A DNA stretch of 64,000 nt from Methylocystis sp. H62 (GTDB lineage Bacteria; Pseudomonadota; Alphaproteobacteria; Rhizobiales; Beijerinckiaceae), in the NCBI RefSeq assembly GCF_015709515.1, contig NZ_JADNQZ010000055.1:5650-69649 (forward strand). Direction: 5' to 3'. Each line of letters starts with the position of its first letter. Position 1 is the first letter of the stretch. Under the pieces are notes generated by a model, which searched no databases, was not told where the DNA came from, and saw only the letters and a program-made list of their open reading frames with translations. Both the position numbers and the translations under genes were made by a program. Positions 1-64,000 of the stretch are shown here, piece by piece.

Positions 1-20
1 TGGGGTGAATACTGCATCTC

Positions 21-70
21 CCCCCCTCCCGGCAGGCTCCGCCTGCCGACCTCCCCCTCAAGGGGGAGGT
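21..70. repeat. Palindromic intergenic repeats
   Basis: Two back-to-back perfect palindromes: GGCAGGC/GCCTGCC (31-37 with 41-47) and a 10-bp arm pair ACCTCCCCCT/AGGGGGAGGT (49-58 with 61-70). They lie just downstream of the minus-strand DUF805 gene. The same class of GC-rich palindrome recurs between many genes of this window. It may act as a transcription end or be a REP-like mobile repeat. Confidence 0.7.
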
Positions 71-78
71 AAAGCGCG

Positions 79-552
79 CTACGACAGCGACTCCTCCCGC
101 CAACCCAATTCATAGATGGTCCACAGAGCGGCGGCGACAAAAAGCGCGTCGACGCCCCAGACATACCAGCGCGACATGACCTCGGCGACGCGCGGCTGCA
201 GAAAATGCGCCGCGCCGGCAAGCAGCGCCAGGAGCGGCGCGACGCTCGCGAGGCCGAGCGGCGGGTTTAGGCCGCGGTCGCGACAGCGCTTGGCTGAAAG
301 ATTGATGAAGCTCACGACGATCAGCATCACGGCGAAGGCGTAAAAGATGACATAGACGTAGGCGAGAATCGTCATCGGCGCGAAGAAGGGCGTCGTCGCC
401 AGATCATGGACCGAATAGGGCGCAAGCGCGAACCAGATCAGCGTCAGCGGCAAAAGCACCGCGATGAGCGCGCCCGCGCCGCGCCGCCAGGTCGCGCGAT
501 CAATGCGGCCCTGATCGGTTCGGTAGAGAAATCGCAGGCGCTCGGCGTCCAT
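79..552 (-). CDS. DUF805 family inner-membrane protein
   Basis: A 157-residue protein with about four hydrophobic segments (roughly residues 27-45, 58-85, 98-115 and 130-147) and the soluble start typical of DUF805 proteins, GRIDRATWRRG at residues 15-25, followed by the basic loop KRCRDRGLN between membrane segments. The family is widespread and its biochemical role is unknown. The ATG directly abuts the dapD stop codon, so it is probably translated from the dapD transcript. Family assignment rests on motif and topology only. Confidence 0.7.
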   Translation of the reverse strand: MDAERLRFLYRTDQGRIDRATWRRGAGALIAVLLPLTLIWFALAPYSVHDLATTPFFAPMTILAYVYVIFYAFAVMLIVVSFINLSAKRCRDRGLNPPLGLASVAPLLALLAGAAHFLQPRVAEVMSRWYVWGVDALFVAAALWTIYELGWREESLS

Positions 553-1410
553 TCAATCCCTCAAAAGCTCGTTGATGCCCGTCTTGCTGCGCGTCTGCGC
601 GTCGACCGTCTTGACGATCACCGCGCAATAGAGCGACGGGCCGGGCGTTCCGTCCGGCAAGGGCTTGCCCGGCAGACTGCCGGAGACGACCACCGAATAG
701 GGCGGCACATAGCCCATGTGGATCTTGCCGGTGGCGCGATCGATGATCTTGGTCGAGGCGCCGATGAAGACGCCCATCGACAGCACCGAGCCCTTGCCGA
801 CGACGACGCCTTCGACCACCTCGGAACGCGCGCCGATAAAGCAGTCGTCCTCGATGATGGTGGGATTGGCCTGCAAGGGCTCAAGCACGCCGCCAATGCC
901 GACGCCGCCAGACAGGTGAACATTCTTGCCGATCTGCGCGCAGGAGCCCACCGTCACCCAGGTGTCGACCATCGTGCCGCTGTCGACATAGGCGCCGAGA
1001 TTGACGAAGGACGGCATCAGAATCGCGCCAGGCGCCACATAAGCCGAATGGCGCACGATCGCCCCTGGCACGGAGCGAAAGCCCGACGCCGCGTGCTCGC
1101 GCGCGCCCCAACCGACGAATTTGGAGGGGACCTTGTCCCACCAGGTCGCGCCGCCGGGTCCGCCGGCGATCACCGCCATGTCGTTCAAGCGGAAGGACAG
1201 CAGCACGGCCTTTTTCAGCCACTGATTGACGTTCCAGCTTTCCGGGCCGTCCTTGCCTTCGATCTTTTCGGCGACGCGCAGCTTGCCGGCGTCGAGCAGA
1301 CGCAGCGCGCTGTCGACGGCGCGGCGGACGTCGCCCTGCGTCTCGGCGGTGATATTGGCGCGATCCTCGAAAGCGGCGCTGATGAGCGTCTCAAGTCCTG
1401 TGTGCGACAT
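553..1410 (-). CDS. dapD: 2,3,4,5-tetrahydropyridine-2,6-dicarboxylate N-succinyltransferase
   Basis: Cytoplasmic enzyme of the succinylase branch of lysine/diaminopimelate synthesis: it transfers succinyl from succinyl-CoA to tetrahydrodipicolinate. The 285-residue product matches the usual DapD length. The N-terminal helical part (start MSHTGLETL) is followed by a hexapeptide-repeat left-handed beta-helix with the DapD signature [17 protein letters not shown] and [12 protein letters not shown]. The open frame runs on to 1569, but the ATG at 1410 begins the family-like sequence and the extra codons read into an intergenic repeat. The DUF805 gene follows with no gap. Confidence 0.93.
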
Positions 1411-1537
1411 GAAATTCCCGAAATTGATGCGGTGAAGGCTGGCGCGGTTGTAAGGCCATGGCGAGGGGAGTTCAACAAGGGCGACGCGCCATGAGGACGA
1501 CCCGGCGCAATGAAGACAAGCATGGCGCGCACTCTCA

Positions 1538-1645
1538 GCGTCATGCCCGGCCTTGTGCCGGGCATCCACGCGGCGCCTTTACGCAAGTCCCGCAGCATTG
1601 GCGCAACGTCTGGCGTGGATGGCCGGGACGAGCCCGGCCATGACG
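1538..1645. repeat. Two-armed palindromic repeat element
   Basis: Contains ATGCCCGG/CCGGGCAT (1543-1565) and ATGGCCGGG/CCCGGCCAT (1619-1641), two imperfect palindromes about 75 bp apart bounded by CGTCATG and CATGACG. This type of paired palindrome is common between genes of Hyphomicrobiales. It ends directly in front of a broken PemK/MazF-type reading frame, so it may have inserted into or replaced that gene's 5' part. Confidence 0.7.
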
Positions 1646-1678
1646 CGGAACCCCTCGGCAAGCGCTGCGGCGAAAGCC

Positions 1679-1840
1679 TATCCATTTGAAGTCCCGCTCG
1701 CCGGCGCGAAGCCTTCGGCCGCGCTCGCCGATCAGGTGAAGAGCCTCGACTGGCGCGCGCTTAAGGCGAAGAAGAAAGGCGCAGCGACGAAATCGGAAGT
1801 GACGCTGGCCTTGGCGAAGGCAATCACGCTACTGCGATAG
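1679..1840 (+). pseudogene. PemK/MazF-type toxin, C-terminal remnant
   Basis: The last ~53 codons read like the end of PemK/MazF-family endoribonuclease toxins: YPFEVPL, then ALADQVKSLDWRALKAKKKG and a final helix ending AITLLR. A complete toxin has about 110 residues, so the N-terminal half, including the catalytic core, is missing; upstream codons come from the palindromic repeat. No partner antitoxin is visible. I take it for a decayed toxin gene; an ATG at 1640 could still express a short peptide. Confidence 0.6.
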
Positions 1841-1864
1841 GCTTCCAGGAGGCAAGACAATCAC

Positions 1865-2374
1865 ATGGCAAGTTCGACATTTGTAAAAACCATGGCGCGC
1901 TACAATCGCTGGCAAAACGCCAGCCTTTACGCCGCCGCCGACAGCCTGTCGGATGACGACCGGCGCAAGGACCGCGGCGCTTACTTCAAATCAATTCATG
2001 CAACTTTCAGCCATCTTCTTTGGGCGGACCATATGTGGCTGAGCCGCATTTCCGACGCCCCGAAGCCCTCCACGCCGCTGAGCGAATCAGCTTCCTATCG
2101 CGACGATTGGTACAGCTTGAAACAGGACCGCCTCGCCTGCGACGAAAGGCTGATCGCCTGGGCCGACGCCGTCACCGACGACTGGCTCGCCGGCGATCTC
2201 ATCTGGCGTTCAAGCCTGATGCAATCGGATATGATCAAGCCGAAGTGGCTCGTCGTCAGCCACATCTTCAATCACCAGACCCATCATCGGGGCCAGATTC
2301 ATGCGATGCTGACGGCCGCCGGAGCCAAGCCGCAAGACACCGATCTGATCTTGCTGGAACGCATCACAACTTAA
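1865..2374 (+). CDS. DinB family four-helix protein
   Basis: A 169-residue protein of the DinB/YfiT four-helix-bundle superfamily. Three conserved histidines typical of the metal site can be seen: the first in the helix reading IHATFSHLLWADHMW (about residues 44-58), the others in FNHQTHHRGQIHAML near residues 136-150. Members include thiol-dependent transferases, but most are uncharacterised, so the substrate is unknown. It converges with the pyrimidine 5'-nucleotidase gene, and the two coding ends overlap by four bases. Confidence 0.85.
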   Translation: MASSTFVKTMARYNRWQNASLYAAADSLSDDDRRKDRGAYFKSIHATFSHLLWADHMWLSRISDAPKPSTPLSESASYRDDWYSLKQDRLACDERLIAWADAVTDDWLAGDLIWRSSLMQSDMIKPKWLVVSHIFNHQTHHRGQIHAMLTAAGAKPQDTDLILLERITT

Positions 2375-3075
2375 TCCGCGATCAATCCCTCCAAAAACCC
2401 CACGAGATCGTCCGTGACGAAATCCACATGCGGCTCGTCGCCCGTCGCGATTTCCCAGATTTCGCGCTCGGGGCCTTCATCATGGGCCGGCAGCACCAGC
2501 ACCGTCGCCATGCCGCGCGCATGCGGCACGACGAGATTGCGGTCGATGTCCTCAAAGATCGCGGCGCGCTTGGGCTCGATCTTCAGCTTCTCGAAAAAGC
2601 GCATATAGGCGCCTTCCTCGGGCTTATTGATGAAGTCAGCGGCGATGATGTCGAAGATGTCCTCAAAGCAATGGTCGATGCCGAGCTGCTTCGCTGTTTC
2701 GACCGCGTGATGGCGCGAGGCGTTGGTGAGGATGAGCTTGCGGCCGGGCAGCGCGGCGATCGCCTCGGCGAGCGAATGATTATGCGCCAGCGACGAGCGG
2801 TCGATGTCGTGCACAAAGGCCAGATAGGCTTCGGGGTCGATCCCATGTTCGGTCATTAGCCCGCGCAGCGTCGTGCCGTATTGACGATAATAATGTTTCT
2901 GCAACGCACGCAGCGAAATGGCGTCGAGGCCGAACAGCCGCATCATGAACAGCGTGATGCGCGCGTCGATCTTGGGCCAGAGATCGGCGGTCTGCGGATA
3001 GAGCGTATTGTCGAGATCGAACACCCAGGTGTCGATCGCGGCGAAGCGCGATCTGTCGGGCAAGAGTTTGGTCAT
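2371..3075 (-). CDS. Pyrimidine 5'-nucleotidase (HAD superfamily)
   Basis: A 234-residue haloacid-dehalogenase-type hydrolase. Motif I is FDLDNTLYP (about residues 19-27), giving the nucleophile and acid/base Asp pair; motif II is LTNAS, and motif III the later FEDIDRNLVVPHARGM. The sequence pattern and length fit the alphaproteobacterial pyrimidine 5'-nucleotidase family, which dephosphorylates UMP/CMP-like nucleotides. Substrate is inferred from the family. It lies in a conserved housekeeping block with dapD and argB. Confidence 0.85.
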   Translation of the reverse strand: MTKLLPDRSRFAAIDTWVFDLDNTLYPQTADLWPKIDARITLFMMRLFGLDAISLRALQKHYYRQYGTTLRGLMTEHGIDPEAYLAFVHDIDRSSLAHNHSLAEAIAALPGRKLILTNASRHHAVETAKQLGIDHCFEDIFDIIAADFINKPEEGAYMRFFEKLKIEPKRAAIFEDIDRNLVVPHARGMATVLVLPAHDEGPEREIWEIATGDEPHVDFVTDDLVGFLEGLIAD

Positions 3076-3114
3076 CGCAACCTGTCGCAGATCGACCGAC
3101 GCGGCGCAACGCGC

Positions 3115-3222
3115 GCTCCCCTCCCCCTTGCGGGGAGGGGCTGGGGGTGGAGGTCGCAGGTGGTAGAGATTGCGCGCCTACCCCCCCGCCCTAACCCTCC
3201 CCCGCAAGGGGGGAGGGAATGA
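3115..3222. repeat. CCCTCCCC/GGGGAGGG palindromic repeats
   Basis: Two head-to-head GC-rich palindromes, around 3119-3140 and 3190-3215, with arms CCCTCCCCCT-TGCG-GGGGAGGG and CCCTCCCCCGC-AAGGGGGGAGGG. They fill the gap between the nucleotidase and sirtuin genes. Similar copies occur near 49, 4025, 5140, 9660 and 24265. Confidence 0.7.
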
Positions 3223-3247
3223 CCGCGCACCGTTCCATCGTTGCGCA

Positions 3248-3943
3248 TTACAACGCCAATGTTTCATCGACCCATGACGGCACGATCTCGCTCGCGCGGC
3301 CATAAATTCTGTCGTCGAATTGCTTTGCGTTTTCCGACGCCTCCAGGTTGATCTCGCAGCAGCGCAGACCTCTTGCGCGCGCCTCGCGCGCGAAGCCCGC
3401 CGCCGGATAGACCGCGCCCGACGTGCCGATGGCGACGAAAAGATCCGCCGCTCCGAGCGCCGCATAGATCTCTTCCATATAGAGCGGCGTCTCGCCGAAC
3501 CAAACGACATGCGGCCGCAACGCGCCATCGCATCCGCAACGCGAGTCGGTCGAAAGATCGTCGCGGCAATCGCTCACCGCGCCGCATGAGGCGCAGCGCG
3601 CTTTGAGCAATTCGCCGTGCATGTGAATGACGCGCGTCGAGCCGGCGCGCTCATGCAGATCGTCGATGTTCTGCGTGACGAGAGTCACTGCGCCGCCGCG
3701 CTGCGCGAGGCCGGCTTCGAGCCGCGCCAGCGCGGCATGGGCGGCGTTGGGAGAAGCGGCGAGCAGATTGCGCCGACGCGCATTATAGAACGCATGCACC
3801 AGCGCCGGATCGCGCATGAAAGCCTCGGGCGTCGCGAGCTGCATCGGATCGTAGCGCTTCCACAGCGCCGCCCCCGGTCCGCGAAAGACGCCAAGGCCGC
3901 TTTCGGCGGAAACGCCAGCGCCGGTGAGGATGAAGAGGTTCAC
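3248..3943 (-). CDS. cobB: Sir2-family NAD-dependent protein deacylase
   Basis: A 231-residue class III sirtuin. The NAD-binding motif GAGVSAESGLGVFRG begins near residue 8, TQNIDDLHERAG near residue 89 supplies the substrate/NAD pocket, and HMHGELLKARC contains the catalytic His. Zinc cysteines are seen as CASC, then CGC about 18 residues on. It would deacetylate or desuccinylate lysines in the cytoplasm, releasing nicotinamide and O-acyl-ADP-ribose. The start is a GTG at 3943 preceded by an in-frame stop; no strong ribosome-binding site is visible. It stands alone between two repeat-rich gaps. Confidence 0.9.
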   Translation of the reverse strand: MNLFILTGAGVSAESGLGVFRGPGAALWKRYDPMQLATPEAFMRDPALVHAFYNARRRNLLAASPNAAHAALARLEAGLAQRGGAVTLVTQNIDDLHERAGSTRVIHMHGELLKARCASCGAVSDCRDDLSTDSRCGCDGALRPHVVWFGETPLYMEEIYAALGAADLFVAIGTSGAVYPAAGFAREARARGLRCCEINLEASENAKQFDDRIYGRASEIVPSWVDETLAL

Positions 3944-3949
3944 TAAATG

Positions 3950-4085
3950 GCCCTCATCCGACCCTCGCTACGCGAGGGCAAGCGCCAATCATCGCCGCAA
4001 ACGCAATCGCGAAGCGTCGCCGTTCTTCCTTCTCCCGCAAGCGGGAGAAGGTGTCGCCACGCAGTGGCGACGGATGAGGGCTTCG
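3950..4085. repeat. Intergenic palindromic repeat cluster
   Basis: Several nested palindromes: ACCCTCGC-TACGCGAGGG near 3961, TTCTCCCGC-AAGCGGGAGAA at about 4029-4048, GTCGCCAC-GCAGTGGCGAC after it, and outer arms CCCTCATCCG/CGGATGAGGG spanning almost the whole gap. The nested outer arms suggest a single folded element that entered as a unit. Confidence 0.65.
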
Positions 4086-4089
4086 TTCG

Positions 4090-4956
4090 TCACCGCGTGA
4101 TCAGCGTGCCGGCGCCATGATCGGTGAGCAATTCGATCAGCACGGCGTGCGGCAGTTTCCCGTCGAGAATGACGACGCCCTCGACGCCGCGCTCGATGGC
4201 GTACATGCAGGTCTCGACCTTTGGAATCATGCCGCCGGTGATCACGCCCTCGGCGATGAGGCCGGGAATATCGCCGACCTTCAGCTCCTGGATGATCTGC
4301 TTGTCCTTGTCGAGCACGCCCGGCACGTCGGTGAGGAAGATGAGGCGCTTGGCGTGAAGCGCGCCGGCGATCGCGCCGGCGAAGGTGTCGGCGTTGACAT
4401 TATAGCTTTCGCCGCGCGGACCTTCGGCGACGGGCGCCAGCACCGGGATGAGCTCGCGCCCCAGCACCTGATCGAGCACGGTCGTGTCGACCTTGTCGGG
4501 TTCGCCGACAAAGCCGAGGTCGACGCCGTCGGGGCGTTCGATCTTTTTGGCGGTGACCATGCGCCCGTCCTTGCCGGTCAGCCCGATGGCGCGTCCGCCT
4601 TCCGAATTGATGTAGCCGACGATCTGCTTGTTGATGGAGCCGGCGAGCACCATCTCGACGACGTCCATCGTCTCTTCGTCGGTGATGCGCAGGCCATCGG
4701 CGAAGCGCGATTCGACGCCGAGACGCTTCAGCATCGCGCCGATCTGCGGCCCGCCGCCATGCACGACGACCGGATTCACGCCGGACTGTTCGAGCAGCAC
4801 CATGTCGCGCGAAAAATCGCGCGCCACCTGATCGTCGCCCATGGCGTGGCCGCCGTATTTCACCACGACGATGGCGTCGTCGTAGCGCAGCATATGCGGC
4901 AGCGCCTGCATGAGAATGCGGGCTTGCTGGAGCGCGGTGTCGACGGCGTCGGTCAT
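4090..4956 (-). CDS. argB: Acetylglutamate kinase
   Basis: Second step of arginine synthesis: ATP-dependent phosphorylation of N-acetyl-L-glutamate. The 288-residue protein shows the amino-acid-kinase fold motifs [11 protein letters not shown] (about residues 31-41, catalytic Lys) and [13 protein letters not shown] (about residues 63-75), the later [12 protein letters not shown] nucleotide/substrate segment, and a C-terminal [10 protein letters not shown]. These match proteobacterial ArgB over its full length. The ATG at 4956 is the natural start. The gap to engB is filled by repeats. Confidence 0.95.
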
Positions 4957-4974
4957 CTGAGAATCCTGACTGAA

Positions 4975-5180
4975 GGCTGCCTCAAAAACGCCCCCTCCCT
5001 GTCCCTCCCCCGCTTCGCAAACCGGGTGTTCCCGGTTTGCGCATCGACCCCGAAGTCGGCGACAGCCGACTTCGAATGGGAGAGGGGACGCTAACGAGCG
5101 GCGTGAGCGACCTCTACAAAGCGCCGAATCTACTCCCTCTCCCGCGAAGCGGGGGAGGGTTGGGGTGGGGGTTCTAAATT
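4975..5180. repeat. Mosaic of intergenic repeats between engB and argB
   Basis: A ~200-bp run of palindromes: CAAACCGGGTG-TTCCCGGTTTG at about 5018-5039, GAAGTCGGC-GACAGCCGACTTC at about 5052-5073, and CTCTCCCGCG-AAGCGGGGGAGGG near 5137-5159. No open frame of interest runs through it. It looks like several repeat units assembled in tandem. Confidence 0.65.
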
Positions 5181-5206
5181 GACCTAGCCCGCCCCGCCCG
5201 TCGCAT

Positions 5207-5860
5207 TCAAGCGTTTCGTTCGGCCAGGAGCTTGGCGATCGCGGCGCGAAGCTCGGGAATTCCTTCGCCGCTCTGCGCCGAGGTGAAAATCACTTCAGGA
5301 AAGGCGGCGGGGCGCTTCTCCAGCGCCTTCATCGTTGCGGCGAGGACCTCGTCGCGCTCGGCGATCTTCAATTCGTCATGCTTGGTCAGAATGACCTGAT
5401 AGGAGACGGCCGACTGATCGAGGAGATCGAACATCTCTTCGTCGAGCGGCTTCACGCCGCGGCGCCCGTCGACGAGCACGAAGACGCGGGCGAGGCTGGC
5501 TCTTCCCTTCAGATAGTCGCGCATCAGCTGCGACCAGTTCGCCACCTTCTCCTTGCCGACCGCCGCATAGCCGTAGCCGGGCATGTCGACGAGACGCAGC
5601 CGCTCGGCGCCTGGCGCGCCGCCAAGCGCAAAGAAATTGAGCTGCTGCGTGCGCCCCGGCGTGTTCGAGACGCGCGCGAGCGTCTTGCGGTTCGTCAACG
5701 CGTTGAGGAGCGAGGATTTGCCGACGTTGGAGCGCCCTGCGAAAGCGATCTCCGGCGGGCCGATCGGCGGCAGATCGCTCGCCTTGACGCTCGCGAAGAT
5801 GAAGTCGCAGGGGCCGGCAAAGAGCAGCCGGCCCGGTTCGGTGAAGTCGGATTCGGTCAC
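5207..5860 (-). CDS. engB: Ribosome biogenesis GTPase YsxC/EngB
   Basis: A 217-residue TRAFAC-class GTPase used in 50S subunit assembly. G1 is GRSNVGKS (about residues 42-49), G3 DMPGYG, G4 TKHDEL, plus the family hallmark [11 protein letters not shown] in switch I. I chose the GTG at 5860 because its GTGA overlaps the yidC stop by four bases, indicating translational coupling; a longer frame to 6088 only reads antiparallel to yidC coding sequence. Gene order rpmH-rnpA-yidC-engB is the conserved alphaproteobacterial arrangement. Confidence 0.93.
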
Positions 5861-7638
5861 GCTCTCTGGAACGTCTTGCGCAGATTGTCCCAGAACTCGA
5901 ACCTCACGCCGGCGCGCTTCATGATGACCCCCTGCTGGACGATCGACAGGAGATTGTTCCACGTCCAGTAGATCAGCAGGCCGGAGGCGAAGCCGCCCAT
6001 GGTGAAGGTGAAGATCACCGGCATCCAGGCGAACATCGTCTTCTGAATCTCGTCGGCGGGCTCCGGATTCATCTTCATCTGCAGCCACATCGAGACGCCC
6101 ATCAGCAGCGGCCAGACGCCGAGCGCGAGATAGGGGCCGAAGATCGCAACATGCGTCGGGTCGAAAGGCAGCAACCCGAACAGGTTGAAGACATTGGTCG
6201 GGTCCGGCGCCGAGAGGTCATGGATCCAGCCGAAGAACGGCGCGTGACGCATTTCGATCGTCACGACCAGCACCTTATAGAGCGAGAAGAACACCGGGAT
6301 CTGCACGATCACCGGCAGACAGCCGCTCGCGGGGTTAACCTTCTCCCGCTTGAAGAGCTCCATCTGCTCCGTGTTGAACTTGTGCTTGTCGTCGCCGTAT
6401 TTTTCCTTCAACTCTTTGATTCTTGGCTGAATCGCCTTCATTTTGGCGATCGACTGATAGCTTTTATTGGCGAGCGGCAGGAAGGCGAGCTTGACGACAA
6501 CGGTCACCGCCAGAATGGCGAGGCCGAAGTTCCCCAAGAGCTTGTAAAGGAAGTCGATCAGCCGGAACATCGGCCTGGTGATGAAGTAGAACCATCCCCA
6601 GTCGATGAGAAGATCGAAACGCTTCAGGCCAGGATTCGTCTTATAGGCGTCGAGCACGTCGACGACCTTGGCGCCGGCGAACACATAGGTCGTCGCCTCC
6701 GCCGATTTCCCGGGCTCGATCGTCTTCTTGTCGCTGACCGTATCGGCCTGATAGGTCTTCACCGCGCCGCCCATCGAGGCGTAGCGCGCCTCCATCGGCA
6801 GATTCTGGTCGGGAGCGACCACGGCGGCCCAATATTTGTCCGTCAGTCCAACCCAGCCGCCGACGCCCTTGTAGGTCGTGACCGCGTTGTCCTCCTTCTC
6901 GATCTTGTCGTAGGTGACTTCCTGTCCCGCGTCGCCGATGACGCCGACGAAGCCTTCATGCAGGGCCGCGTAGCCCGCGGATGGCGGGTGGCCGACGCGG
7001 CTGATGCGCGCGTAGTTAAAAAGCGTGACGGCGGCGCCCGCTTTGTTCTCGACGCTGTCTTTGACGGTGAAGAGATATTCGTCGTCGACCGAGATGACGC
7101 GCTTGAAAACGAGGCCGTGGCCATTGTCCCAGGTCAGCGTCACCGGCTTTGCCGTCGTCAGCCCGTCGGCATCCGCGGTCCACAGCGTCTCGGTGGTCGG
7201 CAGAACGGGCGCATTTTCCGTTTCGGCGGTCAGATAGCCGAGTTCCGCGTAATAGGGGCTGGGGCCGTCCTCGGGCGAGAGCAGCGTGATGATCGGACTC
7301 GAGGGGTCGACGGTCTCGCGATAATTCTTCAAGGAGACGTCGTCGATGCGTCCGCCTTTCAGCGCGATCGAGCCGGAGATTGATCTGGTGTCGATGGCGA
7401 TCCGGGGGCTCAGCGCCAGCGCTTCAGCGCGTGTCTTGGGCGCGGCCTTTACGGGAGGCTGGCCGGCTGTGACCCGCTCGGGCGCGCCGAGCTGAGGAAC
7501 CTTGGCGATCTGCTCCTGCTGCGTCTGCGCCCGGCGCTGCTTGTCGATCTCGGGGAAGGCGTAAAAATAGTCCCACAGGCCGATGAAGACCAGCGACAAC
7601 GCCGCGGCGAGGATCATGTTCTTGATGTTTTCACTCAT
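5857..7638 (-). CDS. yidC: Membrane protein insertase YidC
   Basis: A 593-residue Oxa1/YidC-family insertase of the inner membrane. There is an N-terminal membrane anchor (residues ~5-25, [17 protein letters not shown]), a large periplasmic beta-domain, and the conserved C-terminal membrane core. The core includes the cytoplasmic hairpin [20 protein letters not shown] and [23 protein letters not shown]. The ATG overlaps the rnpA stop (ATGA at 7635-7638) and its own stop overlaps the engB start, so the three genes are translationally coupled. Confidence 0.96.
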
Positions 7639-8060
7639 GGCCGCGTAAGCCTGTCTTCCTGTTTGCGTCTCGGGCGCGCCGCGCCGCGATCATTCAACCT
7701 GGCGAGTCCTTCGGTCATCTGCGCGAGCAGTTCGGCGAATGGCGCGGAGAGGGACACGGGCCGCGCGACGAAGACGTAATCGCGACCAGGCTTCGCGCCA
7801 AGGGCGCCGCCGAGCCGCAGCGCCTCGCGGAGCCTGCGGCGGATGCGGTTGCGACCCACCGCGCCCGCGACCTTCCGCGTAACGGTGAGGCCGAAACGGG
7901 CCGGCGCATGCGAGTCCGTGGGTTCCCGCGGCGCCATCTGCACCGTAAAGGCGGGCATGGCGACTCGCGCGCCGCGCGCAGTACGCACGAAATCTTTGCG
8001 CCGGCGCAGAGTCTCCGGGCGCGAGGCCTTCTCATCTTCGGCGGGGACTTGCGCCTTCAT
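7635..8060 (-). CDS. rnpA: Ribonuclease P protein component
   Basis: A 141-residue basic protein, the protein subunit of RNase P that helps the catalytic RNA mature tRNA 5' ends. It carries the RNR signature in [15 protein letters not shown], preceded by [13 protein letters not shown]. The ATG at 8060 gives a family-like N-terminus ([16 protein letters not shown]); a longer frame would overlap rpmH. It follows rpmH and overlaps yidC by four bases. Confidence 0.93.
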
Positions 8061-8092
8061 GCAGTCATCCGCCTCGTCCGCATCGAGCCGGA

Positions 8093-8227
8093 TCAGGCCG
8101 AGAGGCGCTTGCGTCCGCGGGCGCGCCGCGCCGCGATAACGTTGCGGCCGCCGACCGTGGCCATGCGGGCGCGAAAGCCGTGACGGCGCTTGCGCACAAT
8201 GATGCTGGGCTGAAATGTCCGTTTCAC
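8093..8227 (-). CDS. rpmH: 50S ribosomal protein L34
   Basis: A 44-residue, extremely basic protein with the L34 signature [20 protein letters not shown], then [23 protein letters not shown]. The only start that gives the normal L34 length is a GTG at 8227, with no ATG available in frame. It heads the rpmH-rnpA-yidC-engB cluster on the minus strand. Confidence 0.95.
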
Positions 8228-8518
8228 CGTTTTTCTCCGCTGGCGAAAGGGGCTTGCGCCCGGCTCCCGCGCTCGTCTTGCCTGTCGCCGTCGACGGCCG
8301 CGCCGCAGACAGCTCAAAAAAGTTTCGGCGCCGCGACGGCGCACAGCCGTCACAAAACATTCGCCGCCCCTTTTGGAGCGGCGCCGATCGCAGGCATATA
8401 GGAGAAAGCGCAGGTTCAAGTCAATGTTCGTCCCGCCGGTTTTGCGCCGGCGCCGCGCGAAAATGCCCGAATGCGGCGCGACGGATGATCGGCGCGTTCT
8501 CGCCCGCCGGTCGCCGAG
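8228..8518. other. Gap upstream of rpmH
   Basis: About 290 bases between rpmH and the MauG-like gene with no convincing reading frame. It must hold the rpmH promoter (minus strand) and the end of the methanethiol oxidase operon. Two GC-rich inverted repeats are seen near 8430-8455 (CCGCCGG/CCGGCG), but no T-tract follows them, so I do not call a terminator. Confidence 0.4.
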
Positions 8519-9574
8519 TCAAAGCGCCTCGAGAAAGGCGACGATCGCCGCTTTTTCGTCTGGAGTCAGCTCCAGCGGACGGATTTTAGGGTCGAGCGAC
8601 GGATTGGCGCCCCCGCCGCGATCGTAGAACTCGATGACCTCGGCAAGCGTCCTCAGGCTTCCGTCGTGCATATAGGGCGCGCTCTCGCTGACGCCGCGCA
8701 GCATCGGCGTCGTATAGGCCCAACGGTCGGCCGGCGCATTGGTGATCTCGAAACGGCCGACGTCGCTGGGCGCGCCGGTCTGCGCCAGGCCGATCGCGGC
8801 GATGTCGACATTTTGGAAAACCCCGGGCGCGAGCTGCACCAGCCTTTCGCCGCCCCTCGCCCCGGAGCGAAACGCGACGCCTGTGTTGTGCCAGGACTGG
8901 TCCGTGAACAGCGCCGTCTCAGGTCCAATCGCGTGGCAGGCGGCGCAGCCGGCCTTGCCGGTGAAAAGCGCATAGCCCCGCCACTCCTGAGCCGTCAGGG
9001 CCGACCGTTCGCCGCCATAGATGGCGCGATCGAAACGCCCGCCGCCGCGCAGCAGCGACGCTTCATAGGCGGCGATGGCGCGCCCGAGCGTCATCATCGT
9101 CGCGCCCTCGCCCGGAAAGGACGCCTCGAACAATGGCCCATATTCGGCGTCGGCGCGAAGCCTTGCGATGAGCGGACCGATCCCGGCATTGCCCATTTCG
9201 TCGGCCGCGAGCAGCGGCCCCCAGACCTGCGCGGCGAGATCGGTCTCGCGGCCGTCGTGAAACAGGAAATTCTTGAAGGCGACATTATAGAGCGAGGGCG
9301 CGTTGCGCCGCAGCGACCGCCCCTCCATGCCGATCGAGAGCGCGCTTTGGTTCGAGGCGAAGCCCTGCGCGGGAATATGGCACATGGCGCAGGACAGCGT
9401 GCCGTTCGCCGAAATGCTGCGGTCGAAGAACAGTTTCTCGCCGAGCCTGCGCATGGCGGGCGTTCCCGCGACCGTCGCGGGGATTGGCGGGAGCCCCAGC
9501 GGCGATTGGATGTCCTGCGCTGCGGCGTGGCCGACGCAAAACAATAGCGCCAGCGCGTGCAGAACGCGCGCAAT
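8519..9574 (-). CDS. MauG-like dihaem c-type cytochrome peroxidase
   Basis: A ~350-residue periplasmic protein with two haem-binding motifs, CAMCH (codons at 9377-9391) and CAACH (8933-8947), and the cytochrome c peroxidase/MauG layout LGEKLFFD...NGTLSCAMCH and MHDGSLRTLAEVIEFYDRGG. It begins with a signal-peptide-like segment ALALLFCVGHAAAQ. No ATG, GTG or TTG lies at a sensible distance before this segment, so the start given is only approximate. The frame stays open to an ATG at 9805 that overlaps the SCO stop, through repeat DNA. In mtoX clusters the MauG-like protein is thought to mature the oxidase. Confidence 0.82.
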   Translation of the reverse strand: MARVLHALALLFCVGHAAAQDIQSPLGLPPIPATVAGTPAMRRLGEKLFFDRSISANGTLSCAMCHIPAQGFASNQSALSIGMEGRSLRRNAPSLYNVAFKNFLFHDGRETDLAAQVWGPLLAADEMGNAGIGPLIARLRADAEYGPLFEASFPGEGATMMTLGRAIAAYEASLLRGGGRFDRAIYGGERSALTAQEWRGYALFTGKAGCAACHAIGPETALFTDQSWHNTGVAFRSGARGGERLVQLAPGVFQNVDIAAIGLAQTGAPSDVGRFEITNAPADRWAYTTPMLRGVSESAPYMHDGSLRTLAEVIEFYDRGGGANPSLDPKIRPLELTPDEKAAIVAFLEAL

Positions 9575-9760
9575 GTCTCCCCCTTGCGCGGAGGTCGCGA
9601 CGCGCAGCGTCGCGGGTGGGGGAAAAAGCCACCCCACCCCGAACCGCTTTGCGGTTCGACCCTCCCCGTGAAGGGAAGGGATGACGCGCCCGTCCGAATG
9701 ACCTCCGTTATAGCAAGGGAAGCGAAGCGATCCAGAGCTTCGCGTGCGGCGCTTGGATGC
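9575..9760. repeat. Repeat block between the SCO and MauG-like genes
   Basis: Contains CGCGACGC/GCGTCGCG (about 9595-9613), GAACCG-CTTTG-CGGTTC (about 9641-9657) and CCTCCCC/GGGAAGGG (about 9661-9680), then a GC-poor-arm element reading AGCGAAGCGATCCAGAGC (about 9718-9735). It separates two genes that are normally adjacent and interferes with the signal-peptide end of the MauG-like gene. Confidence 0.65.
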
Positions 9761-9801
9761 TTTCGTCGCTCCGCTCCTACGAATGACGAAGGGCGGGACG
9801 C

Positions 9802-10485
9802 TCATCTCGCAGCGGCCGCATTGCTCGCCTCCGGAAACTCCATCGCGAGCGTCCGCGCGTCATTGAGCAGGCCATCCGCCGTCAGAAACGCTGTGCTGTA
9901 AATCTCGCGGACCCAGCCTTCGGGATCAATCAAGAACACTTTCAGCATATGATTGATTGCGCCCGTGCGCCTGCCGACGCGATCCCTCACATGGGCGATG
10001 TCCTGTCCCAGGGCGGAAAAGAGCGGCGTCATCTCGCCTTCGCTCGCGCCGGTCAGAAAGACCCAGGGGACGTCGCCGCCTTTCTCTTCCGTCTCCAGCA
10101 TGCGCATGACAGAAGGCGTGTCGCGCATCGGATCGAGGCTGACGAAAACGAGACGCAGCCTCCCCTTCAGCAACGGATCGGTTTCGGCCTCCTTTCGCGC
10201 CCCGTCGAAAGTCGACCAGGCGACAGGGCAACCGAGTGGATCGGCGCAGCGCGAATAGAAGAAGCCGAGCGCCGTCACTGCGCCGCGCGTGTGAGCGGAA
10301 AGCGGCGTCGGCTTGCCTTGCGCATCGAGGAGCGCGGCGTCCGGCGTGCGCTGGATCGGATGCAGCGCATAGCTTCCGGGCGCCGGCAGTCTTGTGACCG
10401 CCGGGTCCACTGCGAAGGCCGATGGCGCTGCGAGCGCGAGGGCGACAGCGACCGCCGCCCTTGCGATGTTGCGGCTTGCGCTCAC
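9802..10485 (-). CDS. SCO1/SenC-type copper chaperone
   Basis: A 227-residue secreted, thioredoxin-fold protein. It has an N-terminal signal peptide (residues ~1-25, ending PSAFAVD), then GFFYSRCADPLGCP whose two cysteines are the copper/thiol pair of SCO proteins, and a conserved distal His (AINHMLKVFLIDPEG). SCO proteins deliver copper or reduce cysteines in the periplasm. Next to a copper-dependent methanethiol oxidase, the natural partner is that enzyme. It overlaps mtoX by ATGA. Confidence 0.88.
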   Translation of the reverse strand: MSASRNIARAAVAVALALAAPSAFAVDPAVTRLPAPGSYALHPIQRTPDAALLDAQGKPTPLSAHTRGAVTALGFFYSRCADPLGCPVAWSTFDGARKEAETDPLLKGRLRLVFVSLDPMRDTPSVMRMLETEEKGGDVPWVFLTGASEGEMTPLFSALGQDIAHVRDRVGRRTGAINHMLKVFLIDPEGWVREIYSTAFLTADGLLNDARTLAMEFPEASNAAAAR

Positions 10486-11765
10486 GGCAGCTCGGCCTTC
10501 TGGGCGCGCGCGGTGAATTTCATATGATGCGCGCGGCCGAGTCCCTCCTTGTGGAAGTCGACGACGAAATCTTCCCTAAGCTCTTTCCCGTCCCACGAGT
10601 AGGCTTTGAGGAACTGCTCGTTTTCGGCGCCCTTCTTGTCCCAGTTGGCGAGCAGCGAGGTGGTGAAATACACGCGCTTCCCGTCCCAGCTTTGCGAGAC
10701 CATATTCACCTGCGCGCCGATCTTTTTCGCATAGACCTGTTTCGGCGCTTCCGGATTGGCGAGGTCAAAGAGCCGCGCCGTTCCGTCCATGAAGGTGTTG
10801 ACCCAGAGCGACGACGCGTCGGACGATATCGAGATGTCGACGGGCAAGGGAATTTTCGATGGATCGCCGACGTCGGCGACGGCTTTCGCCTGCCACTCGT
10901 GCTTGTCGTCCTGCTTGATCAGGTAAAGTTTCGAGGTGAGCGCGCCGGCGGTGATCGCCCAATTGGCGCCGGGCTTCAGCGCCCAGCGTATTTCGAGCGG
11001 CGCGCCGGGAACGGAAAACACCTTTAGAGGCTTCATCGCCTTCAGATCCCACATCACCATCGTGTTCCCGAAATTCTTCATCGCGGAATCGTCTTGGATG
11101 AGCTGGGATAGATCCATCATGTAATTGGTCCAGCCGGTGAAGCTCGACGTCAGCATGCGGTTCTGGGCGGGATTGATGGCGATGTCGTAGCCATAGCCGT
11201 CGCCGCCGTCAGTGAGCGGCGCCGCCGTCGTCGTCACGAGTTCGCCGGCGTTGTTGTAGGTGATCAGCCCGGTGACGCCGCCATGATCCTTCTTGTTGGA
11301 GAGCGCCTGCACCAGCATGCGGCCGGGCAGCGCATAGAAGGTGTGCGGGCCGACATAGCCCGTGCTCTCGGCAAGATTGTCGATGGTTTTGACGAGCTTC
11401 GGCGTCGACGGATCGGAGCCGACGTCGAAGATGAAAATCTTGCTGTCGTCGAGACGGCCAGCCCAGAGATATTTGCGATCGTCGGTGAATCCCATGTGAT
11501 GCGCCTCGCCGCGCCCGCCGACGGAAATCGCGTGGAGCACCTTTCCATAGGTCGCGGAGCCGGGAACGACGTCGATCGTCACCAGCTTGTCGGATCCATC
11601 GCCGACGCCCTTCTCGCCGAGCGTCCAGACGTGGAGATATTGTTCCTGTCCCTTGATCAGCCCGCTCATGAACGGCGAGTTGCAGGTCTCATCCGCGATG
11701 GCGGGCGCAAGCGCGCCTCCCAAAAGAAGCGCGCAGAGAGCTGCGCGTGACGGCAAGCTTTTCAT
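10482..11765 (-). CDS. mtoX: Methanethiol oxidase (SBP56/selenium-binding family)
   Basis: A ~427-residue periplasmic protein of the SBP56 family. It has a signal peptide (residues ~1-25, ALLLGGALAPAIADE), then the beta-propeller family motifs CNSPFMSGL, HVWTLGEKG, GRGEAHHMGF and GPHTFYALPGRML, and a C-terminal GLGRAHHMKF. The His-rich AHHM segments are the probable copper ligands. Family members oxidise methanethiol to formaldehyde, H2S and H2O2. I chose the ATG at 11765 because GGGAGAG lies eight bases upstream. Genes for SCO and a MauG-like protein follow, as in known mtoX clusters. Confidence 0.9.
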   Translation of the reverse strand: MKSLPSRAALCALLLGGALAPAIADETCNSPFMSGLIKGQEQYLHVWTLGEKGVGDGSDKLVTIDVVPGSATYGKVLHAISVGGRGEAHHMGFTDDRKYLWAGRLDDSKIFIFDVGSDPSTPKLVKTIDNLAESTGYVGPHTFYALPGRMLVQALSNKKDHGGVTGLITYNNAGELVTTTAAPLTDGGDGYGYDIAINPAQNRMLTSSFTGWTNYMMDLSQLIQDDSAMKNFGNTMVMWDLKAMKPLKVFSVPGAPLEIRWALKPGANWAITAGALTSKLYLIKQDDKHEWQAKAVADVGDPSKIPLPVDISISSDASSLWVNTFMDGTARLFDLANPEAPKQVYAKKIGAQVNMVSQSWDGKRVYFTTSLLANWDKKGAENEQFLKAYSWDGKELREDFVVDFHKEGLGRAHHMKFTARAQKAELP

Positions 11766-11798
11766 TTGAACCACTCTCCCTTGTTGGTCAGTCCCCGG

Positions 11799-12068
11799 TC
11801 AGGCCGTCGCAGGGTCTATGATCGCCCTGATTTCGCTGATCCGGTTGGCCGGAAAGCCTCCTTGCGCCGCATGTTCTTTGATCGCCGCCGCATTCTCGGC
11901 GATGTAGACGCAATAGATCTTGTCGTCGGTGACGTAGCTTTCGATCCATTGCGTCTGCGGGCCGAGCGCGCGCAGGACGGCGCAGGAGCGCTGCGAGATC
12001 GCCTGGAGATCGTCTTGCGTCATCTTCCCGGCGCCGGGGATGTCCCGTTCGATGATGAATTTCGGCAT
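11799..12068 (-). CDS. DUF4242 (SCO4226-like) small protein
   Basis: An 89-residue protein with the DUF4242 pattern MPKFIIERDIPGAGKM, WIESYVTDDKIYCVYIA and GGFPANRISEIRAIIDP. The structurally known relative SCO4226 is a nickel-binding ferredoxin-like protein; the role here is unknown. A good ribosome-binding site (AGGGGAAAG) precedes the ATG at 12068. It lies 33 bases upstream of mtoX on the same strand, so it probably leads the same transcript, and a TetR-type operator precedes it. Confidence 0.82.
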   Translation of the reverse strand: MPKFIIERDIPGAGKMTQDDLQAISQRSCAVLRALGPQTQWIESYVTDDKIYCVYIAENAAAIKEHAAQGGFPANRISEIRAIIDPATA

Positions 12069-12099
12069 CGTCTTTCCCCTACTTAGAGCCCATATCAAT

Positions 12100-12115
12100 A
12101 TGACCGGTCGTCTCA
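12100..12115. promoter_or_regulatory. Putative TetR operator, DUF4242 side
   Basis: The palindrome ATGACCGGTCGTCT has the near-symmetric layout (A)YGAC-CG-GTCGT and lies between the tetR stop and the DUF4242 start. An almost identical site (ACGACCAGTCGTCTCA) precedes tetR at about 12738-12753. Such paired sites usually bind the local TetR-family repressor. Confidence 0.65.
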
Positions 12116-12131
12116 TTGGAGCGCAAATCGA

Positions 12132-12725
12132 TCACGCCTTGAAGTAGCCGTTGAGCAGCATGTCGCAGAACTGCGTCAGCGGACGCACCGAGCGCTCGAT
12201 CTTCATGCGCAGCAACGCGCCCTGCCAGAAATTGACGAGAAGGTCCGCCATTTCCTTCGCGTCCATATCCGTGCGGAAACCGCCTTCCCGCTGAGCGCGG
12301 GCGATTCCCTCGCGCAGCTTGTCGCGATAGCGGTGCACGGCCTCGCGCAGCGACGTCTGGCAGAGATCGCTCGTGTCGCCGATCTCGCCGATGAGATTGC
12401 CAAGCAGGCATCCGCCCCGGAAATCCAGGCGCTCCGTCTCTTCGATCAGCTCATCGAAGTAGGCGCGCAGCGCCGCCGCGGCGCCCAAATCCTTGCGCTG
12501 AAGCTGTGCGTCGAGCCGTTTGATGAACGGTTCAATGTAATGTGCGACGACCTCGGCGCTGAAGGCTTCCTTGCTTTCGAAATAATTATAGAAGGAGCCT
12601 TTCGGCACGCCGACGCTCTTGACCAGCTCCTGCAGCCCGGTGCCGTGATAGCCCTGCTCCATCAGCAGGGCCACTCCCCGGTCCAGAAGCTTCTCTCTCA
12701 GCTCTTTGACGTCGCGTCGGCTCAT
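12132..12725 (-). CDS. TetR/AcrR family transcriptional repressor
   Basis: A 197-residue regulator. The N-terminal helix-turn-helix (residues ~10-55) reads LLDRGVALLMEQGYHGTGL then VPKGSFYNYFESKEAF, the classic TetR recognition helix. The C-terminal ligand domain contains GGCLLGNLIGEIGDTS, as in the TetR_C subfamily that senses small electrophiles or carbonyls in some members. Operator-like palindromes flank it on both sides, suggesting autoregulation and control of the DUF4242 gene and perhaps mtoX. The ligand is unknown; methanethiol or formaldehyde would be a guess from context. Confidence 0.88.
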   Translation of the reverse strand: MSRRDVKELREKLLDRGVALLMEQGYHGTGLQELVKSVGVPKGSFYNYFESKEAFSAEVVAHYIEPFIKRLDAQLQRKDLGAAAALRAYFDELIEETERLDFRGGCLLGNLIGEIGDTSDLCQTSLREAVHRYRDKLREGIARAQREGGFRTDMDAKEMADLLVNFWQGALLRMKIERSVRPLTQFCDMLLNGYFKA

Positions 12726-12735
12726 TTGGACATAA

Positions 12736-12753
12736 TACGACCAGTCGTCTCAG
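12736..12753. promoter_or_regulatory. Putative TetR operator, tetR promoter side
   Basis: ACGAC-CA-GTCGT is a perfect 5-bp inverted repeat with a 2-bp centre, 13 bases upstream of the tetR ATG. It shares GACC(G/A)GTCGTCTCA with the site at 12100-12115, in the same orientation. This fits autorepression. Confidence 0.65.
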
Positions 12754-13187
12754 TTTGGCAAGCGCCGCTCGTCGCAAGCATATCGTCGCGCAGCCTCATT
12801 GGCGCCGCGCATGGGACCCAATCATGACGCAGATGCGGCGAGAAGCGCGCGCGCGAAGCTTCGTGGGGGCGTGCGCGCATTTCGTTACGCGCCGCGTATT
12901 TTGTCTTTGCCCACCGGACTCGCCGCAGCGTATAGATTGGAAATGACGCGTGATTCGCGCGTCGCTGTCCGTGTCCTTCCAGACGTAGCGTGACGCGTCC
13001 GCCTTGCTTACCGCCCAAGATTAAGATTTAGGGCAGCGTTTGAGGCGTAAGTGAAGGTTTATTAACCAATTCCGCTTACCTTCGCAGGAAGGTCGGTCAG
13101 GTCGCTGAGGCGAGGACTCTCGCCGGCCGCCGGCGCGCGTCCTTCGCGCGATCGGTCGCGGACGATGGAGCTCGGTGGGGAACCAAC
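12754..13187. promoter_or_regulatory. Promoter region upstream of ctrA
   Basis: About 430 bases with no convincing gene. Three GANTC sites are present (12917-12921, 12952-12956, 13115-13119), the sequence methylated by the cell-cycle methylase CcrM, and a TTAACC half-site like those bound by CtrA lies near 13062. In Caulobacter, ctrA transcription depends on GANTC methylation and CtrA autoregulation. The same logic is likely here but is inferred from motif presence only. Confidence 0.5.
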
Positions 13188-13889
13188 ATGCGCGTTTTAT
13201 TGATCGAAGACGACAGCGCGACGGCTCAAAGTATTGAGCTCATGCTCAAATCCGAGAACTTCAACGTCTATACGACCGATCTGGGCGAAGAGGGCATCGA
13301 CCTCGGCAAGCTCTACGACTACGACATTATTCTTCTCGACCTCAACCTGCCCGACATGTCCGGCTATGAGGTGCTGCGCACGCTGCGCGTCGCAAAAGTG
13401 AAGACCCCGATCCTCATCCTCTCCGGACTCGCCGGCATCGAAGACAAGGTAAAGGGTCTAGGCTTCGGCGCCGACGACTATCTGACGAAGCCCTTTCATA
13501 AGGACGAACTCGTCGCGCGCATTCACGCCATCGTCCGCCGCTCGAAGGGCCACGCCCAATCGATCATCATCACCGGCGACCTCATCGTCAATCTCGACCA
13601 GAAGACGGTGGAAGTCAGCGGCGCTCGCGTGCATCTGACCGGCAAGGAATATCAGATGCTGGAGCTGCTCTCGCTGCGCAAGGGCACGACGCTGACGAAG
13701 GAGATGTTCCTCAATCATCTTTATGGCGGGATGGACGAGCCCGAATTGAAGATCATCGACGTGTTCATTTGCAAATTGCGCAAGAAGCTCGCCAACGCCA
13801 GCGAAGGCCGCAACTACATCGAGACCGTCTGGGGCCGCGGCTATGTGCTGCGAGAGCCCAGCGAAGCGGAAGAACGCATCACCGCCTGA
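13188..13889 (+). CDS. ctrA: Cell-cycle response regulator CtrA
   Basis: A 233-residue OmpR-type regulator. The receiver has the acidic pair ED at 7-9, the phospho-acceptor Asp51 ([13 protein letters not shown]) and Lys of TKPF. The C-terminal winged helix ends with [10 protein letters not shown]. Asp51 and the overall sequence match CtrA, the essential regulator of replication, division and polarity in alphaproteobacteria. The protein ends in a small hydrophobic tail (ITA), compatible with ClpXP recognition. chpT, encoding the phosphotransferase that feeds CtrA, lies 2 kb away. The last 14 codons are duplicated downstream at 14672-14720. Confidence 0.95.
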
Positions 13890-13900
13890 TACGACGCCGT
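13852..13900 (+). repeat. Direct repeat copy 1 (ctrA 3' end)
   Basis: Forty-nine bases covering the last codons and stop of ctrA match 14672-14720 with only three mismatches, including a 34-base identical core (13860-13893). The intervening ~820 bases hold a toxin-antitoxin pair. Confidence 0.9.
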
Positions 13901-13914
13901 GCAACATGACGCCA

Positions 13915-14223
13915 TCAAGCGCTCCGCAAAAATTTGCGGGAGATTTTGCGCCGTCCGTGAGCAATCCGCATAATCATCACCGTGTCGTCGGCGGCTATAT
14001 GCTCGTAGATCACGACGTAAGGGGAGATGACGCCAATGCGGACATGCTTCCCGATGGCGGGGCGAGGCGCCCCACTGTCGGGATGCTGCATCAGGCGTTC
14101 ATAGAATTTTTCAAAAGCGGCGGCGTATGCGCGGGAGACAGCGCGCCCCGCCTTGTCTCGAAGATCGGTGAGAATGTCAGCTGTATCGGCTTGCGCCAGC
14201 AGCGAGACGATGACCCGCGCCAT
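13915..14223 (-). CDS. RelE/ParE-superfamily toxin
   Basis: A 102-residue toxin with the ParE-like plan: helix hairpin (QADTADILTDLRDKAGRAVSRAY), HPDSGAPRPAIGKHVRIGVISPYVVIYEH strand block and the C-terminal IMRIAHGRRKISRKF. ParE proteins poison gyrase and RelE proteins cleave mRNA on the ribosome; which applies cannot be read from sequence. Its ATG overlaps the antitoxin stop by one base (TAATG), the standard antitoxin-first operon. The gene lies inside the ctrA-3'-end duplication. Confidence 0.88.
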   Translation of the reverse strand: MARVIVSLLAQADTADILTDLRDKAGRAVSRAYAAAFEKFYERLMQHPDSGAPRPAIGKHVRIGVISPYVVIYEHIAADDTVMIMRIAHGRRKISRKFLRSA

Positions 14224-14486
14224 TAATCCTTGAGAGACGCAAGGAGCGCCGCGTTATGTGCTTTGTGTTCCTCAAGAGAAACAAATTCGCCCCGCGCGAT
14301 CGCGGCCCGCGCTTCATCGACTAAAGGCTTCGCCCATGCCATGTCATCGTCGTCGTCTTCGGCGGCGAGTTCGGCGATGCGGTCGTCAAGCAACTGGCGG
14401 GCCGCCTCCTCAATCGAAGCGAAATCGCCAGTCGCAATATGGGCTTTAATCCAAGCCTCTTGTTCGGGGGTGAGCGTGATTGACAT
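14223..14486 (-). CDS. ParD-like antitoxin
   Basis: An 87-residue acidic protein. The N-terminal ribbon-helix-helix-like segment (MSITLTPEQEAWIKAHIATGDFASIEEAARQLL) would bind DNA and the C-terminal helical part (AWAKPLVDEARAAIARGEFVSLEEH) would wrap the toxin. I set the start at the ATG at 14486, which gives the family N-terminus. It precedes the toxin gene and overlaps it by one base. It likely represses its own promoter. Confidence 0.87.
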   Translation of the reverse strand: MSITLTPEQEAWIKAHIATGDFASIEEAARQLLDDRIAELAAEDDDDDMAWAKPLVDEARAAIARGEFVSLEEHKAHNAALLASLKD

Positions 14487-14546
14487 AGCCGTCTTATACC
14501 ACAAAAAATCCGTTCCCGCACGGTGCATTTCGCCGTCCTTCCTCGT

Positions 14547-14636
14547 TCACGGATGGCGCCTCGGCTTGTCGCTCGCGGGTTGCACGCCCTTCTTCCGAGG
14601 TACGGCCTTCTTTGCCTTGGTTGGTTTGGCGGCCAT
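14547..14636 (-). CDS. Possible 29-residue Lys/Pro-rich peptide
   Basis: A short frame, MAAKPTKAKKAVPRKKG and onward to PRRHP, with 11 basic residues in 29 and a good upstream GGAGAGGG motif. It lies within the DNA between the ctrA-end repeats, upstream of the antitoxin. No family recognised. It may be a real basic peptide or chance; conservation in relatives would decide. Confidence 0.3.
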   Translation of the reverse strand: MAAKPTKAKKAVPRKKGVQPASDKPRRHP

Positions 14637-14671
14637 ATCCCTCTCCAACCTCAGCGGCACGATGCGCTTTT

Positions 14672-14720
14672 GAGAGCCGAGCGAAGCGGAAGAACGCATC
14701 ACCGCCTGATACGGCGCCAT
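14672..14720 (+). repeat. Direct repeat copy 2 (displaced ctrA 3' end)
   Basis: Second copy of the ctrA terminal codons and stop, 820 bases downstream of the intact gene and not attached to any ctrA coding sequence. It is followed at 14761 by a strong terminator, which is probably the original ctrA terminator. Confidence 0.9.
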
Positions 14721-14760
14721 CGCCAGCGCTGAAGCAAAAGCGCGATCACGAGCGATACGC

Positions 14761-14796
14761 AAAACGCCGCGCCCGAGGATGCGGCGTTTTCTTTTT
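14761..14796 (+). terminator. Rho-independent terminator, probably originally of ctrA
   Basis: Perfect 10-bp stem AAAACGCCGC/GCGGCGTTTT (14761-14770 with 14781-14790), 10-base loop, then CTTTTT. It lies 40 bases after the second copy of the ctrA 3' end, the expected distance for a ctrA terminator before the toxin-antitoxin DNA arrived. It now stands before the DUF4142 gene. Confidence 0.85.
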
Positions 14797-14874
14797 GCCA
14801 ACTGAAGCATCTCGCGGAACAGGCGTGTGCGCGATCGGTTTACGGTGCGGGGGCGGAACGTCGAGGAGACGAAG

Positions 14875-15444
14875 ATGAGGAAACCCCTGCTGGCGGGAGC
14901 CGTTGCGCTTGCGTTTATGGTCCCCGGTTACGCGCTTGCCGCGTCGTGGTCGAAATCCGGCTCAACAGCCACGATGACCCGATCAAACCGAGTGGACGCC
15001 ACGACCCAGAACTTCGTGGACAAGGCCTGGAACATCGGCAATTTTGAAATTCAGGCCGGACGCGAAGCTCAGAACAAGGCAAACACTCAGGACTTCCTCG
15101 ACTATGCCCGTAGGATCGTAAGAGATCACACGAACATGGACGACGAACTGAAGCCAATCCTGCGGCAAGGCGGGATTAACGCTCCGACCGCGCTCGACAA
15201 GGAACACCAGAATCTTCTGCAGCAATTGACCTCAGTGACTGGCGCGCGCTTCGAAGAGCGCTTCCGGACGCAGCAGATCGACGGACATGAGAAGGCGGTG
15301 AAGCTTTTCGAAAGTTACGCCAGGAACGGTCAGAACGCCGATCTGAAGCGGTGGGCGCAGAGCGCCATTCCGATGCTGGAGAACCATCTGCGCGACGCCA
15401 AGGCGTTGCCGCGCGCGACTCAGCGAAGCACCCGCGCCGACTAG
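14875..15444 (+). CDS. DUF4142 periplasmic ferritin-like protein
   Basis: A 189-residue exported protein: signal peptide at residues 1-22 (LLAGAVALAFMVPGYALA), then the DUF4142 four-helix domain with FVDKAWNIGNFEIQAGREAQNKA, ARRIVRDHTNMDDELKPI and a final AIPMLENHLRDAKAL. The family has a ferritin-like fold and is common in envelope-stress loci; its function is unknown. GAGGAGACGAAG precedes the ATG at 14875, which decides this start over an upstream codon at 14827. Confidence 0.83.
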   Translation: MRKPLLAGAVALAFMVPGYALAASWSKSGSTATMTRSNRVDATTQNFVDKAWNIGNFEIQAGREAQNKANTQDFLDYARRIVRDHTNMDDELKPILRQGGINAPTALDKEHQNLLQQLTSVTGARFEERFRTQQIDGHEKAVKLFESYARNGQNADLKRWAQSAIPMLENHLRDAKALPRATQRSTRAD

Positions 15445-15527
15445 CACGTCTGCGCATAGCTGATACGTTTCATCGAAACGGCAGGATCCGCGCGGGTCTC
15501 GCGCGGGTCCCGCAAGGGCGTTTGGCT

Positions 15528-16214
15528 TCAGGCGACGGCGCTCTCTGCGGGCGCATCCATCCCCGCCGCCGCTTGGACGGGGATCGCCTCGATCGTCACA
15601 AGTTCCGGCTCGCTGGAAACAACAACCTGCATGTCGCAGGCGTTGGCCACGAGACCCGCGTAATAGGCCTGAATGGCGCGGGCGTCGATCGCGCCCTCTT
15701 CCGATTCGCCTTCGAGAAGGCGGGGAACGTTCGACGCGACGCGCGCATTGACGCCTTTCGCCTCGATCCTGAACGTCACCCGATCGTCTTCACCCGTTGA
15801 GCTAACGGAAATCACGCCGCCACGCGGGATCGCCGCATCAGCCAAGACACAGAGGTTCAGCAGCAGCTTGACCTTGTTCTTGGACATCAGCACGCGAGGA
15901 ACGCTCCAAAACAGCTGCGTGCGCTCGTCGGCGATCAGCTGGCGCGTCACCAGTTCGGCGTCGCCCGTGTCGATCGACGCGCCCTTCGAACCCGCCGCGC
16001 CGAAAGCGAGCCGGCAAAACTGCAGCCGCGCCGACGCCTCATTGGCGCTCGATTTGATCAGCGCTAGCGCATGGCCGCGCATCTCGGCGTCCTTCTCCTC
16101 CTCGAGCACTTCAAGACCATTGACGATCGCGCCCACCGGCGAAATGACGTCGTGACAGACCCGCGAGGACAGGAGCGCGGCGAGATCGAGTGGGTCGAGC
16201 GAGAATTTGGTCAT
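15528..16214 (-). CDS. chpT: Histidine phosphotransferase ChpT
   Basis: A 228-residue protein resembling a degenerate histidine kinase. The DHp helix carries the phospho-accepting His21 in SSRVCHDVISPVGAIVNGLEVL, and the second half is a pseudo-HATPase domain (KVKLLLNLCVLADAAIPRGG) lacking kinase glycine boxes. ChpT relays phosphate from CckA to CtrA and CpdR. The start MTKFSLDPLDLAALL fits the family better than the ATG twelve bases upstream. Its closeness to ctrA fits the pathway, although the two genes are transcribed in opposite directions. Confidence 0.9.
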   Translation of the reverse strand: MTKFSLDPLDLAALLSSRVCHDVISPVGAIVNGLEVLEEEKDAEMRGHALALIKSSANEASARLQFCRLAFGAAGSKGASIDTGDAELVTRQLIADERTQLFWSVPRVLMSKNKVKLLLNLCVLADAAIPRGGVISVSSTGEDDRVTFRIEAKGVNARVASNVPRLLEGESEEGAIDARAIQAYYAGLVANACDMQVVVSSEPELVTIEAIPVQAAAGMDAPAESAVA

Positions 16215-16403
16215 GATGCCATCCAAAGCGGGTGAAGGCGGCGACGTCTCAAGGAAGCTTATCCGGTCTTCCTGTACGATGCGCGGCGGACTGACGCGGC
16301 GCGCGAATCACTGCGTTCAGGCTAAAACGAAACTAGCGGGCGCCGCGCGGATTGCAAATGACGCGCGCCTTTAATCGTAAACAGACGTTGGGGGAATCGA
16401 ACG

Positions 16404-17261
16404 ATGGCGGCGGAGAATTTTGTACAGTCGGCGGGCGCGCTCAATGACATCGAAGACCTCGCCCGCCTGTTCGCGAATATGGCGATCGCGGCCGGCGCGC
16501 TGGCGATGGAGACGCTGGCCAATGCAAACATCGAGTCGCGACTCAAAGGCGATACGTCGCCCGTGACCGAGGCGGACGAGCGGATCGAGGCCTATCTGCT
16601 CCGCGAGCTGGAAGCGGCGCTGCCCGGCGTGCCCTTTTTGGCCGAGGAGAGCGTCGCGCGTGGCATCACGCTCGGCGCCGGCGACGCCTTTTTGTTGATC
16701 GATCCGATTGACGGCACGCGCGAGTTTCTCGCCCGCAGCTCGGATTTCACCATCAATGTGGCGCTCGCGGAGAACAACGCGCCGCGCGTCGGCGCGGTTT
16801 ACGCCCCGGCGCAAGGCCGCGTCTGGTTCGCCGGCGCGCAGGGCTATGAGGCGCAGGCGGTCCCCGGCGGGTCCTTGCCGCCGATGCAGGACTGGCGTCC
16901 GCTGCGCACGCGGCGGCGTCCCCCGGAAGGACTGGTCGCGTTGATTTCGAAGTCTCACCTCGACGAGGCGACGAAGACGTTTCTCTCGAAACAGCGCATC
17001 GCGCGCAGCGCGCCCGTCGGCTCCTCGATTAAATTCTGCCTGCTCGCCAACGGCGAGGCGGACGTCTATCCGCGTTTCGGACCGACGATGGAATGGGACA
17101 CCGCCGCGGGCGACGCCGTGCTGCGCGCGGCCGGCGGCGTCACGCTCGATCCGGAGGGCGCGCCGCTGCGCTACGGCAAGAAGGCCGACGATTATCGCAA
17201 TGGTCCGTTCGTCGCGTGGGCCGACGCGGCCGCGCTGGAAGCCGCCGCAACGCTTCCTTAA
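16404..17261 (+). CDS. cysQ: 3'(2'),5'-bisphosphate nucleotidase CysQ
   Basis: A 285-residue member of the Li-sensitive phosphatase family. Metal-binding residues are seen as Glu81-Glu82 (LAEESVA), the motif D100-P-I-D103-G-T, and the C-terminal EWDTAAGDAVLRAAGG. CysQ removes the 3' phosphate from PAP left by PAPS-dependent sulfate assimilation, or acts on inositol phosphates. In a genome with an encapsulin-linked cysteine/sulfur system, the sulfate assimilation role is reasonable, but this gene is 20 kb away from it. Confidence 0.9.
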   Translation: MAAENFVQSAGALNDIEDLARLFANMAIAAGALAMETLANANIESRLKGDTSPVTEADERIEAYLLRELEAALPGVPFLAEESVARGITLGAGDAFLLIDPIDGTREFLARSSDFTINVALAENNAPRVGAVYAPAQGRVWFAGAQGYEAQAVPGGSLPPMQDWRPLRTRRRPPEGLVALISKSHLDEATKTFLSKQRIARSAPVGSSIKFCLLANGEADVYPRFGPTMEWDTAAGDAVLRAAGGVTLDPEGAPLRYGKKADDYRNGPFVAWADAAALEAAATLP

Positions 17262-17387
17262 CTACGGCGCGCGACTTTGGCGGGCGCAAACCCGCCTGTC
17301 GCCTTTGCGACGCAACTGCGCCGCGGGTCGGCCATCGTTGACGCCGACGCATGGCGTTTGAACACGTTCGTCCTGGAGTTCGTCGTC

Positions 17388-17984
17388 ATGAGCAAATCTT
17401 CGTTCAACGCCGCCTCGCGCCGCGACCTGTTTCGCCTCGCCGCCGCCTCGGCCTGCGCTTGGGCGGCTCCTGGTTCTTTCGCCCGCGCGGCGCAGCGGCC
17501 CGAAACCTATTCCAGCGGTGAGATCGTCGAGAACGGCCACCGCTTCTTCGGTTCGATTTCCCGCGGCCTCGCCGAAGGCGTCGAGCGCGCATCGCGGCAG
17601 TGGGGCAGTCCAAACGCCTACATCCTCGGCGAGGAGGCGAGCGGCGCGTTCGTCGGCGGGCTCCGCTATGGCCAGGGCAGGATGTATACGCGCAACGCCG
17701 GCCAGCAGCGCGTGTTTTGGCAGGGCCCATCGATTGGCCTCGACGCCGGCGCCGACGGCGATCGGACGATGATGCTCGTTTATAATCTGCCGTCGGTCGA
17801 CTCGATCTATCGGCGGTTCTCCGGCGCCGCCGGATCAGCCTATCTCGTCGGCGGCCTCGGATTCACCGCGCTCAACAGTGACGAAGTCGTCGTCATGCCG
17901 GTGCGCTCGGGACTTGGCGCGCGGCTCGGCCTCAATCTCGGCTATCTGAAATTCACGCCCGAATCGACCTGGAACCCGTTCTGA
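17388..17984 (+). CDS. EipA-like envelope protein (DUF1134)
   Basis: A 198-residue exported protein. The N-terminus has a Tat-like twin-arginine stretch (ASRRDLFRLAAASACAWAAPGSFARA) followed by the conserved DUF1134 body: YSSGEIVENGHRFFGSISRGL, RYGQGRMYTR, and IGLDAGADGDRTMMLVYNL. The Brucella relative EipA is periplasmic, needed for envelope integrity and controlled by CtrA. The ATG at 17388 is chosen because it starts the signal sequence. A hairpin follows at 17995. Confidence 0.85.
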   Translation: MSKSSFNAASRRDLFRLAAASACAWAAPGSFARAAQRPETYSSGEIVENGHRFFGSISRGLAEGVERASRQWGSPNAYILGEEASGAFVGGLRYGQGRMYTRNAGQQRVFWQGPSIGLDAGADGDRTMMLVYNLPSVDSIYRRFSGAAGSAYLVGGLGFTALNSDEVVVMPVRSGLGARLGLNLGYLKFTPESTWNPF

Positions 17985-17994
17985 TCCGATTCTC

Positions 17995-18015
17995 ACGCGC
18001 CGACTTAAGGCGCGT
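17995..18015. terminator. Hairpin between convergent genes
   Basis: ACGCGCC/GGCGCGT (17995-18001 with 18009-18015), 7-base loop. It lies between the ends of the DUF1134 gene and the convergent Cys-rich gene; no T-tract follows, so it is only a possible bidirectional terminator. Confidence 0.4.
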
Positions 18016-18016
18016 C

Positions 18017-18442
18017 CTAAACGACCGGCTGGCGGCCCGCCCCCACGCGCGGCGGAAACGGATCGAGCGGCTCCCGGGCGACGAATCCGCAGATGCCGCA
18101 GGCCTCGTCGCCGCGCTGCCCCCGCCAGCGGCAATCATGACGAATGCTGCAGTCGTAGGCGGGACTCGGCTTCACCGGCGCAGCCGCCTTGGCGAGCAGC
18201 TGCGCGATGCGGCCGAGCAAGGCGCATCCGCCGCCGCTCCAATGCGCGCAGTCGTTTTCAACGCAAATCGGCGCGAATCGGATGCGCGCAGCCGGCGCTG
18301 CCAGCGTTTGCGCGGCGGCGAGAACGCTTTCATCCGCCGCAAGGGTGGTGGCGAAGACTCGCTCATTGGCGCCTTGCAGGCTTCTTTCGGCCGGATCGCC
18401 GACAAGGAGCGCGGGCGCGCCCGGACAGCGCATGGCGCTCAT
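18017..18442 (-). CDS. Cys-rich conserved hypothetical protein
   Basis: A 141-residue soluble protein with eight cysteines in an ordered pattern: CVENDCAHWSGGGC's C-x4-C-x7-C run, then CSIRHDCRW, then CGIC near the end. The spacing suggests a metal or iron-sulfur centre. I recall similar uncharacterised proteins in Hyphomicrobiales with C-x-I-R-x-x-C-R-W and a C-x-x-C-P tail; this copy has CGICGF. The start could be the ATG at 18442 or at 18433; the longer antisense frame beyond it overlaps the coiled-coil gene and is not real. Function unknown. Confidence 0.6.
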   Translation of the reverse strand: MSAMRCPGAPALLVGDPAERSLQGANERVFATTLAADESVLAAAQTLAAPAARIRFAPICVENDCAHWSGGGCALLGRIAQLLAKAAAPVKPSPAYDCSIRHDCRWRGQRGDEACGICGFVAREPLDPFPPRVGAGRQPVV

Positions 18443-18751
18443 CGCCGAGCCCGCCGCAATCGCGGCGCGCCGCGCGCGCGGCCAAAACAAAAAACGCCAG
18501 CGGATAAAATCATTTGGCTTCTTCTGCTTTCCGCGAGCAACGCCCGCGGCCGTTGCGTCCGCCGTTCTGCAGCCCGCTAGGGGGAAAGTCGTCATCCAAA
18601 TGGACGACGGCGAAAGCCACGGTCGCATTGCATCGCGCGCGCCGACCAACCGTAGCTCGTGCTTTGCGTTCTGCGTCATTACGTGGCAAAATCCGCAGCG
18701 CCGTCCGCCTTGAGACGGATCAAGGATTGCTGCGTCTTGATCGAACAAGCG

Positions 18752-19780
18752 ATGTATTTCGCGCTCGGCTTCCTCGTCGCCGGGCTTTTCGCCTTGATGT
18801 TCCTCCCCGCTTTCTGGCGGCGCGCGCTTCGTCTGTCGATGCGACGGCTGCAGATGCTTGCGCCGATGTCGATGGAGGAAGTCGTCGCCGAGCGCGATCT
18901 GCTGCGCGCCGAATTCGCCGTGCGCGAGCGGCGGCTCGAGCAGGCGATGGAGGCGACGCAAGCCGCGCGGGCGCATGATCTGGCGACGGTCGGCCGCCAT
19001 GTCGCGCGGATCGCCGATCTCGAAACGCAGCTCAATCGCGCCGAAGCCGACAATCGCGACATGAACCTGCGCGCCAATGAGGCGGAGAAGGTTTTGGGCG
19101 AGCGCACCGAGCTTCTGAACGCCACGGAGAGAGCGCTGCACGAAATGACCGACCGCGCCGAAGGCCGCGTCGCGCAACTGCGGCTGATTCGATCGGAGAC
19201 GGCGGCGCAGGACGAAGGCGCCGGGGCTCAGCTGGACGGTTTCGTGGCGGCCTATGAGGCGCGCGTCGCGGCGCTGCATCAGCATAATAGCGAGATGCAG
19301 CGCGAGCTGCAGGTCTTGCGCGACGAGCATGTGCGCGCCGTGCAGTCGGGCGCGCGGGCCACGGAGCTTGAAGATCTGCTGACGCGCATGTCGGGCGAAC
19401 TTGCCGCGACCCGCACGCTGGGCGAGACGCTCGCCGCCGAACTCGACGCGGCACGGGCGCAGCTCAAAGCCGCCGAAGAACGCCAAAAGAGCGACGGCGA
19501 CCAGTTGGAAGGCGCGCTGCGCGTGGCGCGCGCCGAAGCGAACGACGCCGCCGGAAAGCTCGAATCGGCGCGCGCCGACAACGCCATGCTGCAAGGCGCC
19601 GTCGAGGCGCTGCGCGCGGAGCGGGCCAATCTGCGCCGCGCCGCCAACGGGTCCAAGGGGTTGTCCGTTGTTCCCGTCGCAGCGAGCGACGCCGAAATCG
19701 CCGCCCTGCGCGACGCCATCATCGGTTTTGGCGACCGCGTCGTCGCGCAGGAGCTCGAGGCGCCGGCGACGCGCGCCTGA
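18752..19780 (+). CDS. Single-span membrane coiled-coil protein
   Basis: A ~342-residue protein: one N-terminal membrane segment (residues ~3-20, FALGFLVAGLFALMFLPAF) followed by roughly 290 residues of nearly uninterrupted coiled coil rich in Ala, Glu, Arg and Leu. It has no catalytic motif. The layout resembles envelope scaffold proteins conserved in related genomes, but I cannot name it. The start could also be a TTG at 18737, which gives a slightly longer N-terminus. Confidence 0.75.
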   Translation: MYFALGFLVAGLFALMFLPAFWRRALRLSMRRLQMLAPMSMEEVVAERDLLRAEFAVRERRLEQAMEATQAARAHDLATVGRHVARIADLETQLNRAEADNRDMNLRANEAEKVLGERTELLNATERALHEMTDRAEGRVAQLRLIRSETAAQDEGAGAQLDGFVAAYEARVAALHQHNSEMQRELQVLRDEHVRAVQSGARATELEDLLTRMSGELAATRTLGETLAAELDAARAQLKAAEERQKSDGDQLEGALRVARAEANDAAGKLESARADNAMLQGAVEALRAERANLRRAANGSKGLSVVPVAASDAEIAALRDAIIGFGDRVVAQELEAPATRA

Positions 19781-19829
19781 AGCGCGCCTTCCCCCCAGAG
19801 AATCGGGTGAAGGATTGTTATATGCGGCT

Positions 19830-19900
19830 TGCGGCTTCCTCGCCCTTCGAGACGCGTGCTGCGCACGCTCCTCAGGATGAGGAAGCCCTTCAGGCGCCTT
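19830..19900. repeat. CTTCGAGACGC...CTCCTCAGGATGAGG repeat
   Basis: Reads CCCTTCGAGACGCG-TGCTGCGCACGC-TCCTCAGGATGAGGAAG. Close relatives lie at about 41325-41375, 42415-42440, 42498-42535 and 43735-43775, in both orientations. The constant ends and variable palindromic middle mark one dispersed repeat family. Confidence 0.75.
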
Positions 19901-20021
19901 GCATTTCCCGAAGCCCTCGCCTCTTCGAACATGAAATCGTCATTTCGGCGGCGGCGCTGTTGACCCGCGGCGCGGGCTTTGGAACAAGTTGCGCCTTCGT
20001 CACGCTTACGCGAGGCCGCCT

Positions 20022-20303
20022 GTGCTCTTCGTCGCCCTTTGCCTGGATAAGCCCGGTCATGTCGATCTGCGCCTATCGACCCGCGCCGCGCATCTCGCCT
20101 TTCTCGAAAAGCATGCTTCGCGCGTAAAACTCGGCGGTCCGTTTCTGGACGGCGAGACCCCCGTCGGCTCCATGCTCATTCTCGACTGCGAGAACGAGGC
20201 CGCCGCCCGCGCGCTGCTCAGCGAAGACCCTTACGCCGCCGCCGGCCTCTTCGCCTCGGTGGAGCTGAAACCCTGGAAACGCGTGGTGGGAGCGCAGCTC
20301 TAG
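20022..20303 (+). CDS. YciI-like protein
   Basis: A 93-residue protein of the YciI/YCII ferredoxin-like fold: LFVALCLDKPGHVDLRLSTRAAHLAFLEKH, then VKLGGPFLDGETPVGSMLIL and EDPYAAAGLFASVELKPWKRV. A His-Asp pair is the presumed active site in the family; the physiological reaction is unknown. The GTG at 20022 starts the domain. Its stop TAG shares one base with the next gene's GTG start, so the two genes are coupled. Confidence 0.85.
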   Translation: MLFVALCLDKPGHVDLRLSTRAAHLAFLEKHASRVKLGGPFLDGETPVGSMLILDCENEAAARALLSEDPYAAAGLFASVELKPWKRVVGAQL

Positions 20304-20716
20304 TGGCGCATTGGCTACTCAAAAGCGAGCCGTCGAGCTGGTCCTGGGATCAACAGGTCGAGGCCGCCGCCAAGGGCACGTTCTGGAACGGCGTGCGCAA
20401 CCATTCGGCCAAACTCAATCTGATGGCGATGAAGAAGGGCGAAAAAGGCTTCTTCTATCATTCGAACGAGGACAAGGCGGTCGTCGGCGTCGTCGAGATC
20501 ATCAAGACCTATTATCCCGACCACACCGACGAGAGCGGCAAATTCGGCATGGTCGATGTGAAGGCTGTGAAGGCGCTGAAAAAGCCGGTGACGCTTGCGC
20601 AGATCAAAGCCGAGCCGCGCCTCAAGGACATGGTCCTCGTCAACAATTCGCGCCTCTCGGTGCAGCCGGTGAGCGACGAAGAATGGCGCGTCGTGCTGGA
20701 AATGGCGGACGAGTAA
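20303..20716 (+). CDS. EVE-domain protein
   Basis: A 137-residue EVE (PUA-like) protein: HWLLKSEPSSWSWDQQV, then WNGVRNHSAKLNLMAMKKGEKGFFYHSNEDKAVVGVVEI, and a C-terminal PRLKDMVLVNNSRLSVQPVS. EVE domains bind modified bases in DNA or RNA, and the housekeeping bacterial versions often sit beside YciI genes, as here. The start is a GTG overlapping the YciI stop (TAGTG). Confidence 0.9.
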   Translation: MAHWLLKSEPSSWSWDQQVEAAAKGTFWNGVRNHSAKLNLMAMKKGEKGFFYHSNEDKAVVGVVEIIKTYYPDHTDESGKFGMVDVKAVKALKKPVTLAQIKAEPRLKDMVLVNNSRLSVQPVSDEEWRVVLEMADE

Positions 20717-20807
20717 AAGCTAGTTTGCGTCGACATCATGAATTTGCAAATACCCCCACAATGAACTTGTTCAACAAAGCTCGAACTTCGCTGACGCGGA
20801 CCGTGGG

Positions 20808-22253
20808 ATGACCATCTTAAACGAAAGGGGTCTTTTTTGGTGGCATCACGACCCCATCCCTGAAAAACATTTCGCTCCAGACTCCAGTGTCGCAGGTCTA
20901 CTCAAAATTCACGACGATGGTCGAACAACGCTCGAGTTGGACGGGTGTTTAACGCGCGAGAATGGCATCAAGCTCTTTCTTGGCCAAGACGATGCTTGGT
21001 TAGACGGAAAACAAATCCAAGGCATTTTGAAGGGAACTAATAATCATGTGCTGCTAAGCGAACTTTCGCGTTATGGTGGCAGATACGGTAGCGGTCTTTC
21101 CTATGAGAACTACTTCGCTGCAGAATGTTTATTAAGCGATCTCTTGACTCGGCCCTTCAAGCATTTGGCTTTCAAAGAGTTTGAGATAAATTTGGAAGGA
21201 TTCGAAGGATGGCTGCGACTGGGGTCGATAAAAATAATAAGAAATAAATCAAGCCTATCGGTCCGGCACCAGGTTCCCAAGCAAGTCAATTACACTCTTG
21301 AAGGCGGAGCCAAACTGAAAATAAAATTCGGTATCCTGGCACCAATTCAAGGGAGCCATAAGGATAATAAACTTGAATTACAGGAAAGCGCAACTTTGGT
21401 CTATTCTCAGCGAACGACAATGGTTTTGAATGACGTAAAGCGTATATTCAATTCTCTAGATGATTTGTTCACATTGCTCACAGATTCCGAATATCCTCTT
21501 GCTTGGCCTTCCGTACTGCTTAAGATAAAATCCATGCCATACCCAATTAAATTTAAATTCTATTTTGTTCGGATCGTAGACAATTCAGACCCACCAAGTC
21601 CACCAGAGAGTCACACCTGTCCGACGAACTTTTTGCAGCTCCGGGACCGTTTTGGAGAAATCGTCTCCCGTTGGCTTAGCAAGAAGGAAAAAATTGGCTC
21701 AGGGTTTTATTTATACACTGGTCTCCGTCGAGGCATGAGGCTCTACACTGAACACCAATTCGTGAGCCTGGTATGGGGCCTCGAATCTTTCCATAGGAGT
21801 ACGGAATTTACGCGAGCGCCGCTAAAAAAACTGGAGGATAAGATCGCTCGCATACTTCAGCAGATTACATGCCGTAGAGACAGAGAATGGGCAAAACGAC
21901 AATTGCGCGCCGAGCCGAGTCTGGAAGCTCGGTTATTTGAGGTTCTTTCGACCGTTAAAATCGATATGAGCCCCGACAAGCTGCGTATCTTTTGCTGCGA
22001 ATGTGCCAAACGTCGCAATGACCTGTCGCACTTTGGAGCGCCGCAGGATCAAGACGTCAGCCCACCATCATTCTATGAAGATTTACAGAAAAAGATCGGC
22101 GCACTTTCTATTTTATACCACTTGTTGATACTGACTGAAATCGGCATTGAGGAAGATTCCGTAAGGTCGTGGGTAAATCAAGGTTTTCGTTCCTACCGAA
22201 TAAAAAATACCCTGATCGAAGCCGGACTGCTGCATGAGGATACGATGTCCTAA
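20808..22253 (+). CDS. ApeA-like HEPN anti-phage nuclease
   Basis: A 481-residue protein. The N-terminal ~300 residues resemble ApeA N-terminal domains (FWWHHDPI..., GLLKIHDDGRTTLELDG). The C-terminal ~170 residues form a helical HEPN domain with the RNase motif Arg-x4-His at R403-N-D-L-S-H408. ApeA proteins are single-gene abortive-infection systems thought to cut RNA during phage attack. The gene is clearly AT-richer than its neighbours and uses AT-ending codons such as AAA, AAT and TTT, indicating transfer. It sits alone between an EVE-domain gene and a TPR gene with no visible mobile-element genes. Confidence 0.75.
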   Translation: MTILNERGLFWWHHDPIPEKHFAPDSSVAGLLKIHDDGRTTLELDGCLTRENGIKLFLGQDDAWLDGKQIQGILKGTNNHVLLSELSRYGGRYGSGLSYENYFAAECLLSDLLTRPFKHLAFKEFEINLEGFEGWLRLGSIKIIRNKSSLSVRHQVPKQVNYTLEGGAKLKIKFGILAPIQGSHKDNKLELQESATLVYSQRTTMVLNDVKRIFNSLDDLFTLLTDSEYPLAWPSVLLKIKSMPYPIKFKFYFVRIVDNSDPPSPPESHTCPTNFLQLRDRFGEIVSRWLSKKEKIGSGFYLYTGLRRGMRLYTEHQFVSLVWGLESFHRSTEFTRAPLKKLEDKIARILQQITCRRDREWAKRQLRAEPSLEARLFEVLSTVKIDMSPDKLRIFCCECAKRRNDLSHFGAPQDQDVSPPSFYEDLQKKIGALSILYHLLILTEIGIEEDSVRSWVNQGFRSYRIKNTLIEAGLLHEDTMS

Positions 22254-22265
22254 CAGCAAAGTTCC

Positions 22266-24053
22266 CTACCCGCCGTTCTGCGCCGCCTTGTCATGGGCGA
22301 GCGTCGGCGCGTCCGACATGCCGTGGTTGATCTTATCGACGATCTTCGGCAGTTCGTCGGGCTCGGGATTGAGGTCGCGCGCATGGTTCCACTGGAAGTG
22401 CGCTTCGAGCTTGCGGCCCACGCGCCAATAGGCGTCGCCGAGATGATCATTGATCACCGGGTCTGACGGCTTCAGGTCGATCGCCTTCTCCAATTCGCGC
22501 ACGGCGTCGTCATAGCGCCCCAGGCGGTAATAGGCCCAGCCGAGACTGTCGACGACATAGCCGTCGCGCTGCCGCAGATCGACGGCGCGGCGCAGCATCT
22601 TGAAGGCTTCGTCGAGATTGGAGCCCTTGTCGACCCAGGAATAGCCGAGATAGTTCAACACCAGCGGCTGGTCGGGGTTGAGATCCAGCGCCTTCTTCAG
22701 ATCGGCTTCCGCTGCCGGCCAATCCTTGCGCCGTTCATTGGCGATGCCGCGATAATAGTAGAGCAGCCACAGACTCTTGTCCGCCTTGGACCGCAAATCG
22801 AGCACGCGCGTATAGGTCACGGCGGCGTCGGCGAAAGCCTTGCGCGAGCGCTGAAGATTGCCGAGCGCCGTCAACGCCTCCTGATTCTTGGGGTTGGCGG
22901 CGACGATCGCGGAGAGATTATCGCTCGCCTCTTTGGTTTTGCCGAGCGTCTCCAGCAGCAGCGCCGCCTGCACGTCGGCGTTGACGCGCAGCGGACTGTC
23001 TTTGGGCACGCTTTGATAAAGATCGATGGCGGCCTCTTCCTGCTTCATCCGCTCATAGACGTCGCCGAGCGTGACGATGGCGAGAGCGTTCTCCGGCGCA
23101 AGATGCAGCGCGAGGCGCAGATAGATGAGCGAGGCGAGATCGTCGCCCTGACGGCCGCCGACGGCGCCCAGCCCGTACAGCACTTCACCCGCGCCTTCGT
23201 CGGCGGTGCGCACGAAGGCCGGCAGCGGCTTGCCCTCCTCGAGCGCGGCGAGGCCGGCGACGACGATCGGGTGATTGGGCGCGACCTCGTCGAAGGCGAG
23301 GTAGAGCTGCTTCGCCTCGTCGCGGCGTCCGTGGGTCGCGAGAAAGCGCGCATAGGCGTCGACAAGCCGCAGCGTGTTCTTTTCGGCGGCATAGGCGGAC
23401 TTGAAGCGCTTTTCAGCCTCCGCCTTGTCGCCGCCGAGATCGGCTATCAGACCCGCATGATAGTCGCGAAACACCACGAAGGCGTCGTCGGTCAGCGTAT
23501 CGAGCGTTGCGAGGGCGCGACGCGTGTCCTTGGCCCCGGCGTAACTCCAAGCCGAGAGCAGCGTCGAGGTGATGTCGCGGCGACGGTCGCCGCCGCCCTT
23601 GGCGAGTTCGGCGCGCGCGGCGGCGTATTTGCGAGTCTTAATCAGATCGACGCCGCGGGCGAGATGCGCGAGCCCGTTCGTGCGGTCATGCGCGATCACG
23701 CGGCCGGTCAGCGAGAGGGCCTCCGACATATTGCCGTTGGCGAGCGCCGCGACGAAGGCGCGGTCGGCGAGATCGGTGTTCTTGGGATCGTCGCGCAAGG
23801 CCTCGCGGAAGAAGGTCGAGGCGGCGAGCGTGTCGCGCTGCGCGCCGGCGACGATGGCCGCGAGATAATTGCCCGACAGGCTGGAGCCGACCTCGAAAGG
23901 CCGCGCGACGACGATATTTTCCCGCGCCGCGAGGCTGCTGTCGCAGGAGAGCCCGAACGCGCCGGAGCCCGCAACCAAGAGGCACGACAGACGCGCCAGA
24001 GCGCGTCTCGCGCGGCTGGCCGGAGACGCAAACAGAAGAGCTGATTTGGGCAC
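22266..24053 (-). CDS. Exported tetratricopeptide-repeat protein
   Basis: A ~595-residue protein. The N-terminal secretion signal (ALLFASPASRARRALARLSCLLVAGSGAFGLSC) could include a lipobox-like LSC. Most of the rest is TPR helices; clear repeats include KSLWLLYYYRGIANERRKDWPAAEADL, PLVLNYLGYSWVDKG and DSLGWAYYRLGRYDDAVRELEKAI in the C-terminal third. It is probably a periplasmic scaffold. I chose the GTG at 24053 because AGGGAAG lies eight bases upstream; the frame also extends to 24164 without a better start. Confidence 0.85.
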   Translation of the reverse strand: MPKSALLFASPASRARRALARLSCLLVAGSGAFGLSCDSSLAARENIVVARPFEVGSSLSGNYLAAIVAGAQRDTLAASTFFREALRDDPKNTDLADRAFVAALANGNMSEALSLTGRVIAHDRTNGLAHLARGVDLIKTRKYAAARAELAKGGGDRRRDITSTLLSAWSYAGAKDTRRALATLDTLTDDAFVVFRDYHAGLIADLGGDKAEAEKRFKSAYAAEKNTLRLVDAYARFLATHGRRDEAKQLYLAFDEVAPNHPIVVAGLAALEEGKPLPAFVRTADEGAGEVLYGLGAVGGRQGDDLASLIYLRLALHLAPENALAIVTLGDVYERMKQEEAAIDLYQSVPKDSPLRVNADVQAALLLETLGKTKEASDNLSAIVAANPKNQEALTALGNLQRSRKAFADAAVTYTRVLDLRSKADKSLWLLYYYRGIANERRKDWPAAEADLKKALDLNPDQPLVLNYLGYSWVDKGSNLDEAFKMLRRAVDLRQRDGYVVDSLGWAYYRLGRYDDAVRELEKAIDLKPSDPVINDHLGDAYWRVGRKLEAHFQWNHARDLNPEPDELPKIVDKINHGMSDAPTLAHDKAAQNGG

Positions 24054-24254
24054 TGGCGCTTCCCTAAAAGGCGACGATCGCGCGCGAAGGCCGCCCCACG
24101 GGGAACAGCGGCCTAAAAGTCCAAGGTCGCGCCTAAAGATGGCCCTTTTGGGCCGATGACGCAAGGCGGAAGAGAAAGGGGCGATTGATCAAGGCGACTT
24201 AAGCGCGACTTTCCCAGAAAGATCCAAGCCGCAGCCCCGCGCCGCTTCCGGAGA

Positions 24255-24296
24255 CGCGCGACTCCTTCTCCCGTTTACGGGAGAAGGAAGAACCCA
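24255..24296. repeat. Palindromic repeat downstream of sucC
   Basis: CTTCTCCCG-TTTA-CGGGAGAAG (about 24264-24285), a hairpin of the same class as the one near 4030. It could stop sucC transcription, but lacks a T-tract. Confidence 0.6.
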
Positions 24297-24339
24297 AAGA
24301 TTGCGCGACGGCGGTCGAGGAGCGGTGGTTTCGCGAAAC

Positions 24340-25536
24340 TTACGCCTGTCTGATCGCGGCGACGATCTTTTGCGCCGCGTCGTCGAGGTCGTCGGCGGGA
24401 ATGACGTTCAGCCCCGACTCATTGATGATCTTCTTGCCGAGATCGACGTTGGTGCCCTCGAGCCGCACGACGAGCGGCACTTTGAGGCCCACTTCCTTCA
24501 CGGCCGCGATCACGCCTTCCGCGATGGTGTCGCAGCGCATGATGCCGCCGAAGATATTGACGAGAATGCCCTTCACGTTCGGATCGGCGGTGATGATCTT
24601 GAACGCGGCCGTGACCTTCTCGGTCGTGGCGCCGCCGCCGACGTCGAGGAAGTTCGCCGGAAACTCGCCGTAGAGCTTGATGATGTCCATCGTCGCCATG
24701 GCGAGGCCGGCGCCATTGACCATGCAGCCGATATTGCCCGGGAGCGAAATATAGGCGAGGTCGTATTTCGACGCCTCGATCTCCTTCTCGTCCTCCTCGC
24801 TCTTGTCGCGCAGCTCGACCATGTCGGGATGGCGGTAGAGCGCATTGTTTTCAAAGCTGACCTTGGCGTCGAGGCAGCGCAGCTTGCCATCCTTGGTGAC
24901 GATCAGCGGATTAATCTCCAGGAGCTCCATGTCCTTGGCCACAAACGCGGCGTAGAGCTTTTCGGTCAGCGCGCCCGCCTGCTTGGCGAGATCGCCGGTG
25001 AGGCCGAGCGCGGCGGCGACCTGGCGGCCGTGATGCGGCATCAGCCCCGTCGCCGGATCGACCGAGAAGGTCACGATCTTCTCGGGCGTGTCATGCGCCA
25101 CCTTCTCGATGTCCATGCCGCCTTCGGTCGAGACCACATAGGCGATGCGCGACGTCGCGCGGTCGATCAGCATCGACAGGTAGAATTCCTTGTCGATCGC
25201 GGCGCCGTCTTCGATGTAGAGGCGGTTGACCTGCTTGCCGGCCTCGCCGGTCTGCTGCGTGACGAGCGTCGCGCCCAGCATCTCTTTGGCGAAGGCTTCG
25301 GCCTCGTCGATCGACTTGGCGATGCGCACGCCGCCCTTGTCGCCGGCGCTCGCTTCCTTGAACTTGCCCTTGCCGCGCCCGCCGGCGTGGATCTGCGCCT
25401 TCACCACATAGACCGGGCCGGGGAGCTTTTCAGCCGCCGCGCGCGAATCTTCGGCGCGCAGCACGGCGAAGCCTTCAGCGACGGGCGCGCCGAACTCGCG
25501 CAGAACGGCCTTGGCCTGGTACTCGTGGATGTTCAT
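24340..25536 (-). CDS. sucC: Succinate-CoA ligase, ADP-forming, beta subunit
   Basis: A 398-residue ATP-grasp subunit of the TCA-cycle enzyme joining succinate, CoA and ATP/ADP. It starts [18 protein letters not shown], has the nucleotide-binding [17 protein letters not shown] (about residues 45-61), LEINPL, and the subunit-interface [15 protein letters not shown]. Family members in methylotrophs also include malate-CoA ligase MtkA; the sequence reads closer to SucC. Unusually, no sucD or mdh gene lies beside it: the neighbours are a pentapeptide-repeat gene and a TPR gene. Confidence 0.88.
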
Positions 25537-25614
25537 GGGCTCTGTCTCCCTGGCGCAATGGCGCGCCGGCGCGGCGAAAAATCGCGCTCAATGGGCATAG
25601 GCGGAGCCGTTTCG

Positions 25615-27852
25615 TCAAGGCGGCGCGGGGACGCGGGCCGAACTGCGGCTGTTGTCTTTGGCGGGCGCTTTGGGCGGTGCGGCGGAGGGAGATGCGACAG
25701 GGGAGGCGTACCGCTCATTCGCTGCGGCGGGCGACAGCGCCGGCGGATATTTATTCAGCGCCGCCGCCTTGATCTCCTGCAGGCGCTCCTTGTCGGCGTC
25801 CGTCAGCGCAGTCGACACGGGGCAATCCTTTCCCGTAAGAATGTCCTCGATCAGCGCTGGTGCCTCTTGGCCGGTGGCGGTGAGACGCCCGTTCGTCGCG
25901 AGTCCGCGCAAAATTTGGATGGCGTTCGCCTCGGAGGCGCAGATCAATGGGCGCAGCAGCATCGCGAGTACCTGCTCATAGGTCGCCTCGTCAGTGCGAG
26001 CGCCTTCTATAACCTCGCGCACTTTTGGCACCGCCGCCGCATTTGCTTTGCAAGGTGCAAGATCATCCCCGCTTTTCTTGCAGTCAAGCCGTGCGATGCG
26101 CCTTAGCGTGTCATCGCGTGCAGCGCCTTGTGGGACCTCCTTCTCAATCATCTTGCGCAGTTCGTCATATGTATTAGCGGTCCATGGCTCATCGTACCCA
26201 AAAAAGCCATCGAAGCTATAATTCACAGCTTTCCATTTCTGCTGGATGAAGCGGATCGGCTTCATCGAACCAGCGTACAATTCATCCCAATACGTACGCC
26301 ACAGATAGGTGCCTTCGAGCCACGCGCCCTGGAGCTGCGCCCAAACCAGCGTGGCGCCTTGAAGCTGCGCTTCATAGAGCGACGCGCCCTGAAGCCGCGC
26401 TTTATAGAGCAACGCGCCCTGAAGCTGCGCTTTATAGAGCGACGCGCCATGAAGCTGCGCTTCATCGAGCGACGCGCCCTGAAGCCGCGCGTTACTGAGA
26501 GACCCGCCCTGAAGCCCCGCGTTACTGAGAGAAGCGCCCTGAAGCCGCGCATCATTTAGTTTCGCGCCCTGGAGCTGCGCCAAAAGCAGCGACGCGCCTT
26601 GAATCTGCGCCAGAACGAGCGACGCGCCCCTCAACCGGGCTTCGCTAAGGTCGGCTTTTTTCAGCTTCGCCCGGTCAAGCAAACTGCCGTCGAGACTTGC
26701 CCCACGCAGATCGATATTGTCGAGCCGCGCGTCGCGCAGATCGGCATGTTCGAGACGACGATGTTTGAGGCTGAAACTGTATGGCTTCCAATCAAGCTTG
26801 TCCGGGCCTTCGACTCCCAGCGCTGCGTAAATGTCAAATTCGCGCAATCGCAGCGTATTTACGGGCCAGTTTCCAGTAACGCGCTCTTTCTCGTCACTTT
26901 TGAGCGCGTCGACCTTGCCGAATACGAATTCGGTGGCCGTGGTGATCCTGCGTTCGAGCTTCTGCGGCAGCCGGAAAGGCCAGTCATCCCACTCGCCGGG
27001 GAAAGTAGCAATGACCACGGAAAAAATAGCGACCAGCGCTGTCGCCAATTGAGAGCCTATTCTTCGAAAGAACCATAGAAAGTCGTCCCAACCTTTCATC
27101 CATCGGTCCAGATGCTTCGGTTTGCTTCGGTCGCGGCCGGCGAGGATTTTCATCCACAGCCACCAGATGACGCCAAGATCGGCGCAAAGAACAACGCGGT
27201 GCAGCCAGGTCACGCGCGTGTCGTGATAGGGGAGAAACTGCAATTGCAGCAGTAACAGGACGAGGACCGGCGCACCGACCAGAGTCGTCCAGGCGATGAT
27301 CCAGAGCATGACGCCAAAAGCGCTTTCGCGGATGTCGGTCGGCCCGGCGAGAAACTGCACAAAGACATTGATCGGCAGCTGCTGGCGCAGGCCCTCTCGG
27401 ATCGCATGGTCGTTGTCGACCTCGGCATTGACTTTGGCGGTAAGGCGGTCGTGAAAGGCTTTCGCCTTGTCCGACAGCATAGCGAAATGTGCGAGCACGT
27501 AAGCGTGGACGATCAGGAACAGAATCGGCGCTAAGACAAAGAAAGCCTTCAGTGGCAGCTTGATGTTGAGAAACGGAAGATCGACCGGGCTTTCGAGCAG
27601 GAGTTCCTTATGCGTTACCGCTCCGGCCGCGATCGCGATGTAAAACAACAGAAAGATGTATGAGAGCCAAAGCGGCGCGCCGACCGCCGCGGCGTCCGAG
27701 ACAGATTTTTGAATGGCGTCGAGATCATCCGCCTTTTTTTTGATCGCGGCCACTTCTTCAGCGGAAATTTTGTCGCTCGAACGTGATTTAGAGCGCTCGG
27801 CGAAAGCCATCGCCCGCTGCAATCGAGATCTTCGCAATTCTTCCGACGCCAT
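25615..27852 (-). CDS. Membrane-anchored pentapeptide-repeat protein
   Basis: A ~745-residue protein in three parts. The N-terminal ~320 residues have several hydrophobic spans (YIFLLFYIAIAAGAV, AFFVLAPILFLIVHAYVL, FGVMLWIIAWTTLVGAPVLVLLLLQL). The middle (about residues 370-560) is a pentapeptide beta-helix with A/L-x-x-x-x steps (LQGASLLLAQLQGAKLNDAR and many similar). The C-terminal ~170 residues are soluble and unassigned. At DNA level the helix is a set of near-identical 30-base units (26310-26650). The start at 27852 gives MASEELRRSRL. Function unknown. Confidence 0.78.
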   Translation of the reverse strand: MASEELRRSRLQRAMAFAERSKSRSSDKISAEEVAAIKKKADDLDAIQKSVSDAAAVGAPLWLSYIFLLFYIAIAAGAVTHKELLLESPVDLPFLNIKLPLKAFFVLAPILFLIVHAYVLAHFAMLSDKAKAFHDRLTAKVNAEVDNDHAIREGLRQQLPINVFVQFLAGPTDIRESAFGVMLWIIAWTTLVGAPVLVLLLLQLQFLPYHDTRVTWLHRVVLCADLGVIWWLWMKILAGRDRSKPKHLDRWMKGWDDFLWFFRRIGSQLATALVAIFSVVIATFPGEWDDWPFRLPQKLERRITTATEFVFGKVDALKSDEKERVTGNWPVNTLRLREFDIYAALGVEGPDKLDWKPYSFSLKHRRLEHADLRDARLDNIDLRGASLDGSLLDRAKLKKADLSEARLRGASLVLAQIQGASLLLAQLQGAKLNDARLQGASLSNAGLQGGSLSNARLQGASLDEAQLHGASLYKAQLQGALLYKARLQGASLYEAQLQGATLVWAQLQGAWLEGTYLWRTYWDELYAGSMKPIRFIQQKWKAVNYSFDGFFGYDEPWTANTYDELRKMIEKEVPQGAARDDTLRRIARLDCKKSGDDLAPCKANAAAVPKVREVIEGARTDEATYEQVLAMLLRPLICASEANAIQILRGLATNGRLTATGQEAPALIEDILTGKDCPVSTALTDADKERLQEIKAAALNKYPPALSPAAANERYASPVASPSAAPPKAPAKDNSRSSARVPAPP
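26310..26650 (-). repeat. 30-bp tandem coding repeats of the pentapeptide helix
   Basis: Eleven or so units of 30 bases, each with the shared GCGCCCTGAAGCTGCGC core followed by a variable TTTATAGAGCGAC-type part, read on the plus strand. Neighbouring units differ by only a few bases, showing recent expansion or homogenisation. Confidence 0.8.
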
Positions 27853-28146
27853 CGCGCCTACCCCGGCAATAACGGCAATTTTGCGCCTAAGACGCCGCTT
27901 TGGGCAAGAGGTCGGCGAGAGCGAATAGCGATCACTCGAGAACAACCGCGCCGCTTGGAACAATCCCGAGCGCCGGCGGTTCAATGACACGGAGCTCCCC
28001 TCTCCCCTCTTCGACTGCGCTCGGCCAACCTGGCCGGGCGCTTTTTCTTGAGCCGAGGCGTTTGGCGATCGGCGTGAGGGCGTCCCTCCCTTGCCTGGGA
28101 TCGATCCCTATGATCGAGTGAGAAAGCTCAGCCCCATGCGCGCGTG
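27853..28146. other. Gap between divergent genes
   Basis: About 290 bases between the pentapeptide-repeat gene (minus) and the methyltransferase gene (plus). It must hold both promoters. I see no clear operator, RNA gene or reading frame. Confidence 0.4.
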
Positions 28147-28767
28147 ATGACCAGCATCGAAAATCCCTTCGGCGAAGGCGCCCAAAAATATTGGGATCGT
28201 CGTTACGAGCTGTTTTCGAAATGGGATGAGGGCGTCGAAACCGACGAGGTGGGGCTGTTCTCCGTCAAGCCGGAGCGCTTTGCGCTGGAGATCGGCAATC
28301 TCCTGAGCGGTCACACCGTGCTGGACGCCTTTTGCGGCATCGGCGGCTCGGCGATCGCATTCGCCCGATGCGGCAAGCGCGTCATCGCCGTCGACATTGA
28401 CCGCGACAGGCTGTCCATGGCGAAGCATAACGCCGAGATCTATGGCGTCTCGCAAAACATCGAATTCATTCATGACGACGTCATGGAGGCCTATCCCAAG
28501 CTCTCATTCGATGCGCTGAATGTTGACCCGCCCTGGGGCGGACCGGACTACTTCAAGAAGGCGCGCTTCGGCTGGCGGGATTTTTCGCCAAACCCGCTGC
28601 CGCTCATTCGGGAAGCGATCCGTTCGGGGATCGCCGTCGCCATCGGACTGCCGGCGAATTTTTCAGAAGGCGAACTGCGCGAACTGCCGCCTGAAACCAT
28701 TGTGCGAGAGTCTCGGGACGCAACGCGCGTTCTCTTTCGGACGGCCTATTATCCGCCCGTGGCGTGA
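28147..28767 (+). CDS. TGS1-like SAM-dependent methyltransferase
   Basis: A 206-residue class I methyltransferase. SAM motif I is LDAFCGIGGSAIAFARCG (about residues 60-77), followed by VIAVDID, a motif II acidic end, and the catalytic motif NVDPPWGGPDY. The N-terminal KYWDRRYELFSKWDEGVETDEVGLFSVKPE matches the family of trimethylguanosine synthase and its bacterial relatives. The substrate in bacteria is not established; a guanine N2 in RNA is the usual suggestion. ATG at 28147 preferred over an overlapping GTG at 28144. Confidence 0.85.
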   Translation: MTSIENPFGEGAQKYWDRRYELFSKWDEGVETDEVGLFSVKPERFALEIGNLLSGHTVLDAFCGIGGSAIAFARCGKRVIAVDIDRDRLSMAKHNAEIYGVSQNIEFIHDDVMEAYPKLSFDALNVDPPWGGPDYFKKARFGWRDFSPNPLPLIREAIRSGIAVAIGLPANFSEGELRELPPETIVRESRDATRVLFRTAYYPPVA

Positions 28768-28981
28768 GGTTTATGCCTTCCTCTGCAATGTTTCAAAATG
28801 ATTCGAATTACAGCCCCGTATCGTGAAATAATTGGACGAGACGCCGCATATCTGCAAATCTGGCGAACCACGAACCCCGAGCGCCCGCTTTGTGGGGCCC
28901 CGGCTTGCCAAGACCCAGCTGACGGCACAGATTTGCGTCCGCACGATTCCGTTTGGCCATTTTGAATGGACGATTCTCTCT

Positions 28982-30166
28982 GTGAGCGATGGATTTAAAC
29001 TGGCCCCGCCTGAACCTGCGCCAGCCGTGCCGGCCGAGAAGGCGATTGGCTTGGTCCCGGTCGACGAAGAACAAAAGTCGAAACTGAAGGGGCGAGTCGT
29101 CGAATTCGTGGACGACCTCGTCGCGCAGGATTGTCATTCGCCCGAATTCGGCCGGCGCGTCGACCAGATCACCAATTTGGGCCGTCGCGAAATTTCCGAA
29201 GCTGCGAACCACTCAAACCGTTTCCTGCATCGGCCGGTCCGCGCGATGGATGAGACGTCGAGCCTGGGCGCCGACGTTGCCGAGCTGCGCCGCACCGTCG
29301 AGGATCTCGATCCGCTCCGGCAGGGCGACCTCTTCGCCCCGCGCAGGCTGTTTGGCGTTATCCCGTTCGGCAACCGGCTCCGCGGCTATTTCGACGCTTA
29401 CAGGAGCGCGCAAAGCCACATCGCGACGATCCTTGCCCGCCTGAAGAGCGGCAAGGACGAATTGCTGAAGGACAACACCGCGATTGATGTGGAGCGGCAG
29501 AATTTGTGGGTCGCGCTCGGTCGGCTCGAGCAGATGATCTTTATGTCGAAGGCGCTCGACCTCGAACTCGAGTCCCGTGCGGCGGATCTCGATGCGACTG
29601 ATCCGGCCAAGGCGAAAGCGTTACGCGAAAGCGCCTTGTTCTATCTGCGTCAGCGGACTCAGGATTTGCTGACTCAAATGGCGGTCAGCGTGCAGGGCTA
29701 TCTCGCCCTTGATCTCGTGAAGAAAAACAACATCGAGCTCATCAAGGGCGTGGACCGCGCGTCCACCACCACGGTCGGCGCGCTGCGCACCGCCGTAACG
29801 GTCGCGCAGGCGCTGACGAACGAGAAGCTGGTGCTCGATCAGATTGGCGCGCTCAACGCCACGACCGCGAATATCATCGACAGCACGGGTCAGATGCTGC
29901 GTGATAATACGGCGCGAATCCATGAGCAGGCGTCCAGCGCCACGATCCCCCTCGAAACGCTCCGCCGCGCCTTCCAGAATATCTACGACACGATGGACAG
30001 CATCGATTCCTTCAAAGCGCAGGCGCTTGAGAACATGAAGCAGACGGTCGCGGCTCTGGAAAGCGAAGTCGACAAATCGAAGGCCTGTATTGCCCGCGCC
30101 CATGGCCAGACGGAAACGCAGTCGGCCGGCATACGCGCTGGCGGATTGCTCGACGCGCTTGAGTGA
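28982..30166 (+). CDS. telA: TelA-family toxic anion resistance protein
   Basis: A ~395-residue cytoplasmic, mostly alpha-helical protein of the TelA/KlaA family, associated with tellurite and other toxic-anion or membrane-stress resistance. Recognisable segments are GLVPVDEEQKSKL, RRTVEDLDPLRQGDLF, IPFGNRLRGYFDAYRSAQSHI and FYLRQRTQDLLTQMAVSVQGYLALDL. The frame extends upstream to 28832, but the family-like sequence begins at about the GTG at 28982. It starts a three-gene set with a YqiJ-like and a flotillin-like gene. Confidence 0.85.
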   Translation: MSDGFKLAPPEPAPAVPAEKAIGLVPVDEEQKSKLKGRVVEFVDDLVAQDCHSPEFGRRVDQITNLGRREISEAANHSNRFLHRPVRAMDETSSLGADVAELRRTVEDLDPLRQGDLFAPRRLFGVIPFGNRLRGYFDAYRSAQSHIATILARLKSGKDELLKDNTAIDVERQNLWVALGRLEQMIFMSKALDLELESRAADLDATDPAKAKALRESALFYLRQRTQDLLTQMAVSVQGYLALDLVKKNNIELIKGVDRASTTTVGALRTAVTVAQALTNEKLVLDQIGALNATTANIIDSTGQMLRDNTARIHEQASSATIPLETLRRAFQNIYDTMDSIDSFKAQALENMKQTVAALESEVDKSKACIARAHGQTETQSAGIRAGGLLDALE

Positions 30167-30178
30167 GGCGCAGCGAGA

Positions 30179-30805
30179 ATGATCGAGTCGTTCCTTCTGC
30201 CGGAGAATCTGCCGTTCAGCGTCGCCATCGCGCTGATGGTGTTGCTGGGGCTCGTGCAGGTCCTTGGTCTTGGCGACGTGATCGACGGCGACGCCGGGAT
30301 CGATACGCCGGGGAGCCTGACGATCGATGCGGGGCTGCTTTCCCTGATAGGGCTACGGCGCTTGCCATTTCTGATGTGGGCGATGCTGCTGCTGACGGCA
30401 TTCGGACTGATCGGCCTCGCCGGCCAGCAGGCGCTCGCCGCGTTGACCGGACACACGCTGTCGGCATGGCTTGCCGGCCCCATCGCGGCGCTGGCCGCGC
30501 TCCCGGTGACGGGAGCGCTCGCACGTCCGCTCGCCGCCATTATGCCGCGCGACGAAACCACCGCGATCGACCTCGTCGCGCTGGTCGGAAGAGAAGCGGA
30601 GATTGTCATCGGCAGAGCCGCGAAGGGCAATCCAGCGCGCGCGCGCGTCGTCGATCATTTTGGCCAGACGCATCACGTCATGGTCGAGCCGGACAATGAC
30701 GGGCAGACCTTCGGCGAGGGCGAACGTATCCTTCTTGTCCGACAGGAAGGCGAAAACTTTCGCGCGATCACGCGCGGCGACGCATACTTGCCTCAACTCG
30801 ACTGA
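30179..30805 (+). CDS. YqiJ-like inner-membrane OB-fold protein
   Basis: A 208-residue protein with three hydrophobic segments in the first ~130 residues (FSVAIALMVLLGLVQVL, MWAMLLLTAFGLIGLAGQQAL, WLAGPIAALAALPVTGALA), then a soluble OB-like domain (DLVALVGREAEIVIGRAAKG to GEGERILLVRQEGENFRAI). This is the plan of YqiJ/NfeD-related partners of flotillins. It lies 12 bases after telA and 70 before the flotillin gene, so the three are likely one operon. Confidence 0.82.
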   Translation: MIESFLLPENLPFSVAIALMVLLGLVQVLGLGDVIDGDAGIDTPGSLTIDAGLLSLIGLRRLPFLMWAMLLLTAFGLIGLAGQQALAALTGHTLSAWLAGPIAALAALPVTGALARPLAAIMPRDETTAIDLVALVGREAEIVIGRAAKGNPARARVVDHFGQTHHVMVEPDNDGQTFGEGERILLVRQEGENFRAITRGDAYLPQLD

Positions 30806-30876
30806 GTTGGAGCAAAACCTGGCGGAATCGGCCAACGTCAGGCCGTATCGGATTCCCTGTATTTGGAGCGGCGAAC

Positions 30877-32631
30877 ATGATTCCCTTCAACGTCATCAAA
30901 ACAGCGCAAGAGGCCATCACCCTGGCCGAACTGCCCGCCTTGCAAATTCAAAGTGATAAGATGGATGCTCATCTGATCCAGATCGGCGTTTACGCCGTTA
31001 TCCTTCTCTTCCTGCTGCTGACATTCGGCCTGATCATCACCCGCTTGTACAAGCGGGCTTCGAAGCAGATTGGATTTGTCCGCACCGGGTTCGGCGGCGA
31101 GAAGGTCGTGATGAATGGCGGCGCGCTGGTTCTGCCGGTGCTGCATGAAACCATGCCGGTGAACATGAACACCGTGCGCCTCGCCGTCGAACGCAAGAAC
31201 AGCGACGCATTGATCACGCTCGACCGGCTTCGCATCGACGTAAAGGCGGAGTTCTATGTGCGCGTGCGACCTGACTCGGCGGCGATCGCGATGGCGGCGC
31301 AAACGCTCGGCGCGCGCACCATGCAACCCGAGGCGCTCAAGGATCTCGTCGAAGGCAAGTTCGTCGACGCGCTGCGTTCTGTGGCGGCCGGCATGACGAT
31401 GAACCAGTTGCACGAACAGCGCGCCGACTTCGTACAGAAGGTGCAGCAAGTTTCGTCGTCAGACCTTGCGATGAACGGCCTCGAACTTGAATCGGTCTCG
31501 CTGACCGGACTGGACCAGACCTCGATCGAACATTTCAACGCCAATAACGCATTCGACGCGGAAGGCCTCACCAAGCTCACCGAGCAGATCGAAATGCGCA
31601 GGAAGACGCGAAACGATATCGAACAGGACACGCGTGTCCAGATCGAGACGAAGAATCTCGAGGCCGAGCGGCAGTCGCTGCAGATCAAACGCGAAACGGA
31701 GTTTGCGTTGCTGGAGCAGACAAGAGAGATCGAAATTCGCCGCGCCGAGCAGGCGGCCGAGATCGCGCGCGAGCAGTCGCAGCGCAACCGCGAGGCGGAC
31801 GAAGCGCGCATTCTCGCCAAGCAGCAGGTCGACGCCAAGCAGATCGAGGCGGATCGCACAATCCAGGAAGCCAAGATCGCGCAGCAGCAGGCTGTCGAGC
31901 TCGCCCGGCAGGAACAGCAGATCGCCGTTCAGAACAAGAGCCGCGAGGAAAGCCAGGCCAAAGCCGAGGCCGACGCCGCGCGCGCCAAGGCGGTGGCGGC
32001 GGAGGAGCAGGTCGTCACCAGCCGCGAGACCGAAGTGGCCGAACGCGCCAAGCGGATCGAACTCATCGAAGCCGCGAAGGAAGCCGAACGTTCGGCGATC
32101 TCGATCAGGGTCGAGGCGGAGGCGGAGAAGGACGCCGCCGCCAATCGCGCCGCCGCGACGAAGCTCACGGCGGAAGGCGAGGCGGAGGCCGAGAAGTTGC
32201 GGGCGGACGCCGCCCGGGTCCGCTTCGAAGTCGAGGCGGCGGGCCAGCGGGCCGTCAACGAGGCGGCCAATTTGCTCTCGTCCAATCAGGTGTCCCTGCA
32301 GATGAAGCTCGCGCTGCTGAAGGTTCTGCCCGAGATCGTGCGCGAGTCGGTCCGGCCTTTGGAGGCGATCGACTCGATCAAGATCGTGCAGGTCGACGGC
32401 ATCACGCGCGGACCGTCACAGGTCGGCAATGGCGGGGTCAGCAACGGCTCGGGGAATCTCGCCCATGACGCAGTTACTGCAGCGCTGGCCTATCGCGCGC
32501 AGGCTCCGGTGATTGACGGCCTGATGAAGGAGTTGGGCCTCTCCGGCGCGTCGCTCGAGTCGTTGATGGAGGGCGCGGCCGCCGCCAAGCTGCAGGCCGA
32601 TCCCGCGGGGGGAGGCGAGATAAGAGGGTGA
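30877..32631 (+). CDS. Flotillin-like SPFH protein (YqiK type)
   Basis: A 584-residue membrane-scaffold protein. One membrane segment (residues ~30-50, LIQIGVYAVILLFLLLTFGLII) is followed by an SPFH domain (GFVRTGFGGEKVVMNGGALVLPVLHE to about residue 215). A long charged coiled coil, rich in Ala, Glu, Arg and Gln (about residues 220-470), comes next, then a Gly/Ser-containing tail. Flotillins organise membrane microdomains. With YqiJ- and TelA-like partners it suggests a membrane-stress system. A hairpin follows the stop at 32647. Confidence 0.9.
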   Translation: MIPFNVIKTAQEAITLAELPALQIQSDKMDAHLIQIGVYAVILLFLLLTFGLIITRLYKRASKQIGFVRTGFGGEKVVMNGGALVLPVLHETMPVNMNTVRLAVERKNSDALITLDRLRIDVKAEFYVRVRPDSAAIAMAAQTLGARTMQPEALKDLVEGKFVDALRSVAAGMTMNQLHEQRADFVQKVQQVSSSDLAMNGLELESVSLTGLDQTSIEHFNANNAFDAEGLTKLTEQIEMRRKTRNDIEQDTRVQIETKNLEAERQSLQIKRETEFALLEQTREIEIRRAEQAAEIAREQSQRNREADEARILAKQQVDAKQIEADRTIQEAKIAQQQAVELARQEQQIAVQNKSREESQAKAEADAARAKAVAAEEQVVTSRETEVAERAKRIELIEAAKEAERSAISIRVEAEAEKDAAANRAAATKLTAEGEAEAEKLRADAARVRFEVEAAGQRAVNEAANLLSSNQVSLQMKLALLKVLPEIVRESVRPLEAIDSIKIVQVDGITRGPSQVGNGGVSNGSGNLAHDAVTAALAYRAQAPVIDGLMKELGLSGASLESLMEGAAAAKLQADPAGGGEIRG

Positions 32632-32646
32632 GCAGACAAAATCAGA

Positions 32647-32668
32647 GGAGGCGCGACTCATCGCCTCC
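32647..32668 (+). terminator. Hairpin after the flotillin operon
   Basis: GGAGGCG/CGCCTCC (32647-32653 with 32662-32668), 8-base loop, followed by CTAATTTCT. It lies 16 bases after the flotillin stop; a weak T-tract makes it a probable but not certain terminator. Confidence 0.55.
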
Positions 32669-32705
32669 CTAATTTCTGGCGCGTTTTTCGGTCGGTGGCG
32701 GGTGA

Positions 32706-32781
32706 TGGCGCTCCCTAGGGGAATCGAACCCCTGTTTTCGCCGTGAGAGGGCGACGTCCTAGACCGCTAGACGAAGGGAGC
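32706..32781 (-). tRNA. tRNA-Glu (anticodon CTC)
   Basis: A 76-base cloverleaf on the minus strand. The acceptor arms are GCTCCCT/AGGGAGC, the D-arm is in TCTAGCGGTCTAGGA, the anticodon stem TCGCC/GGCGA encloses loop CTCTCAC (anticodon CTC, reading GAG), and the T-arm is AGGGGTTCGATTCCCCT. The discriminator is G and the 3' CCA is encoded in the DNA. It lies between the convergent flotillin and bactofilin genes. Confidence 0.95.
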
Positions 32782-32843
32782 GGGAAGGAGCGTTCTATAG
32801 ACCGCCGCCGCCCGCCGGGCAAGCGGTCGCGCGAAGCTCAGCC

Positions 32844-33407
32844 TCACCCGCCCGACGAAGTTTTGCGGCCGAGCAGCGTGCGCGTCGCGACGCGCTTCTC
32901 ATCGCCGGCGGCGGCGAGATAGAGCGCGCCCTTGGCGCCCTTGGCGCCGCGCACCGCCTCGTTGATGCGATCGATCGAAGAGGGTTTCGGCGGCGCGCCG
33001 GCAATCTCCACGCGTTCAGCGGCGGGCTTGGCCGCTGGCGCGGCCTTCGCGGCGCGATAATCTTCGATCGCGGTCAGTTCGCCGGCGATCACGGCGCCCT
33101 TCTCCAGCTCGATCTCGCCATAGGTGATCTTGCCCTCGACGCGTCCGGTGGCGCGCACGACGAGCAGCTGCTTGATCTCGATATGATCGGAAATCCAGCC
33201 GCTGACGTCGGCTTCCGTGGCGCTGACCTTGCCGCGGATGACGCCGCCCTGCCCCACCTGAATGACGCGCGCGGAGACGTCGCCCTCGATCGCGCCGTCG
33301 ACGATGATGAGATCCGAGGCGGAGATTTCGCCCTTGAACGTCACGCCGGCGCCGATATAGGCGACATTCTCTTCCTCGGGCCGAAAGTCCATCGCGTTCT
33401 TCGCCAT
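32844..33407 (-). CDS. Bactofilin
   Basis: A 187-residue polymer-forming cytoskeletal protein. The central right-handed beta-helix (about residues 15-120) shows the hydrophobic/glycine periodicity of bactofilins: AYIGAGVTFKGEISASDLIIVDGAIEGDV to GRVEGKITYGEIELEKGAVIAGEL. The tails are flexible and rich in Ala, Pro and Lys. GGAGCTTGGCG precedes the ATG at 33407. In alphaproteobacteria bactofilins form polar or curved scaffolds that position wall enzymes. It is on the same strand and downstream of xerD. Confidence 0.9.
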   Translation of the reverse strand: MAKNAMDFRPEEENVAYIGAGVTFKGEISASDLIIVDGAIEGDVSARVIQVGQGGVIRGKVSATEADVSGWISDHIEIKQLLVVRATGRVEGKITYGEIELEKGAVIAGELTAIEDYRAAKAAPAAKPAAERVEIAGAPPKPSSIDRINEAVRGAKGAKGALYLAAAGDEKRVATRTLLGRKTSSGG

Positions 33408-33503
33408 CGCCAAGCTCCTCGGTCGCGCAACTGCGCGGAAAAGCTTACGTTGAGCGCGTCTCAACATTCAATGGAAAAAGCGCCCAAGGCGGCTCAGCGC
33501 GAC

Positions 33504-34454
33504 TCAACCCTTTTCCGTCGTCTCCGACAGCGGATGCAGATCGCGCACCATCGCCCGCATGCGCTCGTCGAGCACATGCGTATAGATCTGCGTCGTCGAG
33601 ATGTCCGCGTGGCCGAGCAGTTCCTGAACCACACGCAGATCGGCGCCGTTCTGCAGCAGATGGCTCGCAAAGGCGTGGCGCAGCGCATGCGGATGCATGT
33701 CGGCCGCGGGCAGGCCGGCGGCGCGCGCCAGCGCCTTGAGATCGCGCGCGAAGGCCTGTCGGGTGAGATGACCGCTGTCGCTGTCGGCGGGGAAGAGAAA
33801 GCTCGAGCCGGCGCGCTCGGGCGCCATCTCCTCGAGCAGTTTGCGGTAGGAAAGCAGCGCGCGGCGCGCGCGATCGGTCAGCGGCGCCAGGCGCTCACGT
33901 CCGCCCTTGCCGCGAATGGCGATGAAAGGATCGCGCGAATGCGCGGCGCTTTTTGGCAGCGAGACAAGTTCCGAGACGCGCAGGCCGGTGGCGTAAATCG
34001 TTTCGAGCAGCGCATAGAGGCGCGCCGCCCGCAGCCGCTCGCCAGCAGGCCGCGTTTCGTCATCGAGCCCTTCACTCGCGACCGCAAGCAGCCGATCGAT
34101 TTCCGCCGTGGAGAATACGCCGGGCGCGCTGCGCCGCATCCGTGGTCCGTCGAGCGCCGAGGCCGGGTCGTCGCCGCGATGGCGGTCGACGTAGAGAAAC
34201 TTGTGGAACTGGCGAATCGCCGAAATGCGCCGCGCCACCGTCGCCGCCGACATGCCGCGCGGCTCCAATGAGGCGAGATAGGCGCGGATTTCGTCCGTCG
34301 TCGCAACGCCGGGATCGCGGCCGTTCGCGGACAGATGCGCGAGGTAATCCGAAAGATCGCGCCGATAGGCGTCCTGCGTATTGCGCGCCGCGCCGCGCTC
34401 GGCGGCGAGCATGTCGAGAAAGGCGTCGAGCTGGCGCGCTGCGCCGGCTTTCAT
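33504..34454 (-). CDS. xerD: Tyrosine recombinase XerD
   Basis: A 316-residue site-specific recombinase that resolves chromosome dimers at dif. The N-terminal SAM-like domain (residues ~1-95) is followed by the catalytic domain with Arg159 (ATGLRVSEL), Lys183, His256 and Arg259 (HPHALRH), His282 (LGHADIST) and nucleophile Tyr291 (IYTHV). All catalytic residues are present, so it should be active. Position next to ftsY/yciB and absence of mobile genes indicate the housekeeping Xer rather than a phage integrase. Confidence 0.92.
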   Translation of the reverse strand: MKAGAARQLDAFLDMLAAERGAARNTQDAYRRDLSDYLAHLSANGRDPGVATTDEIRAYLASLEPRGMSAATVARRISAIRQFHKFLYVDRHRGDDPASALDGPRMRRSAPGVFSTAEIDRLLAVASEGLDDETRPAGERLRAARLYALLETIYATGLRVSELVSLPKSAAHSRDPFIAIRGKGGRERLAPLTDRARRALLSYRKLLEEMAPERAGSSFLFPADSDSGHLTRQAFARDLKALARAAGLPAADMHPHALRHAFASHLLQNGADLRVVQELLGHADISTTQIYTHVLDERMRAMVRDLHPLSETTEKG

Positions 34455-34504
34455 GCGCTTAACTCCCCAGCGTCATTCCGCACCGGCGTCACGAATGACA
34501 GCCT

Positions 34505-34648
34505 TCACTTGTTCAACCGCTGCGCCGGGATCGTATAGGTCATCTGGCGCGGTTGCGGCGTCACATAAGCGACGAGGGCGACCATGACGCCGTAGGCGAT
34601 CGCGACGATGGCGCCGACGACGATCAGAAAGCGGATGAGACTCGGCAA
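34505..34648 (-). CDS. Tiny single-span membrane protein upstream of xerD
   Basis: A 47-residue frame starting with TTG at 34648: LPSLIRFLIVVGAIVAIAYG, a continuing hydrophobic span, then a soluble tail YVTPQPRQMTYTIPAQRLNK. Small proteins with the same plan (one membrane helix then P-R-x-M-T-x-x-I-P-x-x-R-L-N) occur near xerD/aroK in other Hyphomicrobiales, to my knowledge without a known role. The start codon is TTG with a weak ribosome site, so the exact 5' end is uncertain. Confidence 0.6.
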   Translation of the reverse strand: MPSLIRFLIVVGAIVAIAYGVMVALVAYVTPQPRQMTYTIPAQRLNK

Positions 34649-34793
34649 GGATTCGACTCAGCCCCCATAAACCCGAAGACTCTCTTCGCCCGAACGCGCG
34701 TCGATTGCAACCCGCGCGATGGTCGGCGCCCATGCGCTTGAAATCATCGGCGCGTGCGGCGACGCCGATCCCGTTCAACGGCGCGCGCGCAAA

Positions 34794-35396
34794 TCAGAAA
34801 TGCGTTTCGGGATCTTCGTCCTCGGGGCGAATTTCGTGGCGCATGATGAGCGGCGCCTGCGACAGCGCGAAGACGAGCGTCAGCGGCAAAATGCCGAAGA
34901 CCTTGAAATTCACCCAGTCGTCGGTCGTCAGAATGCGGCGCAGGACTTCATTGAGCCCAGCAAGCGCGAAAAAGAACAGGCCCCAGCGTATGGTGAGCTT
35001 GCGCCATCCCGCGTCGTCAATGTGGATCGCCATGTCGAAGACGATCGGCAGCAGCAACTTGCCGAAATAGAGCGCGCCGATGAGGCCGGCGCCGAACAGC
35101 GTGTAAAGGATCGTCACCTTCAGCTTGATGAAGGTTTCGTCGTGCAGAAAATAGGTGAGCGAGCCGAAGACCAGCACCAGCACGGCGGTGACCACCGGCA
35201 TCGCCGGCAGATGTCGGGTGATCGCCCATGAGACGGCAAGCGTCAGGACGACGCCGGCCATCAGCACGCCGGTCGCGGCGAAAATCCCGTATCTGGAATT
35301 GATGACGAAGAACAGCAGCAGCGGTCCGAGTTCCAGTCCGAGCTTCAGCCAGGGATTGAGCTTTCGTTTTGCCGCGATGGCCGTTTCCTGCGTCAT
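34794..35396 (-). CDS. yciB: Septation/intracellular membrane protein YciB
   Basis: A 200-residue inner-membrane protein of the YciB/IspZ family. It has about five membrane spans and the family segments LKLGLELGPLLLFFVINSRYGIFAATG, KVTILYTLFGAGLIGALYFGKLLLPIVFD and WGLFFFALAGLNEVLRRILTTDDWVNFKVFGILPLT. It is linked to envelope synthesis and division. The ATG at 35396 lies five bases after the ftsY stop, so the two are probably co-transcribed. Confidence 0.92.
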   Translation of the reverse strand: MTQETAIAAKRKLNPWLKLGLELGPLLLFFVINSRYGIFAATGVLMAGVVLTLAVSWAITRHLPAMPVVTAVLVLVFGSLTYFLHDETFIKLKVTILYTLFGAGLIGALYFGKLLLPIVFDMAIHIDDAGWRKLTIRWGLFFFALAGLNEVLRRILTTDDWVNFKVFGILPLTLVFALSQAPLIMRHEIRPEDEDPETHF

Positions 35397-35401
35397 CTCT
35401 C

Positions 35402-36481
35402 TTAGCTTTCCGCCTCTGACGTTTCTTCAAGCCCTGCAATCGCCCGTGCGAAGTCGCGCGCCGCGAACGGCTCCAGATCGTCGGCGCTTTCGCCCACGCC
35501 GATAAAGTGGATCGGCAGGCCGTAAGTCTCGGCGATCGCGACCAGAATGCCGCCCCGCGCGGTGCCGTCGAGCTTGGTCATCACCAGGCCGGTGACGCCG
35601 GCGACCCGCTCGAAAACCTCCACCTGCTGCAGCGCGTTCTGTCCGACGGTGGCGTCGAGCACGAGCAACACCGCATGCGGCGCCTCGGCGTCGGCTTTTT
35701 TCATTACGCGGACGATTTTTTCAAGCTCGGCCATCAACTCGGCGCGATTTTGCAGCCGCCCCGCCGTGTCCATGAGCAAAATATCGGCGCCCTGTTCTTT
35801 CGCGCGCTTGATCGCGTCGAAGGCGAGCGCCGCCGCATCGGCGCCTTCCGCGCCCGAAACGACTTCGGCGCCGAGCCGCGCGCCCCAGACCTCGAGCTGC
35901 TGGACCGCGGCGGCGCGGAAGGTGTCGCCCGCCGCAAGCACGACCGTCTTGCCCTCGCCGGTCCATTTTGCGGCGAGCTTGGCGATGGTCGTCGTCTTGC
36001 CCGAGCCGTTGACGCCGACGACGAGAATGATGAAGGGCGTCTTGCTGTCGTCGACGACGAGCTCTTCGGCGACCGGCGCCAGCACGCGCTCGACTTCGCG
36101 CGCGAGGATTTCGCGCACCTCCTCGGGCTCGATGTCGCGCTCGTAGCGCGCCTTGCCGACCGCCGCGGTGATGCGCGTCGCGGCGCCCACGCCCAGATCG
36201 GCCCGCAGCAGCACGTCTTCGAGCTCCTCGAGCGTCAGCGCGTCGAGCTTGCGCTTGGTGAAAACGTCGGCGACGCCCTGGGTGATCGCCTGCGAGGTGC
36301 GCGAGAGGCCGCCGGACAGGCGCGACCACCAGGAGCGCTTTACTTCCTGCGGCGCCTCTTGCTCAGGCGCCTCTTGCTCAGGCGCCGGCTCGGGCGCCGC
36401 TTCGGGCGCGGGCGAGCTCTGGCCGCCGCCAAACAGGCGGGAGAACATGCCGCGCTTTTTACCTTCGGTTTCCTGGCTCAT
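35402..36481 (-). CDS. ftsY: Signal recognition particle receptor FtsY
   Basis: A 359-residue SRP GTPase that docks ribosome-SRP complexes at the membrane. The acidic, Pro/Glu-rich A domain (residues ~20-48) is typical. The N domain follows, then the G domain with the P-loop GVNGSGKTTT (156-165), DTAGRLQNRAELM, and TKLDGTARGG near the C-terminus. The ATG at 36481 is the first in-frame start. It heads ftsY-yciB-(small protein)-xerD on the minus strand. Confidence 0.95.
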   Translation of the reverse strand: MSQETEGKKRGMFSRLFGGGQSSPAPEAAPEPAPEQEAPEQEAPQEVKRSWWSRLSGGLSRTSQAITQGVADVFTKRKLDALTLEELEDVLLRADLGVGAATRITAAVGKARYERDIEPEEVREILAREVERVLAPVAEELVVDDSKTPFIILVVGVNGSGKTTTIAKLAAKWTGEGKTVVLAAGDTFRAAAVQQLEVWGARLGAEVVSGAEGADAAALAFDAIKRAKEQGADILLMDTAGRLQNRAELMAELEKIVRVMKKADAEAPHAVLLVLDATVGQNALQQVEVFERVAGVTGLVMTKLDGTARGGILVAIAETYGLPIHFIGVGESADDLEPFAARDFARAIAGLEETSEAES

Positions 36482-36657
36482 TCACCGGATGGCCTACACG
36501 AGTTGCGCTAAAAGGGCCAGCGGGCGGAGCCCCCCGCGATGCGCGTGGCGCCAATGCACGAGACGCCCGAAAAAATACCTGCGCTCGCCACGGCGCCGGA
36601 ACATCCCATGAAACGTCGGGTTGTTCTTCCGTCTAACGGTTCGACGGGAGGCGCGCA

Positions 36658-36906
36658 ATGCAAGCCAGGACGCGACAGCTCTTCGCCGGCGCATTCGGCT
36701 TGTCGCTGATCGGCGCCACGGCCGCCCTGGCGCAGTCCCCAGGATACTCTCCGGGCCCGCCCGGCTGGTATGGAAGGGCGCGTCCGCCCGCCTACGCGGG
36801 AGATTGCAAATTCCCCTATCCGCCGGGCTATCGTTACGATCTGAAAGACTGGCGCACCGGCTTCACCGATCGCGATTTTTCCTGTTACCGGCTCGATAGC
36901 GACTGA
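36658..36906 (+). CDS. Small secreted Pro/Gly/Tyr-rich protein
   Basis: An 82-residue protein with a clear signal peptide (residues ~8-25, LFAGAFGLSLIGATAALAQ). The mature part is rich in Pro, Gly and Tyr (YSPGPPGWYGR, DCKFPYPPGYRYDLKDW) and has two cysteines that could form one disulfide. GGGAGG lies eight bases before the ATG. I do not recognise the family. It stands between ftsY (minus) and the cysteine desulfurase gene (minus). Confidence 0.65.
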   Translation: MQARTRQLFAGAFGLSLIGATAALAQSPGYSPGPPGWYGRARPPAYAGDCKFPYPPGYRYDLKDWRTGFTDRDFSCYRLDSD

Positions 36907-36933
36907 AAGCAGCCACAGCTCGACGAACGCTGG

Positions 36934-39171
36934 CTAAAAGGCTCTCCCCGCCTGCAGCCGCAGCAGCGCAGTGACAAGCGCATCGACGTCCGCGCATGTG
37001 TTGTAGAAGGCCAGCGACGGGCGCACGGTGGCTTCGAGGCCGAAGCGGCGCAGAATCGGTTGCGCGCAGTGATGACCGGAGCGAACGGCGATCCCCTCGC
37101 GATCGAGCGCCTTGCCGACGTCTTGCGGGTCGTGTCCATCGAGCGTGAAGGAGAGCACCGAGGCTTTCTCCGGCGCCGTGCCGATGAGGGTCAGACCCGG
37201 AACGGTGGTCATCTTTTCGGTCGCATAGACGAGAAGATCGTGCTCGTAACGGGCGATCACCTCCATGCCGATGGCTTCGACATAGTCGAGCGCCGCGCCG
37301 AGACCGACGGCGTCGGCGATATTGCCCGTGCCGGCCTCGAAGCGCTCTGGCGGACCCTGATAGATCGTCTGTTCGAACGTGACGTCGGCGATCATATTGC
37401 CGCCGCCCTGCCACGGATCGAGATGTTCGAGCACGGCGTCCTTGCCGTAAACGACGCCGATGCCGGTCGGGCCGAACACCTTGTGGCCGGAGAAGACGAA
37501 GAAGTCGCAGCCGATCGATTGCACGTCGATCGGCATATGCGACACCGATTGCGCGCCGTCGACGAGCACGCAGGCGCCGTAGCGATGCGCGATCGCTGTG
37601 ATCTCCTGGACGGGCGTAATGGTGCCGAGCGCGTTCGAGACCTGCGAGACCGCGACGATCCGCGTCTTCGGATTCAGGAGCTTCTCATATTCCTCGAGAA
37701 TGAGCGCGCCGCGGTCGTCGACCGGCGCGACGCGCAGCTTCGCGCCTTTCTCGGAACACAGCATCTGCCACGGCACGATATTGGCGTGATGTTCGAGGTG
37801 TGAGACGACGATTTCATCGCCCTCGCGCACATTGCGCCGGCCCCAGCTTTGCGCGACGAGATTGACGCCCTCCGTCGCGCCGCGCACGAAGATGATGTCC
37901 TTGACGTTGGGCGCCTTCAGAAAGCGGCGGACTTTTTCGCGCGCTTCCTCATAGGCGTCGGTCGCGCGCGCCGCGAGCGTATGCGCGGCGCGATGGATGT
38001 TGGAGTTCTCATTCTCGTAGAAATAGGCGAGCCGGTCGATCACCGACTGCGGCTTTTGCGTCGTCGCGGCGTTGTCGAGCCAGATAAGCTGTCGTCCGTT
38101 GACGCTCTGGTTGAGGATGGGGAAGTCGCGCTTGACGCGATAGGGATCGAAGAGATGCCGCGTGGCGAGGGTTTTCTCGGGCTGGCGTCCCTGCCGAGGC
38201 GCCGCGTAGACGCCGTCGCCATAGGGCGCATGCGCCGCGCCAGGGATCGCGCCAGAGGGCGCGCGACCGCCGGCGCCTCCCGGAAACGCATGCGCAACCG
38301 TGTCATAGTCGCTGGCGCGGCGCGGCGTCGAAGATGGGCGCCCGCCGGCGCCCGGCGAGTGGGGCGCGCTATGCGCATGATCGGACGCGCCGCCGCCTTG
38401 GGCGAATTCCCCCGGATGCAGCGGATAGACGCCCTGCGTCGCGCCGCCTTGCGAGTGACGCGAGACGAGTTCGTCGCCACGCATTGCTCCGCTCGTCTGC
38501 TGCGGCGAGAAGGGGTCGGGATGGCCATATCCCGCGCCGGTTGACGGCGCCCGCGTTTCATAGCGTAAGGGCTCTGCGCGTCCAGGCGCCGGCGCTGTTG
38601 GAAGAAAATAATAGTCGCTCGCCGGTCGTGCGACCGCGTCGTTGTCGACGAGCGAGAACTCCTGCGCAAGGCGGCGCGTCGGCTCGCTGTAATCCAGTTC
38701 GCCAGGGATCGATGATGTCGCGCCGCCGAGCGAAGCGCCGGGCTGCGGAATGTCGGCGAGGCCCAACGGCCGCGTCGAGGAATGCAAGGTCTGCGGCGCC
38801 GAGGGCGCCGGGACATTCGGGGTCGGGACGACGGAAGGAATCGTCGTCGGCGGAAAGTCCATGGGACCAAGAGGCGCGCGCGCAGGCGCATGCGGGGCGA
38901 CGCTCGTCGCGATCGATGGCGCCGGAATATCGGTCAGACTGGGCGTCACGGCGGGCAAGGCGCCGGCAAGCGCCGGCGCACCGGATTGCTGCGTCACGGC
39001 GCCGGTCGTCGGTAGCGTCGCATGGGGCAGCGCGCCAAAGAAGGCGTTGGCCATCTGCGCGATGATCTGCGCGTCGGGCGCGGCGGCGTCATGATGCGTG
39101 AACGCCTCCTCGGACGGCGCGCCGTCTATGGGGAAGTCGACAAATTGCGGCGTCTGCGGCGCAGTCGGCAT
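36934..39171 (-). CDS. Cysteine desulfurase with encapsulin-targeting extension
   Basis: A 745-residue protein. Residues ~345-745 are a complete SufS-type, PLP-dependent cysteine desulfurase: WLDNAATTQKP, SHLEHHANIVPWQ, the PLP lysine in FSGHKVFGPTGIGV, and the catalytic Cys in RSGHHCAQPILRRFG. It removes sulfur from cysteine as persulfide. Residues 1-340 are low-complexity, rich in Pro, Ala, Gly and Ser, with short conserved-looking islands such as QMANAFFGALPH near residue 40. Such disordered N-terminal extensions load the desulfurase into family 2A encapsulins. The shell gene lies 55 bases upstream on the same strand. Confidence 0.9.
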   Translation of the reverse strand: MPTAPQTPQFVDFPIDGAPSEEAFTHHDAAAPDAQIIAQMANAFFGALPHATLPTTGAVTQQSGAPALAGALPAVTPSLTDIPAPSIATSVAPHAPARAPLGPMDFPPTTIPSVVPTPNVPAPSAPQTLHSSTRPLGLADIPQPGASLGGATSSIPGELDYSEPTRRLAQEFSLVDNDAVARPASDYYFLPTAPAPGRAEPLRYETRAPSTGAGYGHPDPFSPQQTSGAMRGDELVSRHSQGGATQGVYPLHPGEFAQGGGASDHAHSAPHSPGAGGRPSSTPRRASDYDTVAHAFPGGAGGRAPSGAIPGAAHAPYGDGVYAAPRQGRQPEKTLATRHLFDPYRVKRDFPILNQSVNGRQLIWLDNAATTQKPQSVIDRLAYFYENENSNIHRAAHTLAARATDAYEEAREKVRRFLKAPNVKDIIFVRGATEGVNLVAQSWGRRNVREGDEIVVSHLEHHANIVPWQMLCSEKGAKLRVAPVDDRGALILEEYEKLLNPKTRIVAVSQVSNALGTITPVQEITAIAHRYGACVLVDGAQSVSHMPIDVQSIGCDFFVFSGHKVFGPTGIGVVYGKDAVLEHLDPWQGGGNMIADVTFEQTIYQGPPERFEAGTGNIADAVGLGAALDYVEAIGMEVIARYEHDLLVYATEKMTTVPGLTLIGTAPEKASVLSFTLDGHDPQDVGKALDREGIAVRSGHHCAQPILRRFGLEATVRPSLAFYNTCADVDALVTALLRLQAGRAF

Positions 39172-39226
39172 ATGTGCACACCTCAGGAGGAAGAATCGGC
39201 GCGCTCAGCGCCGATCCCATAGGGAC

Positions 39227-40174
39227 TCACGCATATTCGTCGGGATATTTGTGATATTTGCCGACGTCGACGTCTTCGAGCACGCCGAGCGCGTCATGCG
39301 TCAGCACGGCCGCCGAGCAATAGAGCGAGATCAGATACGAGGCGATGGCCTTGCGATTGATTCCCATGAAACGCACCGACAGGCTCGGCGCGACTTCTCC
39401 TGGGACGCCCGGCTGAAACAGGCCGACGACGCCCTGTTTCTTCTCGCCGGTGCGCAGCAGCAGAATATTCGTCTTTCCCGCTTCATCGACATAGAGCTTG
39501 TCGCTTGGGATCAGCGGCAGGCCGCGCCAGGTGACGAAGGGCGAGCCGAACAGCGTCACGGTTGGCGGCGGCACGCCGCGACGCGTGCATTCGCGCCCGA
39601 AGGCCGCGATGGCGCGCGGATGAGCAAGAAAGAAGGCCGGCTCCTTCCAGACTTTGGCGATCAGGTCGTCGAGATCGTCGGGCTGCGGCGCGCCGGTGCG
39701 CGCGCTGAGCTTCATCGACGGATGCGCATTGGCGAGGAAGCCATATTCGGCATTGTTGATGAGTTCGGCTTCCTGCCTCTCCTTCACCTTTTCGGTGAGG
39801 AGCCGCACCTGCTCCTGAATCTGGTCGTAAGGATGATTGTAGAGATCCGAGACGCGCGTCTGCACGTCGAGGATCGTCGTCACCGCATTCATCGAATATT
39901 CGCGCGGCGCATCCTCGTAATCAACGAAGGTCTCCGGCAGGTCAGCGTCGCGGTCGCGCGCCGGACTGCATTGGACGTCGGCGTCGCTGAGCGCCGTCGC
40001 CTCCTTGACCCGGTTGAGACGATAGATGCCCGCTTCCACCGGCACCCAGGGCAAGAACGACACCAGCCAGCGCGGCGTGACGCCAGACCATTGCGGACGC
40101 GTCTTCGTCGCATTGGCGAGCTGACGGGCGGCCGACTCGCTCAATGTTCGGCGAACTTCAGGTTCTGCGGTCAT
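39227..40174 (-). CDS. Family 2A encapsulin shell protein (SrpI-like)
   Basis: A 315-residue HK97-fold nanocompartment protein. The N-terminal arm (TLSESAARQLANATKTRPQW, then SGVTPRWLVSFLPWVPVEAGIYRLN) and segments LPETFVDYEDAPREYSMN, YNHPYDQIQEQVRLL, NNAEYGFLANAHPSM and FGSPFVTWRGLPLIPSDKL match SrpI-type shells. These form T=1 icosahedra that enclose cysteine desulfurase. I chose the ATG at 40174, with GGAAAAGG upstream, over a longer frame to 40237. The desulfurase follows on the same strand and a serine acetyltransferase diverges. Cyanobacterial relatives are induced by sulfur starvation. Confidence 0.9.
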   Translation of the reverse strand: MTAEPEVRRTLSESAARQLANATKTRPQWSGVTPRWLVSFLPWVPVEAGIYRLNRVKEATALSDADVQCSPARDRDADLPETFVDYEDAPREYSMNAVTTILDVQTRVSDLYNHPYDQIQEQVRLLTEKVKERQEAELINNAEYGFLANAHPSMKLSARTGAPQPDDLDDLIAKVWKEPAFFLAHPRAIAAFGRECTRRGVPPPTVTLFGSPFVTWRGLPLIPSDKLYVDEAGKTNILLLRTGEKKQGVVGLFQPGVPGEVAPSLSVRFMGINRKAIASYLISLYCSAAVLTHDALGVLEDVDVGKYHKYPDEYA

Positions 40175-40235
40175 CAATCCTTTTCCCTCGACAAGATAGC
40201 CCCACGCGGCTCCACGCCATGACGCCGCTACTCGC

Positions 40236-40276
40236 ATACTATAGCTTGTCGATAGACTATACCTGTTTTATGGTCA
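40236..40276. promoter_or_regulatory. Divergent promoter/operator of the encapsulin locus
   Basis: ACTATA occurs twice as a direct repeat (40238-40243 and 40256-40261), within an AT-rich island of an otherwise GC-rich region. A sigma-70-like pair TTGTCG (40246-40251), 17 bases, TATGGT (40269-40274) points toward the serine acetyltransferase gene. The repeats overlap it and lie ~65 bases upstream of the encapsulin ATG, so one regulator could control both directions. Confidence 0.5.
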
Positions 40277-40295
40277 AGCCAGGGGTCGGGCCCCA

Positions 40296-41246
40296 TTGGC
40301 GAGCGAAAGCAAGATGACGATGCTGCGAGAGATTTTTTCGAAGGACCACGACATCGACGCGATCGTTTCCGCCTTGAGCGCGCTGCGCCGAACGTCGCAG
40401 GCGCAGCGTTACGGAAACGCCGCGCCGCCGCAGCTCCCGTCGAAATTCGTCATGGCGTCGATCGTCGAGGGGATTACGGCAGCGCTTTATCCCCGGCATT
40501 ATGGACCGCCCGAACTGCCCTTCGACAGCACGGACGAATTCATCGCGTCGACGCTAAAGACGTGCCTTGGGGGCCTTCGCGAACAGGTCCGGCGCGAGTT
40601 CGCGCTTTTTCCGAGCGACGCGCCGGACGAACCGACGCGGCTGCGCCCAACGGACGTCGTCGAAGCCTTCGCGCGTGCGATTCCGCGCGTGCGCACGCTG
40701 CTCGACGCCGACATCCGCGCGGCTTACGCCGGCGATCCGGCCGCGAAAAGCCTCGATGAGATTATATTCTGCTATCCCGGCGTCGCCGCCTTGATCAAAC
40801 ACCGGCTGGCGCATGAACTCTATCGACTCGGCGTTCCGATGCTGGCGCGCATCGTCGCGGAAATCGCGCATTCGCAGACCGGCATCGACATTCATCCGGG
40901 CGCCGAAATCGACCAGGGCTTCTTCATCGATCACGGCACCGGCGTCGTCATCGGCGAAACGGCGCGCATCGGCAAGAATGTGCGGCTCTATCAGGCGGTG
41001 ACGCTTGGCGCCAAGCGCTTCGATGTCGATGAAAACGGCGCGCTCGAGAAAGGCAAGCCGCGACATCCGATCCTCGAAGACGACGTCGTGATCTATGCCG
41101 GCGCGACGGTGCTCGGCCGCATCACCATCGGCCGCGGATCGACGATCGGCGGCAACGTCTGGCTCACGCACTCCATTCCGCCCGGCAGCAACATCACGCA
41201 GGCGAAAGCGCGGATCGAGCTCTTCGATCACGGCGCGGGAATTTGA
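40296..41246 (+). CDS. Serine O-acetyltransferase
   Basis: A ~316-residue serine acetyltransferase: a long N-terminal helical part (residues ~1-180), then left-handed beta-helix repeats with the catalytic His region (TGIDIHPGAEIDQGFFIDHGTGVVIGE) and TIGGNVWLTHSIPPG. It makes O-acetylserine, the carbon acceptor for cysteine synthesis. Homologues (SrpH type) accompany family 2A encapsulins with cysteine desulfurase. It starts at TTG 40296 or ATG 40314. Divergent from the encapsulin gene, with a strong terminator after it. Confidence 0.9.
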   Translation: MASESKMTMLREIFSKDHDIDAIVSALSALRRTSQAQRYGNAAPPQLPSKFVMASIVEGITAALYPRHYGPPELPFDSTDEFIASTLKTCLGGLREQVRREFALFPSDAPDEPTRLRPTDVVEAFARAIPRVRTLLDADIRAAYAGDPAAKSLDEIIFCYPGVAALIKHRLAHELYRLGVPMLARIVAEIAHSQTGIDIHPGAEIDQGFFIDHGTGVVIGETARIGKNVRLYQAVTLGAKRFDVDENGALEKGKPRHPILEDDVVIYAGATVLGRITIGRGSTIGGNVWLTHSIPPGSNITQAKARIELFDHGAGI

Positions 41247-41268
41247 TTGCGTGGGAGCTAAAGTAACC

Positions 41269-41297
41269 AAGCGGGCCGGCGTCCCGGCCCGCTTCCT
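41269..41297 (+). terminator. Terminator of the serine acetyltransferase gene
   Basis: An 11-bp perfect stem AAGCGGGCCGG/CCGGCCCGCTT (41269-41279 with 41284-41294), four-base loop, then CCTTCC. It lies 23 bases after the stop. Confidence 0.7.
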
Positions 41298-41321
41298 TCC
41301 TCATGAGGTCGATCGGGTGAA

Positions 41322-41376
41322 AGGCTTCCTCATCCTGAGCAGCGTGCGCCGCACGCGTCTCGAAGGACGAGGACGG
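41322..41376. repeat. Dispersed CCTCATCCTGAG...CTCGAAGGACGAGG repeat
   Basis: Reverse-oriented copy of the repeat seen at 19830-19900: CTTCCTCATCCTGAGC-AGCGTGCGCCGCACGCG-TCTCGAAGGACGAGG. The palindromic middle differs between copies while the ends are constant. Confidence 0.75.
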
Positions 41377-41383
41377 CCGTTAC

Positions 41384-41872
41384 TCACGCCGTCGCCTCGG
41401 CGCAGCCCTTCGCCATCGCCTCGCGGCCCGCCGCCGCGATCTCGTCGGGAGTCAGGTCGCGCATATGCGTCGCGATCGACCAGACATGGCCGAAAGGGTC
41501 GATCACCTGGCCGTAGCGGTCGCCCCAGAACATGTCGTCGACCGGCATTTTGACCGTCGCGCCGGCGGCGACGGCCTGTGCGAAGACGGCGTCGACATCG
41601 TCGACCATGAGATGAATGGTCACCGGCGAACCTTTCAGCGCCTTCGGACCGAGCGCGCCCCATTCCGGCATTTCGTCGACAAGCATCACGATTGAATCGC
41701 CGATCCTCACCGACGCATGCATCAGTTTTCCGTCGGGACCGGGAAGGCGCATCATCTCCTGCGCGCCGAAGGCCTTCTTATAAAATTCGATCGCGTCGGA
41801 AGCGCCTTCGCAGATGAGATGCGGCGTGATCGATCGCATGCATGGCGGAGTGTTCTCAGCTTTGGCGTTCAT
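41384..41872 (-). CDS. VOC-fold protein (PhnB/glyoxalase-like)
   Basis: A 162-residue vicinal-oxygen-chelate protein: ITPHLICEGASDAIEFYKKAFGAQEM, GKLMHASVRIGDSIVMLVDE and DRYGQVIDPFGHVWSIATH. It resembles the PhnB-like subgroup of uncertain activity, often bleomycin-resistance or glyoxalase-like. It overlaps the MarR gene by four bases (ATGA) and so is in one operon with it; the MarR protein probably regulates both. Confidence 0.85.
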   Translation of the reverse strand: MNAKAENTPPCMRSITPHLICEGASDAIEFYKKAFGAQEMMRLPGPDGKLMHASVRIGDSIVMLVDEMPEWGALGPKALKGSPVTIHLMVDDVDAVFAQAVAAGATVKMPVDDMFWGDRYGQVIDPFGHVWSIATHMRDLTPDEIAAAGREAMAKGCAEATA

Positions 41873-42345
41873 GCTTTGACGTCCTTTCCTTCGGTTTGAG
41901 TTTCAGCCCCTAATATGCGCAGCGCTTTGCGCAGCTTTTGTCCCTCGCTGTGCGAAAACCCGGCGTCGAGCGCGGCATGTTCGCGCCGCCAGATCGGCAG
42001 CGCCGCGGCGAGCAGTTCGCCGCCGGCGTTTGTCAAAAACAGTCTGCGCGCGCGGCGGTCCTTCTCGTCAAGACGCGTTTCGACGAGTTCGCGCCGCTCC
42101 AGGGATTTCAGCGCGGCGGTGAGCGTCGTGCGATCCATGGCGAGCGCGCTCGCAAGTCGCCCCAGGGTCGGCGCCTGCGGGGCGTTGAGCGACATCATCA
42201 GCGAGAACTGGCCATTAGTGAGTCCAAGCGGCGCGAAGGCGCGATCGAAGCGGCGCGCGAGCGTGCGCGCCGCGCGCTGCGTCGCAAGGCAGAGACAGGC
42301 GTCGCGAACCTCATGAACGACCTCGATCGGCAGCTTCTTTGACAT
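41869..42345 (-). CDS. MarR family transcriptional regulator
   Basis: A 158-residue MarR winged-helix protein: LARRFDRAFAPLGLTNGQFSLMMSLN, the recognition region LGRLASALAMDRTTLTAALKSLERRELVE and wing DEKDRRARRLFLTNAG. Such proteins sense small aromatic or oxidising ligands; none can be inferred here. The downstream VOC gene overlaps its stop. Confidence 0.9.
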   Translation of the reverse strand: MSKKLPIEVVHEVRDACLCLATQRAARTLARRFDRAFAPLGLTNGQFSLMMSLNAPQAPTLGRLASALAMDRTTLTAALKSLERRELVETRLDEKDRRARRLFLTNAGGELLAAALPIWRREHAALDAGFSHSEGQKLRKALRILGAETQTEGKDVKA

Positions 42346-42404
42346 GGCGTCATTATGTTGATATCAACCTTTATTGCGTTTGTCGAGTCTTTCGCCTCAC
42401 CGCC

Positions 42405-42545
42405 CAACTCAGCCCTCATGCTGAGGAGGTTCCGCAGGAGCCGTCTCGAAGCACGAGGGCGAAGTTCACGAAGGCGACGCATAAAGGTTTCCTCGTCCTT
42501 CGAGACGCGCCCTTCGGGCGCTCCTCAGGATGAGAAAACCTTGGA
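42405..42545. repeat. Two dispersed repeats in the gap before a VOC gene
   Basis: One copy reads CTCATGCTGAGGAGGTTCCGCAGGAGCCGTCTCGAAGC (about 42415-42452), the second CCTCGTCCTTCGAGACGCGCCC-TTCGGGCGCTCCTCAGGATGAG (about 42491-42534). They face each other, giving a large inverted structure. Confidence 0.7.
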
Positions 42546-42604
42546 AACGCGTGCTGCGCACGCTCCGTTCGTTGGAAATGACAGACAGGAAGCAAGGAGC
42601 GGCC

Positions 42605-43075
42605 ATGCCGTCGAAAGTCAGAACCTGTATCGCCTTCAAGGACCAGGCGGAGGAAGCGGCCCGCTTCTATGTCTCGGTCATTCCCGATTCAGTCTTCGAA
42701 GGCGTGTTCCGCCTCCAGCCAGACGGGCCGGCGCTGCTGGTTTCCTTCACCCTCGCCGGCACGCCCTATCAGGCGCTGAACATGGGCCGCGCGCCGAGCC
42801 ACAACGAAGCCTTTTCGATCTCGGTGATGACCAAGGATCAGCGCGAGACCGACGCGCTTTGGGACAAGCTGCTCGCCGGCGGCGGCGCCGAGATCGAATG
42901 CAGCTGGCTCAAAGACCGCTACGGCATCCACTGGCAGATTGTGCCGGAAGCCTTGCCGCGCATGTTCACGAACGACGACCGCGCCGCCGCCGGCCGCGCC
43001 TTTCAGGCGATGCTTGGCATGCGCAAGATCGACCTCGCCGCGGTCGAAGCGGCGTTTCGCGGCGCGCCCGTTTAG
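42605..43075 (+). CDS. PhnB-like VOC protein (3-demethylubiquinone-methyltransferase-like fold)
   Basis: A 156-residue VOC-fold protein: TCIAFKDQAEEAARFYVSVIPDS, GTPYQALNMGRAPSHNEAFSISV, and DRYGIHWQIVPEALPRMF. Homologues are often mis-named 3-demethylubiquinone-9 3-methyltransferase; they carry no SAM motif and their reaction is unknown. The ATG at 42605, after AAGGAG, gives the family start. It lies divergent from the MarR-VOC pair and may be in the same regulatory unit. Confidence 0.85.
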   Translation: MPSKVRTCIAFKDQAEEAARFYVSVIPDSVFEGVFRLQPDGPALLVSFTLAGTPYQALNMGRAPSHNEAFSISVMTKDQRETDALWDKLLAGGGAEIECSWLKDRYGIHWQIVPEALPRMFTNDDRAAAGRAFQAMLGMRKIDLAAVEAAFRGAPV

Positions 43076-43146
43076 ATCACGCTGCATTTGGGCGGGAATC
43101 GTCCAAATGCAGATCGGTGATCGATTCCCAAAGTTGAGAGCGCGCT

Positions 43147-43455
43147 CTATGCCGAGCGCGCGATCGGCGCGGCGTCGCTTTTGGCGGCGACGGCGTTCCA
43201 CTCCTGCTCCCAGAAATCGGCGACGCCGAAGCGCGCGATGACCGCGCCTTTTTCATCGAGAACGATCACCTCGTCGAAATCGACGACGTCGAGCGCCTTG
43301 GGACTGGAGAGCTCCATCGCGAAGAAGCGGCTCACTTCGGCGATGACGCTCGCCGGATCGGATGATTCCCGCTCATATTCACGCAGCGGCTTCAGCTTCA
43401 CATGGCCGCCTTCGGTCTCAATGAATTTGACTTCGCGTACACGATAAATCGCCAT
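43147..43455 (-). CDS. Conserved hypothetical protein (102 aa)
   Basis: A 102-residue soluble acidic protein starting MAIYRVREVKFIETEGGHVKLKPL, with a central SSPKALDVVDFDEVIVLDEKGAVIARFG. No family is recognised, but codon use matches the genome and the start has an upstream GAGGGTAAG. The frame extends upstream to 43605 into non-conserved sequence, so I keep the internal ATG at 43455. Confidence 0.6.
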   Translation of the reverse strand: MAIYRVREVKFIETEGGHVKLKPLREYERESSDPASVIAEVSRFFAMELSSPKALDVVDFDEVIVLDEKGAVIARFGVADFWEQEWNAVAAKSDAAPIARSA

Positions 43456-44012
43456 TGCCTTACCCTCGCTTGCGCCGGGCACATGAGGGTGAAATTGGCT
43501 GCGCAAGCGGCGCGTCAAGAGGATAGCAGAAGCCTCGCTGTCGATTGGAAGCACAGGCCACCTGTCATTCCAACGCGCGTGCTTGGGCGCATACCTCAAT
43601 GTCATTCCCGACGCGCGCTCCGCGCGCGATCGGGAATCCAGAAAAACCGATCATTCGCGAATTTGCTCTGGATTCCCGATCCGGCCTTCGGCCTGTCGGG
43701 AATGACACTGGAGCGCGCCACCCAACTCGCACCCTCATGCTGTGTAGGCGCCGAAGGCGCCGTCTCGAAGCATGCGGCCCGCAATTCGACAGCACATAAA
43801 TCGTCGTCTGACTGACACTCAAAGGCCTTGGGACATTGACCACCACTGAAAGTAGACGAAACGATAGACCGCGTTTCAGCCCTTTACAGCGCAAACGCTA
43901 GAACGGCAGTCGCCAAGTCTCGCGCTCTGCGGGCGCTTTGACCAACCCTCTGCGTATTAATGCGGCTGTGCTATAGATTGCCCCATTTCGGCATTCGATT
44001 TGAGAGCTGGAT
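43456..44012. other. Repeat-filled gap of ~560 bases
   Basis: No gene recognised. Two facing palindromic repeats, GTCATTCCCGACGCGCGCTCC...GGGAATCCAG (about 43600-43642) and CTGGATTCCCGATCC...TCGGGAATGAC (about 43669-43707), form a long inverted pair. A further dispersed repeat with GCCGAAGGCGCC lies at about 43735-43775. The last ~100 bases before 44013 become AT-rich and probably hold the promoter of the next gene. Confidence 0.55.
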
Positions 44013-45005
44013 ATGATGGACTTAGTTGCTGGCGGGAGGGGCGCTGAGATGAGCCGCCAAAAATTCTCCGTTGCTTACAGCGGCAGAGATCGCCCGGATG
44101 ATCATTCCATAGATGCAGAATCGCTCGGTCCTGCCCTTGTGGCGTTCGGCCGCTTGATCCGAGAGGCGAACAGTGAATTCAATGATAAAAGAGCGGCCGC
44201 GAAGGTTTTGGTCGTCTCAGATTTCGAACATAAGTGCTTCAATATAAACTTTGAAGTAGTTATGAGTGTCTTTGAGCACGTAAAGAGCTTAATTGGCGAT
44301 GATAAAGTCTCGACCGCGAAAGACATTTTAGAATGGATTGGACTCGTAAAACCGATCGCACTCTCAAGCCTTACTTATCTCGGATACCTAAAATGGAAAA
44401 ATGGCAGGAAAGTCATTAATACCACCACGTTAGTGGATCAGGATAAGTCCGGGTTTGTGGGCGTTCAAGTAGAAGGTGAGCATAACCCAATCGTTATTAA
44501 TCAGCACGTTTACAATATGTCCATAAATCCTAAGGCTCTTAAAGCAACCCGCGACGCGCTTTCTCCTGTAGGAAGTGACGGGTTCGATAGCATTGATCTG
44601 CGCGACGAAGGCCATATAGTCGACAAGCTCGATCACAAAAAAATCGACGAGATACTTTCGTCATGCAACGCGGGGCTGGAAGAAATAGGAGAGGAATCCC
44701 CTGAAGTTGAAGAAACTAGCGCGTGGCTCAGCGTTTATTCACCCGTATATGATCTCAGTGCGGACAAATGGCGCTTTAAACTAGGGAAAGAGCCTGTTTA
44801 CGTCGATATTTCAGAAACAGAAATAGCAAGGGACGCGCTGGCAAGAGGCGGAGCATTGGCGGACGATGCTTATTTCGTAACACTTCAAGTCACGACTCCC
44901 AAGGATAAATCCGGCAAAATCGGTAAACAATCTTATAAGATTATTGAGGTGAGAAGATTTATCGGAGCGAAGCCTACCTCACAAGGCTCTCTATTCGACA
45001 AGTAA
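44013..45005 (+). CDS. Hypothetical protein, AT-rich and probably acquired
   Basis: A 330-residue soluble protein; initiation could be at ATG 44013, 44016 or 44049. I do not recognise a family. The first half holds SVAYSGRDRPDDHSIDAESLGPALVAFGRLIREANSEF and a short hydrophobic stretch IALSSLTYLGYLKW near residue 115. The second half has mixed beta-like content and ends QGSLFDK. Its base composition and codon use (AAA, ATA, AAT) differ strongly from flanking genes, like the ApeA gene, which suggests transfer. No partner gene is visible. Confidence 0.7.
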   Translation: MMDLVAGGRGAEMSRQKFSVAYSGRDRPDDHSIDAESLGPALVAFGRLIREANSEFNDKRAAAKVLVVSDFEHKCFNINFEVVMSVFEHVKSLIGDDKVSTAKDILEWIGLVKPIALSSLTYLGYLKWKNGRKVINTTTLVDQDKSGFVGVQVEGEHNPIVINQHVYNMSINPKALKATRDALSPVGSDGFDSIDLRDEGHIVDKLDHKKIDEILSSCNAGLEEIGEESPEVEETSAWLSVYSPVYDLSADKWRFKLGKEPVYVDISETEIARDALARGGALADDAYFVTLQVTTPKDKSGKIGKQSYKIIEVRRFIGAKPTSQGSLFDK

Positions 45006-45895
45006 GGCTTGCTAATCGACTCGTCCGTTAAACGACCAGCTTTTTGCGGCGCCGCTAAGACGCTCTCGATCGCCGGCATATCCGCATGTCGGACGGGGAT
45101 GCCGAGGCGATGTTTTTTGCTGCGGGCGCAGGCCAGAGACTGATGGCTATATGCGCCCTCTTGACACCTCCGGAATAAATTCCTATCCTCCGCTCGCCTT
45201 CGTCAAGCGAGGGCGCGGCTCAGGGTCGAGCGGCGCCGGCGAAGGACGGATCCGGCGGGACGAACGACCCTCGTTCCCTGGTCCGGCGGCGCGTCGCCGG
45301 TCTGGGCTTCTCTCCTTTGCGCGGAGACGCATGAGCCCTTCGATAGGCCGCAAGGCTTAGCGAAACTCATGTGCAGGCTTTGAAAGCCCGGACCACAATA
45401 TCCGAGGATGGCGCAGGCGTCGGTTACCCGAACGATGGGGAGCGGCTCCCTCAGCCCGGAGGCGGCGAGACGACGCGATCCGTGTCCGGGAGAAACCGGC
45501 CGTCGAAGACACTTCTCTGCGCTGCGGCCAGCGACGGCCGGGGCGTCCCGGACCGCTCGCCCCCCGCGCCTTAACGGCGGCGGGACGTCTTCGCGCGCCC
45601 GCGTTTTGGCGCACCCCTTATCAGCGCACGTCCAGAACCACCATGGCGAGTCGACATGCCGCGACGATCGAAGTCACGTCAGCGTCGCCGCCTTCGCATC
45701 AGTAATACCGCACCCGTGCGACAATGCGTCCTACAGCGCGTCGTATTGCGTGGCGAGATTTCTGCTTTGCAAAGTCTCTGGCAAGATAACGGGCTCGGCT
45801 GCCGCTTAGAATACCTCCGGTGAGCTTACATTCTGGTCCGGATTGCCCCTTAAACGACGAATCATGTCTGAGTTCAGACAAAAGGAGCAAAAACA
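45006..45895. other. Unassigned ~890-base gap
   Basis: Only short frames under 90 codons exist and none looks like a protein family. Composition returns to GC-rich. The part 45160-45620 has many short complementary GC-rich segments and could fold, for example GGCCGGGGCGTCCCGG near 45535, but I could not match it to RNase P RNA, tmRNA, 6S RNA or a known riboswitch. The last ~60 bases hold the promoter/leader of the ferredoxin-rubrerythrin gene, including AAAGGAG. Confidence 0.45.
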
Positions 45896-46801
45896 GTGGC
45901 TAATGTGACATTCTCCTCACCCGTACTTGCGCGCGACATTACTGTCTATGCGATCGCCGGAGACCGCGGCACGATCCTGGCGGTGGCCAAGGCCCATAAA
46001 ATCCCCATTCCCTTCGACTGTCAGGACGGCGAATGCGGCTCCTGCCTCGTCGAGGTCACGCACCTCAGCCGCAACCCCAAATATGGAATCGCGCTGACCG
46101 AGAAGGAAAAGGAGATGTTGCGCCAGCTCGGCAAGATCACCAAAGCCGAGATCGACGCCGCCGAAGTCAACGACATGCCGCCGCGCTATCGCCTGGCGTG
46201 CCAATGTTTCGTGCGTAACGAAGACATCCTCGTCAAATTCGAAGGCGATCAAACGCTGCCCGCGCAAGGCGCCCATATCACCCATGCCGCGAAACGCTTC
46301 ACGGGCGGCATCGAGATCGCCACGGTGGAGGAATTTGTCGGATACGCCGTGAAGGTCGAAGAGGACGCGGCGATCCATTTCGACGAACTCGCGGGCATGA
46401 TGGAAAGCTGCGGCAACGCGGAAGTCGCCAAATTGTTTCGGCAACTCGCCGGCTTCTCACGCCTGCATCTCGCCGAGGCTAAAAAGCGCGCGGGATCGAT
46501 CGATCTGTCGGCGGTCATTCCGCCCGATTACGTGTGGCCAAATCATGCGACCCCGGAACGCACCGAAATTTGGGCCGCCGATCCGACGCTGTCGCGGCTC
46601 GACGGCTTGAAGGCCGCCCTGCAGGGCGAACGCCGAGGCTATGAGTTCTATCGGGCCGTCGCCGCCAAAACCAAATCGCCGGAGATCGAAGCGATGGCCA
46701 AGGAATTCGTCAAGGAAGAGGCCGAGCATGTCAAAATTCTCGAAGCCTGGATCACGCGCGAAGAATGGACGATAAAGAACCCGTCAAGCGCCAACGCTTG
46801 A
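45896..46801 (+). CDS. [2Fe-2S] ferredoxin-rubrerythrin fusion protein
   Basis: A 301-residue fusion. Residues ~1-120 are a plant-type ferredoxin with Cys42, Cys47, Cys50 and Cys102 as cluster ligands (DCQDGECGSCLVEV, LACQCF). Residues ~140-295 are a rubrerythrin-like four-helix diiron domain, with His191 in FSRLHLAEA, Glu245/249 in LQGERRGYEFY and EEAEH (274-278). The usual Glu three residues before the first His is Ser here. The start is GTG with AAAGGAG upstream. Electrons could pass from the cluster to the diiron site, for example to reduce peroxide. A related rubrerythrin gene follows. Confidence 0.85.
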   Translation: MANVTFSSPVLARDITVYAIAGDRGTILAVAKAHKIPIPFDCQDGECGSCLVEVTHLSRNPKYGIALTEKEKEMLRQLGKITKAEIDAAEVNDMPPRYRLACQCFVRNEDILVKFEGDQTLPAQGAHITHAAKRFTGGIEIATVEEFVGYAVKVEEDAAIHFDELAGMMESCGNAEVAKLFRQLAGFSRLHLAEAKKRAGSIDLSAVIPPDYVWPNHATPERTEIWAADPTLSRLDGLKAALQGERRGYEFYRAVAAKTKSPEIEAMAKEFVKEEAEHVKILEAWITREEWTIKNPSSANA

Positions 46802-46832
46802 GCGAGGAGCCTGATAACCGGCTTGAGGCGGG

Positions 46833-46852
46833 GGCGGCCTTTTTTGGCCGCC
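46833..46852 (+). other. Hairpin with a six-T loop
   Basis: GGCGGCC-TTTTTT-GGCCGCC (46833-46839 with 46846-46852) between the fusion gene and the rubrerythrin gene. The T-run is in the loop and not after the stem, so it is not a classical terminator; it may adjust expression or mRNA stability of the second gene. Confidence 0.5.
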
Positions 46853-46892
46853 GCTCGCTGACAAATCTGAGCTCAGCGAGCGAGGGGGAGAC

Positions 46893-47372
46893 ATGGAATC
46901 GGTCGAGGAATTTCTCGCTTATGCAATTCACCTCGAATTCGAGGCGGCGACCCGCTACGGGCAATTGGCGGACGCCATGGAGTCAGGCGGCAATCGCGAA
47001 GTCGGCAAACTGTTTCGTCGATTGGCGGATTATTCCAGACTGCATCTGGCCGAGGCGCAGGCCCGCGGCGGCTTTCGCGAATTGCCAAAAATGAAGCCGG
47101 ACGAGTTCGTCTGGCCCGGACTGGAGAGCCCCGAGACGGCGGCGATCTGGGCCGCCGATCCGTTTATTGGACGCGAACAGGCTCTTGAGATTGCGCTCGA
47201 CGCCGAGACCGCGGGCCTCAAATATTACCAGCACGTTCTCGACACGACATCCGACCCCGAGATCAAGATCCTCGCCAAGGAGTTTGTCGCCGAAGAGCTT
47301 AGTCACGTCACTGAACTGAACAGGTGGATCGCCGCGAATAAAGCCGGGAAAATGCTGACCGTCGATCCTTGA
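46893..47372 (+). CDS. Rubrerythrin-like diiron protein
   Basis: A 159-residue stand-alone paralogue of the rubrerythrin half of the preceding gene. They share VEEF(V/L)xYA, GN(A/R)EVxKLFR(Q/R)LA, SRLHLAEA, an IWAADP segment and (V/A)EE(A/L)xHV. Putative ligands are Glu15/17, His51, Glu105 and Glu134-Glu135-x-x-His138. The Glu normally three residues before the first His is Ser48, as in the fusion. A GAGGGGGAG ribosome site precedes the ATG. Likely co-transcribed with the fusion gene 91 bases upstream. Confidence 0.85.
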   Translation: MESVEEFLAYAIHLEFEAATRYGQLADAMESGGNREVGKLFRRLADYSRLHLAEAQARGGFRELPKMKPDEFVWPGLESPETAAIWAADPFIGREQALEIALDAETAGLKYYQHVLDTTSDPEIKILAKEFVAEELSHVTELNRWIAANKAGKMLTVDP

Positions 47373-47387
47373 GTCCATCGTTCGACG

Positions 47388-49988
47388 TCAGCACACCTGC
47401 GCCACCACCATGGCGACGTCGTCCGACGCCGGCGCCTCGCCGCGGAAGGCGCGCACGTCGGCGAGCACCGCCTTGATGAGGTCGCGCGGCGAAAGGCGGC
47501 GATGCTGCATGAAAGCGGCGGACAGGCGCTCGAGTCCAAAGAAGTCGCCCTGGCGGTTTTGCGCCTCGGTGATTCCATCGGTGTAGAACAGCAGCTTGTC
47601 GCCCGCGGCGAGTGCGAGGCTCCCCTCCTTGAATTCGACCGCGCGCATGACGCCGATCACCAGGCCGTCGGCGTCGAGCTGCACGCACACGGCGCCCTCG
47701 GCGCGCAGCAGCAACGGCGGATTTTGGCCGGCGTTGGCGTATTGCAGCGTGCGCGTCTGCGGCAGGAAGCGGCAATAGAACATGGTGATGAAGAGGTCCG
47801 CGGCGGTCAGGTCCTCGTGCAGGAGCTCATTGAGGTCGTGCAACAGCTCCGCCGGCCCGCTCAAGGCGTTCGTCGCCTTTCGCGTTTCGGCGCGCAGCGT
47901 GCTGCGCACTTCGGTCATGATCAGCGCGGCGCCGACGCTATGGCCGGAAACGTCGGCGATGACGATGTCGATGACGCCGGAATTTTCGAAATAGTCGAAA
48001 TAATCGCCGCCGACATGGGTCGCCGGCACACAGATTCCGGCGATCTCCATATGCGGCGTGCGCAGCGGCGCATTCGGCAGCAGCGACAGCTGGATCTGCT
48101 TGGCGATTTCGAGTTCGTGGCGATTCTCTTCGACGCGCCGCCGGTCGGAAATATCGGCGTGAACGCTGACGAAATGGGTGATGCGCCCCGCCTCATTGGC
48201 GACCGGCGAGATCGAGAGTTCGTCCCAGAAGGAGCTGCCATCTTTGCGGTAGAATTTCACCACCACCTGGCAGCTTGTGCGATGCACGATCGCGTTGCGG
48301 ATTTCCTCAAGCGCCGCAGGGTCGGTCTCCGGCCCGCGCAACAGATGCAGGCTGTGCCCGAGCAGCTCTTCGCGGGTGAAGCCGGTGATCCGGCTCAGCG
48401 CCGGATTGACGTAGATGTTCGGAACGCGGGGCGCCTGCGCGTCCCAGACCGCGATGCCGATCGGGACGGATTCGATGGCGCGATTGCGCACGCGCAGCGC
48501 GTCTTCGAACGTCTTGCGCGAGGTGATGTCGTGGTCGACGCCGCGCCATTTTACCAGTCGGCCGCCTTCGTCGAAGATCGGCGCGCCGGTCGACTCGGTG
48601 AAGACGTCGCCGTCGTTCTTATGCCGGTAGTGGTTGACGACGCGATGGAAAGCCCGGCGCAGCGCGATCGGGCTCGGGGAAGACTTGAGAACGGGGTCTT
48701 CTGCGCTCTCCTTGGCGAAGAGATCGACATAGGTCTTGCCGAGAACCTCGTCGGGCGTCATGCCGAGCACGTCCTCGACGGCGCTGCTGCTATAGGTGTA
48801 GCGGCCGTCCGGGTCCTGCTCCCACAGCCAATCGCCGGCCATGTCGGCGATCTGCCGGAAACGCTGTTCGCTCTCGAATAGCGCCTCCTTGTCGCGCTTC
48901 TGTTCGGTGATATCCTGCTGAATGGCGAGGTAATGGGTGATCTCGCCGTTCGCATCGCGCAGCGGCGTGATGATTTCGGAGGCCCAATAAAGCTTGCCGT
49001 CCTTTCTTTTATCCTGGATCTGACCGCGCCATTCAACGCCGGCGCGAATGCTCTCCCAAAGCCGCCGATATTGATCGCCCTCGGTCCGTTTCGATTGAAG
49101 CATCCGCGGGTTCCGGCCGATGAGCTCATGCGGGGGATAGCCGGTCAGGCTGGCGAAGCGGCTATTCACATATTCAATTTCGCCATCCTTATTGGTGATC
49201 ATCACCGCGATCGGACTTTGTTCGACGGCGGCGGAGAGCGTCACCAGCCGGTCTTCGGCGCGTTTCAGCCGAGTCAGATCATGGGTGACGCCGACGAAGT
49301 AGCGCGTGCCGTCAAGCCGGATTTCGCCGATCGAGAGATACATCGGGAAGGTCGTGCCGTTTTTGCGCCGACCGACGACCTCGCGGCCGACGCCGATGAT
49401 CTTCTTGACGCCGGTTTCTCTATAGGCGGAGAGATAGCCGTCATGCGCCTCGCGATAGGGCGACGGCATCAGCAGCTTGACGTTCCTTCCGAGGGCTTCC
49501 TCGGCGCGGTAGCCGAACAGCTTCTCCGCGCCTCTGCTGAAGAGCAATATGTCGCCGGCCTCGTTGATCACGACGAGACCGTCGACCATGCCGCCGAAGA
49601 TGGTTTCGAGCTTTTTCGTCGTCTCGTCGAGCGCATCCGCCTCACTCGGCTCGTCGATAGAACGCAGTTTGAGCAACGATCCGCCATCGCCATTGCCGGA
49701 AAGCGGGTCGATCTCGCAGCGAACGTCAAGCGTTGCTCCATCCTTGCGCCGAATGCGCAGAGACAGCCGCCGGCGGGCGCTCGGCGACGACGACGGGGAC
49801 TCGCAATCATCGGCGTGTGGCGCGAGAACCCGCGGAAAGAACGGCTGGCCGCGAAGCTCCCCTTCGCGATAGCCCGTAAGACGTTCGGCGGCTTGGTTCA
49901 TCAATCGCAGGGCGCCCGACGATTCGAGGATGCAGAGAGCCTCATCGAAAGCGTCGAGAATAGCGCGATCGGCCGCGACCGTTTCCAT
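47388..49988 (-). CDS. Multi-PAS PP2C (RsbU/SpoIIE-type) phosphatase
   Basis: An 866-residue cytoplasmic signalling protein with about five PAS domains (roughly residues 5-110, 126-240, 245-370, 375-495, 500-620) and a C-terminal SpoIIE-type PP2C domain (650-866; GGDYFDYF, IADVSGHSVGAALIM, FYTDGITEAQN). It would dephosphorylate an STAS-domain antagonist. The second PAS domain resembles FixL (GRRKNGTTFPMYLSIGE), but the position of the FixL haem His is Lys196, so haem sensing is doubtful. It follows the glutamate dehydrogenase gene by three bases, within an operon that also encodes the STAS protein and kinase. Confidence 0.88.
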   Translation of the reverse strand: METVAADRAILDAFDEALCILESSGALRLMNQAAERLTGYREGELRGQPFFPRVLAPHADDCESPSSSPSARRRLSLRIRRKDGATLDVRCEIDPLSGNGDGGSLLKLRSIDEPSEADALDETTKKLETIFGGMVDGLVVINEAGDILLFSRGAEKLFGYRAEEALGRNVKLLMPSPYREAHDGYLSAYRETGVKKIIGVGREVVGRRKNGTTFPMYLSIGEIRLDGTRYFVGVTHDLTRLKRAEDRLVTLSAAVEQSPIAVMITNKDGEIEYVNSRFASLTGYPPHELIGRNPRMLQSKRTEGDQYRRLWESIRAGVEWRGQIQDKRKDGKLYWASEIITPLRDANGEITHYLAIQQDITEQKRDKEALFESEQRFRQIADMAGDWLWEQDPDGRYTYSSSAVEDVLGMTPDEVLGKTYVDLFAKESAEDPVLKSSPSPIALRRAFHRVVNHYRHKNDGDVFTESTGAPIFDEGGRLVKWRGVDHDITSRKTFEDALRVRNRAIESVPIGIAVWDAQAPRVPNIYVNPALSRITGFTREELLGHSLHLLRGPETDPAALEEIRNAIVHRTSCQVVVKFYRKDGSSFWDELSISPVANEAGRITHFVSVHADISDRRRVEENRHELEIAKQIQLSLLPNAPLRTPHMEIAGICVPATHVGGDYFDYFENSGVIDIVIADVSGHSVGAALIMTEVRSTLRAETRKATNALSGPAELLHDLNELLHEDLTAADLFITMFYCRFLPQTRTLQYANAGQNPPLLLRAEGAVCVQLDADGLVIGVMRAVEFKEGSLALAAGDKLLFYTDGITEAQNRQGDFFGLERLSAAFMQHRRLSPRDLIKAVLADVRAFRGEAPASDDVAMVVAQVC

Positions 49989-49991
49989 GCG

Positions 49992-52900
49992 CTACGAAGC
50001 TCCTGCTTCGGAGGATGCGCGCCTGGGCTTTCGCGCCCTCTCCACGCCCTCCGCCGAGCGGCTGCGATACGCGGCGTCGCATGCGTCGACCAGGGCGTTC
50101 AGCTCGGCGACGAAAGCTGCGAAGGGCGTCAGCGTCGTAAAGAGCGAAGCCTCGAGTTTGAACGCCAGCCGCTCGAGCCCGGCGAGACGGAACTCCAGGC
50201 CGACGTTCCGAAACAAAGTCCGCGCGTCGGCGATTCCGCTCAGCAACTGCATGGACGCAATGCGCGCGGACGCATCCCGCATTCGCGCGTCGAGCGCGGC
50301 CTGCAACTGCTGCTCCCAGAGGTCTCTTGGCTTCACGTCCGCGAGAAGGGCGGTCAGCTTTTGCAATCCAAACAGATTGGCGGCCTTATCGAAATATCCG
50401 CCGGCGACCCGCATGTCCTCTCCCGATTCGCGGGTGAGCGCGACAAGGAAAGGAAAATTCCGCAGCCGATCGAAATAGGGCGCCGCCACAGATTGATCGC
50501 CCTGCGCTTCGCTCATGCCCGCGCGTTCACGATAGGCGCGCAGATCGGAACGCCAACGCTCGATGTCTTCGTGGTCGGGACTCAGTCGATGCCCTCGTCG
50601 CATGGCCCAGTGGCACATATACGCCAAAGCGTCCTCAAGCTGGAGAATGAGCCCATACTGGCGCGCGGCGTCCAGTTCGCGGCTTTCGCGAAAGCTGGCG
50701 CGCCATCGATCTCCCTCGAAGATTCGATCGAAGGAAAGATAGAGCTTGACGGCATAGCTCAGCAGAGTTGGGACCAGCCCCTCGCCCAGCAACAGGAAGC
50801 AAACTCCCGCCTGATCGACGACCTTGTTGCAGATCATCGTGACGGCGATTTCCCGCGCGAGTGAATGACTCCTGATCCGCTCCGAAAAATGAGTCCGCAG
50901 ATATTCTGGGAAATAGCTCGCCAGAAATTCATATGACCAGGAACCCTGCAGAAACGCCTCGTCTTCCAGCAGCCTCTGCTTCAGCGCCAGCTTCGAACCG
51001 GCCATCAGCACGGCGAGCTCCGGTCGCGTCAGCTCTTTCGTCTCGCGCGCCGAGACATCCTTTCGTGTCGGGAAGGCCTCGGCCACAGGATTGATGTAGC
51101 CGGCGTTTTCAAGCTGCTCCGCGAGGTCCATGAATGGATCGAGATTGATGCGGCACCGCGCGCGGTCCAGCGATAGGCAAAGACTCTGTCGGTCGTTGTC
51201 CTGCAATACGGACGCGCAAACCTCCTCGGTGAGGGATTCGAGCAAGCGATTGGGATCTCCGACGTCTGGCGTGTTTTGGTCCGGCCACGTGTGCAGCAGA
51301 GTCTTCAAATTGACTTCGTGATCGGAGAGATCAACGCCGGCCGAATTGTCGACCGCGTCGGTATTAATCCGGCCGCCTCTCAGGGCGTATTCAATGCGCC
51401 CCCGCTGCGTAAAGGCGAGGTTGGCGCCTTCGCCGACGACCTTGGCGCGAAGCTGCAGCGCATCGACGCGCGCGCCGTCGTTGACGCGATCGCCGACGCT
51501 CTCATTCGTCTCCGAGCTCGCCTTGACATAAGTGCCGACGCCGCCCATCCACAACAGATCCACGGGCGCGATCAAGAGCCAGCGGACCAGCGCTTCGCCA
51601 TCAATGGCGCTATGCCGCACGCCAAGCCACGCGCGCACTTCCGGGCTTAGCGGGATATCCTTGGCGTCGCGCCGATAGACGCCTCCGCCTTGCGAGAGCA
51701 GCGCCGGGTTATAATCGCGCCACGTCGACTGCGGCAGTGGGAACAGACGACGACGCTCGGCGAAGGAAATGAGCGGATCCGGCTTGGGGTCGAGGAAGAT
51801 GCACTGACCGTCGAACGCGCCAAGCAGGCGAATGTTCGGCGTGTGCAGCATGCCATTGCCGAAGACGTCGCCATCCATCGAGCCGACTCCGACGACCGTA
51901 ATCGGCTCCGCATCGACGTTGCGACCGAGCTCATGGAAGTGCCGTCTTACACAGACCCAGGCGCCACGCGCAGTAATGCCCAGTCGCTTATGATGATAGC
52001 CATGCGCGCCGCCGCTCGCGAAGGCGTCGCCGAGCCAGAAGCCATAGGCGTGCGAAATCTCATTCGCGACATCGGCCCAGAAGGCGGTGCCCTTGTCGGC
52101 CGCGACGACGAGATAAGGATCGGGACCGTCATAGGCGACAAGCGCCGGCGGCCTGACAATCTGCGAATCCTTCAGATTGTCGGTGAGATCGAGAAGGCCG
52201 CGCAGGAATTGCGAATATGCCTCCCTCCCGAGGCGCTGGCGCTCCGTCGCGTCTTCAAAGGGAAGCTTCAGAACAAAGCCGCCCTTGGCACCCTGCGGCA
52301 CGATGAGGGCGTTCTTGATCATCTGAGTCTGCATCAGAGCCAGGACTTCGCCTCGAAAGTCCTCGGGCCGGTCCGACCAGCGGATGCCGCCGCGCGCGAC
52401 TTTGGCGCCCCGCAAATGCACGCCTTCCATTGAAGTGGAATGAACGTAGATCTCCGCCATTGGCTTTGGCGACGGCATATTGAAAACGCCGAGGCTGCTG
52501 ATCTTTAGAGAGATGAACTTGCGCGCCCAATCGCCGCAAAAATAGAAGTTGGTGCGCACCGTCGCGTCGATGAGATTGAAGAGATCGCGAAGAATGCGAT
52601 CGTCGCCACCGTCAGCGACCTTGTCCAATACGTCGACAAGCTGAGCCCTGATCGGCGTGAGCAACTCCAACTCGATCTCAAAGGAGTCGCGTCCCCCGTG
52701 ATCCGGCTCGAACCGCGCTTGGAAATAACGATAGAGGAGTTGGGCGACCGCCGGACTGTGCAAAAGCGCGCGATAGATGCGCGTGCGCTCGATCCGCAGA
52801 CCCAGCTGCTGATAGTAGTTGCTATAGGCGCGAAAGAGATCGATCTGCCGCCAGTCAAGCTCCGTGACTAAGACCAGGCCGTTCAAGGCGTCGCTCTCAA

Positions 52901-53405
52901 CCTCGGCTGAAAGCACGGCTTTGAGCGCCGCCAACAATCGACGGTGCGATCGTGCGACGCTCGCGTCGCCGCGCATGGAGGGCTCGACGATGAAACTTCG
53001 AATGAACCGCGGCCCGATGCTGAGATTGAGTGCGAACTGAATTTGATCGACGGCGCGCAGTCCGAGGTTCTGCAGCATCGGCAGTAATTCATCGAGCGCA
53101 TGGTCTTTGGCGCCGATCAGCCGAACCTCATATCGGGCGACATCGGTTCCGGAGCCGCGCAGCCGGCGCAATTCGACGATCTCGTTCTCGCTTTGGTGGG
53201 CTGCAATCAGCGCGAGATCACGCGCGGCGCGCCGCGCCGGGACGAGAAAGCGATAGGCTTTGGGCAGTGCGTCAAGCGACTCCCCGGAAAGATTCTGTCG
53301 AGAACCGCGACCGGCGCGGCGGAGGAAATCCCGCACCACGGAATCCCAGTCCGCGACGCGGGGCGCTTCAGACGTCAATGGGTCCGGAGAGCGAAGCACG
53401 AGCAA
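49992..53405 (-). CDS. NAD-glutamate dehydrogenase, shortened large type
   Basis: A 1137-residue NAD-specific glutamate dehydrogenase of the large bacterial class, turning glutamate into 2-oxoglutarate and ammonium. The catalytic region is intact: ARGGIRWSDRPEDFRGEVL, PQGAKGGFVLK (active-site Lys), VGVGSMDGDVFGNGML, DLLWMGGVGTYVK and KVVGEGANLAFTQRG. Typical members have ~1600 residues; about 450 N-terminal residues, including ACT-like regulatory domains, are absent. It starts at TTG 53405 directly after an in-frame stop, 7 bases from the kinase gene, so the short form is built into the operon. Confidence 0.88.
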   Translation of the reverse strand: MLVLRSPDPLTSEAPRVADWDSVVRDFLRRAGRGSRQNLSGESLDALPKAYRFLVPARRAARDLALIAAHQSENEIVELRRLRGSGTDVARYEVRLIGAKDHALDELLPMLQNLGLRAVDQIQFALNLSIGPRFIRSFIVEPSMRGDASVARSHRRLLAALKAVLSAEVESDALNGLVLVTELDWRQIDLFRAYSNYYQQLGLRIERTRIYRALLHSPAVAQLLYRYFQARFEPDHGGRDSFEIELELLTPIRAQLVDVLDKVADGGDDRILRDLFNLIDATVRTNFYFCGDWARKFISLKISSLGVFNMPSPKPMAEIYVHSTSMEGVHLRGAKVARGGIRWSDRPEDFRGEVLALMQTQMIKNALIVPQGAKGGFVLKLPFEDATERQRLGREAYSQFLRGLLDLTDNLKDSQIVRPPALVAYDGPDPYLVVAADKGTAFWADVANEISHAYGFWLGDAFASGGAHGYHHKRLGITARGAWVCVRRHFHELGRNVDAEPITVVGVGSMDGDVFGNGMLHTPNIRLLGAFDGQCIFLDPKPDPLISFAERRRLFPLPQSTWRDYNPALLSQGGGVYRRDAKDIPLSPEVRAWLGVRHSAIDGEALVRWLLIAPVDLLWMGGVGTYVKASSETNESVGDRVNDGARVDALQLRAKVVGEGANLAFTQRGRIEYALRGGRINTDAVDNSAGVDLSDHEVNLKTLLHTWPDQNTPDVGDPNRLLESLTEEVCASVLQDNDRQSLCLSLDRARCRINLDPFMDLAEQLENAGYINPVAEAFPTRKDVSARETKELTRPELAVLMAGSKLALKQRLLEDEAFLQGSWSYEFLASYFPEYLRTHFSERIRSHSLAREIAVTMICNKVVDQAGVCFLLLGEGLVPTLLSYAVKLYLSFDRIFEGDRWRASFRESRELDAARQYGLILQLEDALAYMCHWAMRRGHRLSPDHEDIERWRSDLRAYRERAGMSEAQGDQSVAAPYFDRLRNFPFLVALTRESGEDMRVAGGYFDKAANLFGLQKLTALLADVKPRDLWEQQLQAALDARMRDASARIASMQLLSGIADARTLFRNVGLEFRLAGLERLAFKLEASLFTTLTPFAAFVAELNALVDACDAAYRSRSAEGVERARKPRRASSEAGAS

Positions 53406-53412
53406 CCATCAG

Positions 53413-53859
53413 CTAGGCGATCTTCTTGCGCATTTCGAGAACATTGCCCGAATCCGTCTTGCGATATTGAACAGAGTCCATCACAGAGCGAATGAAGAAT
53501 ATGCCGCGGCCACGTTCACGCAGTTCATCGAACGCGGGCGTCGGCAGAGCGGCAAGGTCGAAGCCCCCTCCATGATCGTAAACGCGGACGGAAAGATAGG
53601 CGTCCTCCACCGAAAAGCAGATCCGAACGGAGTCGGTCGAATTTGCCGCGGAGCTATACTGAATGGCGTTGGCGACGGCCTCGGTCAGCGCAAGATTGAG
53701 GTGAAAAGCGAGGGTGTCGCGCGTGTCCTCCTGAACGTCCAGCTCCTTCGCAAGCTGCTCGGCGATCGCGCCAACGAGGCGCAGATATCGCGTTTGACTG
53801 GGAACGACGATGTCCAGATTGACGAATGTCTCGCACATCTCGATCACCGCCCACCCCAT
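53413..53859 (-). CDS. RsbW-like anti-sigma serine kinase
   Basis: A 148-residue HATPase domain protein: N box NLALTEAVANAIQYS, G1 box DHGGGFD and G2 box GRGIFFIRSVMD. Such kinases bind and inhibit a sigma factor or other target, and phosphorylate the STAS antagonist. No sigma factor gene is near, so the target is unknown. Translation may begin at 53859 or at the ATG for MCETFVNL (53838). The STAS gene ends nine bases upstream and the glutamate dehydrogenase begins seven bases downstream. Confidence 0.88.
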   Translation of the reverse strand: MGWAVIEMCETFVNLDIVVPSQTRYLRLVGAIAEQLAKELDVQEDTRDTLAFHLNLALTEAVANAIQYSSAANSTDSVRICFSVEDAYLSVRVYDHGGGFDLAALPTPAFDELRERGRGIFFIRSVMDSVQYRKTDSGNVLEMRKKIA

Positions 53860-53868
53860 TCCGCGGAC

Positions 53869-54201
53869 TCACGCGCTCAGCGCCAACTGCAAGCTTGGGT
53901 AGATGTCGAAAACGCGGTGCAGTCGCGTCAGTTCGAACATCGACCTGACACGCGGCTGCAGACCCGCCAAAGCGAACCCGCTCGTGCGCAAACTCGCATT
54001 CTTGTAGCCGGAGAGCAGCGCCCCCAGCCCTGAGCTGTCAATGAATTGAACTCTCGCCAAGTCGATGACGACGTTTTTGGCGCCGCCTTCGAGCGTCTTG
54101 AGCACCAAGTCCTTGAGCTCGCCGGAGTTGTGCGCATCGATGCGATCCTCCTGGATGCTCAGAACGGTTCGGTCGTCTCGCACTTCCTTCGCTATTCTCA
54201 T
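53869..54201 (-). CDS. STAS-domain anti-anti-sigma factor
   Basis: A 110-residue single STAS domain: VVIDLARVQFIDSSGLGALLSGYKNA contains the phosphorylatable Ser of DSSGLG. In partner switching the unphosphorylated form captures the RsbW-like kinase; the kinase inactivates it and the PP2C phosphatase restores it. First gene of the STAS-kinase-glutamate dehydrogenase-phosphatase operon. The ~120 bases upstream carry its promoter. Confidence 0.9.
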   Translation of the reverse strand: MRIAKEVRDDRTVLSIQEDRIDAHNSGELKDLVLKTLEGGAKNVVIDLARVQFIDSSGLGALLSGYKNASLRTSGFALAGLQPRVRSMFELTRLHRVFDIYPSLQLALSA

Positions 54202-54323
54202 TGTCCAGTCTCAGCTCGATGATGACCACGAAAGTCTCTTGGAAATAGATATGTCTGCGGCAAGCGATTAACAGGCCCTAGCGCCCAGTCTCCGCTAAGC
54301 CGACCGCGACGGTTAACTTCGCG

Positions 54324-55601
54324 TTACGCGAAGGCCTGCGCCAGATCGGCGATAAGGTCGTCCGGATGTTCAATGCCGATCGAAGCGCGAATGAGCGAAG
54401 GCGTAATGCCGATCTCCCGGCGGGCCTCTTCGGTGAGCCCCGAATGCACGGTGGTCGTCGGATGACAAATCAACGATTCGGTGCCGCCGAGGCTGACGGC
54501 GAGCTTGAAGATCTGCAGCCGGTTGAGGAAGGCGAAGGCTTCGGCTTGTCCGCCCACGACCTCAAAGGAAAAGGTGGAGCCGGCGGAGCTCGACTGGCGC
54601 GCCATCAACAAGCGCTCGGGATGATCAGCCGGCAGCAGCGGCGGGTAGTGAACGCGGGCGACCTTGGGATGACCGGCGAGAAACTCCGCGACGATCGCCG
54701 CGTTCTCCGCCGCCCGGTTCATGCGCAAAGACAATGTCTCGAGCGAGCGGCCAAGCATCCAGCAGGAATGCGCGTCGAGCTGCGTGCCGATGGCGCTGCG
54801 CATCGTGCGAATGGTCTTCAGATGCGCGCAGGATCCGACGACCGCGCCGCCGATGAGATCACTGTGCCCGCCGACATATTTCGTCAGCGAATAGAGCGAC
54901 AGATCGGCGCCGTGCCGGAGCGGCGACTGGAAAACCGGACCGAGCAGCGTGTTGTCGCAGCAAATGACCGGCCTCGAGTCCTGCCTTTCCGCGACATCTT
55001 CGGCGATACGTCGCACCAGCGCGATATCAACCAGGCTGTTCATCGGATTGGACGGCGTCTCGATGAAGATCATCGCGATGCGTCCGACGTCCATCGCGCG
55101 CGCGGCTGCGGCGCGGATATCGTCTTCGTCGAGCCCGTCGGTAAAGCCGACGCCGGTCAGTCCGAACGGCGCCAGAGTCTTGTCGATGAGAACTTCCGTG
55201 CCGCCATAGAGCGGACGGCTGCGCAGGATCGTTTCTCCTGGGCGCGCGAAGGCGAGAATCGTGGTGACGATCGCCGACATGCCGGAGGAAAAGACGAGAC
55301 CGCATTCGGCGTGCTCGTAGATCGCCAGGCGGTCCTCGACGATCTCGAGATTGGGATGGTTGAACCGTGAATAGACGAGTCCGGATTCTTCGCCTTCCGG
55401 CGGGGCGCGACGGCCGGCCATATAGTCGAAGAAGTCGCGCCCCTCTTCGGCCGTTCGAAACACGAAGGTCGACGTCAGAAATACCGGAGGCTTAACCGCG
55501 CCTTCCGACAGCGTCGGATCGTAGCCGTAGCCCAGCATGAGCGTTTCCGGCTGAAGCAAGCGGTTTCCGATGCTCGCCTTATGGTAACGCGCGCTGTCCA
55601 T
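54324..55601 (-). CDS. Cys/Met metabolism PLP enzyme (cystathionine gamma-synthase family)
   Basis: A 425-residue fold-type I PLP enzyme. Signatures are [34 protein letters not shown] and the PLP lysine in [18 protein letters not shown]; the C-terminus has [17 protein letters not shown]. Members include cystathionine gamma-synthase, gamma-lyases and sulfhydrylases, and sequence alone does not decide. Its position after the threonine-degradation pair suggests a catabolic lyase, but methionine gamma-lyase or another C-S enzyme is equally possible. Confidence 0.85.
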
Positions 55602-55664
55602 GGATGCTTCCTCGGCGGTCGCCGCGCTCGAATGATCAGCGGCGCCGCCACTGTAAATAGCGCG

Positions 55665-56924
55665 CTAATGCTGCTTCGCCCGCGCCAGCGGAACATTCGC
55701 ATTGGCCATCTCGGCCAGCGCCGCCAACGCCGCGTCGATGTCGGCGGCCGTGTGATCCGCGCTGATCTGAAAGCGGATCTCCTCGTCGCCCCGCGGCACG
55801 ACCGGATAGGTCAGCCCCGTAACCAGTATGCCTCGCCGCCGCAGATGCTCGACAAGCGCGACGGTGCGGGCGCTGTCACGGGTCACGAGCGGCGCGACCG
55901 GATGCTCACCGGGCAGCGTCTCGAAGCCAAGCCTGACAAGCCCCGCCTTGAAGCGTGCGGTCATGGCGCGCAGATGCTCGAGCAACGACAGGCCCTTCGT
56001 ACTATCCAGCAAGTCGATCGCCTTATGTGCGGCGGCGGCTTCCGCGGGCGTGATGGGGTTAGAGTAGACGTAGAAGGGCGAGCGCTCGCGCAGGTAGCGG
56101 ATGAGAATTTCGTCGCCGACGACATAGCCGCCGTTGACGCCGAAGGCCTTGCCGAGCGTCGCCACCAGAATGTCGACCGGCGCTGACCGCGTATATTCCT
56201 CCGCGCCGCGCCCAGTCGTCCCGAGCGCGCCGACGCCATGTGAATCGTCGACGACGACGATCGCCCCCTCCACGAAGGCGTTATCGCGGCTGCGCGCCAG
56301 CGTCATGATGCGATCGAGCGGCGCGTGATCGCCGCGCATGCTGAATACCCCGTCCGTCACGATGACGGCGCGGGTGCATGATTTCGCGGTCTCGTCGAGA
56401 CATCGCTCGAGTTCGCCCATATCGAGATGTTCGTAGATCCGCTTCTCCGCAGGCGCCGCAAGTGAGATCGCGTTGATGATGCAATTGTGATTTAGTTCGT
56501 CGCTGATGACGGCGGTCTTCTTGCTGACGAGCTGCGGAATGAGGCCCATGATCGCCGCATAGGCCGACGAAAAGAGGATCGCCGACGGCCGCGAATGAAA
56601 GGCGGCGAGCCGGCGCTCCAAGGCGACATGAGGCGACCAGGTGCCGCTGATGAAGCGCACCGCGCCGGGCCCGGCGCCATAGTTCGTCGCCGCCGCATCT
56701 TCGGCGTCAATCACCTCTTCGCGCAGCGACATGCCGAGATAATTGTTGGCGTTCATGCGCAGGAACGGCTTGTCGCCTTCGCCTTCGATGAGAAAGCGCG
56801 GACCGTGGCCGTCACGCGGCGCAATGACGCCACAGAGCACGCTTTCCGCGCCCTTGAGCAGCCCTGCCCGCGAAAGTTCGCCGAGCTGCGCGGCGAGCGC
56901 CTTAGCCAAACCCTGCATTGGCAT
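55665..56924 (-). CDS. kbl: 2-amino-3-ketobutyrate CoA ligase (glycine C-acetyltransferase)
   Basis: A ~419-residue alpha-oxoamine synthase: NANNYLGMS, GAGPGAVRFISGTWSPHVALE, DELNHNCIINAI, DDSHGVGALG and the PLP lysine in VATLGKAFGVNGGYVVG. It cleaves 2-amino-3-ketobutyrate with CoA into glycine and acetyl-CoA. It overlaps the threonine dehydrogenase gene's end, and the ATG may be 56924 or 56918 (MPMQGLAK/MQGLAK). In an organism using the serine cycle the glycine would feed it. Confidence 0.9.
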   Translation of the reverse strand: MPMQGLAKALAAQLGELSRAGLLKGAESVLCGVIAPRDGHGPRFLIEGEGDKPFLRMNANNYLGMSLREEVIDAEDAAATNYGAGPGAVRFISGTWSPHVALERRLAAFHSRPSAILFSSAYAAIMGLIPQLVSKKTAVISDELNHNCIINAISLAAPAEKRIYEHLDMGELERCLDETAKSCTRAVIVTDGVFSMRGDHAPLDRIMTLARSRDNAFVEGAIVVVDDSHGVGALGTTGRGAEEYTRSAPVDILVATLGKAFGVNGGYVVGDEILIRYLRERSPFYVYSNPITPAEAAAAHKAIDLLDSTKGLSLLEHLRAMTARFKAGLVRLGFETLPGEHPVAPLVTRDSARTVALVEHLRRRGILVTGLTYPVVPRGDEEIRFQISADHTAADIDAALAALAEMANANVPLARAKQH

Positions 56925-57894
56925 TGGGGACCTCGTCAGAATTGGGATCGTCAAATGGATCTGTCGCCGCGCCAAGACGCGCGAGCATATCCCGCGTCAT
57001 GGCGGCGAGATCTAAGCGCGGCGCAAAGCCCCAATCTTCCCGCGCCGCACTGGCGTCGAGCGCCTGCGGCCAGGAGTCGGCGATCGCTTGGCGTAGCGGG
57101 TCGATGCGGTAGTCTTCGGCGAAGGAGGGCGCGTGTTTGCGAATTTCCGTGGCGATTTCGCGCGGCGTGACGCTCATGCCGGTGACGTTATACGCATTGC
57201 GAAACCGCAGGCGCTCGGGATCAGCCTCCATGAGCTCCATGATCGCGCGCGTCGCGTCCGGCATATACATCATGTCGAGCCGGGTCTCTGCGTCGAGGAA
57301 GCAGGAATAGCGCTTGTGCCGAACAGCCGCGCGAAACATTTCGACGGCGTAGTCGGTCGTGCCGCCGCCCGGCGGCGCCGCGGAAGACACGAGACCCGGC
57401 AGGCGCAATCCGCGCGCGTCGACGCCAAAGCGGGTTGCGTAATAGTCGCAGAGCAATTCGCCCGCGACCTTGGTGACGCCGTAAATGGTCGTTGGCCGCT
57501 GAACGGTGATCTGCGGCGTGCCGCGGCGGGGCGTCGAAGGGCCAAACGCCGCAATCGAGCTTGGGAAAAACACCTGGCAGCCGAAGCGGCGCGCGGCCTC
57601 CAGCACATTGTAGAGGCCGCTCATATTGACGCTCCAGGCGTCTTGCGGCCTATCCTCAGCGATCGCCGAGAGCAGCGCTGCGAGGTGGTAGACGACGTCG
57701 ATGTCGCGCCGGCGCATCAGATCGGCGACCGCTTCCGCCTGTGTGCAGTCGAGGCGTTCATAATGATCGTCAGCTGGCCGCGCCTCTGCGAGGTCTGAGG
57801 CGACCACGCGCGCCGCGCCATATCGCTTTCGCAGCGCCGGCGTCAGTTCGGCGCCGATCTGGCCGAGGGCGCCCGTAACCAGGATGCGTCGCAT
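56902..57894 (-). CDS. L-threonine 3-dehydrogenase (SDR type)
   Basis: A 330-residue short-chain dehydrogenase/epimerase-type enzyme. Nucleotide-binding LVTGALGQIGAEL (residues 5-17), PSSIAAFGPSTP, catalytic Tyr-x3-Lys in TIYGVTKVAGELLCDYY and the family-specific GLVSSAAPPGGGTTDYAVEMF. This SDR form of threonine dehydrogenase oxidises threonine to 2-amino-3-ketobutyrate, the substrate of the overlapping kbl product. Other epimerases are possible, but the pairing makes threonine degradation the best reading. Confidence 0.88.
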   Translation of the reverse strand: MRRILVTGALGQIGAELTPALRKRYGAARVVASDLAEARPADDHYERLDCTQAEAVADLMRRRDIDVVYHLAALLSAIAEDRPQDAWSVNMSGLYNVLEAARRFGCQVFFPSSIAAFGPSTPRRGTPQITVQRPTTIYGVTKVAGELLCDYYATRFGVDARGLRLPGLVSSAAPPGGGTTDYAVEMFRAAVRHKRYSCFLDAETRLDMMYMPDATRAIMELMEADPERLRFRNAYNVTGMSVTPREIATEIRKHAPSFAEDYRIDPLRQAIADSWPQALDASAAREDWGFAPRLDLAAMTRDMLARLGAATDPFDDPNSDEVPNANAGFG

Positions 57895-57945
57895 GCGCCT
57901 TCCGATACCGCGGCGCCTTCGCCCATGCGTCGAGCGCCCTACTCC

Positions 57946-59391
57946 TCAGTTATGGCTGCTTTCCGCCGCGCCAATAGGCGCGGCGCCCGTTTTCGGCGGT
58001 TGCAGCCAAGCGGCGCGATCGACGCCAAGCGCCTGCAGGCTGGCGCCTAAGGAGCGCGTCTCCGCTTCCTCGTAGAGCGCGAGTTCGTTGAAAACCGGCG
58101 CGCCGAGCGCGGCCTCGAAGGCGCGTCGGTCGGCGCGCTCGATCAATTCCTCTTCACCCCGCTCCCCAAGATTCGAGCGAAAGATCCCTGCCGCGCTGAC
58201 CGGCAGGAAATCCTCGTAAACAATCGGTTCGGCGCGCAGAGCGCCGGTCTGCAGAAGATCATTTAATGAGCCTGGAGAAATCGGATCCGTTGCCCTAGCG
58301 CTTGGATCGGCCGAATAATGGAAGAAGGCGAGCCTTTCGCGCCGCAGCGTCTCGTCATCATCGGGAAACGCCGCGAAGCGCCGCGCCAGCTCCTCGTTAA
58401 AGGCGAGCGCATTGGCGCCGTCTATCGCGAGCGGAACCGCAACCTGAGCTTCAGCGAGAAGCCTGTCGTAAAGCGCGCGCCCCTTGGCTGTCAGCGCCGC
58501 GCCTCTCTGCTCGATCTCGCCAAAACGCGCGGCATGCGCGCCGGTCACGCGCCGGCCGCCTTCCTCGATGAATTCCACAGGCTCGGGGCGCGCCTTGAAA
58601 CTCGTCTGGCGCAACAGGATCGGGCAGCGGCGACGCGGCGGGCCCTCGACAATCGCTTTCGGATTCATGCCGCGCGCCGCCATGGCGCTGTGCGCGGCGT
58701 CGATATCGAGCGCATGCAAGGTGAGATGGTTGATGTGCGGTCCTTTGAAACAGACGATGTCGGCGAGGAGCGGATGCGTGGCATGCAGCGTCCGGTACAC
58801 CGCCGATGAGACCGTCGCCTGCCCGTTCCAGCGAAAGATCTTCGCGGCTTCCAGGACAAATTCGCGCGGCTCTACGTCGTCGAACCCGCTTCTTTCGAAG
58901 AGATCGAGCAGGGCTCGGCAGCGCGGCGTAAAAATGTCGCGCTGCGCCAGAACCTTGGCGGCGATCTCGCGCGCCTGCGGATCGGCGATGAGATCCAGCC
59001 TGAGAAGAGAAGTAAAAATGCGAAAGGGAATAGTCCGCAATGCGCTCTCGCCAATCGGCCGGAATGCCGTCGAATGCACTGGAATTCCGGCGATTGACAG
59101 ATCGTAATAGCCGACGGGCGCCATTCCCATGATCGCAAAGAGCCGGCGCAGCATCGACAGTTCCTCGGCGGTTCCGACGCGAATTGCGCCATGGCGCTCA
59201 ACGTCGAGTCGCTCGAGTTCGTTGTTTTCCGCCAGGTGCCGCTTGAGTTGCGGCTTTTCGGCGAGCGTGTGGCGGTTTACCTCGGCGACGAGCGCCTTCA
59301 TCGCGCGATACTGCGGCGCTTCGGCCTGGTACATGTCCGAGACCGCCGACGCGAACATCGTCCGAATTGAGTCAGCGGAAGCGTCATTCAT
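57946..59391 (-). CDS. 2-oxoadipate dioxygenase/decarboxylase (DUF1338, HglS type)
   Basis: A 481-residue VOC-fold iron enzyme of the DUF1338 family. Typical segments are GYYDLSIAGIPVHSTAFRPIG, HINHLTLHALDID (metal-ligand His region), RPEPVEFIEEGGRRVTGAHAARFGEIEQRG and PIVYEDFLPVSAAGIFRSNLG. HglS converts 2-oxoadipate, O2 and Fe(II) to D-2-hydroxyglutarate and CO2 in lysine breakdown. The flanking ALDH7-type gene, which forms 2-aminoadipate, supports this. Same strand as ALDH and threonine-degradation genes. Confidence 0.88.
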   Translation of the reverse strand: MNDASADSIRTMFASAVSDMYQAEAPQYRAMKALVAEVNRHTLAEKPQLKRHLAENNELERLDVERHGAIRVGTAEELSMLRRLFAIMGMAPVGYYDLSIAGIPVHSTAFRPIGESALRTIPFRIFTSLLRLDLIADPQAREIAAKVLAQRDIFTPRCRALLDLFERSGFDDVEPREFVLEAAKIFRWNGQATVSSAVYRTLHATHPLLADIVCFKGPHINHLTLHALDIDAAHSAMAARGMNPKAIVEGPPRRRCPILLRQTSFKARPEPVEFIEEGGRRVTGAHAARFGEIEQRGAALTAKGRALYDRLLAEAQVAVPLAIDGANALAFNEELARRFAAFPDDDETLRRERLAFFHYSADPSARATDPISPGSLNDLLQTGALRAEPIVYEDFLPVSAAGIFRSNLGERGEEELIERADRRAFEAALGAPVFNELALYEEAETRSLGASLQALGVDRAAWLQPPKTGAAPIGAAESSHN

Positions 59392-59460
59392 TTTGTGACC
59401 TTCGCTACCATCGCGTATTTAATCTAACAGCGGCCGAAATCATGAGCGTAGCGTCACGCG

Positions 59461-60999
59461 CTAAACGTCAAGATCGAATTTGACGCCCTGCGCCAGCGGC
59501 AGTTCGCCTGAATAGTTAATCGTGTTGGTGGCGCGGCGCATATAGAACTTCCAGCAGTCCGACCCCGCTTCGCGGCCGCCGCCCGTGTCCTTCTCGCCGC
59601 CGAAGGCTCCGCCGATTTCGGCGCCGGAAGGTCCGATGTTCACATTGACGATGCCGCAATCCGATCCGTCGGCGGCCATGAAGCGCTCGGCTTCGTCCAG
59701 ACGCGCGGTGAAGATCGATGACGCAAGGCCATGTGCGACATCGTTATTGAGCGCGATCGCTTCATCGAGGCTGCGGAACTTCATTACATAAAGGATGGGC
59801 GCGAATGTCTCCCGCCGCACGACGTCCGTCTGCCCCGGCATTTCTACGAGCGCCGGGCGCACGTAGAACGCGTCCGGGAATGTCTCCGTCAGCACGCGTT
59901 CTCCGCCGAGGATGACGCCCCCTGCTGCGCGCGCTTCGTCGAGCGCGGCGCGCATCGCCGCATAGGCGTTCTGATCGATGAGCGGGCCGACAAGCGCGGC
60001 GCCGTCTCGGGGATCGCCGACCGCAACTGAGGCGTAGGCGCGTCGCAAGCGACCGAGAAGCTCGTCATAGACGTCTTCATGAACGATCAGCCGCCGCAGC
60101 GTCGTGCAGCGCTGGCCCGCCGTGCCCATGGCCGCGAAGGCGATCGCGCGAACGGCGAGATTAAGCGGCGCAGAAGCGCAAACGACGGCGGCGTTGTTGC
60201 CGCCAAGCTCCAGAATAGACTTCGCGAAACGGCCCGCGAGGCGCGGCGCGATGGCGCGCCCCATCGCCGTCGAACCGGTCGCTGAAACAAGTTGAATCCG
60301 CGCGTCGTCGACAAGCATTTCACCGATCTCGCGCCCGCCGACAAGCAGGGTTGAAAGCCCGTCCGGCGCCTCGCCGAAACGCGCCGCGGCGCGCTCGAAC
60401 AGCGCGTGAGTCGCGAGCGCCACAAGCGGCGTCTTTTCAGAGGGCTTCCAAACCAGCGTATTTCCGCAGACCAGCGCAAGCGCCGCGTTCCAGGCCCATA
60501 CGGCGACCGGGAAGTTGAAGCTGGTGATCACGCCGACGACGCCGAGCGGGCGCCAGGTCTCCATCATCCGGTGGCCTGGGCGCTCCGTGGCGATCGTCAA
60601 GCCATGGAGCTGACGCGAGAGCCCGACGGCGAAGTCGCAGATGTCGATCATCTCCTGGACTTCGCCGAGGCCCTCCGAGGTGATCTTGCCCGCTTCGATC
60701 GTGACAAGCTGCGCCAACTCGGTCTTGGCCGCCCTCAGCTCCTCGCCGAGCAGGCGCACGAACTCGCCCCGGCGGGGCGCCGGGACGTTGCGCCAGACGC
60801 AAAACGCATTCGCCGCGCGGGCGATGGCCTGATGCGCCTGCGCCGAATCCACGCTCTCGACGCGCGCGATGATCTCGCCAGTAATCGGCGAGCGGATCGT
60901 CACCGAGCCGCGCTCAAACGTCTGTGATTGGACCCCGAGCGTGCGCAGGAGGGCCGCAGCTTCCCCGGCGAGGCCAGGATCCAAAGCGCGCGCCTCCAT
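59461..60999 (-). CDS. L-2-aminoadipate-6-semialdehyde dehydrogenase (ALDH7/AmaB type)
   Basis: A 512-residue NAD-dependent aldehyde dehydrogenase. N-terminal EIIARVESVDSAQAHQAIARA, cofactor WNAALALVCGNTLVWKPSEKTP, catalytic Glu in LELGGNNAAVVC and catalytic Cys in GTAGQRCTTLRRLIVHEDVYDELL. This last segment and the C-terminal GEKDTGGGREAGSDCWKFYMRR are typical of ALDH7 enzymes that oxidise piperideine-6-carboxylate/aminoadipate semialdehyde from lysine. Divergent from the class III aminotransferase gene. Confidence 0.9.
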   Translation of the reverse strand: MEARALDPGLAGEAAALLRTLGVQSQTFERGSVTIRSPITGEIIARVESVDSAQAHQAIARAANAFCVWRNVPAPRRGEFVRLLGEELRAAKTELAQLVTIEAGKITSEGLGEVQEMIDICDFAVGLSRQLHGLTIATERPGHRMMETWRPLGVVGVITSFNFPVAVWAWNAALALVCGNTLVWKPSEKTPLVALATHALFERAAARFGEAPDGLSTLLVGGREIGEMLVDDARIQLVSATGSTAMGRAIAPRLAGRFAKSILELGGNNAAVVCASAPLNLAVRAIAFAAMGTAGQRCTTLRRLIVHEDVYDELLGRLRRAYASVAVGDPRDGAALVGPLIDQNAYAAMRAALDEARAAGGVILGGERVLTETFPDAFYVRPALVEMPGQTDVVRRETFAPILYVMKFRSLDEAIALNNDVAHGLASSIFTARLDEAERFMAADGSDCGIVNVNIGPSGAEIGGAFGGEKDTGGGREAGSDCWKFYMRRATNTINYSGELPLAQGVKFDLDV

Positions 61000-61054
61000 T
61001 TCAACTCCCGATGTTCGCGGCTATGCGCGGCTGGCGCCGCGCCCCGCATGTGCC

Positions 61055-61076
61055 CATGTAATGTAGTCAGTACATG
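61055..61076. promoter_or_regulatory. CATGTA-N10-TACATG palindrome between divergent genes
   Basis: A perfect 6-bp inverted repeat (61055-61060 with 61071-61076) in the gap between the ALDH and aminotransferase genes. The right arm covers an in-frame ATG at 61074, which argues against that codon as the start. A shared operator for divergent lysine-catabolic genes is likely. Confidence 0.55.
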
Positions 61077-61127
61077 ATCGTTCGCACGCATTTATCAAAT
61101 GCGAATGCGCGCCAAAAGCTCTCGGAT

Positions 61128-62369
61128 ATGGACAACTCGGCGTTCAGTAACCCGCACGTCGCCAGAAACTACGACCCGCTGCCCGTCGTGCTCACGCGGG
61201 GACAGGGCGCTTATCTGTGGGATGTCGAAGGCCGGCGTTACATCGACATGATGAGCGCCTATTCGGCTGTCAGCCTCGGTCACGCGCATCCCCGAATCCT
61301 TGCAAAGCTCGCTGAGCAGGCGCAGCGGCTCGCGGTGCCTTCCCGCGCCTTTTACAATGATCGGCTCGCGCCGTTTCTCGAGGAGCTCTGCACTCTGACA
61401 GGACTTGACGTCGCGCTGCCGATGAACACCGGCGCAGAGGCGGTTGAGACGGCGATCAAAGCGGCGCGCCGCTGGGCCAATCGCGTCAAGGGCGTCGCCG
61501 ACCCCGAGATTATCGTCGCCGCAGGCAATTTCCACGGCCGAACCACAACGATCATCAGCTTCTCCTCGGAGCGCGAATATCAAGACGGGTTTGGCCCCTT
61601 CATGCCGGGCTTTCGCGCCGCCCCGTTTGGCGATCTCGCGGCCTTCGAAGCCGCCATCACTCCGCGGACCGCCGCTATTCTCGTGGAGCCGATCCAGGGC
61701 GAGGCGGGCGTCATCGTGCCGCCGGACGGCTGGCTCGCGGGGCTACGCCGACTGTGCGACGAACGCGGCGTTTTGCTGCTGCTGGACGAAATCCAATCGG
61801 GTTTGGGGCGCAGCGGCGCCTGGTTCGCGTTTGAGCATGAGAATGTCCTTCCCGACGGCGTGACGCTGGGAAAGGCGCTCGGCGGCGGCGTTCTGCCCGT
61901 TTCCGCCTTCGTGGCGAAAAGCGAAGTGATGGATGTTTTCACGCCGGGCTCGCACGGATCGACCTTCGGCGGCAACGCTCTCGCCGCCGCCGTTGGACTA
62001 GAAGCGCTGCATGTCATTCGTGACGAACGGCTGGTCGAACGCAGCCAGGCGCTTGGCGCGAGAATGCTGCAACGGCTGCACGCGATGCGCGCCCCGGCGA
62101 TCAGTGAAGTTCGCGGGCGCGGCCTCTGGGCCGGCGTCGACATCGACCCGCGTTACGCGAGCGCGCGAGAAATCTGCGAAAGCCTGCTCGCCAAAGGCGT
62201 GCTGACGACCGCGACGCATCACACGGTCGTGCGCTTGGCGCCGCCCTTCGTCATTTCTCAAGACGACCTCGATCTTGCGCTCGACGCCGTCGAGGAGGCG
62301 ATCGTAAAGTTTCATGCGCCGCGCAATCTCCGTGGCGCCGCCGACGTCGGCCATTCACTTGAAGCGTAG
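61128..62369 (+). CDS. Class III aminotransferase (ornithine/lysine type)
   Basis: A ~413-residue PLP aminotransferase: NYDPLPVVLTRGQGAYLWDVEGRRYIDMMSAYSAVSLGH, NTGAEAVETAIKAARRW, EPIQGEAGVIVPP, LLDEIQSGLGR and the PLP lysine in TLGKALGGGVLPVSAF. It reads like RocD, ornithine delta-aminotransferase. Because it diverges from an ALDH7 gene and lies near an HglS gene, it may act on lysine (epsilon-amino group) in vivo; the sequence alone does not settle this. The ATG at 61128 (MDNSAFSNP) fits family length. Confidence 0.88.
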   Translation: MDNSAFSNPHVARNYDPLPVVLTRGQGAYLWDVEGRRYIDMMSAYSAVSLGHAHPRILAKLAEQAQRLAVPSRAFYNDRLAPFLEELCTLTGLDVALPMNTGAEAVETAIKAARRWANRVKGVADPEIIVAAGNFHGRTTTIISFSSEREYQDGFGPFMPGFRAAPFGDLAAFEAAITPRTAAILVEPIQGEAGVIVPPDGWLAGLRRLCDERGVLLLLDEIQSGLGRSGAWFAFEHENVLPDGVTLGKALGGGVLPVSAFVAKSEVMDVFTPGSHGSTFGGNALAAAVGLEALHVIRDERLVERSQALGARMLQRLHAMRAPAISEVRGRGLWAGVDIDPRYASAREICESLLAKGVLTTATHHTVVRLAPPFVISQDDLDLALDAVEEAIVKFHAPRNLRGAADVGHSLEA

Positions 62370-62378
62370 GCGCAGCGG

Positions 62379-64000
62379 CTAAGCGCGTATGCGTTCGCCT
62401 TTGGGATCGTAGAACGGCGAAAGAGAGACGGTCGCCGGCCGGCGCTCGCCGGCGATTTCAAGTTGATATTCGCCAGAGAGCACAAAAGTCGGATCGACTC
62501 CGTCCGAGTTGCGGACATAGCCATAGCCGATCGCCTTGCCGATCGAATAGCCGTAGCCGCCGCTTGACAGCCATCCGACGCGGACGCCGTTACGATAGAT
62601 CGTTTCGCGCCCGAGCAGCACGATCTCAGGATCGTCGACAACGAAGCCGGCGAGAAGTCGCGGCAAGGGCAAGCCCGCAGCTTGAACGAGCGCGTCTCTT
62701 CCCTGAAAAGGCGCGCCGGACTTCATCTTGACGGCCCAGCCGAGTCCCGCCATCGGCGGCGTGTGATCCGGACCGATATCCGCGCCCCACGCGCGGTAGC
62801 CCTTCTCCAGACGCAGAGATTCGATCGCTCGATAGCCCGCGTCGACGAGGCCGAAGGGCGCGCCCGCGACAACCAGCGCGTCATAAACAGAGACGGCGAA
62901 ATCGACAGGGATGTGAAGCTCCCAGCCGAGTTCGCCCACATAAGTGACGCGGATCGCCAGCACTGGCGCGCCGGCCAGGCGAATTTCGCGGGCGCTCATG
63001 AAAGGAAAGGCGACATTCGAAAGATCATCGTCGCAGCATGATTGCAGAATCTCTCGCGCGCGCGGACCCATCAACGCGAGCACCGAATTCGCCGAGGTGA
63101 CGTCGATCACGCGCGCGTCCATGCCCTCTGGAATCGATCGCCTGATCCAGTCGAAGTCATGCGTGCCGAAGGCCGTCCCCGTCACGACATAGAAGCGGTC
63201 CTTCGCCAATCGCGAGATCGTCAGATCGCATTCGATCCCGCCCTTGCGGTTCAACAACTGCGTATAGGTGACGGCGCCCGGCGGCTTGGCGACATTGTTG
63301 GCGGCGATCCAGGACAGCGCCGCTTCGGCGTCTTTGCCGACAATCAGCGCCTTGGCGAAGCTTGTCTGATCGAAAAGCGCCGCCGCCTCCCGGCATGCGC
63401 GATGCTCTCGTCCGACCGAATCGAACCAGCCGGGCGCGCCGAACGAATAGCGATCCAGCGGCGCTTCGCCCACGCTCGCATCCGCGAACCAATTGGGCCG
63501 CTCGAAGCCCATTTTTTCGCCGAAGCACGCACCCTTCGCCTTGAGGCGGTCATAGAGCGGCGAGCGCCGCAGCGGCCGGCCCGACGTAAATTCTTCGAAG
63601 GGCCAGGCGATGCTGTAGTGGCGCGCATAGGCTTCGAGCGTCCGCACCCGCACCCAGGACGGGTCCCTGTGCGGCGCGCCGAAGCGGCGGATGTCGACCG
63701 GCCAGAGATCGAACGGCTGTTCGCCGTCCGCCGCCCATTCCGCCAGCGCCATGCCGGCGCCGCCCGCCGACGCGATGCCGAAAGCGTTAAAGCCGGCGCC
63801 GACGAAGAAATTGCGCACCTCCGGCGCTTCGCCGATCATCCAATTGCCGTCGGGCGTGAAGCTTTCGAGGCCGTTGATCATCTGCTTGACGCCGGCCTCG
63901 GCGAGCGCCGGCACGCGGCCGAGCGCGAGATCCATGATCGGCTCGAAATGATCCCAATCGTCTTCGAGAAGTCGAAAGGCGAAATCCTCTGGCACGGCGC
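62379..64000 (-). CDS. GcvT-family FAD-dependent oxidoreductase (sarcosine/dimethylglycine dehydrogenase-like), partial
   Basis: At least 538 residues; the N-terminal part, with the FAD-binding Rossmann region, lies beyond the right edge. What is seen starts with the end of the DAO domain (GLESFTPDGNWMIGEAPEVRNFFVGAGFNAFGIASAGGAG). The linker and GcvT-like folate domain follow: FGAPGWFDSVGREHRACREAAALFDQTSFAK, LRLEKGYRAWGADIGPDHTPPMAGLGWAVK and the barrel end. Such enzymes demethylate sarcosine or dimethylglycine, passing one-carbon units to tetrahydrofolate. Stop codon at 62379 is intact. Confidence 0.85.
   Translation of the reverse strand, partial: AVPEDFAFRLLEDDWDHFEPIMDLALGRVPALAEAGVKQMINGLESFTPDGNWMIGEAPEVRNFFVGAGFNAFGIASAGGAGMALAEWAADGEQPFDLWPVDIRRFGAPHRDPSWVRVRTLEAYARHYSIAWPFEEFTSGRPLRRSPLYDRLKAKGACFGEKMGFERPNWFADASVGEAPLDRYSFGAPGWFDSVGREHRACREAAALFDQTSFAKALIVGKDAEAALSWIAANNVAKPPGAVTYTQLLNRKGGIECDLTISRLAKDRFYVVTGTAFGTHDFDWIRRSIPEGMDARVIDVTSANSVLALMGPRAREILQSCCDDDLSNVAFPFMSAREIRLAGAPVLAIRVTYVGELGWELHIPVDFAVSVYDALVVAGAPFGLVDAGYRAIESLRLEKGYRAWGADIGPDHTPPMAGLGWAVKMKSGAPFQGRDALVQAAGLPLPRLLAGFVVDDPEIVLLGRETIYRNGVRVGWLSSGGYGYSIGKAIGYGYVRNSDGVDPTFVLSGEYQLEIAGERRPATVSLSPFYDPKGERIRA

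Follow-up and report, generated by a model that had tools for sequence, protein, structure and literature searches.

A desulfurase encapsulin locus of family 2A in the methane-eating bacterium Methylocystis and its divergent serine acetyltransferase gene

The window, a 64,000-nucleotide stretch of DNA from Methylocystis sp. H62, contains a family 2A encapsulin locus of the cysteine-desulfurase type in a methane-eating bacterium. The explanation as a whole, including the mechanism proposed below, is considered likely. An encapsulin shell that packages a sulfur-releasing enzyme is a kind of system already described, and the locus is a new example of it, this time from a well-studied group of methane oxidizers. 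The cargo and shell genes lie on the minus strand and a serine O-acetyltransferase (SAT) gene lies on the plus strand (Table 1). An earlier note on this DNA had placed the three genes within 36934..41246, and all three were confirmed there. Its identification of a 2A shell, a desulfurase cargo and a SAT partner was borne out by models scoring over their cut-offs, by solved 2A relatives and by a tree.

Table 1. Features of the locus in order of their position in the window
Feature	Position	Strand	Details or basis
Cargo, SufS-type cysteine desulfurase with 340-residue N-terminal extension	36934..39171	-	NF041166, PF00266, 8kg1
Catalytic domain of cargo	36934..38151	-	SGHK at residue 561, GHHCAQP at 699-705
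Cargo motif 2, ASDYYFLPTAPA	38587..38622	-	residues 184-195; equivalent of published AASPYYFLDG
Third island of cargo, proline-rich	38734..38928	-	residues 82-146; alignment of 23 chosen extensions
Cargo motif 1, QMANAFFGALPH	39022..39057	-	residues 39-50; equivalent of published LARLANEFFS
Shell-cargo spacer, 55 bases, GC-rich inverted repeat with 11-pair stem	39172..39226	-	this locus (L001)
Family 2A encapsulin shell, SrpI-like	39227..40174	-	315 aa; NF041162, PF19307, solved shells, tree
Divergent promoter region, shell/SAT	40175..40313		alignment
Serine O-acetyltransferase (EpsC/CysE), ends ...HGAGI	40314..41246	+	NF041874

The shell and the desulfurase

The shell protein matches the 2A model NF041162 with 509.9 bits (cut-off 380). 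The 2B model also matches the same shell over its cut-off (431.7 bits against 400), but its score is lower and its match is split over two stretches. PF19307 is the sole domain found in the shell (315-336 residues), so no cyclic-nucleotide-binding domain is inserted in the E-loop. The best solved relatives are PDB 8t6r (456 bits) and SrpI 6x8m (439.1 bits), and the protein is 99% identical to that of M. rosea. Translation of the shell probably begins downstream of the listed start, ATG 40237. The preferred codon is ATG 40174 (MTAEPEVRR), which is invariant in all 13 aligned sequences and is preceded by AAGGA.

The earlier note had let its reading depend on the position of the shell relative to family 2A. 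A tree of 29 2A rows and five 2B-type rows, a subset of 87 in which one row (L087) is only 13% filled, nests the shell within 2A, inside Methylocystaceae and apart from the 2B-type shells, which are 469-494 residues long. The 2A/2B split has 100/100 support, and this placement rules out a family 2B identity. Furthermore, the pore and inner threefold residues named for SrpI (PMC8049743) are conserved: the counterparts of pore residues G194 and P196 and of threefold residues F262 and Y273 are invariant in all 81 shells, and the counterpart of R192 is arginine in 76 of them. A phage capsid is ruled out by the dedicated encapsulin models scoring over their cut-offs and by the adjoining metabolic cargo. 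Phage records searched with the first 205 cargo residues gave no match at E 1e-5.

The cargo matches NF041166 with 865.1 bits (cut-off 800), over model positions 213-623 only, leaving the N-terminal part of the model uncovered; PF00266 is matched as well. Its best solved relative is PDB 8kg1 (630.1 bits). As in SufS, the SGHK and GHHCAQP stretches presumably hold the PLP lysine and the active-site cysteine. A desulfurase accompanies the shell in 75 of the 80 loci surveyed, and in the other five the contig runs out no more than about 0.9 kb from the end of the shell gene.

The N-terminal extension of the cargo

The NF041166 match begins at residue 329 of the cargo and those of the SufS and CsdA models at 340-345, which sets the boundary of the extension. 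Proline, alanine, glycine, serine, threonine and glutamine comprise 63% of the extension, compared to 37% of the catalytic part, whereas tryptophan, cysteine, phenylalanine, isoleucine, tyrosine, valine and leucine comprise 18% and 33%, respectively. From this composition the proline- and alanine-rich domain is predicted to be disordered. The length of about 340 residues given in the earlier note is confirmed, but it is unusual only in part: the extension ranks 67th of 76 cargos (median 238.5), and 21 of these carry 300 residues or more, although start codons were assigned by a fixed rule, which probably makes some extensions, such as that of L031, too long. The tail is thus long but not exceptional.

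Two cargo motifs, LARLANEFFS and AASPYYFLDG, were published in 2021 (PMC8049743), and the islands seen earlier in the Methylocystis extension correspond to both, as judged by sequence. The pattern of the first, AN.[FYLM][FY], is carried by 71 of the 76 extensions; from shuffles, 0.48 would be expected. The stretch matching AASPYYFLDG reads RPASDYYFLPT in Methylocystis, and a YF pair flanked by hydrophobic residues is found in 59 of the 76, with at least two copies in 19. The core of the third island, TTIPSVVPTPN (residues 109-119), has its pattern in 24 of 76 cargos and in none of the shuffles. The earlier description of the cargo as an interesting variant, based on its tail and islands, is therefore weakened. 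Both features are present, but the island it named, QMANAFFGALPH, is the equivalent of the published LARLANEFFS, and the tails of other relatives are equally long.

Six other genomes, of Methylococcaceae type and including those of L079 and L082, encode an enzyme-less loading domain between shell and cargo. These free-standing domains, one of them cut, were recognized by reading the loci; a sequence search for such a domain in 398 genomes of the phylum gave no match and also missed the window's own genome. The enzyme-less gene offers a direct handle on a possible role of the disordered domain inside the shell beyond targeting. No second cargo with the same loading domain was found in the window's own genome, where the only other match had an E-value of 0.013. 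In a fold of the shell with the cargo start from locus L032 (two in-frame TGA codons read through, 44 rows), the mean pLDDT was 44.8 and more than half of the shell was below 50, so no shell-cargo contact was read from it.

A tentative proposal is that the disordered domain may be more than a loading tag, serving as a multivalent scaffold to fill the shell and organize the sulfur store. On the same proposal the tail has grown long in the Methylocystis lineage, with the proline-rich island as an extra conserved element, and the shells of the six genomes with a free-standing domain would carry a second, non-catalytic cargo. With SAT and cysteine synthase as a dedicated supply line, the shell would then be a purpose-built sulfur granule with a matrix protein.

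Linkage of the serine acetyltransferase to the shell

The SAT matches NF041874 with 171 bits (cut-off 150) and TIGR01172, the cysE model, with 169.5 bits, under its cut-off of 210.65. Translation probably starts at the in-frame ATG 40314; the listed TTG 40296 is also open. SAT is a published accessory gene, among the most enriched in 2A desulfurase operons (PMC8346489). The linkage of this SAT to the shell is strong. In the same bacterial family the SAT subtype is present in 32 of 39 genomes with a 2A shell (seven have the shell without it), compared to 11 of 160 shell-less genomes, counts that come from related genomes and are not independent events. In the genus it accompanies the shell in 7/7 genomes and is found in 0/3 of the shell-less ones. 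Within the taxonomic order that includes L079, 55 of 59 shell loci have it, as do 10 of 11 loci drawn from the phylum. When wide flanks were read, assigning SAT positions by domain coordinates since open frames overlap, 34 of 52 loci had this subtype and nine more had another SAT. The pair is retained through four different gene arrangements, and a SAT of a different type stands in at an Azospirillum locus. The linked SATs form one group, which includes the cut, low-scoring SATs of L059 and L106; they were picked by their score to the window's SAT, so this single grouping is partly built in.

A cysteine synthase gene adjoins this SAT at 12 of 46 loci, whereas at the 34 loci that lack this SAT none reaches 300 bits. 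The part in making cysteine that the earlier note had ascribed to the SAT is strengthened by these neighbors in some relatives. In the Methylocystis window no cysteine synthase is adjacent, and the one copy in the genome that exceeds the cut-off is on another contig. The SAT counts favor the idea that 2A shells cooperate with a dedicated route for making cysteine.

A block with TTGACC and TATAGTCTAT in the gap between shell and SAT is conserved, apart from minor differences, among the window and its four nearest genomes. A scan of 36500-41600 for the sigma-70 consensus gave no match. The fold z-score of the spacer stem is only -1.4 in one run and -0.88 in another.

Proposed mechanism and known systems

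Assembly, loading and sulfur storage at the Methylocystis locus are inferred from relatives. The shell protein would form a 60-subunit T=1 shell, as SrpI does, and the disordered domain would draw the desulfurase in, mainly via motif 1, as loading tests in Synechococcus elongatus suggest. Cysteine is expected to enter by the fivefold pore, as in relatives, and to be split into alanine and sulfur held in the shell. The SAT would make O-acetylserine, which cysteine synthase would join with sulfide to give cysteine. Judging from the gene linkage, the pairing most likely means that the two enzymes feed cysteine to the encapsulated desulfurase. Assimilated sulfide would thereby end up as sulfur stored in the shell, and the serine carbon would exit as alanine. 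Serine is a central carbon carrier in this group of methane oxidizers. In S. elongatus the N-terminal domain is required for loading, and the kcat of the desulfurase is almost sevenfold higher once encapsulated (PMC8049743). A sulfur-storage role is mentioned in PMC12407261; a literature search found no paper reporting sulfur accumulation inside the shell.

It is possible, although less probable, that SAT and cysteine synthase work on an opened store, turning released sulfide back into cysteine during sulfur starvation, as the earlier note emphasized. Sulfate starvation induces the S. elongatus shell and cargo, and the two enzymes constitute the sulfide-fixing step (PMC8049743). Weighing against it, filling and emptying are indistinguishable from sequence, and transcription in the window is divergent, which means that the shell and SAT units can be regulated separately. 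Rather unlikely is a relay instead of storage, in which a persulfide made by the encapsulated desulfurase would cross the shell and be handed to an acceptor in the cytosol (a rhodanese, for instance) to serve Fe-S clusters or thio-cofactors, with the SAT keeping up the cysteine supply. Rhodaneses are reported as enriched neighbors in such operons (PMC8346489) and delivery to a carrier is one model listed by the S. elongatus authors (PMC8049743), but no rhodanese, SufE or SufU was present among the window proteins scanned (six in one scan, nine in another), and the genome holds another SufS on a separate contig that scores higher than the cargo (593 bits). That the SAT is a passenger with no functional tie to the shell, as 20 of 41 family shells without this subtype within 5 kb (some at contig ends) and nine of 52 wide-flank loci with no SAT of any kind might suggest, is very improbable in view of the co-occurrence in family and genus, the four arrangements and the Azospirillum replacement.

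The locus can be set beside several known systems. Its gene content does not differ from that of the 1281 family 2A desulfurase operons of PMC8346489, in which shell and desulfurase occur with enriched SAT and rhodanese; the SAT subtype, cysteine synthase neighbors and a lineage-specific cargo island were not found in the survey text available. Plasmid pOB3b1 of Methylosinus trichosporium OB3b (NZ_CP023738) carries a shell and cargo already annotated as family 2A, in the same order, and the catalytic part of its cargo is 85.1% identical to that of Methylocystis. Unlike the Methylocystis locus, this copy is on a plasmid, is followed by an Rrf2-family regulator after the cargo and is surrounded by TonB receptor and ABC transporter genes; no SAT is annotated in the surrounding 19 kb and none scores 60 bits or more. 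The best solved shell relative, 8t6r, is 'Major membrane protein I', and the solved 8kg1 desulfurase chain (426 residues) lacks the long extension of the Methylocystis cargo. The SrpI/CyD encapsulin of S. elongatus PCC 7942 (PDB 6x8m, 6x8t) has a shell homologous to that of Methylocystis along almost its entire length, and the two systems have in common the pore and threefold residues, an adjoining SufS-type desulfurase and both N-terminal motifs. The Methylocystis extension has 340 residues, compared to the 225-residue N-terminal domain tested in S. elongatus (PMC8049743), and the proline-rich third island and the divergent SAT beside the shell are features of Methylocystis.

Shell, cargo and gene order

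The shell and the desulfurase both pass NCBIfam models built for exactly this system: NF041162 (family 2A encapsulin shell) is matched with 509.9 bits against a cut-off of 380, and NF041166 (family 2A encapsulin cargo cysteine desulfurase) with 865.1 bits against a cut-off of 800. In Pfam the shell is SrpI-like and the desulfurase is an aminotransferase of class V. The closest solved structures are 8t6r and SrpI (6x8m) for the shell, and 8kg1 for the desulfurase. Because the family 2B model is also over its cut-off in the window's shell (431.7 against 400), the division between the families was tested by a tree. In this subset, chosen from 87 rows, in which the 2B-type shells come from the same bacterial family and one row is 13% filled, 29 2A shells and five 2B-type shells part at 100/100. 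The window's shell groups with that of Methylocystis rosea (99% identity) and those of other Methylocystaceae. The earlier note had assigned the shell to family 2A and named clustering in a tree as the test of this, which the assignment has survived.

Of the S. elongatus shell residues described in an excerpt of PMC8049743, G194 and P196 form the lining of the five-fold pore, and F262 and Y273 are close to the cargo density seen at the three-fold axis. The corresponding residues here, G200, P202, F269 and Y280, are invariant in all 81 aligned shells, and the counterpart of R192 is arginine in 76 of the 81. The desulfurase retains the SGHK and GHHCAQP motifs and is present in 75 of 80 shell loci; in the remaining five the contig stops a short way beyond the shell. 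Since a second SufS with a higher score (593 against 573 bits) is encoded on another contig of the genome, the copy in the window is not necessarily the housekeeping enzyme.

The genes for the desulfurase, the shell and the serine acetyltransferase (SAT) were all found where the earlier note had placed them. The desulfurase gene lies downstream of the shell gene, separated by 55 bases, and the SAT gene is transcribed divergently from the shell gene. Start codons were assigned by rule throughout the analysis.

Genes of the studied locus and putative free-standing loading-domain genes at the loci of shell relatives
Feature	Sequence	Position	Strand	Basis
Desulfurase gene	window	36934-39171	-	gene listing
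Shell gene (315 aa)	window	end 39227, probable start 40174	-	ATG invariant in 13 aligned sequences
SAT gene	window	end 41246; listed start TTG, in-frame ATG behind it at 40314	+	frame reading
Free-standing loading domain	L079	5881-7005	+	locus reading
Free-standing loading domain	L077	5920-6930	+	locus reading
Free-standing loading domain	L080	1653-2777	+	locus reading
Free-standing loading domain	L082	3681-4811	+	locus reading

An inverted repeat with an 11-pair stem (39172-39226) directly follows the shell stop codon, and many Methylocystis, Methylosinus and Azospirillum loci have stems of at least 9 pairs, altered in sequence, downstream of the shell. Among 97 distinct 60-base stretches after the shell stop, many of them partly coding, 56 contain at least 8 pairs (the longest stem averages 6.2 in shuffled sequences) and 25 have z below -2; the fold energy of the window's own repeat is not significant. 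The repeat could have a role in setting the shell-to-cargo ratio. The divergent promoter (40175-40313) carries a block, TTGACC ... TATAGTCTAT ... TATAGT, which is common, with small changes, to the window and the four nearest genomes, L031-L034; it is a possible regulator site.

Three other regions of the window were recorded. The protein encoded at 45896-46801 combines a 2Fe-2S ferredoxin domain with a rubrerythrin/ferritin-like domain (Pfam) and has no NCBIfam match at E 1e-20. The gene at 44013-45005 matches a family of LAPAL-motif putative phage structural proteins (141 bits, cut-off 60). Genes for HglS (2-oxoadipate dioxygenase/decarboxylase), piperidine-6-carboxylate dehydrogenase and an ornithine-type transaminase, all over their cut-offs, lie at 57946-62369 and perhaps form a lysine breakdown cluster.

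The cargo extension and its free-standing relatives

The N-terminal extension of the desulfurase measures 340 residues, in agreement with the length first proposed, and 63% of them are P, A, G, S, T or Q. It ranks 67th in length among 76 complete cargo genes (median 238.5, range 116-429), some of whose rule-assigned starts are probably too far upstream. Motif 1 (AN.[FYLM][FY]) occurs in 71 of the 76 extensions, with a shuffle mean of 0.48. The YF motif (motif 2) occurs in 59, at least twice in 19 (shuffle means 0.6 and 0); the window and its relatives L031, L032 and L034 have a single copy, and L035-L040 have two. These motifs are the counterparts of LARLANEFFS and AASPYYFLDG in the excerpt of PMC8049743. 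In S. elongatus, the first 100 residues, taken to hold motif 1, were enough for loading, less well than the whole domain, and a piece with motif 2 gave no loading.

A third, proline-rich island (cargo residues 82-146) was marked out in an alignment of 23 extensions hand-picked from nearer relatives. Relative to the window, mean identity reaches 0.60 in block 81-100, 0.71 in block 101-120 and 0.47 in the next two, compared with 0.36 and 0.41 in the two blocks sharing motif 1. A short motif is diluted in such a comparison. The core pattern of the island is present in 24 of the 76 extensions and in none of the shuffles. Its carriers are Hyphomicrobiales by record titles, L034 being titled Alphaproteobacteria only. 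The island is missing in other Hyphomicrobiales of the set, among them Rhodopseudomonas (L055-L060), Methylocapsa (L061) and Hyphomicrobium (L101). It is not one of the two cargo motifs named in the PMC8049743 excerpt.

Four relatives (L077, L079, L080 and L082) have a separate gene that sits between shell and cargo or, at a contig end, follows the shell, and that measures 342-380 codons when whole; in L085 the same gene is cut by the contig end. A sixth case (L252, 386 codons, minus strand) was the only one among 60 picked loci from the order of L079. As far as sampled, the gene is confined to one lineage, represented by six Methylococcaceae-type genomes. Besides motif 1, whole copies have the YF motif twice and an FRPELVP stretch, which resembles a stretch ahead of the catalytic domain in some cargos. 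The L079 copy has no Pfam or NCBIfam match at E 0.001. Among 4627 open frames of at least 100 codons, motif 1 and the YF motif occur together outside the listed cargos in the copies of L077, L079, L080 and L082, in the cut cargo of L033 and in the cargo of Methylosinus trichosporium OB3b, previously absent from the list, and in no others. The cargos adjoining four of the six copies have short extensions of 116-153 residues. The gene looks like a loading domain without an enzyme, possibly a non-enzymatic cargo.

Serine acetyltransferase and cysteine synthase

Neighbors were surveyed in the best 80 of at least 540 shell relatives, all from named genomes. A SAT scoring at least 250 bits against that of the window was assigned to its subtype, and one scoring at least 60 bits was counted as another SAT. 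In 52 loci the sequence reaches at least 3 kb upstream and about 5 kb downstream of the shell; of these, 34 have the window's subtype, 9 another SAT and 9 none. In the 80 loci the SAT gene lies upstream and divergent (13), upstream in the same direction (22), downstream in the same direction (10) or downstream and convergent (1). In Azospirillum, the SAT is encoded after the cargo and contains a SATase_N domain (scanned in L066). In a tree, the three SAT paralogs encoded elsewhere in the window's genome and most low-scoring SATs fall outside the window's subtype, a separation that is partly built in, as membership was set by score.

The association extends to whole genomes, counted over relatives with kinship ignored. 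Of 199 genomes of the bacterial family, 39 were counted as having a 2A shell, including one whose 2A-like shell is below cut-off, and 160 as lacking it, including ten that have 2B-like matches and one that has a short fragment. This subtype (E 1e-40 or better) is found in 32 of the 39 and in 11 of the 160. In the window's genus the figures are 7 of 7 and 0 of 3. The gene lies at most 5 kb away from only 21 of 41 shells. The subtype is present in 55 of 59 loci with a threshold-defined shell among the 60 picked from the order of L079, a genome titled Methylococcaceae, and in 10 of 11 shell loci of a phylum-wide draw.

The SAT of the window ends in HGAGI, and of the 45 complete SATs of the subtype across the 80 loci, 27 have a terminal GI (manual count). 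A C-terminus of this type docks into cysteine synthase in E. coli. At 12 of 46 loci, a cysteine synthase gene scoring at least 300 bits against that of L035 is in line with the SAT gene and no more than 600 bases away from it; the 34 loci that lack this SAT yielded none at this score. All six of the 12 that were scanned pass TIGR01139. Weaker relatives occur in loci without this SAT; that of L069 is nearest to cystathionine beta-synthase, below cut-off.

In the working model the shell would assemble and load its cargo, cysteine would enter and the sulfur would be held inside. The SAT and cysteine synthase would supply cysteine to the encapsulated desulfurase; alternatively, the two enzymes would act after sulfur release. 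The supply of cysteine is tentatively favored because the two enzymes make the very substrate of the cargo.

Occurrence and comparison with known systems

Of 385 genomes sampled from the class, 3 pass the cut-off of the cargo model, one of them being that of the window. The shell model is over its cut-off in 17 of 398 genomes drawn from the phylum (four with 2B-like matches), in 48 of 199 of the bacterial family (ten 2B-like included) and in 133 of 311 in the order of L079.

Desulfurase encapsulins are referred to as sulfur stores in an excerpt of PMC12407261; a literature search found no published report of such storage. No title on encapsulin with methanotroph, Methylocystis or Methylococc concerned this system. 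On the OB3b plasmid (NZ_CP023738), shell and cargo are followed by an Rrf2-family regulator, and TonB receptor, ABC transporter and 'nitrogenase component 1' genes lie around them.

An excerpt of PMC8346489 counts 1281 family 2A desulfurase operons, whose accessory genes are most enriched in SAT and rhodanese, and structure, loading and starvation response are known for the S. elongatus system (PMC8049743, excerpt). In OB3b, the annotation already gives the same genes these names. The locus matches these published systems and this annotation, and thus belongs to an already known type.
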